64,000 bases of DNA from Leptolyngbyaceae cyanobacterium HOT.MB2.61 (GTDB lineage: Bacteria > Cyanobacteriota > Cyanobacteriia > Leptolyngbyales > Leptolyngbyaceae): contig JAIMBL010000005.1 in the NCBI GenBank assembly GCA_023511615.1, positions 1 through 64,000 on the forward strand, written 5' to 3'. This document shows positions 1 to 64,000 of this stretch, in pieces. Position 1 is the stretch's first letter; each line of letters begins with the position of its first letter. The notes under the pieces were generated by a model, which made no database searches, was not told the origin of the DNA, and saw nothing but the letters and a program-made list of their open reading frames with translations. A program made the translations under genes and the position numbers.

Positions 1-19
1 CGGACACTGGAATTAGTAC

Positions 20-95
20 AGCAGTGGGGGCTTCGCCCCCAGCCAGGGGTTTCACCCCTGTACCCCGTCCCAACTACAATGACTACCGCTATACC
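20..95. repeat. Partial copy of the same repeat family
   Basis: GGGCTTCGCCCCCAGCCAGGGGTTTCACCCCTGTACCCCGTCC matches 21793-21836; AATGACTACCGCTATA also at 19185-19200. Confidence 0.7.
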
Positions 96-261
96 CTCTA
101 CTCCTCTACCAAAATTGATTGGTTAATTGGATGCTGAGTGGTCATCCAATTGGGGGAAGCAGGGAAGTGAGCAAATCGCCAAGCTGGTGATAGGAACAGT
201 AGGTTGATAGCTGAGCGATCACCATGCAATTTTTAGGTCCAGGGAAAGCGCCATTGGTTGC

Positions 262-3200
262 GTGTCGGATTTATGTCCTATGGAATTGAATTCAGAAGTT
301 TCTCGACATTCCATTCTGACCGCTGGTGTGATCGCTCTGATTTGTTTTTTGTCTGCCAGAATTGCGGATGATTTGTTGGATTTTGGGGCAGCTGCGTCTC
401 CGGTTTGGCCTCCAGCGGGAGTTGCTTTAGCGGCACTGTTACTGTTTGGGCGCAGGCAATGGGTGGGGGTAGCCCTGGGAATGCTGCTGTTTGACCTGTC
501 GTTGCAGGTGGCCTGGGTATCGGCAGGGGTTATGGCAACCGGGCAAACCCTGGGAGCGATCGCAGCAGATGAGCTACTCCACCGGATTAAATTTCGCCTG
601 TCTTTCATCAGCTTACGGGATGTGCTGGGGTTCATTGTCTTTGCGGTTGTTCTTTCTCCCGTAGTCAACGCCACGATCAGCACACTCAATGCCTGCCTGA
701 CAGGAATGATTCCCTGGCAAAACTTTGGGCTGCACTGGGGAACAATCTGGCTGGGAGACGGGATCGGAATTCTGGTGATTACGCCTCTTCTGTTAACCTG
801 GCTTGGTAAGTCCTATCCAGAACGATGGTCCTGGCGATCGCTGCTAACCCAATGGCAGCAAAATCTCAGATTTCGGCAGCGGGCGATCGAAAGTTTGATC
901 TGGTTGATTGTACTCCTTGCTGTTAGTTGGGCGGTTTTTCAATCCTCTTCTGATACCAGAATTGCCCATTACCCACTAGAGTACTTACCCTTCCCCTTCA
1001 TCATCTGGGCGGCTCTACGGCTGGGGCAACGAGGTACTGTTCTAGGAAGTTCGATTATCTCCAGTGACGCAATCTTAGGAACCGTGCGGGGTAACGGTCC
1101 TTTTATCACCGAAACCGATGGCAATGTCTGGGAAGCCATTTTTCTGCTACAGGCATTTGTAGGCATCATCACAGCAACCGCCCTGGTTCTTGCAACGGTT
1201 GTGACTGAGCGGCAGCAAGTGGAGGAACGGTTGCGTGCCAATGAAGAGCAACTGCGGGGAATGTTTGAAGGAGCGGCGATTGGAATTGGGCTTGATGACC
1301 TGGATGGGCGAGTTGTCAAAAGCAACCCGGCTCTCCAGCGCATGCTGGGCTATAACCAGGAGGAGCTGAGTCGCATGAACTTTGCCGACTTCACCCATCC
1401 GGAAGACCTGGCTGCCGATGTTGAACTGTTTCAGGAAATGAGTGCCGGGCAGCGCAATGCTTACCAGTTGGAAAAACGCCACATCCGTAAAGACGGGGAA
1501 ACGATTTGGGTCCGCCTGACCAACTCCCTGGTGCGGGATGAGGCAGGCAACCCCCGGTTCACCATTGGTATGGTTGAAGACATCAGCGAGCTCAAGCGGG
1601 CCGAGGAAAGCATTCGCCTCTATGCCAACATTGTCCAGAATATGCAGATTGGACTGATTGTCTGGCATTTGCAAGACCTGCACGACGTGCACAGCTTCCG
1701 GTTAGTGGACATTAACCCGGCTGCCCGCCAAATCCTGCAAATTAGAGCCTGTCCACGAGACTTGATTGGGCAACGCATGGAGGAAGTGTTTCCCAGTTTG
1801 ATGGAAAGTGCTTTTCCGGGCATCTATGCCAGTGTGATTCGCTCTGGTAAAGAGCGGGATCTAGGAGAAATTCGTTATGGTGACGAGGTTATGCCTGAGG
1901 GCATTTACGCCACTAAAGCATTTCCCCTGCCTAATCAATGTCTGGGATTAATGTTTGAAGATATTACCAATCGCAAACAGGCAGAGGAGGCATTGCAGCA
2001 GAGTGAGGCCCGCTTCCGGGTCATTGCCGAAACCGCTGCCTGTGCTGTTCTGGTCTATCAGGGTACCCGCTTGCGTTATGTAAACCCGGCAACGGAACGA
2101 ATTACGGGTTACAGCCGGGATGAAATCCTGTCAATCGATTTCTGGAATCTGGCTCACCCGGAGTTTCGGGAACTGGTGCAGCAAAGGGGACTGGCCCGGC
2201 AGCGGGGGGAAGCTGCTCCTTCCCGTTATGAGATTAAGATTCTGACCAAGTCGGGCCAGGAACGCTGGGTAGATTTTACGGCTGGTGTGATTCTGTACGA
2301 GGGAAAACCAGCTGGCATTGCAACCGCCTATGACATTACCGATCGCAAACAAGCCGAAGAGAAACTCCTCTGGGCCGCAAATCGAGAACGGTTGCTGGCA
2401 GAAATGGCGTCTCGCATTCGGAGTTCGTTGAAGCTAGAAGAGATTTTGCAAACGACCGTCGATGAAGTCCGGGGGTTTTTGAAAGCGGACCGGGTTTTCA
2501 TTAGCTATTTTGATGAAGCAGGCGGCTGCCAGGCCGTATCGGAATCCGTTGATCCCCAGTGGGGTTCAATCCTGGGTTGGGAAGTGACCGATGAGAAGGT
2601 ATTGGAGTTCAAAACTCGAATTCAGTCCAGCCGGATTCGGGTGGTGAATGATACGAGTGCGATCGAAGAAACCCCTTTTCTGCGCGAATGCTACGAGCAA
2701 GGTAAAGTTCGAGCCCTGGTCAGTGTTTCTTTAATGCTGAAGGACCGCATGTTTGGAGTTTTGATTGCCAACCAGTGTTCTGGACCGCGAGAATGGCAGC
2801 CCTTTGAAATTGAACTGCTGGAGCAACTGGCAACAGGGGTTGAGATTGCCATTCAGCAGGGACAGTACTATCGCCAGGTGCAAACCCTGGCAGCCAGTCT
2901 GGAACGCCAGGTAGAGGAACGAACGGCCGAATTGCAACAGCGGATGCAGGAGTTGCAAAACCTGAATCAGGTCAAGGATTTGTTGCTGCACGCCGTTTCC
3001 CATGATCTGCGCACTCCTGTTCAGGGGATGCTGATGGTCTTGAACCGTCTGCGGGGCAAGTGTTGCGACTGTGAAACGGTTTCGATTTCTCGCTTCGTGC
3101 TGGATTGCATGATTCAGAGCAGTGAGGATCAACTGCGGCTGCTCAATGTTCTGCGTGACGACCAGTCTACCGATGAGCCTAAACTTCATCTGGAGCGGCA

Positions 3201-3696
3201 GCCCATCTGCTTCAGTCAAGTGCTGTGGGCGGCACTCACTACGGTTGAACCCCTGCTAAACCAGAGCAAGGCTGTGCTGACCAATCAAATTACTAATGAT
3301 CTGCCAACCGTTTTTGCAGATCCCAACGAGCTTCGGCAGGTGCTGGAAAGTTTGTTGTCGAATGCGGTGAAGCATAATTTGCCTGGCGTGGCGATCGCCC
3401 TTCACGCAGAAGTCGTTGACGCGAATTCGCCTCCACCTATCCCCCTGCCAGCCTCCGATTCAAACTCCAAAATTCTTTACATTACCGTTGAGGATACGGG
3501 TGTTGGTATGAGCCGGGAACAGTGCGATCGCCTCTTCAAGCCCTACGTCCGCAGTCTGGATAACCCCAACCGCACTGGAATTGGCTCAAGTCTGTACCGT
3601 TGCCGTCAGATTATCACTGCTCATGGTGGGCAGATTGGCGTCATCAGCCAACCCGGAAAAGGGTCAAAGTTCTGGTTTACCTTACCATTGGTCTAA
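262..3696 (+). CDS. MASE1-type membrane sensor, multi-PAS/GAF histidine kinase
   Basis: N-terminal multi-TM region resembling MASE1 (PVWPPAGVALAALLLFG), PAS/PAC repeats (DISELKRAE, DITNRKQAEE, DITDRKQAEE), GAF-like region, H-box AVSHDLRTPVQG and HATPase motifs (VEDTGVGMS, FWFTLPLV). Confidence 0.9.
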   Translation: MSDLCPMELNSEVSRHSILTAGVIALICFLSARIADDLLDFGAAASPVWPPAGVALAALLLFGRRQWVGVALGMLLFDLSLQVAWVSAGVMATGQTLGAIAADELLHRIKFRLSFISLRDVLGFIVFAVVLSPVVNATISTLNACLTGMIPWQNFGLHWGTIWLGDGIGILVITPLLLTWLGKSYPERWSWRSLLTQWQQNLRFRQRAIESLIWLIVLLAVSWAVFQSSSDTRIAHYPLEYLPFPFIIWAALRLGQRGTVLGSSIISSDAILGTVRGNGPFITETDGNVWEAIFLLQAFVGIITATALVLATVVTERQQVEERLRANEEQLRGMFEGAAIGIGLDDLDGRVVKSNPALQRMLGYNQEELSRMNFADFTHPEDLAADVELFQEMSAGQRNAYQLEKRHIRKDGETIWVRLTNSLVRDEAGNPRFTIGMVEDISELKRAEESIRLYANIVQNMQIGLIVWHLQDLHDVHSFRLVDINPAARQILQIRACPRDLIGQRMEEVFPSLMESAFPGIYASVIRSGKERDLGEIRYGDEVMPEGIYATKAFPLPNQCLGLMFEDITNRKQAEEALQQSEARFRVIAETAACAVLVYQGTRLRYVNPATERITGYSRDEILSIDFWNLAHPEFRELVQQRGLARQRGEAAPSRYEIKILTKSGQERWVDFTAGVILYEGKPAGIATAYDITDRKQAEEKLLWAANRERLLAEMASRIRSSLKLEEILQTTVDEVRGFLKADRVFISYFDEAGGCQAVSESVDPQWGSILGWEVTDEKVLEFKTRIQSSRIRVVNDTSAIEETPFLRECYEQGKVRALVSVSLMLKDRMFGVLIANQCSGPREWQPFEIELLEQLATGVEIAIQQGQYYRQVQTLAASLERQVEERTAELQQRMQELQNLNQVKDLLLHAVSHDLRTPVQGMLMVLNRLRGKCCDCETVSISRFVLDCMIQSSEDQLRLLNVLRDDQSTDEPKLHLERQPICFSQVLWAALTTVEPLLNQSKAVLTNQITNDLPTVFADPNELRQVLESLLSNAVKHNLPGVAIALHAEVVDANSPPPIPLPASDSNSKILYITVEDTGVGMSREQCDRLFKPYVRSLDNPNRTGIGSSLYRCRQIITAHGGQIGVISQPGKGSKFWFTLPLV

Positions 3697-3736
3697 ATTA
3701 GACCATAGACCTTTTTCCGCAGACATGGAATAGCTC

Positions 3737-4885
3737 ATGACCCAAACGCTTTCAATCAATAATAGCCAGCGACTCCAACTCGCACCCCTCAACCTTCCTG
3801 ACCGGCTCTTGCTGGGACCCGGACCCTCCAACGCCCACCCCGCCATCCTCCAGGCAATGGATACTCCCCCCGTGGGCCACCTCGATCCAGCTTTTCTGGC
3901 CCTGATGGATGAGATTCAATCCCTGCTCCGCTACGTCTGGCAGACCGAAAACCCAATGACGATCGCCGTCAGCGGTACGGGTTCCGCTGCCATGGAAGCC
4001 ACGATCGCCAACGCTGTTGAGCCGGGGGATGTTGTTCTAATCGGTGTCATGGGTTACTTTGGCAATCGCCTGGTGGATATGGCTGGACGCTATGGCGCCG
4101 ACGTGCGCACCATCACCAAACCCTGGGGTCAAGTCTTTTCGCTGGGAGAACTGCGGACTGCCCTGGAAACCCATCGTCCTGCGATTCTGGCTCTGGTGCA
4201 TGCCGAAACCTCAACCGGAGCCCGGCAACCCCTGGAAGGAGTCAGTGAGCTATGCCGGGAATTTGGCTGCCTACTGTTGATTGATACTGTCACCAGTCTG
4301 GGTGGTGTCCCCCTGTTTCTGGATGCTTGGGGGGTTGACCTGGCCTATAGCTGTAGCCAGAAAGGATTGGGTTGCCCACCCGGTGCTTCCCCCTTCACCA
4401 TGAGCCCGCGGGCAATGGAGAAGCTCCAAAAACGCCCCTCAAAGGTGTCTAACTGGTATCTCGATATGGTTTTGCTCAGCAAATATTGGGGAGCCGAACG
4501 AGTCTACCACCACACTGCTCCGATTAACCTCTATTACGCCCTGCGCGAAGCCCTGCGCCTGATTGCAGAAGAAGGGCTGGAAAACTGCTGGCAGCGGCAT
4601 CAAAAAAATGCCGAATACCTCTGGCAATGGCTGGAAGAGATTGGACTCACACTCCATGTTGAGCCAGAATTCCGCCTGCCCACCTTAACCACCGTTCGAA
4701 TTCCAGAAGGGATAGATGGCAAAGCGATCGCCCGCAAACTGCTGACCGAATACAACATTGAAATCGGTGGCGGCCTGGGCGAACTCGCTGGAAAAGTCTG
4801 GCGAGTCGGTTTGATGGGTTACAACAGCCGCCCAGAAAATGTAGACAAGTTGGTGGCAGCGTTAAAAGAGGTCTTGCCGCGGTGA
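3737..4885 (+). CDS. Class V aminotransferase (alanine/serine-glyoxylate aminotransferase family)
   Basis: [18 protein letters not shown] start, [15 protein letters not shown]-lysine region. Confidence 0.9.
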
Positions 4886-4906
4886 GACCAGGCGACGGGC
4901 AACTAC

Positions 4907-5407
4907 CTACAAACACCCCAACGATTCTCTGGTATCAACCCCGGTCTTAGGGTTCACCCCACTGGCTGTCTTGCACAATTCCAGTACCTGCTCCTTGTCC
5001 AGAGCAGCATTGCTGAAGTCTGTGCCAGTCACCCTGGCCCCTTTGAAATCTGACTTCAGGAGCATTGCTGAATCAAAAATGGCACCGCTTAAATCGGCGT
5101 CTGAAAAGTTGGCGATGTAGGCAATGCCATCACTAAAGTCCGCGTTTTGCAAATTTGCCTGAGTCAGATTGGTCCCGTTAAATACGGCACCGCGAAGATT
5201 GGCATTCTTGAAATTAGCATTCGTTAAATCAGCATTGCCAAATTCTGCTTTGATCAGGCTTTGTCCAGCGAAGTCTTTGCTGGTGATTTCTATATCGTCA
5301 TAGGCACGGATGAGAGAAGAACTGGCAGCGAAGACAGGGAGAGAAAAATGGCTGGTCAGCAGGATTAAGGTGGTGAAGAATACAACTAAGGACTGAAGTA
5401 CGCGCAT
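4907..5407 (-). CDS. Exported pentapeptide-repeat protein (lumenal type)
   Basis: Signal-like N-terminus followed by A(N/D)LxN-type repeats (ADLTNANFKNANLRGAVFNGTNLTQANLQNADF). Confidence 0.85.
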   Translation of the reverse strand: MRVLQSLVVFFTTLILLTSHFSLPVFAASSSLIRAYDDIEITSKDFAGQSLIKAEFGNADLTNANFKNANLRGAVFNGTNLTQANLQNADFSDGIAYIANFSDADLSGAIFDSAMLLKSDFKGARVTGTDFSNAALDKEQVLELCKTASGVNPKTGVDTRESLGCL

Positions 5408-5484
5408 GTTCTAACAGAGTTTAACGACCTTCTGTCATTAAAATTAACATTTGCTGACAGGGAATTTTTATTACCTGGACTACC

Positions 5485-6492
5485 ATGCCCCCATTCCATG
5501 TTCTAATTACTCGCCGACTGCCGGTTGAGCTAGACAAACTTGAAGCGATCGCCACTGTTGAAGTCTGGCCGGAACGGCAACCACCCCCCCGTGAGTGGTT
5601 GTTAGAAAGGATCAAAACCGTAGATGGGCTGCTGTGTTTGCTTACAGACCCCATTGATCGCCCCCTGATTGAAGCGGCAACTTCCCTCAAGGTCATTAGC
5701 CAGATGGCTGTGGGCTACGACAATATCGACATTCCAGTCGCAACTGCCCGAAAAATTCCAGTGGGCCACACCCCCGGAGTGTTAACTGATGCCACGGCTG
5801 ACCTGACCTGGGCGTTGCTGATGGCGGCGGCGCGGCGGGTGGTGGAGGGCGATCGCTTTACTCGCTCCGGGCAGTGGAAAACCTGGGAGCCCGATCTCCT
5901 GCTGGGACCGAATGTATCGGGTGCCACTTTGGGAATCATCGGCATGGGGCGCATCGGTCAGGCTGTGGCACAGCGGGCAAAAGGGTTTGACATGCGCATT
6001 CTGTATCACAGCCGCACTCGCTGTAATCTGGAACTGGAGCAGTCTTTAGGTGTGGAGTGCGTATCCTTCGATCGCCTCCTGCAAGAATCCGACTTCATCA
6101 CCATTCACACTCCCCTGTCTGAGGATACGCACCATTTGTTCAGTGATACCCAGTTTGAGCAGATGAAATCCTCAGCGATTCTGATCAACACTGCCCGTGG
6201 CCCAATCATTGACCCGAATGCACTCTATCGAGCTTTGAGTCAGGGTCAAATTGCCAGGGCTGCCCTGGATGTAACCGAACCAGAACCCATCCCTATGGAT
6301 AGTCCCCTGTTAACCCTGGATAACCTGATCATTACTCCCCACATTGGCAGTGCCAGTGTGCAAACGCGGCGAAAGATGGCAGAAATGGCGATCGCAAACC
6401 TGATTGCTGGACTGCATGGCCGTTTTCTCCCCCACTGCGTCAATTTAGAAGTCTATGATGCTGGTTCTCCGGGCTTGCCGGTGAAAGAGTAG
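5485..6492 (+). CDS. D-isomer-specific 2-hydroxyacid dehydrogenase (glyoxylate/hydroxypyruvate reductase-like)
   Basis: GATLGIIGMGRIGQAVAQRAKGF Rossmann motif, INTARGPIIDPNAL, DVTEPEP. Confidence 0.9.
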   Translation: MPPFHVLITRRLPVELDKLEAIATVEVWPERQPPPREWLLERIKTVDGLLCLLTDPIDRPLIEAATSLKVISQMAVGYDNIDIPVATARKIPVGHTPGVLTDATADLTWALLMAAARRVVEGDRFTRSGQWKTWEPDLLLGPNVSGATLGIIGMGRIGQAVAQRAKGFDMRILYHSRTRCNLELEQSLGVECVSFDRLLQESDFITIHTPLSEDTHHLFSDTQFEQMKSSAILINTARGPIIDPNALYRALSQGQIARAALDVTEPEPIPMDSPLLTLDNLIITPHIGSASVQTRRKMAEMAIANLIAGLHGRFLPHCVNLEVYDAGSPGLPVKE

Positions 6493-6525
6493 CGTAAGAT
6501 ACTCTTTCATCTAAAACAAAATCCC
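6463..6525. repeat. MITE-like element, copy a (inverse orientation, one end lost)
   Basis: GGTTCTCCGGGCTTGCCGGTGAAAGAGTAGCGTAAGATACTCTTTCATCTAAAACAAAATCCC, reverse complement of the right half of copies b and d. Confidence 0.8.
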
Positions 6526-6578
6526 TAATGCCCATTCCCCTTGCGGAACAAACCGTGCTCTGATGGAGAGGGTTGCGT

Positions 6579-6857
6579 TCAGTCTACCCGTTCCAACTGC
6601 CAGAGGATCTGGTTTCCTTCTCGCCGAACGCGGGAGACGACCCAATTACGCCAGACCCAGTTATCGCCGCGACTGGTAACAGCACTGGCGTTGATATCCA
6701 TCAGGTCCGCAAGCTCGGAACTGGTAATCAGATATCCCTTACTGGCGATCTCATCAGCAATATTGAGGGCGTCAATCAAATCGCGCAGTTGGCCAACTCT
6801 GATTTCCCGAGGCAGGTTTTCGAGTGAATCAGACGGTGAGGGAGGATGAAAGTCCAT
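6579..6857 (-). CDS. Small hypothetical protein
   Basis: Intact 92-aa ORF between annotated genes; helix-turn-helix-like content (LITSSELADLMDINASAVTSRG) is inference. Confidence 0.6.
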   Translation of the reverse strand: MDFHPPSPSDSLENLPREIRVGQLRDLIDALNIADEIASKGYLITSSELADLMDINASAVTSRGDNWVWRNWVVSRVRREGNQILWQLERVD

Positions 6858-6937
6858 AAAGACCCGGTTTGGTGCTGTGATGACTCTGATGTTAACTTGA
6901 GTTCAACAGCACAGTGTGTAGCAGGTAACAGGCAAAA

Positions 6938-7780
6938 CTAGAGGTGGCGAAGCCCAATCGCCAGTCCCTGGCAAATGCCTGTCAGGAAGTCGAGGTTAAG
7001 CGTTTCGATGCGATCGCTCGGCTGGTGATAGTGGGGATTCCGCATGAAAGCCGTATCGGTGATCATAATGGCCCGGTAGCCCCGATCCCAGAAGGGAGCA
7101 TGGTCACTTAAGCGCGTCGCCTGCACGATCAGGCCCCGCTTTCCAGCAGGTAACCAGCAACTGGGAACACCGGCTTCGTGGATGGAACCGCAAAGGCGAA
7201 TCATGTCAGGGATAGTTCCCAGGTTACCAATCAGCCCAATGAAGTTACCCTGATTAGGATAAAAGTACTGAAGACCGGGTGGGTAGTTTTGGGAATTGGG
7301 CTCCTGGCTGCAATAGCCCAACATTTCCAGGGAAAGCATAAGGCGTACAGGTTCTTTCTGCTGCACTAATGCCTCAGCATAATGGGCACTGCCCAGTAAC
7401 CCGTACTCTTCCAGATCAAAGGCAATCAACTGTACCGGGTAGCGGGCGGGTTGGGCCGAGAGCGATCGCGCCAGTTCCAGCAGGACCGCTACTCCACTAG
7501 CGTTATCATCGGCTCCCGGTGTTCCCGGCACCGCATCGTAATGGGCACCAATCAAAATGGGCGGTTTATTTTCCCGTCCTGGTTGAGCAGGCAAATTCAA
7601 AATCAAGTTGGTATGAGTCCGTGCTTTGATTTTGAACTCCCAGGTTTCGACCGTGCCCCATCGTTGGAACTGGTGACGAATATATTGCTGCACATAAAAA
7701 TGCCCTTCCGTGGCCAGATAGGGATCGCGTTCTCTGGCGATGTGGGCGAGGTGTTCTTCAAGTTGGTGTTTAAGATTCAC
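6938..7780 (-). CDS. M28-family zinc aminopeptidase
   Basis: IGAHYDAVPGTPGADDNASGVAVLLELAR, AFDLEEYGLLGSAHYA, SDHAPFWDRG metal-site motifs. Confidence 0.9.
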   Translation of the reverse strand: MNLKHQLEEHLAHIARERDPYLATEGHFYVQQYIRHQFQRWGTVETWEFKIKARTHTNLILNLPAQPGRENKPPILIGAHYDAVPGTPGADDNASGVAVLLELARSLSAQPARYPVQLIAFDLEEYGLLGSAHYAEALVQQKEPVRLMLSLEMLGYCSQEPNSQNYPPGLQYFYPNQGNFIGLIGNLGTIPDMIRLCGSIHEAGVPSCWLPAGKRGLIVQATRLSDHAPFWDRGYRAIMITDTAFMRNPHYHQPSDRIETLNLDFLTGICQGLAIGLRHL

Positions 7781-7874
7781 GAGCGTCCAGAGAAGGCAAC
7801 AGGCAACAGAGAAAAGTGAAGGGGGGAGAGGCCAGCATTGGCTGGCAGAATAGCCAAATAGTCTTGATCTGGGG

Positions 7875-7951
7875 GCATTGCTGAATCCGGGTATGAAATG
7901 GATGCTGGATGCTCGAAACTTCGTTTCGATTCATACTGCTTCTCAGCGATG
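7875..7951. repeat. Degenerate dispersed repeat, also at 31641-31694
   Basis: GATGCTCGAAACTTCGTTTCGATTCATACTGCTTCTCAGCGATG vs GATGCTCAAAACTTCGTTTCAATTCGTGCTGCTGTTTAGCAACG. Confidence 0.5.
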
Positions 7952-8008
7952 CCTGATCTGAGTGGGTAGATGGGTCGATAAATTGGCTACAGATAAATTG
8001 GCTACAAA

Positions 8009-8740
8009 TTAACACGTCTGTTTTTGCAGTGTCATCTGTGCGGTGTGGGAAGATTCAGGAATTGCCCCGACGACGGCAGTTAGTTTACTTTGCAGATCTG
8101 CCCAGTGGGCTCCTTGCAAATTAGGAAGAAGGACATGAGCTGCTCCTACCCGTTCTTCAGGGCCCAGCCCAACGGCCCACATTCCGGCTCTCAGAGCGGC
8201 TTCGATACCCGATTCTGCGTCTTCAACCACTACACAGTCGGCAGGATTGAGATGTAGCAGTTCTGCGGCATGGAGAAAGACATCGGGTGCGGGTTTGGAG
8301 TGGGTGACGTTGAGACCGTCGGCGATCGCATCGATCCGGTTTACAATTCCCAATCGCTCAATCACTTCCCTGGCATTTTTGCTGGCAGAACCTACCGCTA
8401 CCTTGATTCCATCTGCTTGCAATTCATCCAGTAGCTCAGACACACCGGGGAGCAGATGTTTGGGGGTAATCGTGCGGATAAAGTTCAGGTAGTAGCCGTT
8501 TTTGCGGGCCATCATCTCCTGAAACTGTTCGTCGGTCACTGATCGCCCATTGAGCAGAAATAGCAACGAGTCTCGGCGAGAAACTCCCCGTAGAGCTTCG
8601 TTCGCGGCGCGATCGAAGGGAATGCCTTCCTCGTCGGCCAGCCGTTTCCAGCTAAGGTAGTGAAACTCCGATGTGTCAGTCAAAACGCCATCCAGATCGA
8701 AAATCGCTCCCTTTAAGATCAGGGGCTGGGGGAGGTGTCC
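8009..8740 (-). CDS. pgmB: Beta-phosphoglucomutase-like HAD hydrolase; real start uncertain (see finding)
   Basis: HAD motif I GAIFDLDGVLTDTSEFHYLSWKRLADEEG (extends upstream of the ORF-track start), VGSASKNA, VVEDAESGIEAALRAGM. Confidence 0.85.
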   Translation of the reverse strand, partial: GHLPQPLILKGAIFDLDGVLTDTSEFHYLSWKRLADEEGIPFDRAANEALRGVSRRDSLLFLLNGRSVTDEQFQEMMARKNGYYLNFIRTITPKHLLPGVSELLDELQADGIKVAVGSASKNAREVIERLGIVNRIDAIADGLNVTHSKPAPDVFLHAAELLHLNPADCVVVEDAESGIEAALRAGMWAVGLGPEERVGAAHVLLPNLQGAHWADLQSKLTAVVGAIPESSHTAQMTLQKQTC

Positions 8741-11035
8741 CTATTTGCTAATCCGAGTAGAGGGGGGAACAGCGGTAGGGAAGATCCGTGGAAGAGTGGA
8801 AGTCGATTTTGTGTCTTCATGTTGCTGACTTTTCGTAGTTTTTGGGTTCCTCAAATCAAATTTGTAAACCTGTCCCTGCCAGACAAATTGGAATTTGAGC
8901 CGAGTCCAGTTTTCTGGGAGACGGGGGGTTGCCACAGGTCCATTTTCGGTCAGATGGACACCTGCAAAGCCGAAGACAACAGCCTGCCAGGTGCCCCCTG
9001 TCGAAGCGGCGTGAATACCTTCGTGGGCATTGCCGCGCACGTCTGCCAGATCAACCAGAGCGGCCCGCATAAAGTGCTCGTAAGCTTCGGCTGGTTTGTC
9101 GAGTTCGCACGCCATAATCGCATGGACTGCGGGACCTAAAGACGAACCGTAGGTATGGTCGGTGCGGGGAACGTAATAATCCCAGTTGGCTTGCAGTGTT
9201 TCATAGGAGTAGCTGTCTTCATGGGGCTGGCTGAAGATTCCCCGCCGCAGCAGATAAAGCAACATCACCACATCCGGTTGTTTCAAGACCTGGCGACTGT
9301 TGGCTCCTTCAATACCCAGAATTGATTGCATGGATCGGGTTCGAGGCTCGTAGTCTTCCAGATTCAGGTCTTCTAGAGCAAAAAATCCTTCAAATTGCTC
9401 AATCAGTCCATTCGCGTTCTGGGAAATCCAGATTTTCTGGATAATCTCTTCCCAGTGTTGCAGGCGATCGCTCGTCAGGTTAAGCCTTTGTTGCAGTTCG
9501 GCGGCCCGATCGCGATCCATTTTCTGGAGCCAGTCCCACACCTTGAGAGCGGTTCTCAGGTGCCAGCGCATCATGATATTGGTGAAGGCGTTATTGTTGA
9601 CCCGCTCGTGGTACTCGTCGGGGCCAATGACATCGCTGATTTCGTAGCGTTGGCGATCGCCATTCCACTCCACGCGGCTGCCCCAAAACACTGCCGTGTC
9701 CAGAATCATTTCTGCACCACAGTCCCGCATCCAGTCATGGTCACCCGTGGCCTGCCAGTAGTGCCAGGAGGCATAGGCCACATCCGTGCTGATGTGTAAT
9801 TCAATTTCGCCACACCAGATGCGCACCAGATTTTCCCCAGTTGGAGTTGGAACCCAGCTTGGCGTCACCTCATCGCCTGTATTGGCACTCTCCCAAACAT
9901 ACATGGCTCCCTCATACCCGTGGGCTTTCGCTTTGCGGCGTGCTCCCTCCAGGGTATGGTAGCGGTAAGTCAGCAGATTCCGTGCCAGTTCTGGTTGCGT
10001 ATAGGTCAGGCAGGGCAGAATAAAAATTTCCGTGTCCCAAAAAATATGCCCCCGGTAGGCAAAGCCAGAGAGGGTTTTGGCCGGGATACTCACCCGACTG
10101 TCGTTACGCGGCGCAACCGAAAGCAGTTGGAACAGGTTGTAGCGTACGGCCAGTTGCGCATTCAGGTCCCCTTCAATCACAATGTCGCTAATTTCCCAGA
10201 CTTTTGCCCAGGCCGCTTCGTGGTCAGCATAAAGCACATTAAAGCCAGGCAGGTTTGCCAGCTTGTCCTGGGCCATCAGAACTGGATTGGGCACATCACG
10301 GGAGGTGTAGACTGTCACAATCTTTTCCAGGTAAGCCGTTTGCTCTGGCTGAATGGAAAACCGGGTAACCAGGGTAGGATAACCCTGAAAACTTATTGGT
10401 GTAGTTTGTTCAGCGGCCACTCCTGAAATGGTCAGCCGTGCAGCCATTCCCAGGTCGATTTTGCTATGGCGCGTGCGGACGTGCAGCCAGATGGAGTGAT
10501 CCGCTCCCCCCTGGTTGACGGCATCCCAGTGCAGATAGCCTTGATTGTCAGAGTAGCCGTTGAGACTGGTATGGACTTCAACCGGTCCAGCATAGTCGAT
10601 AGAGGTGATCTGACATTGCAGTGCCAGGACATGTTCATCGGCCAGGCTGGCAAAGCGGTCAAAGCGAAACTCAAAGGTTTGCCCCGCAGGACTTTGCCAG
10701 CGGACGTAGCGGCTTAGCACGCCACGTTGCATATCCAGCCAGCGTTTGTAGGCCATAACCTTGCCCTGGTCAAGGCGAAAGCGGGCTCCCCCTATTAAGA
10801 TTGTGAGAGAGAGCCAGTTAGGAGCGTTGGCCAACTCGGTAAAGACGATTGGCACGTTATCGTAGACGCCGTGGATGAGCGTCGAGGGGCGATCGCCCGG
10901 ATAGCCTTCTTCAAACGAACCGCGGGTTCCCAAATAGCCATTACTTAAGGTGAAGACGGTTTCTGTGTGGTGCTGTTGTGCGGGGTTAAAACCGTCTTCC
11001 GTCGTTTCGGTAACAATCCAATCAGCCTGTTGCAT
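8741..11035 (-). CDS. Glycoside hydrolase family 65 phosphorylase (kojibiose/maltose/trehalose phosphorylase type)
   Basis: SNGYLGTRGSFEEGYPG, GHIFWDTEIFILPCL, VIGPDEYHERVNNNAFTN, NAHEGIHAASTGGTWQAVVFGFAG. Confidence 0.9.
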   Translation of the reverse strand: MQQADWIVTETTEDGFNPAQQHHTETVFTLSNGYLGTRGSFEEGYPGDRPSTLIHGVYDNVPIVFTELANAPNWLSLTILIGGARFRLDQGKVMAYKRWLDMQRGVLSRYVRWQSPAGQTFEFRFDRFASLADEHVLALQCQITSIDYAGPVEVHTSLNGYSDNQGYLHWDAVNQGGADHSIWLHVRTRHSKIDLGMAARLTISGVAAEQTTPISFQGYPTLVTRFSIQPEQTAYLEKIVTVYTSRDVPNPVLMAQDKLANLPGFNVLYADHEAAWAKVWEISDIVIEGDLNAQLAVRYNLFQLLSVAPRNDSRVSIPAKTLSGFAYRGHIFWDTEIFILPCLTYTQPELARNLLTYRYHTLEGARRKAKAHGYEGAMYVWESANTGDEVTPSWVPTPTGENLVRIWCGEIELHISTDVAYASWHYWQATGDHDWMRDCGAEMILDTAVFWGSRVEWNGDRQRYEISDVIGPDEYHERVNNNAFTNIMMRWHLRTALKVWDWLQKMDRDRAAELQQRLNLTSDRLQHWEEIIQKIWISQNANGLIEQFEGFFALEDLNLEDYEPRTRSMQSILGIEGANSRQVLKQPDVVMLLYLLRRGIFSQPHEDSYSYETLQANWDYYVPRTDHTYGSSLGPAVHAIMACELDKPAEAYEHFMRAALVDLADVRGNAHEGIHAASTGGTWQAVVFGFAGVHLTENGPVATPRLPENWTRLKFQFVWQGQVYKFDLRNPKTTKSQQHEDTKSTSTLPRIFPTAVPPSTRISK

Positions 11036-11664
11036 TCGAACTCTTTGCCAAATTAGGTGAACTTTTTCTGGAAACCGACCAGTGAGTGTCTGCGCGTCCT
11101 CAACCCTGTCTTTGCATAGGCGGTAAGCACATCAGTGCTGCTATCCTTGCCTCTCTGAAAGCAAAGACTCACAAGAAAAATAATTCAAGGGACAGAAATT
11201 TCTAAGCTTTGAAAAGCAAAGGAACTCAAACCTCGCTGCTATCGCAGTCCCAAATAGTGGGAGAATTTGGGAAGAAACCTGAAAGATTGTCCTGGAGACC
11301 CTTTCACAATCCAAACAGGATCCGTATGTAGAGTTCCCGATATTAAACACCCTGATCGCAGGTTTGGACCCCATTTATTTCGATCAGGTTAAAGAAAAAA
11401 TTAATTACTTAATAAATCCAGTAGCCCTTTCCTCATCAGTACTTCAAGCACTCTCAATTTAGTAATCCCTTCACTATTTATTAAGTTTTAGAAATCAATT
11501 TCCGGTGACAAAAATTGATTTCTAAAGAGGAGTTTTTTGAGGTGCAGAGCAGGTTTTTGAGCTACTGCCTCTATATAACTTCTTACACGAATGCAAAACC
11601 CTACTTGGAAGACTTGTTCTCTTTCTATAAAAAAAACAATCCTTCGCAACTTTCTTTAAAATCC

Positions 11665-12552
11665 CTAAACAAACTCTCCCCGCGCAACCATAACTACCTT
11701 TCCACCCACCCGAATTTCAATTGTTTCTTCCACTTTTTCTGCCTTCAAAAGCAGGAGGGAGGGTCTATTAATTTCATAACCCTGCTCTACCCGGACATCG
11801 ATAGAAGAACTGCCCAGATATCCGTGTTCTACCAGATACCCGGCAAAGCAACCACTGGCACTTCCCGTTGCCGGGTCTTCAGGGATGCCGATCGCGTGGG
11901 CAAACATGCGAGCACTGAAATGGTTGGCGGCATTTCGCACTTCTGGGCAGAAAACGAAGAGCATTTTGGCCTCCAGTGGTTCAACCAGGGCCAGCATTTG
12001 ATCCACATTCACCTGAATCCGTTGCAAGGCTGCCAGCCGCTTGAGGGGCACGATGAGGAAAGGTACCCCCGTCGAAACTTCCTGAATGGGAAAGCGTGGG
12101 TCGATGTCGTCGATTGACAAGTGAAGAACAGGAGCCACAGCCTCCGCCGTTAGAACTTCTCCAAACACGGGTGGATTCTGACGCATCCACAGCACATCAG
12201 GCTGCTGGTTTTGGTAGAGAATCGTGACAGGAATGGGGCCGACTTTGAGGTTGAGGGTTACGGTCTCTATCGGTTGCTGAATCAATGCCTGTTGCAAGAT
12301 ATAGGCCGTTCCCAGGGTGGGATGTCCGGCAAAGGGAAGCTCTTTCCCTGGAGTAAAGATCCGCACGTCGTACCCTCCCTCACGAGGAGTGGGTGAGAGG
12401 ATAAACGTGGTTTCCGAGAAGTTGGTTTCCCTGGCAAGGCGCTGCATCTGCTCAGTTGAAAGCGTACCTGCATCGGTGAAAACAGCCAGTTGGTTTCCGG
12501 CGTATTTCTCTTCCGCAAACACATCTACAATGTAGAAGTTCAAGGGGGGCAT
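11665..12552 (-). CDS. PhzF-family phenazine biosynthesis-like isomerase
   Basis: FYIVDVFAEEKYAGNQLAVF, RIFTPGKELPFAGHPTLG, EDPATGSASGCFAGYLVEHG. Confidence 0.92.
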   Translation of the reverse strand: MPPLNFYIVDVFAEEKYAGNQLAVFTDAGTLSTEQMQRLARETNFSETTFILSPTPREGGYDVRIFTPGKELPFAGHPTLGTAYILQQALIQQPIETVTLNLKVGPIPVTILYQNQQPDVLWMRQNPPVFGEVLTAEAVAPVLHLSIDDIDPRFPIQEVSTGVPFLIVPLKRLAALQRIQVNVDQMLALVEPLEAKMLFVFCPEVRNAANHFSARMFAHAIGIPEDPATGSASGCFAGYLVEHGYLGSSSIDVRVEQGYEINRPSLLLLKAEKVEETIEIRVGGKVVMVARGEFV

Positions 12553-12555
12553 GGG

Positions 12556-15138
12556 TTATTTGTGAAGCGCTTCGGGGGTGTCAGGTGTGGCTGAACGAAG
12601 CCAGTTTACAACGTCTTCCCTCTTCATGGGGTGGGCAAACAGGTAACCCTGACCGTATTCACTACAAAAGGCTTGCAGCATGAGTTGTTGCTCCACTGTT
12701 TCAATGCCTTCGGCAACGACGTTCATTCCCAGGCTATGGGCAAAGTTGACGATCGCCCTGACAAACTCCCGGTTCTGCTGTCGCCGGTCCATGTTGTGGA
12801 CGAAGGAACGATCGACTTTGATGGTGTGAACTGGCAGGCTCTGGAGGCGGGAGAGGGAGGAGTGCCCAGTGCCAAAATCATCAATCGAAATCTGAACGCC
12901 GATCGCCTTGAGGGCGTTGAGTTTTTCGATGACAGCATTTAAATTTTCGGCGATCGCGCTTTCTGTCACTTCGATACACAGGTTTTCAGGTGGCAGATCG
13001 GCTGCTTGCAAAATTTGTTGAATCTGCTCCACCAGGTCATTTTGAGCAAACTGTCGCCCTGCCACGTTGACACTGATTTTCACATCCTCACCAACCACCT
13101 TCTCCAACTGCCACTGGCGCAGTTGCTGACAGGCCGTCTGAAGTACCCAGATGCCAATCGGTACAATTAATCCGGTTTCTTCGGCAATGGGGATGAAATC
13201 ACCGGGAGAGATAAATCCCTTGACGGGATGGGTCCATCGCAGGAGTGCCTCAAACCCTTTCAGCTTTCCAGATTGCAGGGAAAGGATGGGCTGGTAACAG
13301 AGGAACAGTTCTGAACGGTCAATTGCTCGACGCAAATCCATTTCCAATGGCAATCGGGTGAGAACGGTGTCATGCATGCGATTGTCAAAGATGGCATAAC
13401 AGGCTTTACCCTGTTGCTTGGCCCGATACATGGCAATGTCCGCATCCCGCAGCAGGTCTGTCAGGCTTGCGTAGGGCTGTCCAGTTGTCTGGTCATGACT
13501 GAAAGCAATGCCAATGCTGGCACTGGTAACAAGTTCCTGTTCATGGAGTGAAAAGGGCTGACTCAGTTTTTCCTGAATTCGTTCAGCAATGGGAATGGCG
13601 TTTTCGGGGTGCTGAATGTTTTCCAGCAGCATGGCAAATTCGTCACCTCCCAAGCGGGCAACGGTGTCACGGCTCCGGATACACTGCCGCAGTTGCAGGC
13701 CAACCTGGGTCAGCAACTGATCTCCGGCCAGGTGCCCCAGGCTATCGTTCACAACCTTAAACTGATCCAGGTCAATAAAGAGGATGGCAAAGGGAGGTCC
13801 TTCCTCTCGCTGGGCGCGATGTAATGCTGTTTGCAGGCGTTCCATGAAAAATGCCCGGTTTGGCAAGTCGGTAAGGGAGTCATAGAAGGCACTATAGAGA
13901 AGCTGCTCTTCGACTTGTTTGCGATCGCTGATATCCCGCGCAAAGCCATAGCTCTTGTCTTCCGCCGGAATGGCTACCCAGTTCCAGGACAACCAGTGGT
14001 AAGCCCCTGCTGCTGATCGCCAGCGATGCTCAAAATTAGCTGTACGTGACTCAGAGGCAAGCTGCTAACGATACAGTTGGGTTAGCTCCCGGTCATCGGG
14101 ATGGACAAAGTGCAGCAGATGCCGACCCTCCAGAACCTCTGGGCTATACCCTAAAACGTTTTCCCAGGCCGGGTTGACCTGTTGAATCACCCCCTCGGAA
14201 TCGAAAATGGCCATCAGGTCAATGGAGTAGTTAAAGAAGCGATCGCGCTCGGTACGGGTTTCTTTTAACTGACGTTCGCGCGTCTGAATATTGTTCACCA
14301 TTTCCTGAAATGCCCTCGCTAAAATGTCCGTTTCATCCGGAAACAACGTCCGGTTCAAAACCGCAAGATCTGGCCCATAGTCGCCCTGCCCAATTCGTCT
14401 AGCTACAAGCTGGAGCTTGTTTAAAGGACGGGTGACGACTCCCGCAACCAGGTAAATCAACGTCGCCAGAGAACCGTAAACACAAACAAAGGAAATGAAC
14501 ATCACATTGCGAATGCTTTGCTGGATAGCGAGAACATAATCTGCTTTGAAGTCAATCCCCAGGGCACCGACCACCTTTCCTCGGGAATTTTTGATCGGAC
14601 CAAAGGCCGAAATCCAGGTTCCCCATACATCGGTATAGGGGTTGGTAAGGACTGCAATTTCAGTCAACCCCCGGTACAGGTCAGTCTTTGCTGGGTCGAC
14701 AGTATGGGATTCCTGAAAGGCCGTTTTGGGGCGGGATCGAATGATACGGGATACATCCCCAATCCAGCGTACCTCATAGGGTTTCTGCCCCCTGATAAAG
14801 GTGAAGGGGTTGGCACGGTTCTCAACCAGGGAAACTCGATACAGCCAATTCTGATGGGCGGTGTAGAGTGGGTTATCTAGGGGTTCATGCTGTCCTGGGG
14901 GCAGAGTTATCTTCGATAGGGCTTCAAACTGATCGCCATCAATGCCTGCGATCGCTCCCTTTAGAGTGCCAACCAGATCTTCCCGGATGCGCTGCACTGC
15001 CCGGTTAACAGCGAATTGATAGAATCAGTGATAGGCACTGGTATAAACAATAGCAATAACAACCGTAAAACCAATTAGAAGCTTGATCCGTAAGCTAATA
15101 AATTTGGTTCCTTGCCCTGAATTGATGGATTGATTCAT
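12556..15138 (-). pseudogene. dCache/HAMP-PAS-GGDEF-EAL protein interrupted by in-frame TGA (15025-15027) and TAG (14065-14067)
   Basis: One frame from ATG at 15138 reads MNQSINSGQGTKFISLRIKLLIGFTVVIAIVYTSAYH*FYQFAVNRAVQRIRED...LTQLYR*QLASESRTANFEHRWRSAAGAYHWLSWNW...GGDEF...EAL; the three segments (12556-13992, 14065-14997 and the N-terminus) are in frame. Confidence 0.85.
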
Positions 15139-15341
15139 TTTCAGGATGTTTTCCCTTATTATCGTGATGCATAGAATATTCCCTTTAGCCAGCAAGTTCG
15201 CTCCGTTACCAATAAAAATCCCAACCAGTTGGTTAAAAATCAGACATGGCTTACGGAGACTTCACACGTAATCTTTACACTACTTTCCCCAGAATCAACC
15301 CAGCCTATAAAATGGAAAACGGCTTAAATTGAGGAACCCCG

Positions 15342-16325
15342 ATGGCAGAAACGCTGATGTTCAACGCCCTGCGTGAGGCGATTGATGAAGAAATGGCAAA
15401 AGACCCCACCGTACTCGTGATGGGAGAAGATGTGGGGCACTATGGCGGTTCCTACAAAGTCACCAAGGACTTGTATAAGAAGTATGGGGAACTGCGCCTG
15501 CTGGATACCCCGATCGCCGAAAACAGTTTCACTGGCATGGCGATAGGAGCGGCGATGACCGGGTTGCGCCCAATTATCGAAGGCATGAACATGGGCTTTT
15601 TGCTGCTCGCCTTTAACCAGATTGCCAACAATGCTGGAATGCTGCGCTACACCTCTGGCGGCAACTTCAAGATTCCCATGGTGATTCGGGGTCCGGGTGG
15701 GGTGGGTCGTCAGTTAGGAGCCGAACATTCCCAGCGACTGGAAGCTTATTTTCAAGCTGTTCCTGGGCTCAAAATTGTAGCTTGCTCCACCCCCTACAAT
15801 GCCAAAGGATTGCTCAAATCTGCCATTCGGGACGATAACCCGGTTTTGTTCTTTGAGCATGTTCTGCTCTACAACTTGAAAGAGAATTTGCCCGAAGGAG
15901 AATACTACCTCCCCTTGGACAAAGCCGAAGTGGTGCGGAAGGGCAACGATGTGACGATCCTCACCTATTCCCGTATGAGACACCACGTGATGCAGGCGGT
16001 AAAAACCTTAGAGAAAGAGGGAATAGACCCCGAAGTGATTGATCTGATTTCTCTGAAACCGCTGGATTTTGAGACGATTGGAGCCTCAATTCGGAAAACG
16101 CATAAGGTCATCGTTGTCGAAGAATGTATGCGGACTGGCGGCATTGGAGCCGAGATCATCGCTTCAATTAACGATCGCCTCTTCGACGAACTCGATGCTC
16201 CGGTCATCCGGCTTTCCTCTCAGGACATCCCCACTCCCTACAACGGCACCCTGGAAAACCTAACCATTGTGCAGCCCTATCAGATTGTGGAAGCAGCGAA
16301 AAAGATGGTCGCGTTGAAGGTTTAG
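15342..16325 (+). CDS. pdhB: Pyruvate dehydrogenase E1 component subunit beta
   Basis: [64 protein letters not shown]. Confidence 0.95.
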
Positions 16326-16368
16326 AGTTTTGAAGCGCTATCATAGCGTTTGTTACAGGGGTTACAAC

Positions 16369-17781
16369 ATGCAAAGACAGCGATCGCTCCTCGCCCTCAT
16401 TCTGGTATTGCTGATTGCCGCCATCGTGGTGATCGTCAAATTACCACCCCGACTGGGGTTGGATTTACAGGGTGGTTCACAGCTCACCATCCAGGTCAAG
16501 ACAACGGAAGATATTAAAGAAATTACTCCCAGAGAACTGGAAGCGGTGCAGAAGGTAGTTGAAGGACGGTTGAATCCCCAGGGTGTCTCTGAGATTGTGG
16601 TTCAAACGACAGGCAATGACCAGATTCTGGTCCAGTTACCTGGTGTTAATGATCCGCGAGAGGCAGAAGAATTGTTGGGCCGGGTTGCCAAACTGGACTT
16701 CCGGAAGCAGAAACCCGGTACCGAAGCTCAATTACGGGTGGAATACCAGATACTGCGAGAACACCAGGCAGAGCAAGAAAGGCTAAAGAAGGGCGACGAC
16801 CAGAAAGCCATTGATGAAAATAAAGCGGCTATCCGGCGTAGCAGCGAGGCGATCGCTAAGTTGTTTGAACCCACTAGCCTGACTGGGGAAAATTTGAAAG
16901 ATGCCTTTGCCCAACCCACAAACGTCTCAAATGCCTGGGAAGTAGGGTTAAGATTTGATGCTAAAGGGGCTGACCTGTTTGCTGACCTGACCAAGAGCCT
17001 GGCAGGTACGGGGCGATCAATTGGAATCTTTCTAGACAATGAGCTGATCAGCGCTCCTACCGTCGGTCCTGAGCATGCCCAAACGGGAATTACCGGAGGA
17101 AGCGCAGTAATTACCGGTAACTTTACGGCGGAGAGCGCAAATACCCTGGCAACTCAACTCTATGGTGGGGCCTTACCCGTCCCTGTAGAAGTGGTCGAAA
17201 CCCGCACGGTTGGAGCAACCCTGGGACAGGACAGCATTCAGCGCAGTATTTATGCCGGGGTCGTCGGATTGTTACTGGTTCTGATCTTTATGGTGGTTTA
17301 CTACCGCCTGCCTGGCCTGATTGCTGATATTGCCCTCCTGATCTACGCAATTCTGACCTTTGCCGCCTTCAATTTACTGGGAGCGACGCTCACCCTACCA
17401 GGCATTGCAGGGTTTATCTTGAGTATTGGAATGGCAGTTGATGCAAATGTCCTGATCTTTGAACGCACCCGTGAAGAGTTGAGGGCGGGTAAAACGCTTT
17501 ATCGTTCTGTTGAAGCAGGTTTTTACCGGGCATTCTCCAGCATTCTAGATAGTAATGTCACTACGCTAATTGCCTGCGCTGCACTCGGATACTTGGGCAC
17601 TAGCTTTGTGAGAGGGTTTGCCGTGACCCTGTCAGTGGGGGTCGTCATCAGCATGTTTACCGCAATCACCTGTAGCCGAACTCTGATGCTGTTTGTCCTC
17701 AGTTTTGCCAACCTGCGCAAACCCGAATACTTCTGTCCCAATCTGCCATCGACTCAACCCCAACCGGAGGCAACCCCATGA
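16369..17781 (+). CDS. secD: Protein translocase subunit SecD
   Basis: [40 protein letters not shown] at 16369 preferred to the TTG at 16330. Confidence 0.95.
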
Positions 17782-18767
17782 AGCTTCAGGTCATTAAGCA
17801 ACGCAACCTCTGGTGGGCTATTTCTGTCGCCCTGATCCTGGCTGGAATTGCGGCAATGGTGATTTCCTGGCAGCAGTTTGGGGCACCCCTGCGTCCCAGT
17901 CTGGACTTTATAGGGGGCACCCGGCTTCAGTTTGAACTGGATTGCGCCAAGAGTGACTGTAGCAAACCAATTGATATTGCAGCAGTACGCTCAATCCTGG
18001 TCGATCAGGGGCTGGGTAATAGCAGTGTTCAGGAGGCAACCAGTCGGGGGCGACGGGGTGTTTCAATTCGTACCTCTCCGTTGAGCCCAGAGCAGCGATC
18101 GCAGCTTCAATCAGCATTGAGCCAGAAGATCGGAACTTTTGATCCATCCAAAACCCAGATTGACACCGTTGGCCCAGTCCTCGGTCAGCAGATTCTATCT
18201 TCGGGATTGTTGGCCTTACTGGTGGCCTTCGCCGGGATTACCATCTATCTCAGTCTGCGATTCCAGTTGGATTACGCCATTTTTTCTCTAGTAGCTCTGG
18301 CTCATGATGTATTGATTACGGTAGGTAGCTTTTCCGTTCTGGGTCTGGTATTGGGGGTTGAAGTAGACAGCCTGTTTATCGTAGCTCTGCTGACCATTGT
18401 AGGGTTTTCAGTGAATGACACGGTCGTTATTTATGACCGGGTGCGGGAAACCCTGGCACTCAACCCGGATCGCTCTATCGATGAGGTTGTCGATATGGCG
18501 GTCAATCAGACCCTGACGCGCTCTGTTAACACTACCTTTACGACGCTGCTTCCTCTGTTTGCCATCTTTCTATTCGGTGGGGAAACCCTGAAGTATTTTG
18601 CCCTAGCTCTCATTATTGGATTTATCGCTGGGGCGTATTCCAGTATCTTCATTGCCAGTACATTACTGGCCCTCTGGCGTGAACGGACTGAGAAACTGGC
18701 TCCTGCGACTGTCATCGATTCAAGCGTAAGCGATTCACCCAGCAGTCCGCCTGATGCATCATCGTGA
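17778..18767 (+). CDS. secF: Protein translocase subunit SecF
   Basis: [27 protein letters not shown]; 4-nt overlap with secD. Confidence 0.95.
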
Positions 18768-19186
18768 CTATGGATTATCCTGAGGAGCGACCCATCCCAA
18801 TGAGTAATGTGGAGGTTTCAGACTCGACCTTTCAGCAAGAAGTGGAACGTCTGCATCAACTGACGGTCTGGGGGCGGTGGGTGGTGGTCGGCGTGTTGTG
18901 GCTGACGGTGGGTACTCTCAGTTTGTGGGGATTGCGCTACCCCATTTCCCTGATTCTGGATCATTTCACCTGGGCTGCTGTTCGCTATGGCCTGGCCTTT
19001 CACCGTTTGGCAGCGACCGGGCTGGCAATTTGCCTGGGCTCCACCCTGGGAGTCCTCATCTGGCAGAGTCGAAATATTTTGATGGGGTTACCCCAACGGG
19101 AAAAGAAACGCCTGGAACAGCAAGTTTGCCGAATCCGCCAGCAGGGCCCCAGTCATCCACTCTGGAAATACATCTGTCAGCGATAA
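18764..19186 (+). CDS. Hypothetical membrane protein downstream of secF
   Basis: Overlaps the secF stop; two predicted hydrophobic segments. Confidence 0.7.
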
Positions 19187-19188
19187 TG

Positions 19189-19279
19189 ACTACCGCTATA
19201 TAGCTGTCGCCAGGTTGCTTAGGACGAGGTGCAGGGGTGGAACCCCTGCACCTCGTCCTAAGCCTGATGGCTAGCTATA
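19189..19279. repeat. Inverted-repeat element, copy 1 (perfect 20-bp hairpin arms CTTAGGACGAGGTGCAGGGG)
   Basis: CTTAGGACGAGGTGCAGGGG-TGGAA-CCCCTGCACCTCGTCCTAAG flanked by TAGCTGTCGCCAGG / CCTGATGGCTAGCTA; related copies at 21746-21857 and 20-95. Confidence 0.8.
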
Positions 19280-20641
19280 TCTTCTAGCCCGAATGAAGGG
19301 CAAACGAACTACAAATGTTGTCCCTGAAGCAATCTGGCTACTGACTTCAATTCTGCCTTGCAACAGATCGACAAACTTTTTCACCACACTCAATCCCAGA
19401 CCAGTACCGGGAATATTACTCACATTTCGACCCCGATGAAATGGCTCAAATAAATGAGGGATATCTTCCAGTGGAATTCCAATGCCCTGATCTTTGACCT
19501 GAAAGACGATCTGATTTTGCTGCGTGAAAACCTCAAATTGAACCTTACTTTCGGGTGGGGAATAGCGCACTGAATTGATCAAAATATTGGTCAGAATTGA
19601 GCGTAACAATTGCTCATCCAACTGTGCCCAAATGGATTGAACTGGAGTTTTCACGTCTATGCTGTGTTGGGGAGCTGTTAACCGCAGTTCTGCTACCAAA
19701 CTCTGGCAGAACTCGACCAGATTCAGCGGGGTAGGCTGAACTTCGATTTTTTTTGCTTCTACCTTGCCGATGACCAGAATGTCGTCGATCATGTGAACCA
19801 TTCGTTCCACATTGGCCTGGATATCCTCCAGGTATTGCATCTTTTGCTGTGCTGAAAGCTGCTCAGTGTAGCGAGCCAAATAGGAAACTGAAAGAGAAAT
19901 ATTGTTCAGCGGGTTGCGGAACTCGTGACATACCATTGAGACGACCCGTGATTTCAGGTCATTCAGTTCTTTCAATTGCTCATTCAACTGTTGCAATTCA
20001 GCGGTGCGTTCCTGCACCTTCAGTTCCAGTTCTTCATTGGCTTGCTGCAAAACCGTTTCTGCCCACTTGCGCTGGGTGATATCTCGAAAGACAACCACTG
20101 CGCCCACCAGTTTGCCCTGTTCATCTCGCATGGGGGTGCTGATGTATTCCACTGGGAAACTGGTGCCATCCTTGCGCCAGAAGACTTCGGTTGTCACCCG
20201 ATGGATAATGCCATCCTGAAAGGCTGCATAAATGGGACATTGCTCAACCGGATAGGGGGAGCCATTCGGGTGGGAGTGATGCAACACCATGTGCATACAT
20301 TTGCCAATCAAATCTGCCACTTCCCAGCCAATCATGGCGGCGGCGGCGGGATTAACAAAGGTGACCTTTCCTTCCCTATCAACGCCGTAAACCCCTTCTC
20401 CCACCGAGTTGAGAATGAGCTGGTGCTGTCGTCGCAGTTTTTCTAAATCCTGGTCAACGGGGATAGGCGATCGCTCTGAGAGTTGATCCTGTAGCTGATC
20501 CTGTAATGGTTCAGAGAGCCGCTCTTGCAATGGCTGTGATGGCTTGTCGGATAACCAAAAGGACTGCCGCATACTGGCTAAAAATTGCGGAGAATACGCC
20601 AATTTAACCATACTTTCCCAATCTAACGGCGATTCAACCAC
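19271..20641 (-). CDS. PAS-domain sensor histidine kinase
   Basis: PAS (GEGVYGVDREGKVTFVNPAAAAMIGW), H-box VSMVCHEFRNPLNN, GTGLGLSVVKKFVDL. Confidence 0.92.
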   Translation of the reverse strand: MVESPLDWESMVKLAYSPQFLASMRQSFWLSDKPSQPLQERLSEPLQDQLQDQLSERSPIPVDQDLEKLRRQHQLILNSVGEGVYGVDREGKVTFVNPAAAAMIGWEVADLIGKCMHMVLHHSHPNGSPYPVEQCPIYAAFQDGIIHRVTTEVFWRKDGTSFPVEYISTPMRDEQGKLVGAVVVFRDITQRKWAETVLQQANEELELKVQERTAELQQLNEQLKELNDLKSRVVSMVCHEFRNPLNNISLSVSYLARYTEQLSAQQKMQYLEDIQANVERMVHMIDDILVIGKVEAKKIEVQPTPLNLVEFCQSLVAELRLTAPQHSIDVKTPVQSIWAQLDEQLLRSILTNILINSVRYSPPESKVQFEVFTQQNQIVFQVKDQGIGIPLEDIPHLFEPFHRGRNVSNIPGTGLGLSVVKKFVDLLQGRIEVSSQIASGTTFVVRLPFIRARRYS

Positions 20642-20738
20642 CTGCCAGATTGTTGCTCGGGATACCGTATCGATTTACACCGCAGGAAATGCCCGAAACC
20701 CAATTAATTAATTAAAAAAGCAGGCATCAGGAGGCACC

Positions 20739-21551
20739 ATGAAAACCATTCTGGTGATTGAGGATGAAGCGCAAACCCGCGATATTTTTGTGCGTTCTCT
20801 GACCTTTGAAGGGTTTCATGCGATCGCGGCAGAGAGCGGTGCAGTCGGGCTGAAGCTGGCACAAACCCATCTGCCCGATTTGATTGTTTGCGACATTATG
20901 ATGCCTGACCTGGATGGGTATGAGGTGTTGTCCATACTCCGGCAACGGCAATCAACTGCTGCGATTCCCTTTATCTTTCTGACCGCAAAGGTCACAATGG
21001 CAGACCTGCGCCAGGGAATGGAGTTGGGGGCTGATGATTATCTGACCAAACCCTGCACAGTGGAGCAATTTCTGGCGGCGATCGCCACCCGGCTGGAACG
21101 ACAGCAAGTCCTGAAGCAATGCTATACCCGCGAATTACAGGAACCTATATCGCTCCATTCTGAAGCATCTAAAGCGAGGGAAACTCTCCCCACCCCCACT
21201 ACTCTCTTTCCAGACTGCCCAAAACTGGAAGCGGTCTTCTGCTTCATTGAAACCCACTATCCCCAATCCATCAGCCTGAGAGATGTTGCCCAGGCCGTGG
21301 GCTACTCTCCCGCCTATCTCACCAATCTGGTGCAAAATCTGACTGGGCGTACTGTCAAACAATGGATTACCGAGCGGCGCATGGCTCAAGCCCGGATGCT
21401 ACTGATCCACTCTGCCCAATCCGTCACTCAGGTAGCCGAGGCCGTGGGCTATTCCGATGTGTGCTACTTTATCCGGCAATTTCGTCAGTTGCATGGGGCT
21501 TCTCCACAGGTCTGGCGAAACTCTGACTCCGTTCAAGTCTCAGCTGGTTGA
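20739..21551 (+). CDS. Response regulator with C-terminal AraC-type HTH domain
   Basis: Receiver VIEDEAQTRDIF...DLIVCDIMMPDLDG...TAK; AraC HTH SLRDVAQAVGYSPAYLTNLVQNLTGRTVKQWITERRMAQARMLL...VAEAVGYSDVCYFIRQFRQLHGASP. Confidence 0.93.
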   Translation: MKTILVIEDEAQTRDIFVRSLTFEGFHAIAAESGAVGLKLAQTHLPDLIVCDIMMPDLDGYEVLSILRQRQSTAAIPFIFLTAKVTMADLRQGMELGADDYLTKPCTVEQFLAAIATRLERQQVLKQCYTRELQEPISLHSEASKARETLPTPTTLFPDCPKLEAVFCFIETHYPQSISLRDVAQAVGYSPAYLTNLVQNLTGRTVKQWITERRMAQARMLLIHSAQSVTQVAEAVGYSDVCYFIRQFRQLHGASPQVWRNSDSVQVSAG

Positions 21552-21745
21552 TTACAGTAACTTTCACCTGATTAAACCAGACCACTCCCCACTCGCCATG
21601 CCCAATAGCGATGCTTAAACTCCTGACAGGGCAGGCGATCGCTGCTTTCCAGGGGAGGAGCGTTGGTTTCACGACCTGTCACCACAATTTCTACTCAGCA
21701 ACTGATTTGATTTATAGCAGAGAGTTGGGAGCAGGCGTCAGGTGG

Positions 21746-21857
21746 TATGGCTGTCGCCAAGTTGCTTAGGACATTGGGTTTAAGGGGGTGTGTGGGCTTC
21801 GCCCCCAGCCAGGGGTTCCACCCCTGCACCCCGTCCTAAGCCTGATGGTTATAGCTA
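21746..21857. repeat. Inverted-repeat element, copy 2 (same termini as copy 1, longer interior)
   Basis: CTGTCGCCAAGTTGCTTAGGAC...GTCCTAAGCCTGATGG; interior GGGCTTCGCCCCCAGCCAGGGGTTCCACCCCTGCACCCC matches 29-67. Confidence 0.8.
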
Positions 21858-22054
21858 GTGGCTATAGCTATAGCAGGGAGTTGGGAGTAGGCGTCAGATG
21901 GTAGGAGCTACTCGTTGTTAACCATCGCTATAAATCGAAAGAAAATCCTATTCTTTCAAAAATTACTCCAATGTAATCCTCCAGGCGCTCTGATACCTTA
22001 CTCCCAAGATTGCCCCGACCCTCGCCATCCCATTCTTAGCAAGGTTTAACTGAT

Positions 22055-23653
22055 ATGAATTCAGGATCTTCTATTGCTGTTCAAGCGAAGCGTTCATTGG
22101 AGTTAAAGCCCACAGAGTTACGGTGCCCCTGTGGGGGTGAGCATCTGCCCCAAGACCACTGGAGATACCTGGAAGGAATGCCGCAGAACCCTGTAGACTA
22201 CATCGATGACTTGATGAAAATGGGGTTATTCAGGCCAGATGCTCTTTCTCTGGCAAACAGCCTGACAGGAGCAGAATTCAGGAAAGAACTGTTTTTGCAA
22301 AATATCGCTGGGGGTAATCAGGCGCGTCGTCGGTTCTGTGAGGAGTTGGTTCAAGAGGCGGGTGGACTGGAAGCGGCGTTTACGGCAGCGTTTGGTCCCC
22401 AGGCGGCAGAATTCTTTGGCAATACGATGAAGCGGGGCAGCTACAGCCGACGGGAGTTTATTAAGCGGGTTGTGGTCTCCGCCGCCCTGGTGGGAATGGC
22501 AAGCTGTGCCACACGGCAGGAACAACCAACTGCCCAATCCTCTCCAACAGGCGGTGGTGGCGCCAACCTGGAGAAGAAGGAATTGACGATTGGTTTCATT
22601 CCGATTACCTGCGCAACCCCCATCGTGATGTCCGATCCGCTGGGCTTTTATGAGAAGCACGGGTTAAAGGTGACGGTGAAAAAGATGCCCAACTGGGCCG
22701 CGGTGAGAGACTCGGCGATCGCTGGTGAACTGGATGCCTACCACATGCTCTCCCCCATGCCGATTGCTATCACCATGGGTCTGGGTTCTGCGGCTTTCCC
22801 CATCAAGCTTGCCAGCATCGAAAACATCAACGGACAGGCCATCACCGTCGCCATGAAACACAAGGACACGGTGAAAGAGGCCAAGGATTTCAAGGGCTTC
22901 AAGATTGGGGTACCATTTCCCTTCTCCATGCACAACCTGCTGATCCGTTACTACTTGGCGGCGGGTGGGCTTGACCCCGACAAGGACGTGCAAATTTTCC
23001 CCGTCCCCCCTCCAGACAGCGTGGCCAAAATGACCGCTGGAGAACTGGATGCCATGCTGATGCCCGATCCCTTTAACCAGCGGGCTGTCTACGAAAAGGT
23101 CGGCTTTATCCACATGCTGACCAGAGACCTGTGGGATGGACATCCCTGCTGTGCCTTTGCTGCCAGCCAGCAATGGATCGACGCCAATCCCAATACCTTT
23201 AGAGCGGTGAACAAGGCGATCGTCGATGCGGCAGGTTATGCCGACGATCCGGTTAATCGGCAGAAGGTTGCAGAAGCACTGATTGAGCGGAAGTATCTGA
23301 ACCAACCCCTCCCTGTGGTGCAGGCAGTGCTGACCGGCAAATTTGAAGATGGCCTGGGTAATACCCAGGAGGTTCCGGATCGCATCGGCTTTGACCCCTA
23401 CCCCTGGAAGAGTTTCGCCAAGTGGATTTCTTCCCAACTTGTTCGCTGGGATTTGATGCCGAAGGAAAAGGCCGATTACGACAAAATTGCCAACGAGATC
23501 TTTCTCACGGATGTGGCGGCAGAACTTCAGAAAGAACTGGGGCAGGCACCCCCTGCTGAAACGGAAAGGGTTGAAAAGCTGAAGTACGACACCTTTAACC
23601 CCGAAAATCCAACTGCCTACGTAAACGACCAGATTAAGAAGTTCAAGGTGTGA
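22055..23653 (+). CDS. cynA: Cyanate/nitrate-type ABC transporter substrate-binding lipoprotein with N-terminal extension
   Basis: KKELTIGFIPITCATPIVMSDPLGFYEKHGL (NrtA/CynA family); operon with cynB, cynD and cyanase; internal SRREFIKRVVVSAALVGMASC signal. Confidence 0.88.
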   Translation: MNSGSSIAVQAKRSLELKPTELRCPCGGEHLPQDHWRYLEGMPQNPVDYIDDLMKMGLFRPDALSLANSLTGAEFRKELFLQNIAGGNQARRRFCEELVQEAGGLEAAFTAAFGPQAAEFFGNTMKRGSYSRREFIKRVVVSAALVGMASCATRQEQPTAQSSPTGGGGANLEKKELTIGFIPITCATPIVMSDPLGFYEKHGLKVTVKKMPNWAAVRDSAIAGELDAYHMLSPMPIAITMGLGSAAFPIKLASIENINGQAITVAMKHKDTVKEAKDFKGFKIGVPFPFSMHNLLIRYYLAAGGLDPDKDVQIFPVPPPDSVAKMTAGELDAMLMPDPFNQRAVYEKVGFIHMLTRDLWDGHPCCAFAASQQWIDANPNTFRAVNKAIVDAAGYADDPVNRQKVAEALIERKYLNQPLPVVQAVLTGKFEDGLGNTQEVPDRIGFDPYPWKSFAKWISSQLVRWDLMPKEKADYDKIANEIFLTDVAAELQKELGQAPPAETERVEKLKYDTFNPENPTAYVNDQIKKFKV

Positions 23654-23656
23654 CCC

Positions 23657-24487
23657 ATGACCAACAACGTGTTGCAAGTGACAACGACACGGGCGCGATC
23701 AGTAACGCTAACAACAAACCAAAAATCCTTCTTGCTGTTCCTGATCCTTTTGATCACCTTCCTGGGGGGTTGGGAACTGGGAGCCAGGATGGGGGGGTTC
23801 CTGCCCATCATGCCTTCTGCCAGCCAGACTATCAAAGATTTCTGGTTCTGGGTCTCCAATCCGTTCTTCGACTATGGTCCTAATGACCAGGGTATTGGCT
23901 GGTTACTGCTGACCAGCCTGCGACGGGTGTTGACGGGCTTTTTGATTGGGTCAGCGATCGCCGTTCCCCTGGGGATTCTGCTGGGCTTATCCAGGGTGGC
24001 CGCGAGAGCGGTAGATCCCTTCATTCAGGTTCTACGCCCAGTTTCCCCACTGGCCTGGCTACCCCTGGGACTGGCGCTGATGAAAGATTCAGAAAAAACC
24101 GCCCTGTTTGTTATTGCCATTACCAGCATCTGGCCGACACTGAGCAACACTATTTTTGGCGTAAGCAATGTCGATCCCGCCTACCTGAATGTTGCCCGTA
24201 CCCTGGGAGCTTCCCGCTGGCGCACCATCCGCAAAGTGATTTTGCCCGCTGCGGCACCCAGCATTGTGGCGGGTTTGCGTATCAGTCTGGGCATCGCCTG
24301 GCTAGTCATTGTGGCGGCAGAAATTCTGTTAAGTGGCGGAATTGGCTACTTCATCTGGAACGAGTGGAACAACCTGAAGATCACCAGCATCATCACGGCA
24401 ATTCTGATCATCGGCCTGGTTGGACTGGTGATGGATCGGCTATTTGGCCTGTTGCAAACCAAAGTGTCCTTTGGGCAGAGGTCATAA
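23657..24487 (+). CDS. cynB: ABC transporter permease (cyanate)
   Basis: BPD permease motif [45 protein letters not shown]; operon context. Confidence 0.88.
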
Positions 24488-24488
24488 T

Positions 24489-25379
24489 ATGCACTTCCCT
24501 GACTCCAGCACCATGACTCCCCCCCTTAACCCGGACATCGCTGCCGCTCAACTGTTGATCCAGAATGTGTCGAAAGTGTATTACGGCAGACAAACCTGGG
24601 TCGATAAGTTACTCAAGCAAACTTCTCAGGATTTTGTGGCGATCGCCGACATTAATTTGCAAATTGCATCCAACACCTTCGTTTCCATCATTGGTCCCTC
24701 CGGCTGCGGCAAATCCACTCTGCTTAACATCATTGCCGGGCTTTTGCGCCCATCCACGGGTTCCATCATTCTGAATGGGGAGCCGATCAAGGGTCCTGGA
24801 CCTGATCGCGGCGTCGTTTTTCAGAACTATGCCCTCATGCCCTGGATGAATGTGGCAGAAAACCTGCGGTTTGCGATTGAAACTGTCTACCCCAACATGC
24901 CTCTGGTGCAACAAAAGAGCATTGTTCACGAATATATCGATCTGGTTGGGCTAAGTGGAGCTGAACACAAACATCCCCATGAACTCTCTGGCGGGATGAA
25001 ACAGCGGGTTGGCATTGCCCGTGCCCTGGCCATCAACCCCGAAATTTTGCTGATGGATGAGCCGTTTGGAGCCCTGGATGCACTTACACGGGGCTTTTTG
25101 CAAGACGAAGTGGCTCGCATCTGGGAGCAACAGCGCAAGACCGTGATTCTCATTACCCACAGTATCGAGGAAGCCCTGCTGCTGTCCGATCAGATTGTGA
25201 TGATGACACGTGGACCCGCCGCCAAAATTGCCGAAGTGTTGAATATACCGTTTCCTCGCCCGCGCAAGCGAGAGGAACTCGATCAATACTCTCACTATCA
25301 CGAGCTAAAGGCTGCACTGGAACAGCACCTTTCCCGCGAAACCCGTGCGGTAGAAGAAGCCCGCATTCGAAGAAAGTAG
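24489..25379 (+). CDS. cynD: ABC transporter ATP-binding protein (cyanate)
   Basis: Walker [40 protein letters not shown]. Confidence 0.9.
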
Positions 25380-25407
25380 TCCCCAAATGTGTGAAAAGGA
25401 GCAAGCG

Positions 25408-25857
25408 ATGTCAAACGTTGAGATTCCCGCCATCAGTCAGAAACTATTGGATGCCAAGAAATCGAAGGGCATGACCTTTGCCGATTTGGAAAAAGCTGTT
25501 GGGCGAGATGAAGTCTGGATTGCATCAGTGTTTTACCGCCAGTCAACCGCATCTGAAGAGGAAGCAACCAAAATTCTGGAGGCGTTGGGATTGCCGACTG
25601 ACCTGGCATCCGAACTGACGGTCTATCCGACTAAGGGGCTGGGTCCCGTTGTTCCAACCGATCCGCTCATCTACCGCTTCTACGAAATCATGCAGGTCTA
25701 TGGCATGCCGATGAAAGATGTGATTCAGGAAAAATTTGGTGATGGTATTATGAGCGCGATCGACTTCACCCTGGATATTGAGAAGGTTGAAGATCCGAAG
25801 GGCGATCGCGTCAAGGTCATCATGAACGGTAAATTCTTACCCTACAAGAAATGGTAG
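25408..25857 (+). CDS. cynS: Cyanase (cyanate hydratase)
   Basis: [33 protein letters not shown]...[38 protein letters not shown]...[15 protein letters not shown]. Confidence 0.97.
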
Positions 25858-25889
25858 GACAATCGCCAAAAGCGCAATAACGGGCACAA

Positions 25890-26660
25890 TTGAATCAAAT
25901 TCAACGTCAGCAGGGAGTAGAATTGTCCGAAGGCAATGGCTCCCTGCTTTGTGCCGTCCTGTCTATCGAACATTCATCTTCAATGCACCACCACTCTGCC
26001 GATTGCCATCATTCCCACTCCACAACCAGCTCTATAGAGCTAACAACAGATCCAACAATCAAGCAGACCCAACTGGCGATCGCTCTCCTGTTGATCGGCA
26101 CTTTTGCCCTGGTAGAGTTTGGCATGGGATGGATGAGTCATAGTCTGGCCCTGATTGCAGAGTCAGGCCACATGGCATCCGATGGTTTCGCACTCGTCCT
26201 GGCCCTGCTGGCAACCTGGATTACCCGGCTACTCAGGTCGCGGCTGAGTAGTAACCCCCCTCTGGAAACTGCCGCCGCCCTCATTAATGGCATAGCACTC
26301 GTTGTCATGGCTACCTGGATTGGTTGGGAAGCAATTCAGCATCTCCAATTTCCTCCCAAGGAAATTGCCACTGTACCCATGCTGCTCACCGCCTGTGCGG
26401 GCACCGTGGTCAACGGCGTCAATGTTGCTGTGTTACATCGTGGCAGCGCCCACGACCTGAACTTAAAAGCCGCATTTCTGCATGTTCTGGCAGATACCAT
26501 CAGTTCCATTGGAGTCGTGGTGGCCGCGATCGCGATTGCCCTTCTCCACTGGCTCTGGGCCGATGGAGTCATCAGCCTCTTCGTCGCTGGACTGATTTTG
26601 ATGAGCGCACTACCGCTGATCATCGAAAGCACAAAGACCCTGTTGCAGCTTGGCAAGTGA
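25890..26660 (+). CDS. Cation diffusion facilitator family transporter
   Basis: His-rich N-terminus (HHHSADCHHSHS), FGMGWMSHSLALIAESGHMASDGFAL. Confidence 0.9.
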   Translation: MNQIQRQQGVELSEGNGSLLCAVLSIEHSSSMHHHSADCHHSHSTTSSIELTTDPTIKQTQLAIALLLIGTFALVEFGMGWMSHSLALIAESGHMASDGFALVLALLATWITRLLRSRLSSNPPLETAAALINGIALVVMATWIGWEAIQHLQFPPKEIATVPMLLTACAGTVVNGVNVAVLHRGSAHDLNLKAAFLHVLADTISSIGVVVAAIAIALLHWLWADGVISLFVAGLILMSALPLIIESTKTLLQLGK

Positions 26661-26729
26661 GGAATGAGAGAAGCTATTAGTTTTGGTTGTTCGTTCTTAA
26701 AGAGAAGTGAGGGGGAGGAGTGAGGGAGA

Positions 26730-26764
26730 AGCTCAAAACTCAAATTTCAGAACTCAAAACTCCA
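26730..26764. repeat. Heptad STRR (AACTCAA type)
   Basis: AACTCAA-ATTTCAG-AACTCAA-AACTCCA read in 7-nt register. Confidence 0.65.
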
Positions 26765-26958
26765 CCCCTCTACCCTTCTCCCCAATTTCCCAAAACCGTG
26801 CAAAACTTGACGCATTCGGGAACCCTATTAGAAGCGTACCGACCCCTTAAAGGCTTATCATCTGACCCTTTTATAAGCAGGAGAGAGTGTGAGGGGGAAA
26901 AAGGCGAAAGAGAAACGCATCTCCAAGTGACCTGAACTCTATTGGCCAGTAAAACCCC

Positions 26959-29244
26959 ATGGAAAATGATCTACTGACATCAGAATTGAAGGGACACCGT
27001 ACACTGGCAACAGTTGTGTTTACGGATTGTGTTGGCTTTAGTGCCCGGATGTCGGTCAATGAAGACCATACCCTGGACCTGATTCGACGGGATCTGAAAT
27101 TGATGAAACAGGTCTGTGATGAGTATGAGGGGCGTGTACTCAAATCCACTGGGGATGGCTTACTGATGTGCTTTGTCAGTGCAGTCAAAGCGGTTGAGTA
27201 TGCAATTGAAATTCAGAAACGGCTGATTGAAAAAGCCGCCAACCGCTCTCCGGAAGATTCACTCCAGCACCGCATCGGCATTCACCTGGCAGACATTTTT
27301 ATTAACGAAACAGATGTGATGGGCAATGGCGTCAATATCGCTGCCCGCCTGCAAACCCTGGCAGAACCGGGGGGAATCTGCATTTCCCAAACGGTTTATG
27401 ATGTTGTGAAGGCGGGGATGCAGTTAGAAACCCGCTATCTTGGCCCTCAGGAACTGAAGAACATTCGTGAGGTTGTTCCCACCTACAAGATTATCCTCGA
27501 CCCAACCGCAGAATCTGCCGATCCCTATCTGGAAACCATTCGCAGTTTGGAACAAAGCCAAAACTTCACCCGCATCAAGAAACTTCTGGTTTATGTCTGT
27601 AAAAACACCTGGGAAGGGGATGCAAACCGGTTAGCCAGGATTGATTTGAGAGATTTGCTGAATGAATTGCTGCGGCTTGCCCCCACATCAGAGCGATTGC
27701 AGCAGGCTTTAGAAGCGGCGGTTAAAACGTTGAGTAAGCCTGCTGAGTATTCCCTGGTTGCCAGTGTCATCGTCGAGGAAATTAGCAAGCTCTGCTTCAA
27801 TCTCCAGCAGCAGGCCCAGTTTGGGCACTCTGCCTCGCAGCCTGTGACAGACGCGATCGCCCCCCTCACTCCCGTTGCCAGCAACCCCAATCCTCTCTAT
27901 GAGCAGGTCGCTCGAGAACTGGAACAGACGGGAAATTTGCTGCGAATTAAAAAATTAATTTACTACGTCTGCCGCAGGCGTTGGGAAAACGACCCGAACC
28001 AGCTAGACAACCTCTATCTACCCCACTTGGTTGCCGAACTTCATCAACGACTTCCCAGCCCTGAACTGCTGCGGACGACGCTGAACGAGTTCATTCAAAC
28101 CCTCAGCAAACAGGGAGAATACACCCTGGTCGGGAATGCGATCGCCAGCAAATTTCAGCGGCTTTACGCCAGCTCTAAGGCAACAGATCAAACCCAGGCC
28201 AACCAGCCTCCGCTTACTCCCGCGGATGAAACCGCACTGTTGACTGCTGATGTCCTATCAGAATTAAAGCCAGAACCGAAGGTAGATGATCCCTACTACC
28301 AGATTGCTGCCGAACTGGAACAGGACCCCAACGCCAGTCGGATGAAGAAGCTCATTCTCTACGTCTGTCGGCGGCGGTGGGAAAGTGATCCAATCGCACT
28401 TCAACGCATTGACCTGGGGGCCTTGCTGCAAGAACTCTACCAGCTAACCCATACACGAGAGCAATTAAAACTGGCCCTCAATGCGGTGGCCCAATCCCTC
28501 AACAAACGGGAAGAATATATGGCGATCGCCGGCACCATCATCAGGCAGATGGGTAAACTCTACCCCGACTACCAGGAATCGGAACCGGAGCCTGAAGCAC
28601 CACCAGCACCAGTCAGTTCTCAACCTGAGCCAGCTCCCAACCCAGTTGCTGAAATCGTTTCAACCTCTCCTCCCGAAGAAACTGAAGACCTTGAAGTACC
28701 TGAAGAAGCCACACCCGCCATCGATCCCAACACCATAGAAACCCCGTTTGACAATCCCCAGAAACCCTTCACCAGTCTATTTGACTACCGACTGGGAATT
28801 ATGAAGTATGCCAACCCGTTACGGGCAAAGATTCTCCTCTTCTCTGCTCTGCACGGCGAATTTGGCTATAGCAACCAGGACTGGCTTACCCTCAAGATGT
28901 ACGAACTCGATGGGTTGATGCGGCAAGTCATCAAAAGTTGCAAATTCTACACGGAACTGGAAGCCCTCCTGTATGGCGCAGCCCGGCGGTTGAGAGAGCC
29001 TGAGGAAAATGTTGAAACAGCAAGTGCTATGATTCGCTGTCTCCGTTCCCTCTACCTCTACCGCAGTTCCCATCCGGAAATCGACAATCCTACGGAGGAA
29101 ACCTGCATCAGCCTCGACGATTTTGAGGAAACTACTCTGGAAATTGCCCACACCAGCAATGAAGATGAGCTTACATGTCAGCTTCTGATTCAACCGCCAA
29201 CTGAAGAACACTCACGGGAATCCAACCAGACAGCTATCGAGTAA
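26959..29244 (+). CDS. Class III nucleotidyl cyclase-domain protein with tandem C-terminal repeat module
   Basis: VVFTDCVGFSARM, KSTGDGLLMCF, VNIAARLQTLAEPGGICIS; three ~95-aa repeats (KKLLVYVCKNTWEGD / KKLIYYVCRRRWEND / KKLILYVCRRRWESD). Confidence 0.88.
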   Translation: MENDLLTSELKGHRTLATVVFTDCVGFSARMSVNEDHTLDLIRRDLKLMKQVCDEYEGRVLKSTGDGLLMCFVSAVKAVEYAIEIQKRLIEKAANRSPEDSLQHRIGIHLADIFINETDVMGNGVNIAARLQTLAEPGGICISQTVYDVVKAGMQLETRYLGPQELKNIREVVPTYKIILDPTAESADPYLETIRSLEQSQNFTRIKKLLVYVCKNTWEGDANRLARIDLRDLLNELLRLAPTSERLQQALEAAVKTLSKPAEYSLVASVIVEEISKLCFNLQQQAQFGHSASQPVTDAIAPLTPVASNPNPLYEQVARELEQTGNLLRIKKLIYYVCRRRWENDPNQLDNLYLPHLVAELHQRLPSPELLRTTLNEFIQTLSKQGEYTLVGNAIASKFQRLYASSKATDQTQANQPPLTPADETALLTADVLSELKPEPKVDDPYYQIAAELEQDPNASRMKKLILYVCRRRWESDPIALQRIDLGALLQELYQLTHTREQLKLALNAVAQSLNKREEYMAIAGTIIRQMGKLYPDYQESEPEPEAPPAPVSSQPEPAPNPVAEIVSTSPPEETEDLEVPEEATPAIDPNTIETPFDNPQKPFTSLFDYRLGIMKYANPLRAKILLFSALHGEFGYSNQDWLTLKMYELDGLMRQVIKSCKFYTELEALLYGAARRLREPEENVETASAMIRCLRSLYLYRSSHPEIDNPTEETCISLDDFEETTLEIAHTSNEDELTCQLLIQPPTEEHSRESNQTAIE

Positions 29245-29331
29245 ATTTCTTGGAAGAAACGGTTTTTGATCTGCAAAAATCAATCATCTAAATCCAAATT
29301 CAGCAAGGCAGGCGGTTAATTGAGATAACGC

Positions 29332-30327
29332 ATGGACGCAAGTGAGTTATTGCAGCGCTACCAGGCAGGAGAAGTTGATTTTCGAGGAGCGAACCTCAGT
29401 AATGCCGGTTTAGAAGGTGCAGATCTGATTGGGGTAGACCTGACAGGGGCAGACCTGGCGAATGCAAACTTGATCTTTGCCTATCTCAACCGGGCCAATC
29501 TGAGCAAAGCCAACCTGATGGGTACCCGACTGTGCGGTGCGAACCTGAGCCAGGCAGATCTACTCAACGCCAACCTGCGGGACACCGACCTGCACGGGGC
29601 TAACCTGTACGGGGCTGACCTGCGCGGGGCTGATATTACCCTGGCGAATCTGCTGGATGCCAACCTGATGACGGCTGATTTGAGAAGTGTGAACCTGAGC
29701 GGAGCTAACCTGCGCGGTGCCTGCCTGCGGGGTGCCAACCTGCGCTTTGAAAAACGCTGTTATGATAGGGCGAACCTGCGCGGCACAGACCTGCGAAAAG
29801 CTGATCTGCGCGGGGCCAACCTGACCGGAGCGGACCTGACCAAAGCCGACCTGCGGGGTGCCGATCTGAGCGAAGCCAGTCTGAGGGAAGCGAATTTGAC
29901 TGGTGCGAACCTGACGGGGGCTTTCATGAAAGGCGTTTTTCTGACCGATGCTGTGCTAGCTGAGGCCCATCTGAGACAGGCCCACTTGGTTGATGCCAAA
30001 CTGGAACGGGCCAACCTGACCGAAGCTAACCTGGCGGCGGCTGACCTCTCTGGGGCTAATCTGACGGCTGCTATTCTCACCAAAGCCACCCTGACCCAGG
30101 CAACCCTCAAACGAGCACGGCTGAATCGCTCCGATTTAAGTCGGGCAGACCTGCGGCAGACAGACCTGGTAGGAGCCACCCTCATCGAGGCTTACCTGGG
30201 GCGAGCGGATCTGCGTGATGCCAACCTGACGGAAGCTAACCTGGCCAAGGCAGAACTGAGTAGCGCCAATCTTGCTGGAGCAAACTTGCAGGGAGCCACC
30301 ATGCCCGATGGGTCAATTCGAGACTGA
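29332..30327 (+). CDS. Pentapeptide-repeat protein
   Basis: Continuous A(D/N)LxxANL repeats across about 300 aa. Confidence 0.95.
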
Positions 30328-30804
30328 GGATGCTAATAACAAAACAATGGCATAGGCAGCAATTCCTTCTTCTCGTCCAGTGGCATCTAATTTTTCATTC
30401 GTGGTCGCTTTGATACCAACCTGATTGGATTGGAGGTTGAGGACGGTAGAGAGGCGATCGCGCATGGCCGGAATATGGGGCTTTAACTTGGGCCGCTCGG
30501 CTACAATCACTGAATCGATGTTGCCAATCTGCCAGCCCCTGGCTTGAATCAATCGATCTACCTGAGCTAGCAGTTCCAAGCTATCTGCGTCTTTCCACTG
30601 CGGGTCTGAAGGCGGAAAGTAGTGACCTATATCTCCTAAACTGAGCGCTCCCAGCATCGCATCCATAATGGCGTGGGTTAGGACATCGGCATCGCTGTGC
30701 CCCAGCAACCCCAGTTCATGGTCAATTTTCACCCCCCCTAAAATCAGTGGGCGCTCTGGGACCAGACGATGAATATCGTAGCCGTTGCCGATGCGGATGT
30801 TCAT
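30313..30804 (-). CDS. ispF: 2-C-methyl-D-erythritol 2,4-cyclodiphosphate synthase
   Basis: [27 protein letters not shown]...[23 protein letters not shown]...[18 protein letters not shown]. Confidence 0.97.
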
Positions 30805-30922
30805 GGAGAGGAATCAGGGGCAGAGGTCAGGAGCCAGGGGGCGATGGTAGTCCGTTTATCACCTCATCCCTGACTTCTGATTACTATACTGCGAAGTGGT
30901 GTGTTCAAGAGGGTGGGTGGCT

Positions 30923-31555
30923 TCAGGCGATCGCTACCATACCTCCATAAATCATGGCCAGATCTCCATCTTGCAGGCTTTCCATCGATCCCTGGGGGCT
31001 CCACAGCAACTCAAACGCCATCAGGTAACTCTCCCGCATCATCGTAATCTCCTGCAACACGTCCCGGAGTAACGAAGCCGAGTAGATTTCTTCAAATAAT
31101 GGCTGATCATCGGCTGTGCACAGCAGAAGTGTGACCACTACGTAAAAGTGATTGTCCCCCAGATCAACAGGTGAGAGTACTGCACCATTTAATCCAGACT
31201 GGGTGATGGTACTGACCTTACGGCGTTCATGAACCAGAAGACGGTTGAACAATTCTGTGGCGGTTTCACGACTGGCAAATGTCTCTGAACTGGCAAGGAC
31301 ATGGGTCCAAAATTCTGAGTAATCAAGCAGCAGGTAAGCTGTTTTCTGTAATAGCTCAAATAATCCTTCAATACTTCTGATATCAGCGCTGGCGGTTAAC
31401 TGATCTAGCTTACTTTGAAGGGTTCTTGCCTTGGCCCGTAGCGCGACCTGAAGTTTGCTGACTGTGACGATATCATTCGTTAGTTCGGAATCATCAAAAC
31501 TCTCGATTTCATCCAATTCTTGGTTCATAACACCCTCGATCTTTATGGTCCCCAA
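30923..31555 (-). CDS. DUF1517-like protein, short paralogue
   Basis: C-terminal domain alignable with 31697-32896 (TVSKLQVALRAKARTLQSKL; VVTLLLCTADDQPLF; LMAFELLWSPQ). Confidence 0.75.
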   Translation of the reverse strand: MGTIKIEGVMNQELDEIESFDDSELTNDIVTVSKLQVALRAKARTLQSKLDQLTASADIRSIEGLFELLQKTAYLLLDYSEFWTHVLASSETFASRETATELFNRLLVHERRKVSTITQSGLNGAVLSPVDLGDNHFYVVVTLLLCTADDQPLFEEIYSASLLRDVLQEITMMRESYLMAFELLWSPQGSMESLQDGDLAMIYGGMVAIA

Positions 31556-31696
31556 AGGAGCGGGGTTTCAGAATGTCAGCCCTTCCGCTCAATGTACCCA
31601 GGCAACCCACTCCTCCAATCGCTAAATTTCGCGGTTTCCGGCTGATCAATGATGCTCAAAACTTCGTTTCAATTCGTGCTGCTGTTTAGCAACGGG

Positions 31697-32896
31697 TCAA
31701 ATTTGAACCATATCCGAATACTCTGTCAGTAACTCATCATAGGTCAGGCTATCGGTTTCCTCCTGAGGGCTCCAGAGCAACTCAAACACCAGCAGATACT
31801 CGGATGGGATGGATGCTAGCTTCTCCAACACCTGCTTTAATTCTTCCGTCGTCCGAATTTTATCGAACAGGGGATGGTCGTGGGCCGTTCCAACCAGTAA
31901 GGTCACTACGATGTAGGAAGCAGGCCCCTCGTCTGGGTTGGGTTTAAGCTCTTTGCGGCTAACCTTGCCCCCAACATTGGTCAGGGTTTCGACGCTAAAT
32001 TTGCTGCGTTCAGCAATTGATAATTTGTTGAACAGGACCTCCGCCTGAGTCAGACTGGAAACAGTCTCTGAATGACCTAAGGCATGGGACCAGTTTTCGG
32101 GCGATCGCAACAGGGCTAGAACCGATTCCTGGAGCAGTTGCAGCAGGCCCTCGGAGGTGCTGGTGTCAATTTCCAGGCTAAGTTTGGTTAACTCGGTCTG
32201 GATGGAGCGTGCCTGGGCCAGCAGTGCCACCTGAATTTTGCTAACCGTCACCGTACTGTTGGAAAGTTCCTGGCCTGGGTTAGCCCCCCTACCTGCGATG
32301 CCGCCGCCCCGTGCCCTCATCATAGAGAAGACAACCATAAAAATAACAGGTGCTGACAGACCCAGAAGTAAAAGCCCGACAATCAGCCACCACCAGTCAT
32401 CATCCGATGAAGGATTGGAGGCAGTATTGAAGGGGACGGCGCGATCGCTCGAACCCCGATAGGAATCACCGTAGGCCGGAGGAACGGAAGGGGTATAAAC
32501 AGGAGGACCGGCAGGTACAGGCAGAATCACAGGTCCCCGGTTGTTGTAGTAAGGATCGCGGTAGGAGCCCCCCCGTCGCTGGTAGGGGCGGTACTCCCAG
32601 GAGGGGTTGGGATTGGAGTAGGGGCGGGAGTAACCTCCACCAGAAGAGGAACCACCAGAACCAGAAGAGCGAGAGGGCGCAGAACGAAACGAGCCACCTC
32701 CACTCCGCCCCCCACTTCTGCGAGCGTAAGCTTCCGAACCTAAGTCCAGGTGCAGCCCCATCTTTTCTGGAGAAAAGTGAACACTGACAAAACCTGCCAC
32801 AAAAGCACTGGTGGCGATTGCACAGAGACGCCTTAATCGTCTAGTTTTTGCCATAAATTTTTGCCATAAAAAATAGACCTGGACAAATGTTCTCAA
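31697..32896 (-). CDS. DUF1517-like membrane protein with Gly/Ser-rich N-terminus
   Basis: YARRSGGRSGGGSFRSAPSRSSGSGGSSSGGGYSRP, single TM, C-terminal VVTLLVGTAHDHPLF. Confidence 0.85.
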   Translation of the reverse strand: MRTFVQVYFLWQKFMAKTRRLRRLCAIATSAFVAGFVSVHFSPEKMGLHLDLGSEAYARRSGGRSGGGSFRSAPSRSSGSGGSSSGGGYSRPYSNPNPSWEYRPYQRRGGSYRDPYYNNRGPVILPVPAGPPVYTPSVPPAYGDSYRGSSDRAVPFNTASNPSSDDDWWWLIVGLLLLGLSAPVIFMVVFSMMRARGGGIAGRGANPGQELSNSTVTVSKIQVALLAQARSIQTELTKLSLEIDTSTSEGLLQLLQESVLALLRSPENWSHALGHSETVSSLTQAEVLFNKLSIAERSKFSVETLTNVGGKVSRKELKPNPDEGPASYIVVTLLVGTAHDHPLFDKIRTTEELKQVLEKLASIPSEYLLVFELLWSPQEETDSLTYDELLTEYSDMVQI

Positions 32897-33007
32897 ACTA
32901 CCCTAAGCTCGTTGCTCCCATTCTAGGCAGCGAAAAACAGCCAGACTTGAAATCTAAACAAATTTTTGAATGGTAAAACTCTGCTAGAGAAAGGGCTGGG
33001 AAGTTGT

Positions 33008-33717
33008 TCAAAACTCATCCCCTTCCCTCTTCCCTCTCAGCCACTTCTCATACAAATCTGGGCGGCGATCGCGGGTTCTCTCAATTTGTTGAGCTTTCCG
33101 CCAGCGGGCGATTTCAGCGTGATTTCCAGAAAGTAGCACGTCGGGTACGGCCCAGCCCCGGAAAACGGGTGGGCGGGTGTACTGCGGATAATCCAGCAGT
33201 CCCTCTTCAAAGCTTTCGGCTTTGAGGGATTCTTCTTTGCCCACGGTTCCTGGTAATAGCCGAATGACGCCATTGAGTAGGGCTAGGGCTGGAATTTCGC
33301 CGCAAGTGAGGACAAAATCTCCCAGGGATACTTCGCGGGTCACCAGATTGAGCACTCGCTCATCCACCCCTTCGTAGTGACCGCAGATGATCACTAACTG
33401 GTTCTGCTGGGTTGCAAATTCTTGAAACATTCGCTGGTTCATTGTTTCTCCCTGGGGAGTTGTCAAAATCACCTCGCGCTGGGGCAACACTGGCAAGGCT
33501 TCCACAGCAGCAAAGATGGGTTCTGGTTTGATTAGCATGCCTGCGCCCCCGCCATAGGGCTCATCATCCACCCGATGGTGCTTGTCGGTTGTAAAGTTAC
33601 GGGGATTGGTGAGATGGACTTCCGCAATCCCTTTTGCCAGCGCTTTCCCCAACAATCCTGAATGGAGGGGAGAGGTGAAGAAGTCAGGAAATAGCGTGAC
33701 AATATCGAAGCGCATAT
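33008..33717 (-). CDS. trmD: tRNA (guanine-N1)-methyltransferase
   Basis: MRFDIVTLFPDFFTSPLHSGLLGKA, DDEPYGGGAGMLIKPEPI, ICGHYEGVDERV; internal ATG preferred to the 33772 start. Confidence 0.95.
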
Positions 33718-33794
33718 TCATTGAAGACAAATATCGAAGAAAAATTTCACAGTTATTTAAACTACGCTTCAATGATCTGGCATGATGCGTAATA

Positions 33795-34766
33795 GTGGGT
33801 AAAGCACGCAGCGATCAGGCAGCAACCATGAACAGGAGCAGTGTCCCTACTTCGGTTACGAAATTATTGGAGCGCTGGTTTCAGGGTACGTCTGGGCGTG
33901 TTTCTACGCCACAACTCGAATTGCAATCGTTTGGAGAGAAGATGCCCCAGTCTATAAAAACAGCCATTATGGTGATTGGGGGAGCGGAAGATAAGGTTCA
34001 CGGGCGAGAGATCCTGCATAGCTTTTTTAATCGCTCTGGTTCAACGGATGCCCGGATTGCGATTATTCCTTCTGCTTCCCGTGAACCAGCCATTATTGGC
34101 GATCGCTACCGCACCATCTTTGAAGAAATGGGGGCAAAAGGAATTGAAATCCTGGACATCCGCGATCGCGATCAGTGTGACGATCTCCTGATGCAGAGCT
34201 ATGTGGAAAACTGCACGGGCGTTTTTATGACGGGCGGGGATCAGTTAAGGCTATGTGGGCTTCTGGCGGATACTCCTCTTATGAATATTGTGCGGCAGCG
34301 AGCCCAGCGAGGTGAGATGACCTTGGCGGGGACGAGTGCAGGTGCTGCCGTAATGGGTCATTATATGATTGCGGGGGGAGGGAGTGGGGAATCTCCTAAC
34401 CGTTCTCTAGTTGATATGACAACTGGCTTGGGTATTATCCCGGAAGTGATTGTAGATCAGCACTTTCACAACCGTAATCGAATGGCCCGTTTAATGAGCG
34501 CGATCGCGGCTTATCCCAATCAATTGGGGATTGGGATTGACGAAGATACCTGCGCTGTTTTTGAGGGAGATGGGCTGATTCAGGTGATAGGCAAAGGCTG
34601 TGTCACCATCCTTGATCCAGCAGAGCTTTCCCACACCAACCATCCCTATATTGGAGCAACCGATCCAATCAGTCTGGGCAACTTACGGTTGCATGTGTTG
34701 AGCCATGGCGATCGCTTCGATTTGCGTAAGCGAAAGTCCATCTTCTCCGACTGCCACTTCTCCTAG
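33795..34766 (+). CDS. cphB: Cyanophycinase
   Basis: FMTGGDQLRLCGLLADTPL, LAGTSAGAAVMG; immediately upstream of cphA. Confidence 0.93.
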   Translation: MGKARSDQAATMNRSSVPTSVTKLLERWFQGTSGRVSTPQLELQSFGEKMPQSIKTAIMVIGGAEDKVHGREILHSFFNRSGSTDARIAIIPSASREPAIIGDRYRTIFEEMGAKGIEILDIRDRDQCDDLLMQSYVENCTGVFMTGGDQLRLCGLLADTPLMNIVRQRAQRGEMTLAGTSAGAAVMGHYMIAGGGSGESPNRSLVDMTTGLGIIPEVIVDQHFHNRNRMARLMSAIAAYPNQLGIGIDEDTCAVFEGDGLIQVIGKGCVTILDPAELSHTNHPYIGATDPISLGNLRLHVLSHGDRFDLRKRKSIFSDCHFS

Positions 34767-35004
34767 TCCGTCGCCTGGATCGAACTCCAACTGGCTGCTG
34801 TGTTTAGTTTGCTTGCTCGTCTCTGCTTCGTTTCAGCCCAATTAATTGGGGCTGCTTTGTTGTAAAACTGTCCATCGTGAACAGTTAGTGCCCTTTTCGC
34901 ATCTGAAACTGGGATGTTGTTCCTCTTCATCCCTGTATCGGGCAATCTTTTGCCCTCCTATAACGAGCCCACAATCGCGATTGGAATCCTACTCATCATT
35001 AGCC

Positions 35005-37767
35005 ATGAAGATACTCAAAGTCCAGACACTACGGGGTCCAAACTACTGGAGCATTCGACGCCAAAAGCTGATTGTAATGCGTCTGGATCTGGAGGAACTG
35101 GCCGATAGACCTTCCAATACCATTCCCGGTTTCTATGAAGGTTTAACTGAAGCCTTACCCAGTCTGGTAGAACACTTCTGCTCACCGGGCTGCCGGGGTG
35201 GTTTCTTGAGCCGGGTACGGGAAGGTACCATGATGGGCCACATCGTTGAACACGTGGCGCTGGAGCTTCAGGAACTGGCCGGAATGTCAGCGGGCTTTGG
35301 GCGCACCCGTGAAACTTCAACACCGGGCGTTTACCAGGTGGTCTTCGAGTATCTGGATGAGCAGGCCGGGCGCTATGCCGGACGTGCTGCCGTTCGCCTT
35401 TGCCAGAGCATCATCGACACAGGGCACTACCCTCAGGAAGAACTGGAGCAAGATCTGAAAGACCTGCGGATGCTGTGGGCAGATGCGTCCCTGGGCCCCA
35501 GCACCGAAGTCCTGGTCAAGGAAGCGGAAGCCAGAGAGATTCCCTGGTTTCAGCTCGGTGCCCGCTCCATGATTCAGTTGGGCTATGGGGTTCACCAGAA
35601 GCGACTCCAGGCTACTTTGAGCAACCAGACGGGCATTCTGGCGGTCGAACTGGCCTGTGATAAGGAAGGGACAAAGAAAATTCTGCGGGATGCAGGCGTT
35701 CCAGTGCCACGGGGTACAGTGATTGGGTATCTGGATGAACTGGAAGAGGCGATCGCTGCCGTAGGAGGCTTCCCGATTGTGATCAAGCCTCTGGATGGCA
35801 ACCACGGACGCGGCATCACCATCGACATCAACTCCTGGGAAGCCGCCGAAGAAGCCTACGACGCTGCCAGAGAAGTGTCCCGGCAGGTTATCGTCGAGCG
35901 CTACTACCGGGGACGGGATCACCGCATTCTGGTGGTGAATAGCAAAGTAGTAGCCGTCGCCGAGCGGGTTCCTGCCCATGTGAAGGGGGATGGTCGGTCA
36001 ACGATCGAAGAACTGATTGAGAAAACCAACCAGGACCCCCGCCGGGGCGAAGGTCACGACAATGTGCTGACCAAAATTGAGGTAGACCGAACCAGCTGGC
36101 AACTGCTGGAGAAACAGGGCTATACCCTGGATACCGTCCTGCCCGAAGGTGAGATCTGCTATCTGCGAGCAACCGCAAACCTCAGCACAGGAGGTACTGC
36201 CGTCGATCGCACCGACGATATCCATCCTGAAAACGTCTGGCTGGCCCAACGGGTTTCCAAAATTATTGGTCTGGACATTGCGGGCATTGATGTGGTCACC
36301 CCCGACATTACCCGCCCCCTACGCGAAGTGGATGGGGTAATTGTCGAAGTCAACGCCGCTCCCGGTTTTCGCATGCATGTGTCTCCCAGCGAAGGGATTC
36401 CTCGCAATGTGGCAGAACCCGTTCTGGATATGCTGTTCCCACCGGGTACCCCCAGTCGGATTCCCATCGTGGCGATTACGGGCACCAATGGAAAAACCAC
36501 AACCACCCGTCTGATTGCCCATATTTTTAAGCAAACGGGGCAGGTGGTGGGTTACACCACGACCGATGGTACCTACATTGGCGATTACCTGGTCGAACCC
36601 GGTGACAACACGGGACCCCAGAGTGCTCAGTTAATTCTGCAAGACCCCACCGTTGAAGTGGCCGTTCTGGAAAGCGCCAGGGGTGGAATTTTGCGATCGG
36701 GTTTGGCCTTTAGCACCTGCGATGTGGGTGTCGTCTTGAATGTTGCGGCTGACCACCTGGGCATTGCTGATATCGATACACTTGAGCAGATGGCACAGGT
36801 CAAAAGTGTGGTTGCCGAAACAGTGATGCCAAATGGCTACGCCGTTCTAAACGCTGAAGATCCATTGGTGGCAGAGATGGCAAACCGGGTGAAGGGACAA
36901 ATTGCGTACTTTTCGATGAATCCCGATAACCCCTTGATTCGTTCCCATACCCAGCAGGGTGGATTGGCTGCTGTTTACGAAAATGGTTATCTGTCCATTC
37001 TGAAAGGAGACTGGACGCTGCGGATTGACCAGGCCGTGAATGTGCCCCTCACCCTGGCAGGGCGTGCCCCCTTTATGATTGCCAATGCCCTGGCGGCCAG
37101 TCTGGCAGCATTTGCTCAGGGTGTACGGATTGAGGACATCCGGGCGGCTCTGGCGACCTTCTCGGCCTCGACGCAACAAACTCCAGGACGAATGAATCTG
37201 GTAAATTTGGGCAAGTTCCATGCGCTGGTTGACTATGCCCATAACCCCCATAGCTACGAAGCATTAGCAGGTTTTGTGAAAAACTGGCCCGGTGAGCGGA
37301 TTGGAGTGGTGGGCGGACCGGGCGATCGCCGCGACGAAGACTTTATTACTCTAGGGCGACTGTCTGCTCAGATGTTTGATCGCATCCTCATTAAGGAGGA
37401 CGATGACAATCGTGGCAGATCCCGTGGGGAGGCTGCCAGACTTATTGCCGAAGGGATTGAACAGATCAAACCCGATGCCCGCTATGAAACCATTCTGGAC
37501 GAGGCGACGGCCATTGAAACGGCATTAAATACGGCTTCCCTGAATGGGCTGGTGGTGATTTTACCAGAGAGTGTCAAACGCGCCATTAACCTGATCAATG
37601 CCCGTCGGCCCCAATCTGAAGTAGAGGCGGTGATGGCCTTCCCCGCTCCGTCTCCTCAAAAGAGTGTCCCTCACACCGCCAATGGCAGTTCCGAACAGTC
37701 AGAATCCGTTGTCGCCGAATCTGTTGAATATGTCTCAACGGAATATGTCTCAACGGAAGTTGTTTAA
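35005..37767 (+). CDS. cphA: Cyanophycin synthetase
   Basis: MKILKVQTLRGPNYWSIRRQKLIVMRLDLEELADRPSNTIPGF; ATP-grasp plus Mur-ligase AITGTNGKTTTTRLIAHI; ATG at 35005. Confidence 0.97.
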   Translation: MKILKVQTLRGPNYWSIRRQKLIVMRLDLEELADRPSNTIPGFYEGLTEALPSLVEHFCSPGCRGGFLSRVREGTMMGHIVEHVALELQELAGMSAGFGRTRETSTPGVYQVVFEYLDEQAGRYAGRAAVRLCQSIIDTGHYPQEELEQDLKDLRMLWADASLGPSTEVLVKEAEAREIPWFQLGARSMIQLGYGVHQKRLQATLSNQTGILAVELACDKEGTKKILRDAGVPVPRGTVIGYLDELEEAIAAVGGFPIVIKPLDGNHGRGITIDINSWEAAEEAYDAAREVSRQVIVERYYRGRDHRILVVNSKVVAVAERVPAHVKGDGRSTIEELIEKTNQDPRRGEGHDNVLTKIEVDRTSWQLLEKQGYTLDTVLPEGEICYLRATANLSTGGTAVDRTDDIHPENVWLAQRVSKIIGLDIAGIDVVTPDITRPLREVDGVIVEVNAAPGFRMHVSPSEGIPRNVAEPVLDMLFPPGTPSRIPIVAITGTNGKTTTTRLIAHIFKQTGQVVGYTTTDGTYIGDYLVEPGDNTGPQSAQLILQDPTVEVAVLESARGGILRSGLAFSTCDVGVVLNVAADHLGIADIDTLEQMAQVKSVVAETVMPNGYAVLNAEDPLVAEMANRVKGQIAYFSMNPDNPLIRSHTQQGGLAAVYENGYLSILKGDWTLRIDQAVNVPLTLAGRAPFMIANALAASLAAFAQGVRIEDIRAALATFSASTQQTPGRMNLVNLGKFHALVDYAHNPHSYEALAGFVKNWPGERIGVVGGPGDRRDEDFITLGRLSAQMFDRILIKEDDDNRGRSRGEAARLIAEGIEQIKPDARYETILDEATAIETALNTASLNGLVVILPESVKRAINLINARRPQSEVEAVMAFPAPSPQKSVPHTANGSSEQSESVVAESVEYVSTEYVSTEVV

Positions 37768-40076
37768 TCTTTGCTGCCCCCTGACACTTTGCAATACTTT
37801 GGCAAATGCAGGGCAAAGCAACTGCCAGAGCCCAATTTGGAGGTGACGCTAATGTCTCCGCCATGGAGTTGGGCGAGTTTGCGGGCCAGCACTAGCCCCA
37901 GTCCAGTTCCCTGATATTTTCGGTCTAACCCTCCATCCAACTGCTGGAACGGTTGAAACAAAAGCGAGAGCCCTTCTGGAGAGATGCCAATGCCGGTGTC
38001 AATTACATTGAAGGTGATGAATGGGGAGTGGGCAGTGAGGAGTGGGAGGTAGGGTGTGGTGGATGACTGATCAGAAGGAGCGCCAGAAGTTGGCTGTTTG
38101 CCACTGTCTATAGCCAGCGTAACGGAACCCGTTTCTGTGAATTTGACCGCATTGGAAAGCAGATTGAATAGGATTTGCTTGAGGCGGCGGCGGTCGGCAA
38201 CACAATAATCAACTTCGGGCGCGATCGCCAATGACACCTGTAATCCCTTGCTTTCTGCCTGCTCCTGAATCAGGGAAATACAGGTTTCGCCCAGTTCGCG
38301 CACATCCAGGGACTCCAGAATCAGGTCTTCTCGCCCCGCTTCAATTTTGGAAAGATCCAGCAGGTCATTAATGAGTGACAGCAAGTGCTCTCCACAGGTG
38401 TAAATATTCTCAATGTACTGCTGTTGCTTTTCGTTCAGGGGGCCAAAGATTTGTTTGAGGAGAACGCTTGAAAAGCCCAAAATGCCCGTGAGCGGAGTCC
38501 TCAGCTCGTGGCTCATGTTTGCCAGAAACTCACTTTTGGCACGGTTGGCGGCGTCGGACAGGCGTTTTTCCTCTTCCAGCTCACGGGTGCGGGTCTGGAT
38601 GGTTTGTTCTAGTCGTTCGTAGCTCTGAGCATTGTAAAGGGCGATCGCAGTCTGGTCTGCAATCCGTTGCAGCAGATCAATTTCGTCCTGGGTAAAGTGA
38701 CGGTGAACAGTGGTTGTGTGGATTTCCAGCCCACCAAAAAACTGGTCTCGAATAAAAATGGGAACACTCAGCACCGATAGCACGTTTTTTTGATGGACTA
38801 ATGTCAGCCGGGCTGGAGTTGGAGGTAACAGGGCATAATCGGGAGCGTGAAAGACAAAGTTCGTTTGGGCATCCTGGGGAGTTCGTTCGAGGCTATCAAA
38901 CCAGTCCCCTACGGAAGCGTTGAAGTCGATCATGGAAAAAACTTGCTGGTTGGCGAGCCATTCATTTTTGATGTGAATCCGTCCCGCTTCAATCGCAAAC
39001 AACAGGGCCCGGTCCACCCCAAAGCACTCACCCGTCAATCGCACAATTTCTTGCAGAATATAGCCCGGGTCCAGGCTGGAGTTCAGGGCTCGCCCAATCT
39101 GGTTGAGAAATTGTTCTTGCTTTGCCTGCTGCTGCACCTGACTGAAGAGTTGGGCCTGGTGGATAGCGATCGCACACTGGTCTGCAATAGCCTTTACCAT
39201 TGACACCTCATCGCTGGTCCAACTCCGCTCGCGATCGCACTGGTAAAGTGACAGCCCACCCAGAAAGTCTTGTTGATAGATAAGAGGAAGGATTAAAAAG
39301 GCACGGATGCGATACAGCGCCGCAATTTCCTCTACCCCCAACTGAACCAGTTCTTCAGCGGAATGGGCAATGATCAGTTCATCCTGGCGCAGCTTTTCAG
39401 CACAGGGAGCATAGATTGAACAGGGTTGATTCAATAATTCTTGCCATTCTGGTGAAGCTGACTGGTTGATGTTGTAGACAATCATATTGCCAGCTGCATC
39501 GGGACGGAGAATCAGACAGGAATTGACCTGGAGGGCATCGCTGACCATATCTACTGTGGTTTGCAGCACCTCATCCAGCACCAGGGTTTCTCGCATCGCC
39601 CGTACAATGCGGTTAATGATGGTTTCCCGCTGCGCCTGCTGGTGGATTTGAGCGGTTGCCAGCCGCTGTTGCCGCTTGAGTTCAAATTCCTGGAGGGATC
39701 GCTTCAGCACCAGGGGCAGACGAAACAACCGGTCCTTCAGCACATAATCCGTCATGCCAGCTTTGATGCAATCCACCGCGGCTTCCTCGCCCAGGCTACC
39801 CGTCACCAGAATTAACGGAATTTCCTGCCCCGACTGTTTCAGTAACTCCAACACTCTGTAGGCATTAAACCCTTTCAGGCGAAAGTCGGCCAGGATCACA
39901 TCCCATGACTTTTCCTGCAAAAGCTGTTGACAGGCTGCTAACGTATCGACCACCTCGCAAATGGTGGAAATATTTGCAGCTTCTAGCGTTAGTAAAACCA
40001 GTTCAGCATCTGCTGGCACATCCTCCACAGTCAGTATGTGCAGATTTGATGGCAACGTTGACTTAGATTGTGGCAT
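37764..40076 (-). CDS. Hybrid sensor: N-terminal receiver, two GAF domains, histidine kinase
   Basis: Receiver LTVEDVPADAELV...DVILADFRLKGF...VTGSLGEEA; GAF regions; H-box LANMSHELRTPLTGILGFS. Confidence 0.92.
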   Translation of the reverse strand: MPQSKSTLPSNLHILTVEDVPADAELVLLTLEAANISTICEVVDTLAACQQLLQEKSWDVILADFRLKGFNAYRVLELLKQSGQEIPLILVTGSLGEEAAVDCIKAGMTDYVLKDRLFRLPLVLKRSLQEFELKRQQRLATAQIHQQAQRETIINRIVRAMRETLVLDEVLQTTVDMVSDALQVNSCLILRPDAAGNMIVYNINQSASPEWQELLNQPCSIYAPCAEKLRQDELIIAHSAEELVQLGVEEIAALYRIRAFLILPLIYQQDFLGGLSLYQCDRERSWTSDEVSMVKAIADQCAIAIHQAQLFSQVQQQAKQEQFLNQIGRALNSSLDPGYILQEIVRLTGECFGVDRALLFAIEAGRIHIKNEWLANQQVFSMIDFNASVGDWFDSLERTPQDAQTNFVFHAPDYALLPPTPARLTLVHQKNVLSVLSVPIFIRDQFFGGLEIHTTTVHRHFTQDEIDLLQRIADQTAIALYNAQSYERLEQTIQTRTRELEEEKRLSDAANRAKSEFLANMSHELRTPLTGILGFSSVLLKQIFGPLNEKQQQYIENIYTCGEHLLSLINDLLDLSKIEAGREDLILESLDVRELGETCISLIQEQAESKGLQVSLAIAPEVDYCVADRRRLKQILFNLLSNAVKFTETGSVTLAIDSGKQPTSGAPSDQSSTTPYLPLLTAHSPFITFNVIDTGIGISPEGLSLLFQPFQQLDGGLDRKYQGTGLGLVLARKLAQLHGGDISVTSKLGSGSCFALHLPKYCKVSGGSKD

Positions 40077-40106
40077 GAGTTGAGAGCACCCGAATCGCTT
40101 CAGTTG

Positions 40107-40556
40107 TTAGGGAGAAAGCAAGGGCGGTTTGTTAAGCAGCGTCCAGTACAAACCGACTTGTTGGGTAACCTCAAGGAATTGTTGAAAGTCCAGAGGCTTC
40201 ACTACATAGCTATTAATTCCCAGATCGTAGCAAGCGTTTAGGTCGCTGTCCTCTTGAGAAGACGTCATTACCACTATCACCAACTGGCGAGTTTTGGGGT
40301 GGGCCCGTAAAGTCTGTAAAACTTGAAGACCATTGACTTTGGGGAGCTTTAAATCCAGCAGCACCAGGCGCGGCAAAGGGTGAGCAGGTGGCTCATCATC
40401 CTGCCCAAGCAGGTAGCGCAACGCCTGCTCGCCATCGGAAACCACATCTATTCGGCTCAAAAAGTTATAGGGGCTTAAAGCAAGCTGGACTAACTCCACA
40501 TCATTGGGGTCATCCTCTACTAAGAGAATCCGAGTCGGTTCAATACTCAAAGTCAC
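40107..40556 (-). CDS. Single-domain response regulator (Rcp1-like)
   Basis: ILLVEDDPNDVELV...LPRLVLLDLKLPKVNGLQVLQTLR...VVMTSSQEDSDL...SYVVKPLDFQQF. Confidence 0.92.
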   Translation of the reverse strand: MTLSIEPTRILLVEDDPNDVELVQLALSPYNFLSRIDVVSDGEQALRYLLGQDDEPPAHPLPRLVLLDLKLPKVNGLQVLQTLRAHPKTRQLVIVVMTSSQEDSDLNACYDLGINSYVVKPLDFQQFLEVTQQVGLYWTLLNKPPLLSP

Positions 40557-40599
40557 TCACTCTCACTTGGGTTGATTAGATCCTCAAAATGCCTCAGGT

Positions 40600-43311
40600 T
40601 TAAGGGGAGGCTCCAAGTTTGAAATAAAATATGGCACCGTTACCAGGTTCGCTCTCTGCCCAGACCATACCCCCATGGCGATGAATAATGCGTTGGACGA
40701 TCGCTAAACCAATACCCGTTCCCTCAAACTCTGACTGGGAATGCAACCGCTGGAATGCAACGAACAGTTGATCGGCATATTCCATCTGAAACCCAACCCC
40801 ATTATCACGGACAAAAATGGTGCCATCGACTAATGCTCCAACCTCAATCCGGGCAGGGCAACGGCCCCGGCTAAATTTGATGGCATTTTCAATTAAATTG
40901 GCAAAGACCTGTTGCAGTAAGGTTGCGTCCCCCACTACAGTTGGGAGCTCGCCAAGCACAAACTCAATGGAATGGGAAGAATCTTCCGCTAACATATCCG
41001 TTGATACGGTTCCTTCAGGCAATTGAGTCAGCACCGACTGCACCAGGGCATTGAGATCCACTGGCAGCGCTGCCATCTGTCGTCGCCCAACTCGCGAAAG
41101 AGTAAGCAACCCGTCGATCAACTGTCCCATCTTTGAACTGCTGTCTTGAATCACCTGTAAGTAGTGAGCAATTTTGGGGTCGTTCAGGCTATGGTTCTGT
41201 TCCAGGCGACTGATCAGGGCGTTGACAAACCCACTGATGTGTCGCAGGGGCGCGCGCAGGTCATGGGAGACGGAATAGGAGAAAGAATCGAGCTCCCGAT
41301 TGGAAGCTTCCAGTTGAGCAGTGCGCTTTGTCAAAGCGTGCTGGACTTCAATGAGTTCAGTGTAGTCACGCGACAGGCCCAACAGCGCATAAATTTCGCC
41401 ATTCAGCCGCCGCAGTGGAATTTTATAGGTTTCAAAGTGATGGGGTCCATCGGTTAAGCCAACTGTTTCCTGAATATGCAAAGTTTGTTGGGATTCAAAC
41501 ACCTGTTGATTTTGCTGACGAAAATAAAGGGCATCTTTTTCAGGAAAACACTCGAAGATGGTTTTACCCTGAACTTGCTGGCGATCGCCCAACCCAACCC
41601 CCTTCACAAATGCTTCATTACACAGGAGAATCCGCATCGTCTCACGCTCAATGACATAGATATAGTCCGGCATCAGGTTGATCAGGCTTTCCAGTTCTTC
41701 GGTGCGCTGAGCCAGGGCTTCTTCCCATTGCTTGCGCTCTGTAATGTCGTCCACAATTCCCAAAATGTAGAGAATTTCCCCAGCGTGATTGCGTATCACC
41801 CGTGCTGTCAGGTTGCCCCAGATGATTTGCTGATCCTTTCGGATATAGCGCTTAACTATTTGGTATTCGGAAATGTCTCCAGCCAGCAATCGCTCAGCAT
41901 AGGGTTTTTCGGCTTCCAGATCCTCTGGGTAGCTAATCACAGGACAGGAACCATGCAGTAGTTCTTGAGCAGAATATCCCAGCATCGAGCAAAACGCTGG
42001 ATTAACCATCGTAAAGTGATAATCCCTGGGGTCGGCAAGGGCAATCCCAATGGGAGCACTTTCAAAGATTTGCCGCAGGAGTTCTTCACTCTGTCGGAGC
42101 GCAAATTCGGCCCGCTGCCGTTCCTGAATTTCAGCCTGTAACCGCTCGTTGATCTGATGCAGTTCGTGAATCCGGGCTTCAACCCTTTGCTCTAATTCTT
42201 CGTTTAACTGTTTCAAATCTTGCTCAGCCCGTTTGCGATCGCTGATGTCAATCATTACACCAATCATCCGCACCGCCCGCCCAGATTCGTCATCCAGTCC
42301 CCGCCCTTTAGCCAGCACCCAATGCAGGCTGCCGTCAGGATAGATGACCCGGTATTCCATCTCATAGTTGGTCTGGGTTTCCAGGGCATGGGCAACTGCC
42401 TGTTCAATCTGCTGAATATCCTCAGGGTGGATGCGATCGCGCCAGGTCTGATAGTCAGCTTCTCCATCTGGCTCTAACCCCAACAGCCGAAAGTGATTGG
42501 CATTCCAGGTAACTTTATTCGTCGCCAGATCCCAATCCCAAGTGCCAATATGGGTAAAGTCCAGGGTTAACTTCAGAAGCGCTTCCACCTGTTTTCGCTT
42601 TTCAATTTCACTGACTAACTCCGTCTCTCGCCGTTGCTGTTCTTGCTGGACCTGTTCCCGGTAGGTGGCAAAGAAATGGGCGAGGGAAGGTTCTTCCCGT
42701 AAGAGTTGATGCAGGTAAAGTTGGGCGCGCTGGTCGGCTTCGTAGGAGAGTTCGGGGTAGTTTTCGACCCACTGATGGCAGGTGCAGATGTATCCCAGAA
42801 AGGCTGAGAGGTGGGTGTAATTTTGGGGGCCTAACAGACGGCGGAGTGCCTGACGTTGGGCAGATGCCTGCTGAGGAGTGAGAAAGAGGGCGATCGCCCA
42901 GTCCAGCAGCATTGGCTCAAGCGCCGTTTCCTCTAAGCAATCGATATCAAGTCCCTGCTCTGTAAAAGCATGCAGTTCTGAAGCTTCAATTGTGGGTGGC
43001 GGCTTTGAGATCAACTCCAGGATGTCTCTGGCACTCATTCCCAGGGGGCGCAGAGCACAGCTATGGCAAACGATACAGTAAGGAATGGAGCAGTAGCGAG
43101 AGAGATAGGCAAATAATTTTTCTTTAAAGAGTGCAGGTAGTGGGTTGTTGATATAGGCAGAGAGCGTTTGCTGCCAAAGATTCTCTAAAATCGCCGGAGT
43201 CGTTTCAGCAGGGGCAAAAAAGGGTGGAAAGAAGCCAAATGTAGCTTCAATCTCTGCTCGAATCTGTTCACGGGTTCGCCCAAATGAAGCCGAGCCAGAG
43301 GCAGGCATCAC
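40600..43311 (-). CDS. PAS histidine kinase with N-terminal AhpD/carboxymuconolactone decarboxylase-like domain
   Basis: N-terminal LFKEKLFAYLSRYCSIPYCIVCHSCALRPLGMSARDI; PAS domains; H-box SYSVSHDLRAPLRHISGF; GTGIGLAIVQRIIHRHGG. Confidence 0.88.
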   Translation of the reverse strand: MMPASGSASFGRTREQIRAEIEATFGFFPPFFAPAETTPAILENLWQQTLSAYINNPLPALFKEKLFAYLSRYCSIPYCIVCHSCALRPLGMSARDILELISKPPPTIEASELHAFTEQGLDIDCLEETALEPMLLDWAIALFLTPQQASAQRQALRRLLGPQNYTHLSAFLGYICTCHQWVENYPELSYEADQRAQLYLHQLLREEPSLAHFFATYREQVQQEQQRRETELVSEIEKRKQVEALLKLTLDFTHIGTWDWDLATNKVTWNANHFRLLGLEPDGEADYQTWRDRIHPEDIQQIEQAVAHALETQTNYEMEYRVIYPDGSLHWVLAKGRGLDDESGRAVRMIGVMIDISDRKRAEQDLKQLNEELEQRVEARIHELHQINERLQAEIQERQRAEFALRQSEELLRQIFESAPIGIALADPRDYHFTMVNPAFCSMLGYSAQELLHGSCPVISYPEDLEAEKPYAERLLAGDISEYQIVKRYIRKDQQIIWGNLTARVIRNHAGEILYILGIVDDITERKQWEEALAQRTEELESLINLMPDYIYVIERETMRILLCNEAFVKGVGLGDRQQVQGKTIFECFPEKDALYFRQQNQQVFESQQTLHIQETVGLTDGPHHFETYKIPLRRLNGEIYALLGLSRDYTELIEVQHALTKRTAQLEASNRELDSFSYSVSHDLRAPLRHISGFVNALISRLEQNHSLNDPKIAHYLQVIQDSSSKMGQLIDGLLTLSRVGRRQMAALPVDLNALVQSVLTQLPEGTVSTDMLAEDSSHSIEFVLGELPTVVGDATLLQQVFANLIENAIKFSRGRCPARIEVGALVDGTIFVRDNGVGFQMEYADQLFVAFQRLHSQSEFEGTGIGLAIVQRIIHRHGGMVWAESEPGNGAIFYFKLGASP

Positions 43312-43457
43312 GACACTCCCTGCAGGAGGTTGATAGAGGAAAGTGGATGGGTAAATAAGGTACTATTCTTCACCTTCAGGATTCCCGATTCCCTTGCATT
43401 ACTCTACCACAAAGATAATTCTACAAAAGGTAATCCTGCCTCTTTTGAAGGGCAAAA

Positions 43458-43578
43458 AGCTCTCTTGAGAGTTTGGTGATCAGCAGCTTATCACCAAAAC
43501 AAAATCAATCTTTCAAGGGTTTTGTTTGAGATGAAAGAGTAACTCACGCTACTCTTTCACCGGCAAGCCAGGAGAACC
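43458..43578. repeat. MITE-like two-hairpin element, copy b
   Basis: AGCTCTCTTG...TTTGGTGATcagcagcttATCACCAAA...GATGAAAGAGTAactcacgcTACTCTTTCACCGGCAAGCCAGGAGAACC. Confidence 0.8.
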
Positions 43579-43630
43579 GCAAAGAATGTGGCTAATTCAA
43601 CTGAAAACCCCTGTAATTCTGTTTCGCGTC

Positions 43631-44914
43631 TTAATTCTGGTTTCGAGTTTGTCGTGCCAGTTCCAGAACCTGTCCCCAGCGCTTTTGTAATTGCTTGGGG
43701 GTACACTTCACCGCCTGGGCAATCTCTTGCTCTGGGACATGAGCCTGTTTTAGCTCCAGAATTCTTCGCTGCTCTGGGGAAAGTCGATTCATAAAAATCT
43801 GCCACTGCTGGGTTGAAAGTCCCAGGTTCTGATCCAGATCGGCCCCCAACCACTGGTGAACCAGTTTCCAGTTTTGGGAGAGGGTAAATTTCTCAACGTG
43901 GTATTTGAAGCGCTGTTGCAGGTAGTCGCGCTGGCGGGCGGTGAGTCCCAAAATTTCATCAATTTCGGGAGCAGGCAGATCCTGGAGTTTGAGCACCAGG
44001 TAGTCCACACAGTCGGATTGCCCCTGGGCACTCAGGTAGTTGATCAGTTCGGCGATGACGCGATCGCGCAGGACAGTTTCCGAGGGGGCATCAATTGCAT
44101 CCATCACCATTTGCTCTCGTAACTGCTGGGCCAAGGGCGATCGATTGTGGGCTTCAGCTTCTTCACTCTTGGGCGACTCGAGGGCCTGCTCAATATCAAC
44201 AGACACTTCCAGGGGTTGCCGCTTGCCAAATCGCTGCGCCCGCAGAACGATCAATTGCTGGTTCTGTCCGTTAGGGAGGGAAATCCGCCGCTTGGCATAC
44301 TGTTCAGTAAAGGCCATGTACTCTGCTAGCTCTAAGCGGGTGCGAGGCTGGTAGCCATCGGGTAGCTCGTTCTCCCGCCGAAAAGCCTTCAGCGATTCGC
44401 TGTAGAAGCTTTGCAGAAAGTCTTCAATCAGGTTGTAGCGGGCTTGAAACCCCAACTGCATCCGGGTTGGCGCAACGTAGCGATAAACCATAGAGCCCAG
44501 GGTGCTATGCAGTTCCAACCTTCCCCGTCTGGAGCCAAGCTGGTAGTAGGTGAGGCACTTTTGCAACCGATGTCGGGCCAGGGAGAGCTGCCAGGAGCGC
44601 ACCTTGCCGGACTTTTGAATACGTCCACTCTTATGACAAATGCGATCCACCTCGGTGGCAATGCGGGTTGCCAGGGTTTCTACGTTGTTAGCGGAGGCTT
44701 TCACTTCAGCGCGCAGTTCCTGTAAAAGAAGCTGGGTCAAGGTCTGTAAATCTAAAAATTCGGGTGAACCATTCGCCAGAGGGGAGTCAGATTCATCAGC
44801 GAATCTATCCGCTGCGAAGGAATTCGCGGAGTCATCTATCAGGTCATTGCTGGGGTTCGCCGCCTCAGAGCGGAGGGAAGTCGATTTGATATTCATAGCG
44901 GGTAGTGCACTCAA
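43631..44914 (-). CDS. HetZ-like regulatory protein
   Basis: TRIATEVDRICHKSGRIQKSGKVRSWQLSLARHRLQKCLTYYQLGSRRGRLELHSTLGSMVYRYVAP resembles the HetZ family from memory; C-terminal HTH-like region. Confidence 0.6.
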   Translation of the reverse strand: MSALPAMNIKSTSLRSEAANPSNDLIDDSANSFAADRFADESDSPLANGSPEFLDLQTLTQLLLQELRAEVKASANNVETLATRIATEVDRICHKSGRIQKSGKVRSWQLSLARHRLQKCLTYYQLGSRRGRLELHSTLGSMVYRYVAPTRMQLGFQARYNLIEDFLQSFYSESLKAFRRENELPDGYQPRTRLELAEYMAFTEQYAKRRISLPNGQNQQLIVLRAQRFGKRQPLEVSVDIEQALESPKSEEAEAHNRSPLAQQLREQMVMDAIDAPSETVLRDRVIAELINYLSAQGQSDCVDYLVLKLQDLPAPEIDEILGLTARQRDYLQQRFKYHVEKFTLSQNWKLVHQWLGADLDQNLGLSTQQWQIFMNRLSPEQRRILELKQAHVPEQEIAQAVKCTPKQLQKRWGQVLELARQTRNQN

Positions 44915-45264
44915 TGGAAAACCGTAAGACGCAGAAGACCCTGAGTGAAAGCGATGAGTTATAAGTTAAGAGCGAGGCGTTTTGCATAGCTGACTCAGCA
45001 CTCAAAACTTAGAACCCAACACCTTCCAATTGGTGTCTCCAGGATCTACACGAAGAGATCGGTCCGCTACGGTCAACCGAATTCGTGCTATGTCACTTTT
45101 TTAGGTGGTTACATGCGCGGTAGAGTACAGTTCCCTGAATCCCGTTCCAATCGCACAGGCAATCCGGATGAAACCCAACGAATAGCCCGGATGGGCGGGG
45201 AGCGATCGCAATTCCAGACAAGCGATCACCTCTCCTTCTAGAGGTGGACAGTTGGCAAGCTGGT

Positions 45265-45936
45265 TCAAGGGATTTCAGCAACCCAGGTAGATGCCTCTTC
45301 CCATCCTAGACCCCTCCGAACCACAATGGGTTCCTCATTGGTTAAATCCAGAATTGTGGAGACTTGAAACCCAGGCTCGGTACCGTTATCCACAATAATG
45401 TCTACCAGTTTCTCAAGACTGTCAAACAGTTCGTAGCGGGTGGGGCCGTAATGCGGTTTTCCCGAATTTCCAGACAGAGCCTCCTCATCTGCCCAAAGGG
45501 GGGCAGAGGTTGAAATAATCGGATTGCCTAAAACCTCTAGCAAGGCTAAACAGATAGGGTGGTCAGGAACCCGGATCCCGGTTGTTTTTCGTTTAGGGCT
45601 CATTACCAAGCGGGGAACCAGTTTGGTGGCTGGCAACAAAAACGTATAGGGTCCTGGAATCAACCGTCGCATAATGCGATACGCAGTATCACTCACCTGA
45701 GCATATTGAGCAATGTTAGACAAAGACTGGCAGAGAAAGGTCAGTGGCTTGTCGTTGGACAACTGCTTGATCTGGCGCACCCGCTGTACCGCATTCTTGG
45801 CGTATAGATCGCAACCAATCGCATAGACCGTATCGGTGGGATACAGCATTACTGCCCCCGCTTGAAGTGCAGACCCAATTTGCTCAATGGTTCGCGTTTG
45901 AGGATTGTCAGGGTGGAGGGTGTAGACAGTTGCCAT
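45265..45936 (-). CDS. L-threonylcarbamoyladenylate synthase (Sua5/YciO/YrdC family)
   Basis: LQAGAVMLYPTDTVYAIGCDLYAKNAVQRVRQIKQLSNDKPLTFLC, GPYTFLLPATK. Confidence 0.93.
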   Translation of the reverse strand: MATVYTLHPDNPQTRTIEQIGSALQAGAVMLYPTDTVYAIGCDLYAKNAVQRVRQIKQLSNDKPLTFLCQSLSNIAQYAQVSDTAYRIMRRLIPGPYTFLLPATKLVPRLVMSPKRKTTGIRVPDHPICLALLEVLGNPIISTSAPLWADEEALSGNSGKPHYGPTRYELFDSLEKLVDIIVDNGTEPGFQVSTILDLTNEEPIVVRRGLGWEEASTWVAEIP

Positions 45937-45964
45937 AGTTAGAGGGTGACGGGGAGAAAGGGGT

Positions 45965-46100
45965 TGCAGGGAATTAGGGGCTAAGAAGAAGGAAGGAGAA
46001 AGAGGAAAAATGAAAGAAGGGAGTCAGGAGTTGGAAGGATAAAGGGAGATGGCAGGAGTCAAGAGTTAAGAGCCAGAAGCAGGGGAAGCTGGGAGAGTCA
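45965..46100. repeat. Degenerate heptad STRR upstream of larC
   Basis: GGAGTCA-GGAGTTG-GAAGGAT-AAAGGGA-GATGGCA-GGAGTCA-AGAGTTA-AGAGCCA-GAAGCAG. Confidence 0.6.
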
Positions 46101-46183
46101 GAGGTAGCTGAGTAGAGAATAAATAGATTCAGATTGCCTAAAGGGTGATAGATAGGAAGATATAGCATCAACCCCTTACGCCC

Positions 46184-47716
46184 ATGACCAAAATTGCTTA
46201 CCTGGAGTGTCCAACTGGAATTGCCGGAGATATGTGTTTAGGGGCGCTTGTGGATGCAGGAGTTCCTCTGGATTATTTGATTGAAGCCCTGAGTTGTCTG
46301 GGCCTTTCTAAGGAGTATCGGTTACGGGCAGAGCGAGTACATCGTAACGGTCAACAGGCTACAAAAGTTCATGTTGATCTGGTGCTTCCTCTTAATGAGG
46401 AGGTTGAGCCTCAGGAGGCAAACAGCGCCCCAACAGCCTACCATCCATGGGGCTATTATCATGTTCATTCCACTGGGGAGCAGGAGGAGTTGGAACATGG
46501 TCATGTCTCTGACCTGTTCCACTCCCACAGTCACCCTCACGCCTCTGATCGCACTCCCGCTCCCCCTGCCCATCGACACTCGCACACCGCCAGCCGTCAT
46601 CTACCAGAAATTGAACGGCTGGTTTTAGCTGCCGGATTACCTTCCAAAGCCGAGGTTTGGAGCCTATCGATCTTTCGCCAACTGGCAGAGGCAGAAGGAG
46701 CGGTTCACGGGATTCCCCCGGAACAGGTTCACTTCCATGAGGTGGGGGCAACGGATGCGATCGTAGACATTGTGGGTACCTGTTTGGGGCTGGACTGGTT
46801 GGGCATTGATAAAATCTATTGCTCTGCGCTGCCTGTCGGAGGGGGTACCATTCGGGCTGCTCACGGTCGATTACCCGTCCCCGCTCCAGCCGTGCTCAAG
46901 CTGTTTGAGTTGCGTCAGATTCCTCTCTACAGTAACGGCATTGAACGGGAGTTGGTGACACCGACGGGGGCCGCGATCGCAACCACCCTGGCCACTCAAT
47001 TTGGCCCGCCCCCTTCCATGACCCTACTCCGGGTTGGTTTAGGGGCAGGCTCGATTGATTTACCTATTCCCAACCTTTTGCGGTTATGGATTGGGGAAAG
47101 GGGAAAGGGGCCAGGGGTCAAGGACTGGGGGCTAGAAGGGGGAAGGGAAAAGGGAAAAGGGGAAAGGAAGGAGTTAGAAGCCAGAAGCCAGGAGCCAGCG
47201 GTAGGGAGTGGAGAAGAGGAAACTCAGCCCTCTATCCACCGCCACTCTCCCTTCTCCACAGAAATGATCGCTGTCCTTGAAACTCAAATTGACGACCTCA
47301 ACCCGCAAGCCATCGGTTATCTATACGATGTGCTGTTTGCAGCAGGGGCACTGGATGTGTTTACTCAAGCGATCGGGATGAAGAAATCTCGCCCTGGAAT
47401 GTTGTTAACCGTTATCTGCCGCCCAGAGGATGCGATCGCCTGCGAGACTATTCTGTTTCGAGAAACTACCACCCTGGGAATCCGGCGCGCAACTCAGCAC
47501 CGTCAAACTCTACACCGCGAAATTCGGCAGGTAGAGACTGAATACGGCTCTATCCGCGTGAAACTTGCCTGGGCAGCAGGAGCCGATGAACTCCCCATTA
47601 ACGTGCAACCGGAATACGAAGACTGTGCCCGAATTGCCCGCCAGCATGACCTTCCCTGGCGAGAAGTGCATCGACTGGCCCTCCAGGCGTGGTATGGCAA
47701 AGGGGAAGGCGGGTAA
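46184..47716 (+). CDS. larC: Nickel pincer cofactor biosynthesis protein LarC (nickel insertion protein)
   Basis: MTKIAYLECPTGIAGDMCLGALVDAGV, His-rich segment, HFHEVGATDAIVDIVG, ETQIDDLNPQAIGYLYDVLFAAGALDVF. Confidence 0.93.
   Translation: MTKIAYLECPTGIAGDMCLGALVDAGVPLDYLIEALSCLGLSKEYRLRAERVHRNGQQATKVHVDLVLPLNEEVEPQEANSAPTAYHPWGYYHVHSTGEQEELEHGHVSDLFHSHSHPHASDRTPAPPAHRHSHTASRHLPEIERLVLAAGLPSKAEVWSLSIFRQLAEAEGAVHGIPPEQVHFHEVGATDAIVDIVGTCLGLDWLGIDKIYCSALPVGGGTIRAAHGRLPVPAPAVLKLFELRQIPLYSNGIERELVTPTGAAIATTLATQFGPPPSMTLLRVGLGAGSIDLPIPNLLRLWIGERGKGPGVKDWGLEGGREKGKGERKELEARSQEPAVGSGEEETQPSIHRHSPFSTEMIAVLETQIDDLNPQAIGYLYDVLFAAGALDVFTQAIGMKKSRPGMLLTVICRPEDAIACETILFRETTTLGIRRATQHRQTLHREIRQVETEYGSIRVKLAWAAGADELPINVQPEYEDCARIARQHDLPWREVHRLALQAWYGKGEGG
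47094..47205. repeat. Heptad STRR inside the larC coding sequence
   Basis: Sixteen consecutive 7-nt units, GGGAAAG GGGAAAG GGGCCAG ... GAGTTAG AAGCCAG AAGCCAG GAGCCAG CGGTAGG. Confidence 0.75.
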
Positions 47717-47750
47717 ACATCGTCACGTCCTTCCCCTCTCCTTCTCCCAA

Positions 47751-47785
47751 CAACTAACAACCAACAACTAACAACTAACAACTTC
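47751..47785. repeat. Heptad STRR at the 3' end of pyrE
   Basis: CAACTAA CAACCAA CAACTAA CAACTAA CAACTTC; the pyrE stop (47768-47770) lies inside. Confidence 0.8.
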
Positions 47786-48403
47786 CCTCCACCGCTGCTG
47801 AATGTCTTGAATCGAAAAGACAGATTGGAAAGGAATTCCAGCTTGTTGATAGAGTTCGGCTCCGCCCTGGTGGCGATCAACCAGCGCGATAATTCCATTG
47901 ACGCGATAACCAGCCTGCTGTAAGCGTTCGGTGGCTTTCAGGGCTGAACTTCCAGTCGTTACCACATCTTCCAGAACCGTGATGATGCTTCCTTCGGGCA
48001 GGAGGGGGCCTTCGATGTAAGCGCGGGTTCCGTGTCCTTTGGCTTCCTTGCGAATAATTAGAGCGGGTAGCGATCGCCCCTCATAGGCGGCAACCACATT
48101 CACTGCGGTCACAATTGGGTCTGCACCCAGGGTTAGCCCAGCAACGGCTTGAGTTTCGGGGGCTAAGAGAGGTAACAAAATGCGCCCCACGGCCAACCCG
48201 CCCCAGGCATGGAGAGTTACCTGCTTGCCGTTGATGTAATAGGAACTCCGCTGACCGGAAGAGAGTAAAAAGTCTCCTTCCTGATAGGCAACCTGACAGA
48301 ATAGATCTAACAGTTTCTGTCGCAAAGTCGGCCAATCTAAAGCTGCAATTGCATCAGTGAAATCAGTTAACGATTGAGGAATTTCTGTCATTTTTTGGGG
48401 CAA
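47768..48403 (-). CDS. pyrE: Orotate phosphoribosyltransferase
   Basis: FLLSSGQRSSYYINGKQVTLH, VLEDVVTTGSSALKATERLQQAGYRV. Confidence 0.95.
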   Translation of the reverse strand: MPQKMTEIPQSLTDFTDAIAALDWPTLRQKLLDLFCQVAYQEGDFLLSSGQRSSYYINGKQVTLHAWGGLAVGRILLPLLAPETQAVAGLTLGADPIVTAVNVVAAYEGRSLPALIIRKEAKGHGTRAYIEGPLLPEGSIITVLEDVVTTGSSALKATERLQQAGYRVNGIIALVDRHQGGAELYQQAGIPFQSVFSIQDIQQRWREVVSC

Positions 48404-48518
48404 ACTCAGTAAAATTAGTAAGGGCTAAATCTGTGGTTTGGGTAGACTCTAGAGGATAGCCAGATATTCTACCAGTCCCGATCTTAGTCTTAAAAAGAGA
48501 CAACCCCTAATTCAAAAA

Positions 48519-49085
48519 ATGAGGAGTGATCCCATGAGAATAATGTGTAAGAATGCGATCTCCGGGCTGGCTGTTTCTTTCCTTTCTATTCTTGGAGTTT
48601 CATCTGTCACCGCCCAAGAAATTCTGATTAGCCCTGCCCCTGCGCCCGTCAAAAGCCGCGCTCCCTTAGAATTTCGCAACAGTGTTGAAGAAGCTTTTGA
48701 TGACGCTTTCTTCGATAACGATCGCGACTTTTATAAAAACCGCAGTTTTCCCAGGCAGGTTGACTGGCTACTTGGTATTGGAGGGTTCCCTGAGATTGAA
48801 ATCAGTCGGGATGGTAAAGAGGTGAATGATCTTTATCGGGAAGTGCTTGCCCGTCAATTAGCAGGTGGTCCGATTATTCGGGTGTTTGACCTGCCCAGCC
48901 CCTTCTGTCAATCCTTGCGAACCGTACCTGTTTCACCCAATTGCTTGATTGACGGTTGTCCTTCAGTCGGCTGTCCGGTCGTTGTTCAACCCGTTGTTCC
49001 TCCCTCATCCGTTCCATCCGTGATCGAAAGTGTTCCCCCCACTCAAGTCCCACCGACCCAGCAGCGAATTCCGGCACTCTGGTAG
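48519..49085 (+). CDS. Hypothetical exported protein
   Basis: Signal peptide MCKNAISGLAVSFLSILGVSSVTAQ; Pro/Val-rich C-terminus. Confidence 0.7.
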   Translation: MRSDPMRIMCKNAISGLAVSFLSILGVSSVTAQEILISPAPAPVKSRAPLEFRNSVEEAFDDAFFDNDRDFYKNRSFPRQVDWLLGIGGFPEIEISRDGKEVNDLYREVLARQLAGGPIIRVFDLPSPFCQSLRTVPVSPNCLIDGCPSVGCPVVVQPVVPPSSVPSVIESVPPTQVPPTQQRIPALW

Positions 49086-49089
49086 AGAT

Positions 49090-49161
49090 GGCTCTCCTGG
49101 GAGTTTGTTTTAGATGAAAGAGTCGCTTAGGCTACTTTTTCACCGGCAAGCCGGAAGAACC
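49090..49161. repeat. MITE-like element, copy c (short form)
   Basis: GGCTCTCCTG...GATGAAAGAGTCGCTTAGGCTACTTTTTCACCGGCAAGCCGGAAGAACC. Confidence 0.75.
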
Positions 49162-49288
49162 GGAGAGAGATGTCCGTAGAGGGGATGGAGTGACAGAGTG
49201 AAAGGCATCACTCAGCCAGCCCCTATTCTTTGTCTCCTTCCTCATTTTTGGATTGGCTTGAAAGATCCTGCATGATAGAGGAGTAGCG

Positions 49289-49726
49289 TTGGTAGATGAA
49301 ATGATGGGCGACTTAACTGGCGATCGCGACCTTCCCCATACCCAACCGCCAGATTCGGATACGGTGAGAGTTCGTCCCTGGGGGACGGTAACGCTCCTGG
49401 AAGAGAGCGATCATTACCGGATTAACCGGATTGAGCTTTTGCCCGGCCATCACATCAGCACCCAGATGCATTATCACCGCAGTGAACATTGGATTGTTGT
49501 ATCGGGAACGGCCAGGGTCATTTGTGATGGCAAAGAGACCATTCTGGTTCAGAAGCAGTCCACCTATGTCCCCACCTGTACCCCCCATCGGGTCGAAAAT
49601 CCAGGGGTCATCCCGCTTGTGATGATTGAAGTTCAAAACGGAGAATACCTCGGTGAAGACGATATCACCCGGTTTGGCGACACCGAAACGGAAAATGAAA
49701 AGACAAAGCTCAAGGCTAAGAGCTAA
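49289..49726 (+). CDS. Cupin-domain mannose-6-phosphate isomerase type II-like protein
   Basis: VRPWGTVTLLEESDHYRINRIELLPGHHISTQMHYHRSEHWIVVSGTARV. Confidence 0.92.
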   Translation: MVDEMMGDLTGDRDLPHTQPPDSDTVRVRPWGTVTLLEESDHYRINRIELLPGHHISTQMHYHRSEHWIVVSGTARVICDGKETILVQKQSTYVPTCTPHRVENPGVIPLVMIEVQNGEYLGEDDITRFGDTETENEKTKLKAKS

Positions 49727-49741
49727 TTAGAAAATCAGTAG

Positions 49742-49815
49742 ACCTCACAAGGTAATGATGAGTGGCGCTAGCCACCATCATTCGCAACTCAAAAATCATT
49801 ACGATTTGGGCACTA
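49742..49815. repeat. Short dispersed repeat, copy 1 (hairpin plus AACTCAAAAATCATTACGATTTGGGCACT)
   Basis: Shared with 57321-57373; internal hairpin ATGATGAGTGGCGCTAGCCACCATCAT. Confidence 0.6.
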
Positions 49816-49938
49816 CCAGAAAATCAGAGTGTAGAAATACTGCCAGGCTGTAAAATATAGGCGGATCTTTCGCCTTTCTCGATTCCTCTATACCACTTGT
49901 GTTACCATCTGTAAAACTCTTGTTTCAACTGAATCATA

Positions 49939-50436
49939 ATGGGCAAGGTTCTGGTGCTCAATGCCTCTTACGAACCGCTCAATATTACGAGCTGGCGTAG
50001 GGCTGTCATCTTGCTAATTAAGGGCAAAGCAGAGCAGGTTGAACACAACGGCAAGTACGTTTATTCTGGCTTTCCCCTTCCTACGGTTATTCGGCTGCGT
50101 CACTATGTCCGGGTACCCTACAAAGAAATTCCCTTGACGCGTCGTAATCTGCTGCATCGAGATAGTCATTCTTGCCAGTACTGTGGCTATACGGGGGATG
50201 AGCTTACACTGGATCATGTGGTACCCCGATCGCGCGGCGGCGGCGATACCTGGGAAAACATCGTAACGGCCTGTGTGCGTTGCAATGTCAAGAAGGGGAA
50301 CCGCACCCCCAAGGAAGCCGGGATGATTCTCCAGGTTCCCCCTCGAAAACCTTACAGTGGACTTTACTTCGAAGTGACGAAACATCTTAAAAACGGTGTT
50401 AACCAGGAGTGGCGTAAATACGTGATTGGTGTGTGA
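49939..50436 (+). CDS. HNH endonuclease family protein
   Basis: CQYCGYTGDELTLDHVVPRSRGGGDTWENIVTACVRCNVKKGNRTPKEAGM. Confidence 0.94.
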   Translation: MGKVLVLNASYEPLNITSWRRAVILLIKGKAEQVEHNGKYVYSGFPLPTVIRLRHYVRVPYKEIPLTRRNLLHRDSHSCQYCGYTGDELTLDHVVPRSRGGGDTWENIVTACVRCNVKKGNRTPKEAGMILQVPPRKPYSGLYFEVTKHLKNGVNQEWRKYVIGV

Positions 50437-50692
50437 CCCTCTGTGTGTGATCGCGGAGGGTCTTGTTTTGGTTTGTCCACTATACCCTCCGTCGCTGGTA
50501 GTGGCCCTTTTCGTGCCTGACCTCTGTGGTCTGACCCCGATTTCCCCCCATTCCTGTGAAGTACCCTTTAGGCTTATGACGTTTTTAGAGTTTTTTGCGA
50601 AGATCAAAGAATCACCTTATCGCATCTAAGTGCTGGCTTCTACCAGATAACTAGGCCGCGATCAGGTAGAGGTTCTGCCGCACTTACCTTTT

Positions 50693-52000
50693 TTGGTTGC
50701 AAGTATGCAAGACTCGCTCCCGTCCCTTGATAATTTGTTAATTGCCCCGGAGGCTAATCCAGTCAATACCTATTCCTCCCCCCTTACCCTTGACTCGACC
50801 GCTATTAAGCCAGTGGCAAAGTCTACGCATCAGACAGAGAGCTTTCAAGCACAGCCGTTTGGTTATGAAGTTCCCCGTTCACTGGAGCAGAGCCAAAAGG
50901 TAGAAGCCCTGCGCCAGACTTTAGATAAGCACCGGGGAGAACGGCAAATTGTGGTCTTGCAAGACTTTCCCGACCCCGATGCCCTGTCTTCGGGTTGGGC
51001 TTACAAGCTCATTGCGCAGAAATTCGACATCCAGTGCGATATTGTCTACGCAGGCACCCTCAGCCACCAGGAGAACATCGCCCTGGTTAAACTGACGAGC
51101 TTACCTGTGCAGCGCTGGGCCCTTCCCACGCTCAAAAGCCGTGACCTTTCAGTTTATCAGGGGTGCGCTCTGGTTGATAACCAGGGAACCACCTGTGGTC
51201 TGGTACCGTCCCTACTTCAGGCTGGAATTCCAATCACGGTTGTCATCGACCATCACAGTATGCAGGAAGACATCAAAGCCGAGTTTGTGGACATTCGCCC
51301 TCATACTCGTGCCACGGCAACTATCTTGACCCAGTATTTGCAGGCGGGGTTGCTGAAGCTGGATAGCAATTCGAGTGAGCATGTCAAGTGTGCCACCTCC
51401 CTCATGCATGGGTTACGGTCTGACACTAATGCCCTCAGACAGGCCCAGGAAGAAGACTTTCTGGCAGCAGCTTTCTTGAGCCGCTACTACGATGCGCAGC
51501 TACTCAATGCAGTCCTTCAGTCCTCCCGTTCCCGCCAGGTGATGGATGTGATTGAGCGATCGCTCAAAAACCGCATTGTGCAAAACAACTTCTCCATTGC
51601 CGGGGTTGGCTACCTGCGCTACGATGACCGGGACGCCATTCCCCAGGCGGCTGATTTCCTCGTCACTGAAGAAAACGTCCACACCGCCGTGGTCTATGGC
51701 ATTGTCCACGACGAAGACGAGGATCTGGAAGTGGTGGTTGGATCCCTGCGAACCAACAAAATTACCCTTGATCCCGATGAATTTATCAAAGAAGCCTTTG
51801 GGCAAGATGCTCAGGGCCGCTTCTTTGGTGGGGGGCGATCGCAGGCAGGCGGCTTTGAAATTCCCCTGGGCTTCCTCTCTGGTTTCACCGAAAGCTCCGA
51901 ATACGCCAAGATGAAGTGGACCGTCTTTGACACCCAGGTGAAGCAAAAACTTCTCCGTCTGGTGAACCCAGAACAGCACTTTCCGAACGGAATGAACTAA
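50693..52000 (+). CDS. DHH/DHHA1 family phosphoesterase
   Basis: DFPDPDALSSGWAYKLIA, VIDHHSMQ, GRFFGGGRSQAGGFEIP. Confidence 0.88.
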   Translation: MVASMQDSLPSLDNLLIAPEANPVNTYSSPLTLDSTAIKPVAKSTHQTESFQAQPFGYEVPRSLEQSQKVEALRQTLDKHRGERQIVVLQDFPDPDALSSGWAYKLIAQKFDIQCDIVYAGTLSHQENIALVKLTSLPVQRWALPTLKSRDLSVYQGCALVDNQGTTCGLVPSLLQAGIPITVVIDHHSMQEDIKAEFVDIRPHTRATATILTQYLQAGLLKLDSNSSEHVKCATSLMHGLRSDTNALRQAQEEDFLAAAFLSRYYDAQLLNAVLQSSRSRQVMDVIERSLKNRIVQNNFSIAGVGYLRYDDRDAIPQAADFLVTEENVHTAVVYGIVHDEDEDLEVVVGSLRTNKITLDPDEFIKEAFGQDAQGRFFGGGRSQAGGFEIPLGFLSGFTESSEYAKMKWTVFDTQVKQKLLRLVNPEQHFPNGMN

Positions 52001-52005
52001 GTACA

Positions 52006-52512
52006 ATGGCAACCCTCGATCTTTACATCATGCGTCATGGATTAGCCGGAGAGCGGGGTACCTATGCTAATGATGACGAACGCCCTTTGACGAGTGAAGG
52101 TAAGAAAAAGACCCGGCAAATTGCCAAACGGCTGACTGAGCTTGAGGTTCAGTTTGACCTGATCCTGACCAGCCCCCTGGTACGGGCAAAGCAAACCGCA
52201 GAAATCCTGCTAGAAGCCGGACTGGCCCAATCTCTGGAAGAGGCGGGTTATCTTGCCCCCGGTGGCGATATTGACGCCTGGATAGACTGGTTGCAGACCT
52301 GGCGGCAATCAGGAAGCAGTCTGGCCCTAGTTGGACATGAACCCGACCTGAGCGAATGGGCCGAAACCCTCGTGTGGGGGAAACCCAAAGGTGCTTTTAT
52401 CCTTAAAAAGGCAGGCATCATTGGGCTGACACTGCCAGAAAGCGGCTCTCCGATCGCCAACAGCGAACTATTCTGGCTGTCCCCACCTCGATTTTTGCTG
52501 GGAAAAGGCTAG
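52006..52512 (+). CDS. sixA: Phosphohistidine phosphatase SixA
   Basis: LYIMRHGLAGE, LILTSPLVRAKQTAEIL, LALVGHEPDLSEW. Confidence 0.93.
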   Translation: MATLDLYIMRHGLAGERGTYANDDERPLTSEGKKKTRQIAKRLTELEVQFDLILTSPLVRAKQTAEILLEAGLAQSLEEAGYLAPGGDIDAWIDWLQTWRQSGSSLALVGHEPDLSEWAETLVWGKPKGAFILKKAGIIGLTLPESGSPIANSELFWLSPPRFLLGKG

Positions 52513-52678
52513 AACCCTCTCGGGGTTTAGTGTTTGTCAATCCAAAATCGCAAATCCAAAATCAAGAATTAGGATAAGTTGCTCTGAAAATGCCCTCATC
52601 CCCAACCCTTCTTCTGCAGGAGAAGGGAGCAGATTTTTATTCTTTGGGGTGCTGAAACTTCAGCATGGAGGATTGGTA

Positions 52679-55327
52679 TTACAACAAATGCAGCGGATCG
52701 ACATCTACGGTCAAACTTACCTCCCTGGGGCAGAGGGCGCGCAGTTCTGAGAGATCGGGCAGGTTTACGGTGGTTTCGGGTGGAAACTTTAATAAAATCT
52801 GCCAGCGATAGCGGTTTGCAATTCGCAAGATAGTTGCTGGAGCTGGACCTAACCGTTCGACGCCTGTGGCTTCTAAAGGGGATAGGGCGGTGGCGACGCG
52901 CTCGGTCGCTTTTTGGACGGCCACCGGATGGGGACTGCTGAACCGGAGCAAAATCAGCCGACCGCAGGGGGGATAGTTCAGGCTGCGGCGATGGGCCAGT
53001 TCTGCATCGGCAAAGGCTTCATAATTCTGGCGTTGCACCGCCTCAATTACCGGGTGCTCTGGCGAATAGGTTTGCAGGATAACTCGTCCGGGGTCATGGC
53101 CTCGCCCGCTACGACCCGCTACCTGGGTCAGGGTTTGAAAGGTGCGCTCACTGGCCCGGTAGTCACTGAAGTGGAGCAACCCATCGGCGGCCACAATCCC
53201 CACCAGCGTGACCTGGGGCAGGTCGATGCCCTTCGTCAACATCTGGGTGCCAATCAACAGATCCGCTTCTCCCTGAGCGAATTGGGTGAGGAGTGCCCGG
53301 TGTGCTCCTTTGGTCCGAGTTGTGTCACTGTCAAACCGAATTGCCCGTAGCTCAGGAAAATGCCGTGCCAGTTCCTGAACCACTCGCTGAGTGCCACTAC
53401 CAAAGTGTTTGAAGTAAGTGGAATCGCAGGCGGGACAGGTGTTGGGCAGGTGTTGGACGTAGTTGCAGTAGTGGCAGCGCAGCAGGGGTTGGGCATCGGC
53501 ATGGACATGGTGATAGGCCAGGGAAACATCACAGTTGGGGCAGGTGACCACATGCCCACAACTGCGACAGGAGACAAAAGTGCTGTGTCCGCGCCGATGG
53601 ATGAATAGAATGCCTTGCTGATTCCGTTCTTGCAGGGTACGGAGAGCCGCCTGGAGCGATCGACTGAAGATGGAGGCATTTCCTTCATGGAGTTCCTGTC
53701 GCATGTCAACCACCTCAATTGGTGGCATGGGGCGGGCGTGGATACGTTGGGTCAGGGAGAGATAAAGGAATTGGGGGGTGGGAAGGGAGGGAGAGAGGGT
53801 GGGAGGGGGTGCTGAGGGCTGAGGGCTGAGGGCTGCGTGAGTTCCGGGCTCCTTTCTTCTTTCGTCTTCCTGACCCCTGATATTCGCCCAACTTTCCAGA
53901 GAAGGTGTGGCTGAACCCAGGATCAGGGGGCAATTTTCCAGTTCGGCACGCCAGTGGGCAACGGTGCGGGCATGGTAGCAGGGGGCGGGCTGGTCTTGCT
54001 TGAAACTGGAGTCGTGTTCCTCATCCAGAATGAGAATGCCCAGGCGGGGGAGGGGGGCAAAGATGGCAGAGCGGGTGCCAATGACAACCTGGGGGCGATC
54101 GCTCAGCATCTGTCGCCAGGTATCGTACCGTTCCCCATCGGAGAGGGCACTGTGATAGACACAAACTTGATTGCCAAACCGGGCCCGGAACCGATCAGTG
54201 AGCTGGGGGGTCAGCCCAATTTCGGGGACCAGCACCAGGGCTGACTGTCCCCGTTCCAGGATGGGCGCGATCGCCTGCAAATAAACTTCCGTTTTTCCGG
54301 AGCCCGTCACTCCATGCAACAACACCTGGGCAAACCCCTCCAACTTCTGGATCTGGGCCAGCGCTACGGCCTGGTCAGGCGTGAGTGGTTTGGGTGTGTC
54401 GGTGGCGATCGTCCCTCCCTGCTCTGAACGCAACACCTCCTGGGGCTGGATGATCAGGCATCCTTTGGCAACCAGTGCCTTTAGAGTCGTCGAACTGGTG
54501 TGGCACATCTGGAGCAGATCCGATAGCCACATTTCTCCGCCCTGCCGCCGCAAAACACCCACAATTTCCTGCTGCCGGGGTGTCAGGTCAGGCAGGGTGA
54601 AAGAGGGTACCAGGGTCACAGCCTGCCGCAGTTTTGGGCGAGGCGGTTCTGGTGGTTCCAGGTAGCTCTCTACCCAGCCCTGTTTCAACAATTCCTGGAG
54701 CCCCCGGCTTGCTCCTCTCACCTGCCGTTGCAGATGCTGCCAGCTAAAGTCACCCGTTTTGCTGGACTGGAGAAGCTGGAGGAGATGCTGGGCGGGGGAA
54801 GAGTGAGGAAAGTTCTGAGTTTTGAGTTCTGAGTTCTGAGTTTTAAGTTCTGGCTCCTGGCTTCTGGTTCCTGGCTTCTCCCCTTCGCCTGACTTTTCAA
54901 CCAGCCGAACGCGACGGCGCGATCGCGCCATTAGTCCAGGCGGTAACGCGACTCGCACCACCTGCATCAAAGGGGTGAAGTAATAGTCAGCAACCTGCTG
55001 GAGGAGAGCCCAATAGTTGGTTGGAAAAAAGCCAGGATGGATGACGGCCTCTACTTCCCGCAATTGAGTCGTGTCCAGGTGGGTGGGTGGACAATGATGA
55101 CAGGCAATTGCGATCGCCCCCACCTGCTGCGCTCCAAATGGCACACTCAAAATGTCACCTGGCTGCACTGTCATATCCGCTGGCAGGCGGTAGGTAAAAA
55201 GCCCCTGCGCCCCTGGGCAATCGACCAGAACATCCACCCAGCCAGCAGGGGTTGAGTAATAAACCTCTCCTGACTCTGCCAGGATTGGAGATAGCAGACC
55301 AGCAAGCCGGGTAGACATAAACATCAA
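52679..55327 (-). CDS. priA: Primosomal replication protein N' (PriA helicase)
   Basis: LLHGVTGSGKTEVYLQAI, LILDEEHDSSFKQD, CRSCGHVVTCPNCDVSL zinc motifs, IGTQMLTKGIDLPQVTLVGI. Confidence 0.96.
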   Translation of the reverse strand: MMFMSTRLAGLLSPILAESGEVYYSTPAGWVDVLVDCPGAQGLFTYRLPADMTVQPGDILSVPFGAQQVGAIAIACHHCPPTHLDTTQLREVEAVIHPGFFPTNYWALLQQVADYYFTPLMQVVRVALPPGLMARSRRRVRLVEKSGEGEKPGTRSQEPELKTQNSELKTQNFPHSSPAQHLLQLLQSSKTGDFSWQHLQRQVRGASRGLQELLKQGWVESYLEPPEPPRPKLRQAVTLVPSFTLPDLTPRQQEIVGVLRRQGGEMWLSDLLQMCHTSSTTLKALVAKGCLIIQPQEVLRSEQGGTIATDTPKPLTPDQAVALAQIQKLEGFAQVLLHGVTGSGKTEVYLQAIAPILERGQSALVLVPEIGLTPQLTDRFRARFGNQVCVYHSALSDGERYDTWRQMLSDRPQVVIGTRSAIFAPLPRLGILILDEEHDSSFKQDQPAPCYHARTVAHWRAELENCPLILGSATPSLESWANIRGQEDERRKEPGTHAALSPQPSAPPPTLSPSLPTPQFLYLSLTQRIHARPMPPIEVVDMRQELHEGNASIFSRSLQAALRTLQERNQQGILFIHRRGHSTFVSCRSCGHVVTCPNCDVSLAYHHVHADAQPLLRCHYCNYVQHLPNTCPACDSTYFKHFGSGTQRVVQELARHFPELRAIRFDSDTTRTKGAHRALLTQFAQGEADLLIGTQMLTKGIDLPQVTLVGIVAADGLLHFSDYRASERTFQTLTQVAGRSGRGHDPGRVILQTYSPEHPVIEAVQRQNYEAFADAELAHRRSLNYPPCGRLILLRFSSPHPVAVQKATERVATALSPLEATGVERLGPAPATILRIANRYRWQILLKFPPETTVNLPDLSELRALCPREVSLTVDVDPLHLL
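53776..53838. repeat. Heptad STRR inside priA (site 1)
   Basis: GGGTGGG AAGGGAG GGAGAGA GGGTGGG AGGGGGT GCTGAGG GCTGAGG GCTGAGG GCTGCGT. Confidence 0.7.
54812..54881. repeat. Heptad STRR inside priA (site 2)
   Basis: Ten consecutive heptads, GTTCTGA GTTTTGA GTTCTGA GTTCTGA GTTTTAA GTTCTGG CTCCTGG CTTCTGG TTCCTGG CTTCTCC. Confidence 0.85.
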
Positions 55328-55753
55328 GATGGAGAAAGCCCTATCCTTTTACCTATCCTTTTAGGGGCTGGCTTTCTGTCCAGCGGTAGAGTGCATTCGC
55401 AAAGGGGATATGAGAGCCTTTTATAGCAAAGCTATCGATGACTGTGCAACGTAACTCGCTGAGATTTTTTAACGCTATCTTGAGGGGAAGATATGCTTTG
55501 TTCTCAGAGGTTTTTCCTTCTCTAATCAAAGAAAAGTTAAGGGGGGGCTCCCCAGACCTTGGAAAAGTAGTGTAGGGTAGAGTAACAAAAATTCAGCCGT
55601 AAGCTCTTAGGTGTGAGGAACAATCGCCGAAGAGGCGTTGACATTTAGACGCTTGAGACCGATGAACCTTTTGTAGTTGAGCAAATTGTAATCGAGCAAA
55701 CAACTTGAGAATCCCTATCCAGTAGCTTAACAACAGCCAAACCAAATCTCTCC

Positions 55754-55919
55754 GGCTCTCCTGAGAGTTTGGTGGTAACTTGCTTATCACCAAAACAAAA
55801 TCAATATTTCAGGAAACAAAATCAATATTTCTTCAGGAAACAAAATCAATATTTCAGGGGTTTTGTTTGAGATGAAAGAGTAGCGTAGGCTACTCTTTCA
55901 CCGGCAAGCCAGGAGAACC
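55754..55919. repeat. MITE-like two-hairpin element, copy d (longest; internal tandem triplication)
   Basis: GGCTCTCCTG...TTTGGTGGTaacttgcttATCACCAAA...(AAACAAAATCAATATTTCAGG-like x3)...GAAAGAGTAGCGTAGGCTACTCTTTC...CAGGAGAACC. Confidence 0.88.
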
Positions 55920-56093
55920 ATCTCTCCTGCTTGAGTGATTGTTTGAACGGCTACTGGTTTTCGACAGATTTGACCCGAATTCAAGGAAATGACTGACTTG
56001 CGCAACGCCTCATACCCGCCGATCATGCCTGTTTACCATACTCGTTCCTACTTATCTTCCAACTCAAGCTCCTGTTAAATTCTCCCTATTCAT

Positions 56094-57320
56094 ATGTATC
56101 AAAAAATCCACCTTTCAGAATCCGTAACTTCATTTCAATCTGAATTGGAACCACTGACCGGTGCGTCTGATTTTGAAGTGATGGATGTCCTTCAAAAGGC
56201 GATCGCCGGTGATCTGCCCGCCGAACCCGATCTGGAAGAGCCTATCGATCACGAAATTGAGGCGATCGACGCCGACTCCCTTCAACCTGAAGAAGTTTCA
56301 GATGAGCCCGAAGACATTTCCCGCCTGGATCAGATTGCTGTCGCTCGCCCCTCCGGCTACAGCAAAACCCTTTCCGACGATGCAGTAGGGGCGTTCTTCA
56401 AAGAAATGGCGCGCTACCCACTGTTAAAGCCCAATGAAGAAGTTGAGCTTGCCCGCTGTGTTCGTTACCTGGTGGAAGTAGAAGAGCTGCAAAATCGGCT
56501 TACCAGTGAACTGGGACGCCTTCCCAGTCGAGCCGAACTAGCGGCTGCTCAGGGTCTTACCGAGCGCCAGTTAGAGCATAAACTTCACCGTAGCCGCGTT
56601 GCCAAACGCAAAATGATCCGCTCCAACTTGCGTCTGGTCGTGTCCATTGCCAAACGCTATCTGAACCGGGGTGTTCCGTTTCTGGATCTGATTCAGGAAG
56701 GTGCCCTGGGCCTCAACCGCGCCACCGAGAAATTTGACCCCGACAAGGGCTACAAATTTTCAACCTACGCCTACTGGTGGATTCGTCAGGGCATCACCCG
56801 CACGATCGCCAATGACGCCCGCACCATTCGTCTGCCAATCCACATTGTCGAAAAGCTAAACAAGCTGAAAAAAGCCCATCGGGATCTGCGCAAAGAGTTG
56901 AATCGCAACCCGACGGAGGCAGAGTTGGCTCAGGCGCTCGACATGCCACCCGACCAGCTTCGCAATTTGCAGCAGGTACGGCGCAAATCCCTGTCGCTGA
57001 ACCACCGGGTTGGCAAAGGGGAAGATACGGAGCTGATGGATTTGCTAGAAGACGGCGACACCCAATCGCCCGAAGCGCAAATGAGTGAAACCATGTTGCG
57101 CCAGGAAATCTGGGATGTGTTGGGCGATGTCTTGACCGAACGGGAGAAAGACATTATTTCTCTCCGCTACGGGCTCACCTCCAGCAAACCCTGCACCCTG
57201 GAAGAAGTGGGAGGTCTGTTCAACCTCTCCCGTGAACGGGTACGCCAGATTCAGAGCAAGGCAATGCGGAAGCTGCGTCGTCCTCAAATTGCGGAACGGC
57301 TGAAGAGCTGGTTGGGATAA
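56094..57320 (+). CDS. RNA polymerase sigma factor, RpoD/group 2 sigma-70 (SigC-like)
   Basis: RSNLRLVVSIAKRYLNRGVPFLDLIQEGALGLNRATEKFDPDKGYKFSTYAYWWIRQGITR; EKDIISLRYGL; LSRERVRQIQSKAMRKLR. Confidence 0.94.
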   Translation: MYQKIHLSESVTSFQSELEPLTGASDFEVMDVLQKAIAGDLPAEPDLEEPIDHEIEAIDADSLQPEEVSDEPEDISRLDQIAVARPSGYSKTLSDDAVGAFFKEMARYPLLKPNEEVELARCVRYLVEVEELQNRLTSELGRLPSRAELAAAQGLTERQLEHKLHRSRVAKRKMIRSNLRLVVSIAKRYLNRGVPFLDLIQEGALGLNRATEKFDPDKGYKFSTYAYWWIRQGITRTIANDARTIRLPIHIVEKLNKLKKAHRDLRKELNRNPTEAELAQALDMPPDQLRNLQQVRRKSLSLNHRVGKGEDTELMDLLEDGDTQSPEAQMSETMLRQEIWDVLGDVLTEREKDIISLRYGLTSSKPCTLEEVGGLFNLSRERVRQIQSKAMRKLRRPQIAERLKSWLG

Positions 57321-57373
57321 ACCTCACTAGCCGTCATCGTTCAACTCAAAAGTCATGACGATTTGGGCACTGT
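57321..57373. repeat. Short dispersed repeat, copy 2
   Basis: AACTCAAAAGTCATGACGATTTGGGCACT vs AACTCAAAAATCATTACGATTTGGGCACT at 49786-49814. Confidence 0.6.
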
Positions 57374-57504
57374 AGCAATCCTGTCTGGATTGTGAAAAGG
57401 CATTCTGCACAAATCCCTTTTCACAAAGCCCTTTCATTTCACGAATCATTTAGGATTGCCATATCTTCTACTGAAACAAAGTAGCATCTGAAGGTTTACC
57501 TTTA

Positions 57505-60255
57505 TCACTCTTGCATTTCTGGTTGATAAAAGTCTGCCCAATCACAGAGGCAGCGATCGCTATCATCCACACTTGGATTCGTTTTCAAGTAGTCTCCTAA
57601 CCAGCGACAACCACGCGTCAATAAGTCGTTCAGATCCCTGTTTTTCTGTCCTTCCAGGGTTTGAAGCAGTTGACCCTCCAGGCTCCAAAGCTTAATGGTT
57701 TTGTCGGCACTGGCAGAGGCGATTTGCTGACCATCCGGGCTGAAGCGAACTGCGAGGATGCGATCGCCGTGTCCCTCAAGCGAGTGAATCAGCGAACCAT
57801 TGACACTCCAAAGCTTAACCGTATTGTCAGCGCTGGAGGAAGCAATGTGTTTGCCATCGGGGCTGAATTGAACACTCCACACCCAGTCGTAGTGTCCTCT
57901 AAAAGTTTGCGCTTCCCTGCCGTCTAATGTCCAAAGTTTTACCAAATTGTCGGCGCTGGCAGAGGCAATTTGCTGACCATTCGGGTTGAAGCTGATACTC
58001 CAGACAGCAGAGCCATGCCCTTGCAGCGTTTGCAACTCATTACCCTCCAGATCCCACAGCTTAATGGTCCCATCTTCTGAGGCAGACGCCAGAATGCTAC
58101 CATCTGGACTGAAACAAACGCAGCGCACCCAATCCTGGTGTCCAGCGTATGTCTGTAATTCCTCACCAGTCAAACTCAGGAGTTTCACTGTTCCATCCTC
58201 AGCTGCTACCGCTAATTTTTCGCCGTCTGGGCTGAAACTGATACTCCATAAACGGGTCGTATAGTTTCCCAATTGCTTTAGCAAAGCACCATCTCTACTC
58301 CATAGATGAATACTGCCATCCTCGCCAGCAGAAGCAAGCATTTGCCCATCTGGACTGAAGGTGATGCTCCAGATCCAGTCCAAATGCCCTTTTAGAGTCT
58401 TTAGCAGCGTACCATCCTGTCCCCATAGCTTGATCGTGTTATCGGCACCAGAGGAGGCAATCAGTTTACCATCGGGGCTGTAACTGACACTCAGAGCCAT
58501 GCTGGTGTGCCCCTGGCAGTTTTCCAGATCCGTGCCATCCAATTTCCAGAATCTGACGGTTTTGTCGTCACTGGCTGAAATTAGTGTTGCTTCAAAGGGA
58601 TGAAAACTAACACCAAACACTCTGGCCTGATGGCCTTTGAAAGTCTGCAACTCAACACCATCCAGTCTCCAGAGCTTTACAGTCCAGTCGGAACTGGCAG
58701 AGGCGATCGCCTGTCCATCGGGGCTGAAGCTAACCCCCCAAATGCCAGCGCTATGCCCTTTAAATGTTTGCAGTTCAGTGCTATCCAGACTCCAAAGTTT
58801 GAGGGTGCGATCGGCACTAGCTGAAGCGAGCATTTGACCATCGGGGCTGAAACAAATGCACCAAATTCCAGACTCGTGTCCTCTCAATGTTTGGGTTTCT
58901 GGATTGCCTTCTAACGGAGTCGCAGTTTGTTCCAGGTTCCAAAGCCTGATTGCTTTATCATCACCTGCGGAAGCGAGCAGCGTACTATTGGGACTAAAAC
59001 AAACGCTCCATACCCCGCCCCTGTGCCCCTCAAGGGTTCGAACTAATTTGCCATTCAGATTCCAGACTTTGACGGTGTGATCTTCACTGGCGGATGCAAT
59101 CCACTTCCCATCGGGACTGAAGCAAATGTTGCGGATCGCCGCAGTGTGCCCTACGAACGTTCGTAACTCCGTAATTTCATCCGGCTGGGCTGCTAAATCT
59201 GTTAGATCCCAAAGCTTGATCGTTTTATCATCCCCAGCCGAAATTAGTAGTTTGCTATCGGGACTAAAGCGGATACTCCAGATCCGGGCGAGATGCCCTC
59301 TCAACGTTTTAAGTAAGGCACCATCCCAACGCCAGATCTTGACAGTTTTATCAATGCTTGAGGTCGCGATGAGATTTCCATCCGGGCTAATACAGACATC
59401 GGAAACACCGTTCGTATGCCCCTCTAATCGATTACGTTCCTGAATGCCATAGGCAACTTGCCACAGTACATCCACCAGCTTGGACTGAGTAGAGGATGGT
59501 AGCTCCGTTGTTATGGATTTCCACCCTGCTTTCACGCTGGCAACCAGAGAACCCAACTGGTCGTTCAACAGAAATAGCGCTTTGGAGAGCGAAGTGAGAG
59601 CATCAATTTCTGCAATTTCTGCTTTTTCATAAAGCTGCTTCCAACGCTGGATCTCCTGCTGCTGCCAGTGTTGGCTGGCAAGAATGAACCGTCTCTGAAG
59701 TTCAGTCGGTTCTGGTGTCTTGCGGTATGCCTGAGCTAACCATAGTGTCGAAGCTTCCAGGTCATTTCCTCGCAACAAACGATCGTCGTTGCGTCCTAAG
59801 CTGTCCCACTCGATCGCTCGCATGAGCAACCGCTTATGCTGCCGGACGTATTCCAGATCCGTATCCAGTGCTTCCGTCAGTTTTTGAAATGCACGGTCAA
59901 AATCATCCTCAGCGAAGGACAGCCAGTTATGTTTTCTGAGCGCGGGAGGCACCTGATCATCTGGAAAGTCTTTTTGACAAACAACAGGAATCAGACGCTT
60001 CTGGTGCTTGATGGCGTATTCCACTTCCTGGCGACAAAACTTGGAGGCAACTGCATTAGAACTCAAAATGGCAATGAAGGTATCGGCCTCCTCAATGCCA
60101 GTTTTAATTTCCTGCCGCCAATCAGCCGCTATAGGGATGTCTTCCCAATCAACCCAAACGTCACGGTTTTGTTGAGTCAGGGCATGATGGAGGGTCTTAA
60201 CAAAGGATATATCTCTACGAGAGTAGGAAATGAATACACTGGATATGTTAGTCAT
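57505..60255 (-). CDS. TIR-domain protein with 14 WD40 repeats
   Basis: N-terminal TIR (SSVFISYSRRDISFVKTLHHAL...SSNAVASKFCRQEVEYA) then 14 GH...(F/W)SPDG...(K/R)LW repeats; start at ATG 60255 (MTNISSV) preferred. Confidence 0.93.
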   Translation of the reverse strand: MTNISSVFISYSRRDISFVKTLHHALTQQNRDVWVDWEDIPIAADWRQEIKTGIEEADTFIAILSSNAVASKFCRQEVEYAIKHQKRLIPVVCQKDFPDDQVPPALRKHNWLSFAEDDFDRAFQKLTEALDTDLEYVRQHKRLLMRAIEWDSLGRNDDRLLRGNDLEASTLWLAQAYRKTPEPTELQRRFILASQHWQQQEIQRWKQLYEKAEIAEIDALTSLSKALFLLNDQLGSLVASVKAGWKSITTELPSSTQSKLVDVLWQVAYGIQERNRLEGHTNGVSDVCISPDGNLIATSSIDKTVKIWRWDGALLKTLRGHLARIWSIRFSPDSKLLISAGDDKTIKLWDLTDLAAQPDEITELRTFVGHTAAIRNICFSPDGKWIASASEDHTVKVWNLNGKLVRTLEGHRGGVWSVCFSPNSTLLASAGDDKAIRLWNLEQTATPLEGNPETQTLRGHESGIWCICFSPDGQMLASASADRTLKLWSLDSTELQTFKGHSAGIWGVSFSPDGQAIASASSDWTVKLWRLDGVELQTFKGHQARVFGVSFHPFEATLISASDDKTVRFWKLDGTDLENCQGHTSMALSVSYSPDGKLIASSGADNTIKLWGQDGTLLKTLKGHLDWIWSITFSPDGQMLASAGEDGSIHLWSRDGALLKQLGNYTTRLWSISFSPDGEKLAVAAEDGTVKLLSLTGEELQTYAGHQDWVRCVCFSPDGSILASASEDGTIKLWDLEGNELQTLQGHGSAVWSISFNPNGQQIASASADNLVKLWTLDGREAQTFRGHYDWVWSVQFSPDGKHIASSSADNTVKLWSVNGSLIHSLEGHGDRILAVRFSPDGQQIASASADKTIKLWSLEGQLLQTLEGQKNRDLNDLLTRGCRWLGDYLKTNPSVDDSDRCLCDWADFYQPEMQE

Positions 60256-60541
60256 AAAAATTTCCTCTGGGGGCAAGAGGTTTCCTCTATCTTCAAAGTA
60301 GATTCTTCTCATTCCGGAGTAATCGTCTTTGCTAATTACTCAGAAAGGAAAAAACACCCAAATGGGTGAATCAGCTATCAATACGGTCTCTTTGCGATAA
60401 CAACCAATGTTTTAACCAGAGTTTGATTTTGCGCATCGGTGCCAATGGTGATGATGGGAGTTTCTGGTTTGGGCTGTTCGCCGGGAAGATAGCCCGTCAT
60501 CTGATCAACACTGGAACGAAAATAGCTCATTATGTGAGTTA

Positions 60542-62947
60542 TTACTTCATTGGCTCAGAGGTTTTCAACAAAGATCGATTCGGAGCCAATTGGCTTTCAT
60601 AGCGGCTGTAAACAACTTGCGTTGAATGCCCGGAAGCAAACCAGTAGAGATCCTGGATCACTTGATAGGCACGATTTTCAGGCTCAGCTTTCAATTGCAC
60701 TAATGCCAGGTTGTTGACTCCAACCACTTCACGCCCATCCTGAAACCAGCGCCATTTCCAAAACATGAAGGGTTGTAGCCATCGCCACCGGGCTCTTCTT
60801 TTGCATTCCGATGAGGACATCAGCCAGGCGGGTGAGTTACCAAAAGTTGGGATCTGGACTGGGTTGCGAGGTATCCACTCCAGTGCACAAAACCAGTCGG
60901 GCTGCTCTGATGGCAAAGACATCTGGGTATCAGCCTGTTTGCCAGAAATGGGGAAGAACTTCCTGTTAGAAAGTTCTGTCATGGTGGGGGGATCGGTCCA
61001 GCCTGCCCAGTGGCGCACCTTTTCTGGCAACAACCACTCTTTCAGACGAGTGTGAATAATTTGAGTTCTGATTTCCTCGTTTTTCAACGCACTGGAAGTT
61101 AATTGAATTAAAACTGATTCCGCCTTAGGAGCTTTAGTAGGGAAGTTTGTATCGATGCAGGACAGACGTACTGTAGAACTGTAGTGGATGTCTCCGGACA
61201 GAATGATTACTTGATTGCGTTGTTCAAATAGAGTGATTAAGAATTGTGCCAGCGCATTATAGTTAATGTTCCAGGCATCTCCTACATCGGTTGAAAATAC
61301 TTTGTTACGTCGTAGCTGCCAGTGATGAATCCAATCAATTACCTGTAGTTCAAATACATTGGTTGGTGCAATGATGAACGTGATTCGAATTTCAGTACCA
61401 GCCGTTTCCTGCAAGGGTTCTAAAAGCTGCCGCTTAAAAGCAGTTGGGCATAATAACATGGGGGGCGTGATCGCCTTTCCATTCGCTGGATAGCCACGCC
61501 AGGTACGGGTATCTAAAACGATCACTTCATGGCACTGGCTCTGTAAGGTGTAATGCCAGGTAATGGTTTCTGGATGCCGATCCAAAATCAATACGGAATC
61601 ATCTTGAATTAATTCAGGTAAACCGGTGTGTGGATTGCTGGGAGGCATACCCAGGTATTGGGCGATCGCACCATAAGCCACCCTATCCGTTCCCTGCGAG
61701 TCAGACCAGGCTTGCGCCGCTGCCAGTAACTTTCCACCCGGTTGATTGGCCTCAAACTGCCAGGGAGTGTTGCCCCATGCCTGAAACACAGCGTAGGCTA
61801 ACAGGGCATTTTGTACAACCCATCGTCCCAACGGACGCCCATACACGCGCAAACACCAGGCCTGATTCAAGTTCCAATCATCACTGACATCATGATCATC
61901 AAAAATTGAGTAGACCGGGACATTGGCGAGAGCGCGCCGTACCTTCCAGAGGGTATGGATGAACTGTTCTATATCCCGCACTTCTCGATCCCACCGTTGG
62001 CAACTCTTGCGATCGCGGGTCATCTCCCGTCCTTTGGGAAAGGGAACCATCCAGCATACCGGCGACCATGCCAGTAAATAGGAGGCGTAATATTCCCCTA
62101 GGCTCAGCAGGTGGCTGTTGACCTTTGCCCGTTTATTCCGCAACCCAGCTGTAAACCCGGCCTGTTTGGTCGCAACTTTGGCCCGCTCCCCGGGGCGCAG
62201 TTGCCTGGGTGTGTAGTGCTGCGAGTTTGGGGCTTCTCTGGGACCAGCCGGAAGCTTTTCATCCCAGCCCAAAAGCAGATTGCCCAGATTGCTGGCTGCC
62301 CACAGTAGCGGATCGGCAACATCATCAGCATAAATCTGATCACCAGTCAGAAATATCTGATGGGGACGTTGCTGGGGCTGGCTGGCAGCCTCTTCAATCA
62401 AACAATCCAGAATTGGTAATGCATCGAACCCATCTCCGTGAGGTTTGCGACAAGAGCCGTGAACGATTCGTAAATGATCGATCTGCTGGGGGGGAAGAGC
62501 AAAGGTTGGCTTCTGGTGCGCAAAATAGCTGATGCTGACACGGGCATAACGATTGGAAACTAACGCCTGTTCCAGTGGGTACTCTGTTTGCTGGGTGGAA
62601 TCGGTAAAGCGGAGGTCATAGGCATACAGGCGATCGCTGCTCAGCCGCTGTCCCATTTCAGATCGGGCCGTAACTGCAACAATGTGGAGAAACTTTCCCA
62701 GTGCAACCGTAGAGCGCGTTGCCTTGAATAAGGAATTGCCAATCTCATTACCGCTGGCAAGGGTTTCGTAAATTGTGAGTTCTACCTGACACGCCTGTTT
62801 TAAGGCCACCCAAACGGTGACGGATTCGGGTTCTGTACTGCGCAAAACGGGGCCGGCCAGGATAAGCGGCAACGCTTGTAAGAATTCACTGCCAATTTGA
62901 GAATCCATTACAAACCGCGAAACCATCGGGGACGAAACGATGCCCAC
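60542..62947 (-). CDS. PhoD-like metallophosphatase/alkaline phosphatase D family protein
   Basis: IVHGSCRKPHGDGFDALPILD, IFLTGDQIYADDVADPL, YSIFDDHDVSDDWNL, VIILSGDIHYSSTVRL. Confidence 0.88.
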   Translation of the reverse strand: MGIVSSPMVSRFVMDSQIGSEFLQALPLILAGPVLRSTEPESVTVWVALKQACQVELTIYETLASGNEIGNSLFKATRSTVALGKFLHIVAVTARSEMGQRLSSDRLYAYDLRFTDSTQQTEYPLEQALVSNRYARVSISYFAHQKPTFALPPQQIDHLRIVHGSCRKPHGDGFDALPILDCLIEEAASQPQQRPHQIFLTGDQIYADDVADPLLWAASNLGNLLLGWDEKLPAGPREAPNSQHYTPRQLRPGERAKVATKQAGFTAGLRNKRAKVNSHLLSLGEYYASYLLAWSPVCWMVPFPKGREMTRDRKSCQRWDREVRDIEQFIHTLWKVRRALANVPVYSIFDDHDVSDDWNLNQAWCLRVYGRPLGRWVVQNALLAYAVFQAWGNTPWQFEANQPGGKLLAAAQAWSDSQGTDRVAYGAIAQYLGMPPSNPHTGLPELIQDDSVLILDRHPETITWHYTLQSQCHEVIVLDTRTWRGYPANGKAITPPMLLCPTAFKRQLLEPLQETAGTEIRITFIIAPTNVFELQVIDWIHHWQLRRNKVFSTDVGDAWNINYNALAQFLITLFEQRNQVIILSGDIHYSSTVRLSCIDTNFPTKAPKAESVLIQLTSSALKNEEIRTQIIHTRLKEWLLPEKVRHWAGWTDPPTMTELSNRKFFPISGKQADTQMSLPSEQPDWFCALEWIPRNPVQIPTFGNSPAWLMSSSECKRRARWRWLQPFMFWKWRWFQDGREVVGVNNLALVQLKAEPENRAYQVIQDLYWFASGHSTQVVYSRYESQLAPNRSLLKTSEPMK

Positions 62948-63015
62948 GCGTCAGGTATATTAGCATCAATGTACCGCATTGTAGAAACAATCTCTTCGTC
63001 TGGAGCATTGCTGCA

Positions 63016-64000
63016 CTAGACTGCATAGATCTTGTCCAGTTCCAGAAACGTTTGCAGCAGGACATTCGCTCCCTGGGTGCATTCTTCTGGAGAAGTATAT
63101 TCATCTTCAGAATGGCTAATTCCATTCCGACTGGGAACAAAAATCATACCCATATCAGTGAAGCGTCCGATCTCCTGGGCATCGTGTCCGGCCCGGCTGG
63201 GAAGGTGGGTATAGGGCAGATCTAGCCGTTCACATACCTCTCGAATGACCGTTTTGATTGGCTCAGCCGCCAGTGTTGGCAGGATGTGTAGAGTTTGGCG
63301 TAGGGTGATTTCGGTTTGGGTTGCAGCGGCGATCGCATCCAACTCCTTTTTCAATAAACTCAATAAATATTCCAGATGCTCTTGAGACAGGTCCCGCAGG
63401 TCGATCCTTAAATCCACTTTTCCGGGGACTGTATTCGTTGCATTGGGTGAAATGGTGAAATAACCTACAGTCGCCACCTGATCACCCGGTGTTTCCACGG
63501 CAATCCTGTTCACAGCTAGAACAATGTGAGCGGCGGCTACCAGGGCATCTTTCCGCAGGTGCATGGGAGTTGTTCCAGCGTGGTTCATGCGTCCAACCAC
63601 CGTCACGGCGAAGCGGTACTGCCCCACAATTCCATCCACAACCCCAATTGGAATACCCAGATGCTCTAAAACTCCCCCCTGCTCCACATGTAATTCAACA
63701 AAGGCTGCAATGTCAGAACGGTAGCGTTTTGCCGATCGAATTTTTGACCAGTGCCCCCCAATCTTTTCCAGACAAGGTTGAATCGGTGTCCCATCCAGAC
63801 GAGCATAGTAATCGGGTCCTTCCTTGATTTCGCCAGCCATTGCTTTGCTCCCAATCACCGAACGTTCTTCATCAGTGAACACAATCACTTCAAGCGGGTG
63901 GCGCAACTGAATTTTGTTCTCATTCAACACTCGCACCATCTCTATCCCGGCCAGAACACCCAAACAGCCGTCGTAACGACCTGCAACGGGAACCGTATCA
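63016..64000 (-). CDS. M20-family Zn-dependent hydrolase (N-carbamoyl-L-amino acid hydrolase/allantoate amidohydrolase type), 5' end outside the window
   Basis: Frame continues to the window edge (DTVPVAGRYDGCLGVLAGIEMVRVL); VFTDEERSVIGSKAMAG; VELHVEQGGVLE; SRAGHDAQEIGRF. Confidence 0.9.
   Translation of the reverse strand, partial: DTVPVAGRYDGCLGVLAGIEMVRVLNENKIQLRHPLEVIVFTDEERSVIGSKAMAGEIKEGPDYYARLDGTPIQPCLEKIGGHWSKIRSAKRYRSDIAAFVELHVEQGGVLEHLGIPIGVVDGIVGQYRFAVTVVGRMNHAGTTPMHLRKDALVAAAHIVLAVNRIAVETPGDQVATVGYFTISPNATNTVPGKVDLRIDLRDLSQEHLEYLLSLLKKELDAIAAATQTEITLRQTLHILPTLAAEPIKTVIREVCERLDLPYTHLPSRAGHDAQEIGRFTDMGMIFVPSRNGISHSEDEYTSPEECTQGANVLLQTFLELDKIYAV

Follow-up and report, generated by a model that had tools for sequence, protein, structure and literature searches.

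The question raised by this locus is how, if at all, a beta-phosphoglucomutase (PGM) is made when its reading frame follows that of a GH65 glycoside phosphorylase after a single in-frame TAG and lacks a standard start codon. In the window, that is, the whole 64,000-nucleotide stretch of DNA analysed here, the GH65 ORF lies on the minus strand (11035 to 8741), starts with ATG and runs for 764 codons to STRISK-TAG, with the TAG at 8743-8741. Past the TAG the same minus-strand frame reads GHLPQPLILKGAIFDLDGVL... and meets no further stop until the TAA at 8011-8009, giving a PGM frame of 243 codons (8740 to 8009, minus strand). The earliest ATG, GTG or TTG 3' of the TAG is the TTG at 8683-8681, which lies beyond both catalytic Asp codons of the PGM (8698-8696 and 8692-8690); between the TAG and the DLDG motif there is none, so that the nucleophile is preceded by no standard start. 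An earlier note on this DNA had described both the shared frame and the TTG that comes too late, and re-reading bore it out, coordinates included; the strand, which it left unstated, is minus.

The identity of the two halves was examined with protein families and solved structures. All three GH65 domains (N-terminal PF03636, central PF03632 and C-terminal PF03633) exceed the Pfam cut-off, and the nearest solved structure is kojibiose phosphorylase 3wiq (486 bits), which matches the GH65 half over nearly its full length. The GPDEYHE general-acid motif and the consecutive serines of GSSLGP align to 3wiq, which shares the GPDE(Y/F)HE general acid and the phosphate-site serines, and mark the protein as a phosphorylase rather than a hydrolase; the roles of the general-acid Glu and of the phosphate-binding serines are taken from PMC8626586. 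Unlike the window locus, 3wiq carries no attached mutase, and kojibiose as the substrate of the window enzyme is a prediction from this similarity. The PGM half scores 239.5 bits against the TIGR01990 beta-phosphoglucomutase model (equivalog cut-off 189.4), covering positions 1-187 of 187, and retains the DxD nucleophile motif of the HAD fold as FDLDGVLTDT (DLD at 8698-8690, read from the sequence). Its nearest solved structure is the bPGM 3nas; like 1lvh, this stand-alone enzyme resembles the window PGM along the full HAD domain and in the catalytic motifs. However, 3nas and 1lvh begin with an ordinary initiator Met where the window frame, devoid of a standard start, has ATC.

We then compared the locus with 59 related genomes and afterwards searched 391 genomes of the class. 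A fused frame proved to be the norm: by our count, 75 of the 86 close bPGM matches belong to frames that stay open for 700 aa or more. GH65 matches in the family of the window are likewise mostly in long frames, with some stand-alone paralogues of 751-787 aa. The window copy is among the 11 matches outside such frames; of these, G265 was left out of inspection, G006 and G011 show a frame change within GH65, and in G042 the frame shifts at the DLDG motif. In G006 copy 1 (L113, about 5600-5625) the change falls near residue 625 of GH65, and the remaining GH65 and the PGM share one frame; in G042 (L128, 5800-5830) it falls right at FDLDG (FDLDRG...) and puts the PGM out of frame, either by error or as a lesion. 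G162, G367, G326, G207 and G070 have a PGM with an in-frame ATG, and GH65 was not found in the stretch fetched around each. G144 (L216, 1434-4705) resembles the window in having GH65 and bPGM as two adjacent ORFs, but there the PGM lies in another frame, about 350 nt off, and has its own in-frame ATG starts; in the light of our trees, this separation may be ancestral or a second fission.

The cyanobacterial fused genes, among them those of G001, G012 and G015, share domain order, sequence and a hypervariable linker with the window copy, but each is one ORF, whereas the window copy carries the TAG inside the linker. In the same-genus genome G001 the fused frame is intact (1082 aa) and its GH65 part is 81% identical. 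A phzF-like gene lies upstream of GH65 in the window (11665 to 12552, minus strand) and likewise beside the fused gene in G001, G006 and G012, indicating that the locus is orthologous. Chance adjacency of two independent genes in the same frame was ruled out, since the orthologues are single fused ORFs. A search of the literature for a published GH65-bPGM fusion found none on point.

To place the window copy among these genes we relied on trees of GH65 and of the concatenated proteins, the PGM-only tree being poorly resolved. In the concatenated protein tree the window is sister to G001 within the fused clade and nested inside G006 copy 1 and G012; support at the nearest nodes is 100%. Since the window copy lies within the fused clade and its relatives carry the fusion at this very locus, these comparisons show, at the level of sequence, that the split is derived. 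The genome also holds a second, uninterrupted GH65-bPGM fusion on contig C244, which groups with G006 copy 2 (85% support). A single unbroken ORF spanning both enzymes is therefore found in the relatives and in the C244 copy but not at the window locus, where the TAG at 8743-8741 interrupts it. G006 has two copies as well, and its orthologue of the window gene bears the frame change within GH65; going by these two genomes, redundancy may plausibly have relaxed the constraint on such copies.

The GH65 fold ends at about residue 737 (about 8825), and nucleotide alignment puts the TAG within the inter-domain linker (8824 to 8702, minus strand), which is hypervariable among relatives and poorly alignable. 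Across 42 distinct fused linkers the length ranges from 11 to 79 residues. Linkers at L113, L114, L137 and L139 have a repeat-rich look (runs such as SPQSPVPSPQSP and HTPHPTPHTPHP), which suggests that repeats expand within them. In 16 of the 42, an in-frame ATG stands shortly before the PGM domain (the loci noted for ATG are L004-L024, L111, L144, L158 and L160); these are perhaps what is left of the start codon that the PGM once had, or they may serve as internal starts from which free mutase is made. The linker of G001, the nearest relative, holds no ATG, GTG or TTG over the 60 codons ahead of FDLDG. Loss of an earlier PGM start codon in the window is thus unsupported, as the fused G001 gene has none either; the window PGM would lack a start codon because it was the downstream domain of a fusion. 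Among the options listed in the earlier note, a recently split fusion is therefore the one best supported, through the fused relatives, the shared phzF locus, the trees and the start-less G001 linker.

The same note had also considered a CTG or ATC start. The codons CTG (8722-8720) and ATC (8719-8717) would yield an N-terminus resembling those of stand-alone bPGMs, CTG-ATC-TTA-AAG giving MILKGAIFDLDG or MLKGAIFDLDG, and ATC falls where 3nas and 1lvh have their initiator Met; a separate PGM could thus arise from either codon, perhaps through ribosomes that terminate about 20 nt upstream and then re-initiate, and the purifying selection on the PGM described below is in keeping with it. However, CTG and ATC are poor start codons, and every stand-alone cyanobacterial PGM inspected has an in-frame ATG. 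At usable spacing, ATC has no Shine-Dalgarno pairing and that of CTG is weak and distant; the better sites belong to codons whose use would truncate the first strand or cost the enzyme its nucleophile. Since many genes in the window also have no clear Shine-Dalgarno site, poor pairing at CTG and ATC is weak evidence. The position of the ATC therefore speaks for this option, and the pairing and the equally start-less G001 gene speak against it; we judge it decidedly improbable.

We next considered translation through the TAG. Maintained or regulated amber readthrough, producing some full-length GH65-PGM enzyme, would fit the frame kept across the TAG and the selection on the PGM. However, TAG was seen at this linker position in none of the relatives examined, and no amber-suppressor tRNA (CUA anticodon) was present among 41 tRNA matches, the scan having scored 150 of its 279 first-look candidates. 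With that same coverage of tRNA candidates, the locus shows neither a stop conserved in orthologues nor a dedicated suppressor tRNA, either of which would mark a readthrough gene. TAG is an ordinary stop here, ending 12 of the 35 large presumed genes in the window, and this, with no suppressor tRNA found among the candidates scored, led us to reject genome-wide reassignment. An uninterrupted fused copy, moreover, is already in the genome. No positive evidence was found for readthrough, which we consider very improbable.

In order to assess the constraint on the PGM, we fitted a codon model to the window, G001, G006 copy 1 and G012; synonymous distances are long, and the model is approximate. 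On the window branch omega for the PGM is about 0.06 (roughly 0.03-0.12 within 1.9 lnL units), setting omega to 1 along the entire branch costs about 12 lnL units, and at most about 4-5% of the branch could have been neutral. These values point to strong purifying selection on the window PGM and exclude a long-dead pseudogene. Under such constraint, either the TAG is of recent date or stems from an error of assembly, or some PGM is still being produced; the low neutral fraction implies a recent interruption if it is real and silencing. Continued translation of the PGM would also fit the selection, a counterpoint to a simple interruption. Even so, it is distinctly unlikely that expression across or just after the amber codon, by readthrough or by CTG/ATC re-initiation, has been selectively kept as a means of making mostly free GH65 and little mutase.

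A further counterpoint is that the TAG rests on one base call in a draft assembly of 383 contigs from one strain of the species. Were it a sequencing, consensus or assembly error, the true gene would be an ordinary intact fusion: changing one base would turn TAG into any of several sense codons, no relaxation is seen in the PGM, the close relatives are all fused, and single lesions also occur in the copies of G006, G010, G011 and G042. Nevertheless, the stop comes without an accompanying frameshift, and at normal coverage a wrong base seldom makes its way into a consensus. We regard an error as unlikely.

Taken together, the data indicate that the locus is probably an ancestral GH65-bPGM fusion, interrupted recently in this lineage by a single amber codon in an unconstrained linker. 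The bifunctional ancestor would have joined a kojibiose-phosphorylase-like GH65 and a beta-phosphoglucomutase in one protein, with the predicted conversion of an alpha-glucoside and phosphate to beta-glucose-1-phosphate and on to glucose-6-phosphate. One amber codon would then have arisen in the inherited linker, with no PGM start lost. GH65 is presumably still produced as a separate enzyme, while the PGM half may be poorly made, through weak non-canonical initiation or background readthrough, or absent, a loss that the uninterrupted C244 copy or other mutases would cover. Our verdict is an ordinary, lineage-specific break within the linker of a fused metabolic gene, to which readthrough is an unsupported addition. 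So read, the locus offers a clean case of a fusion gene that broke where it is weakest, in the variable linker, with a second copy in the genome. More broadly, the GH65-mutase fusion, common in cyanobacteria though not found described in the literature searched, could channel beta-glucose-1-phosphate.
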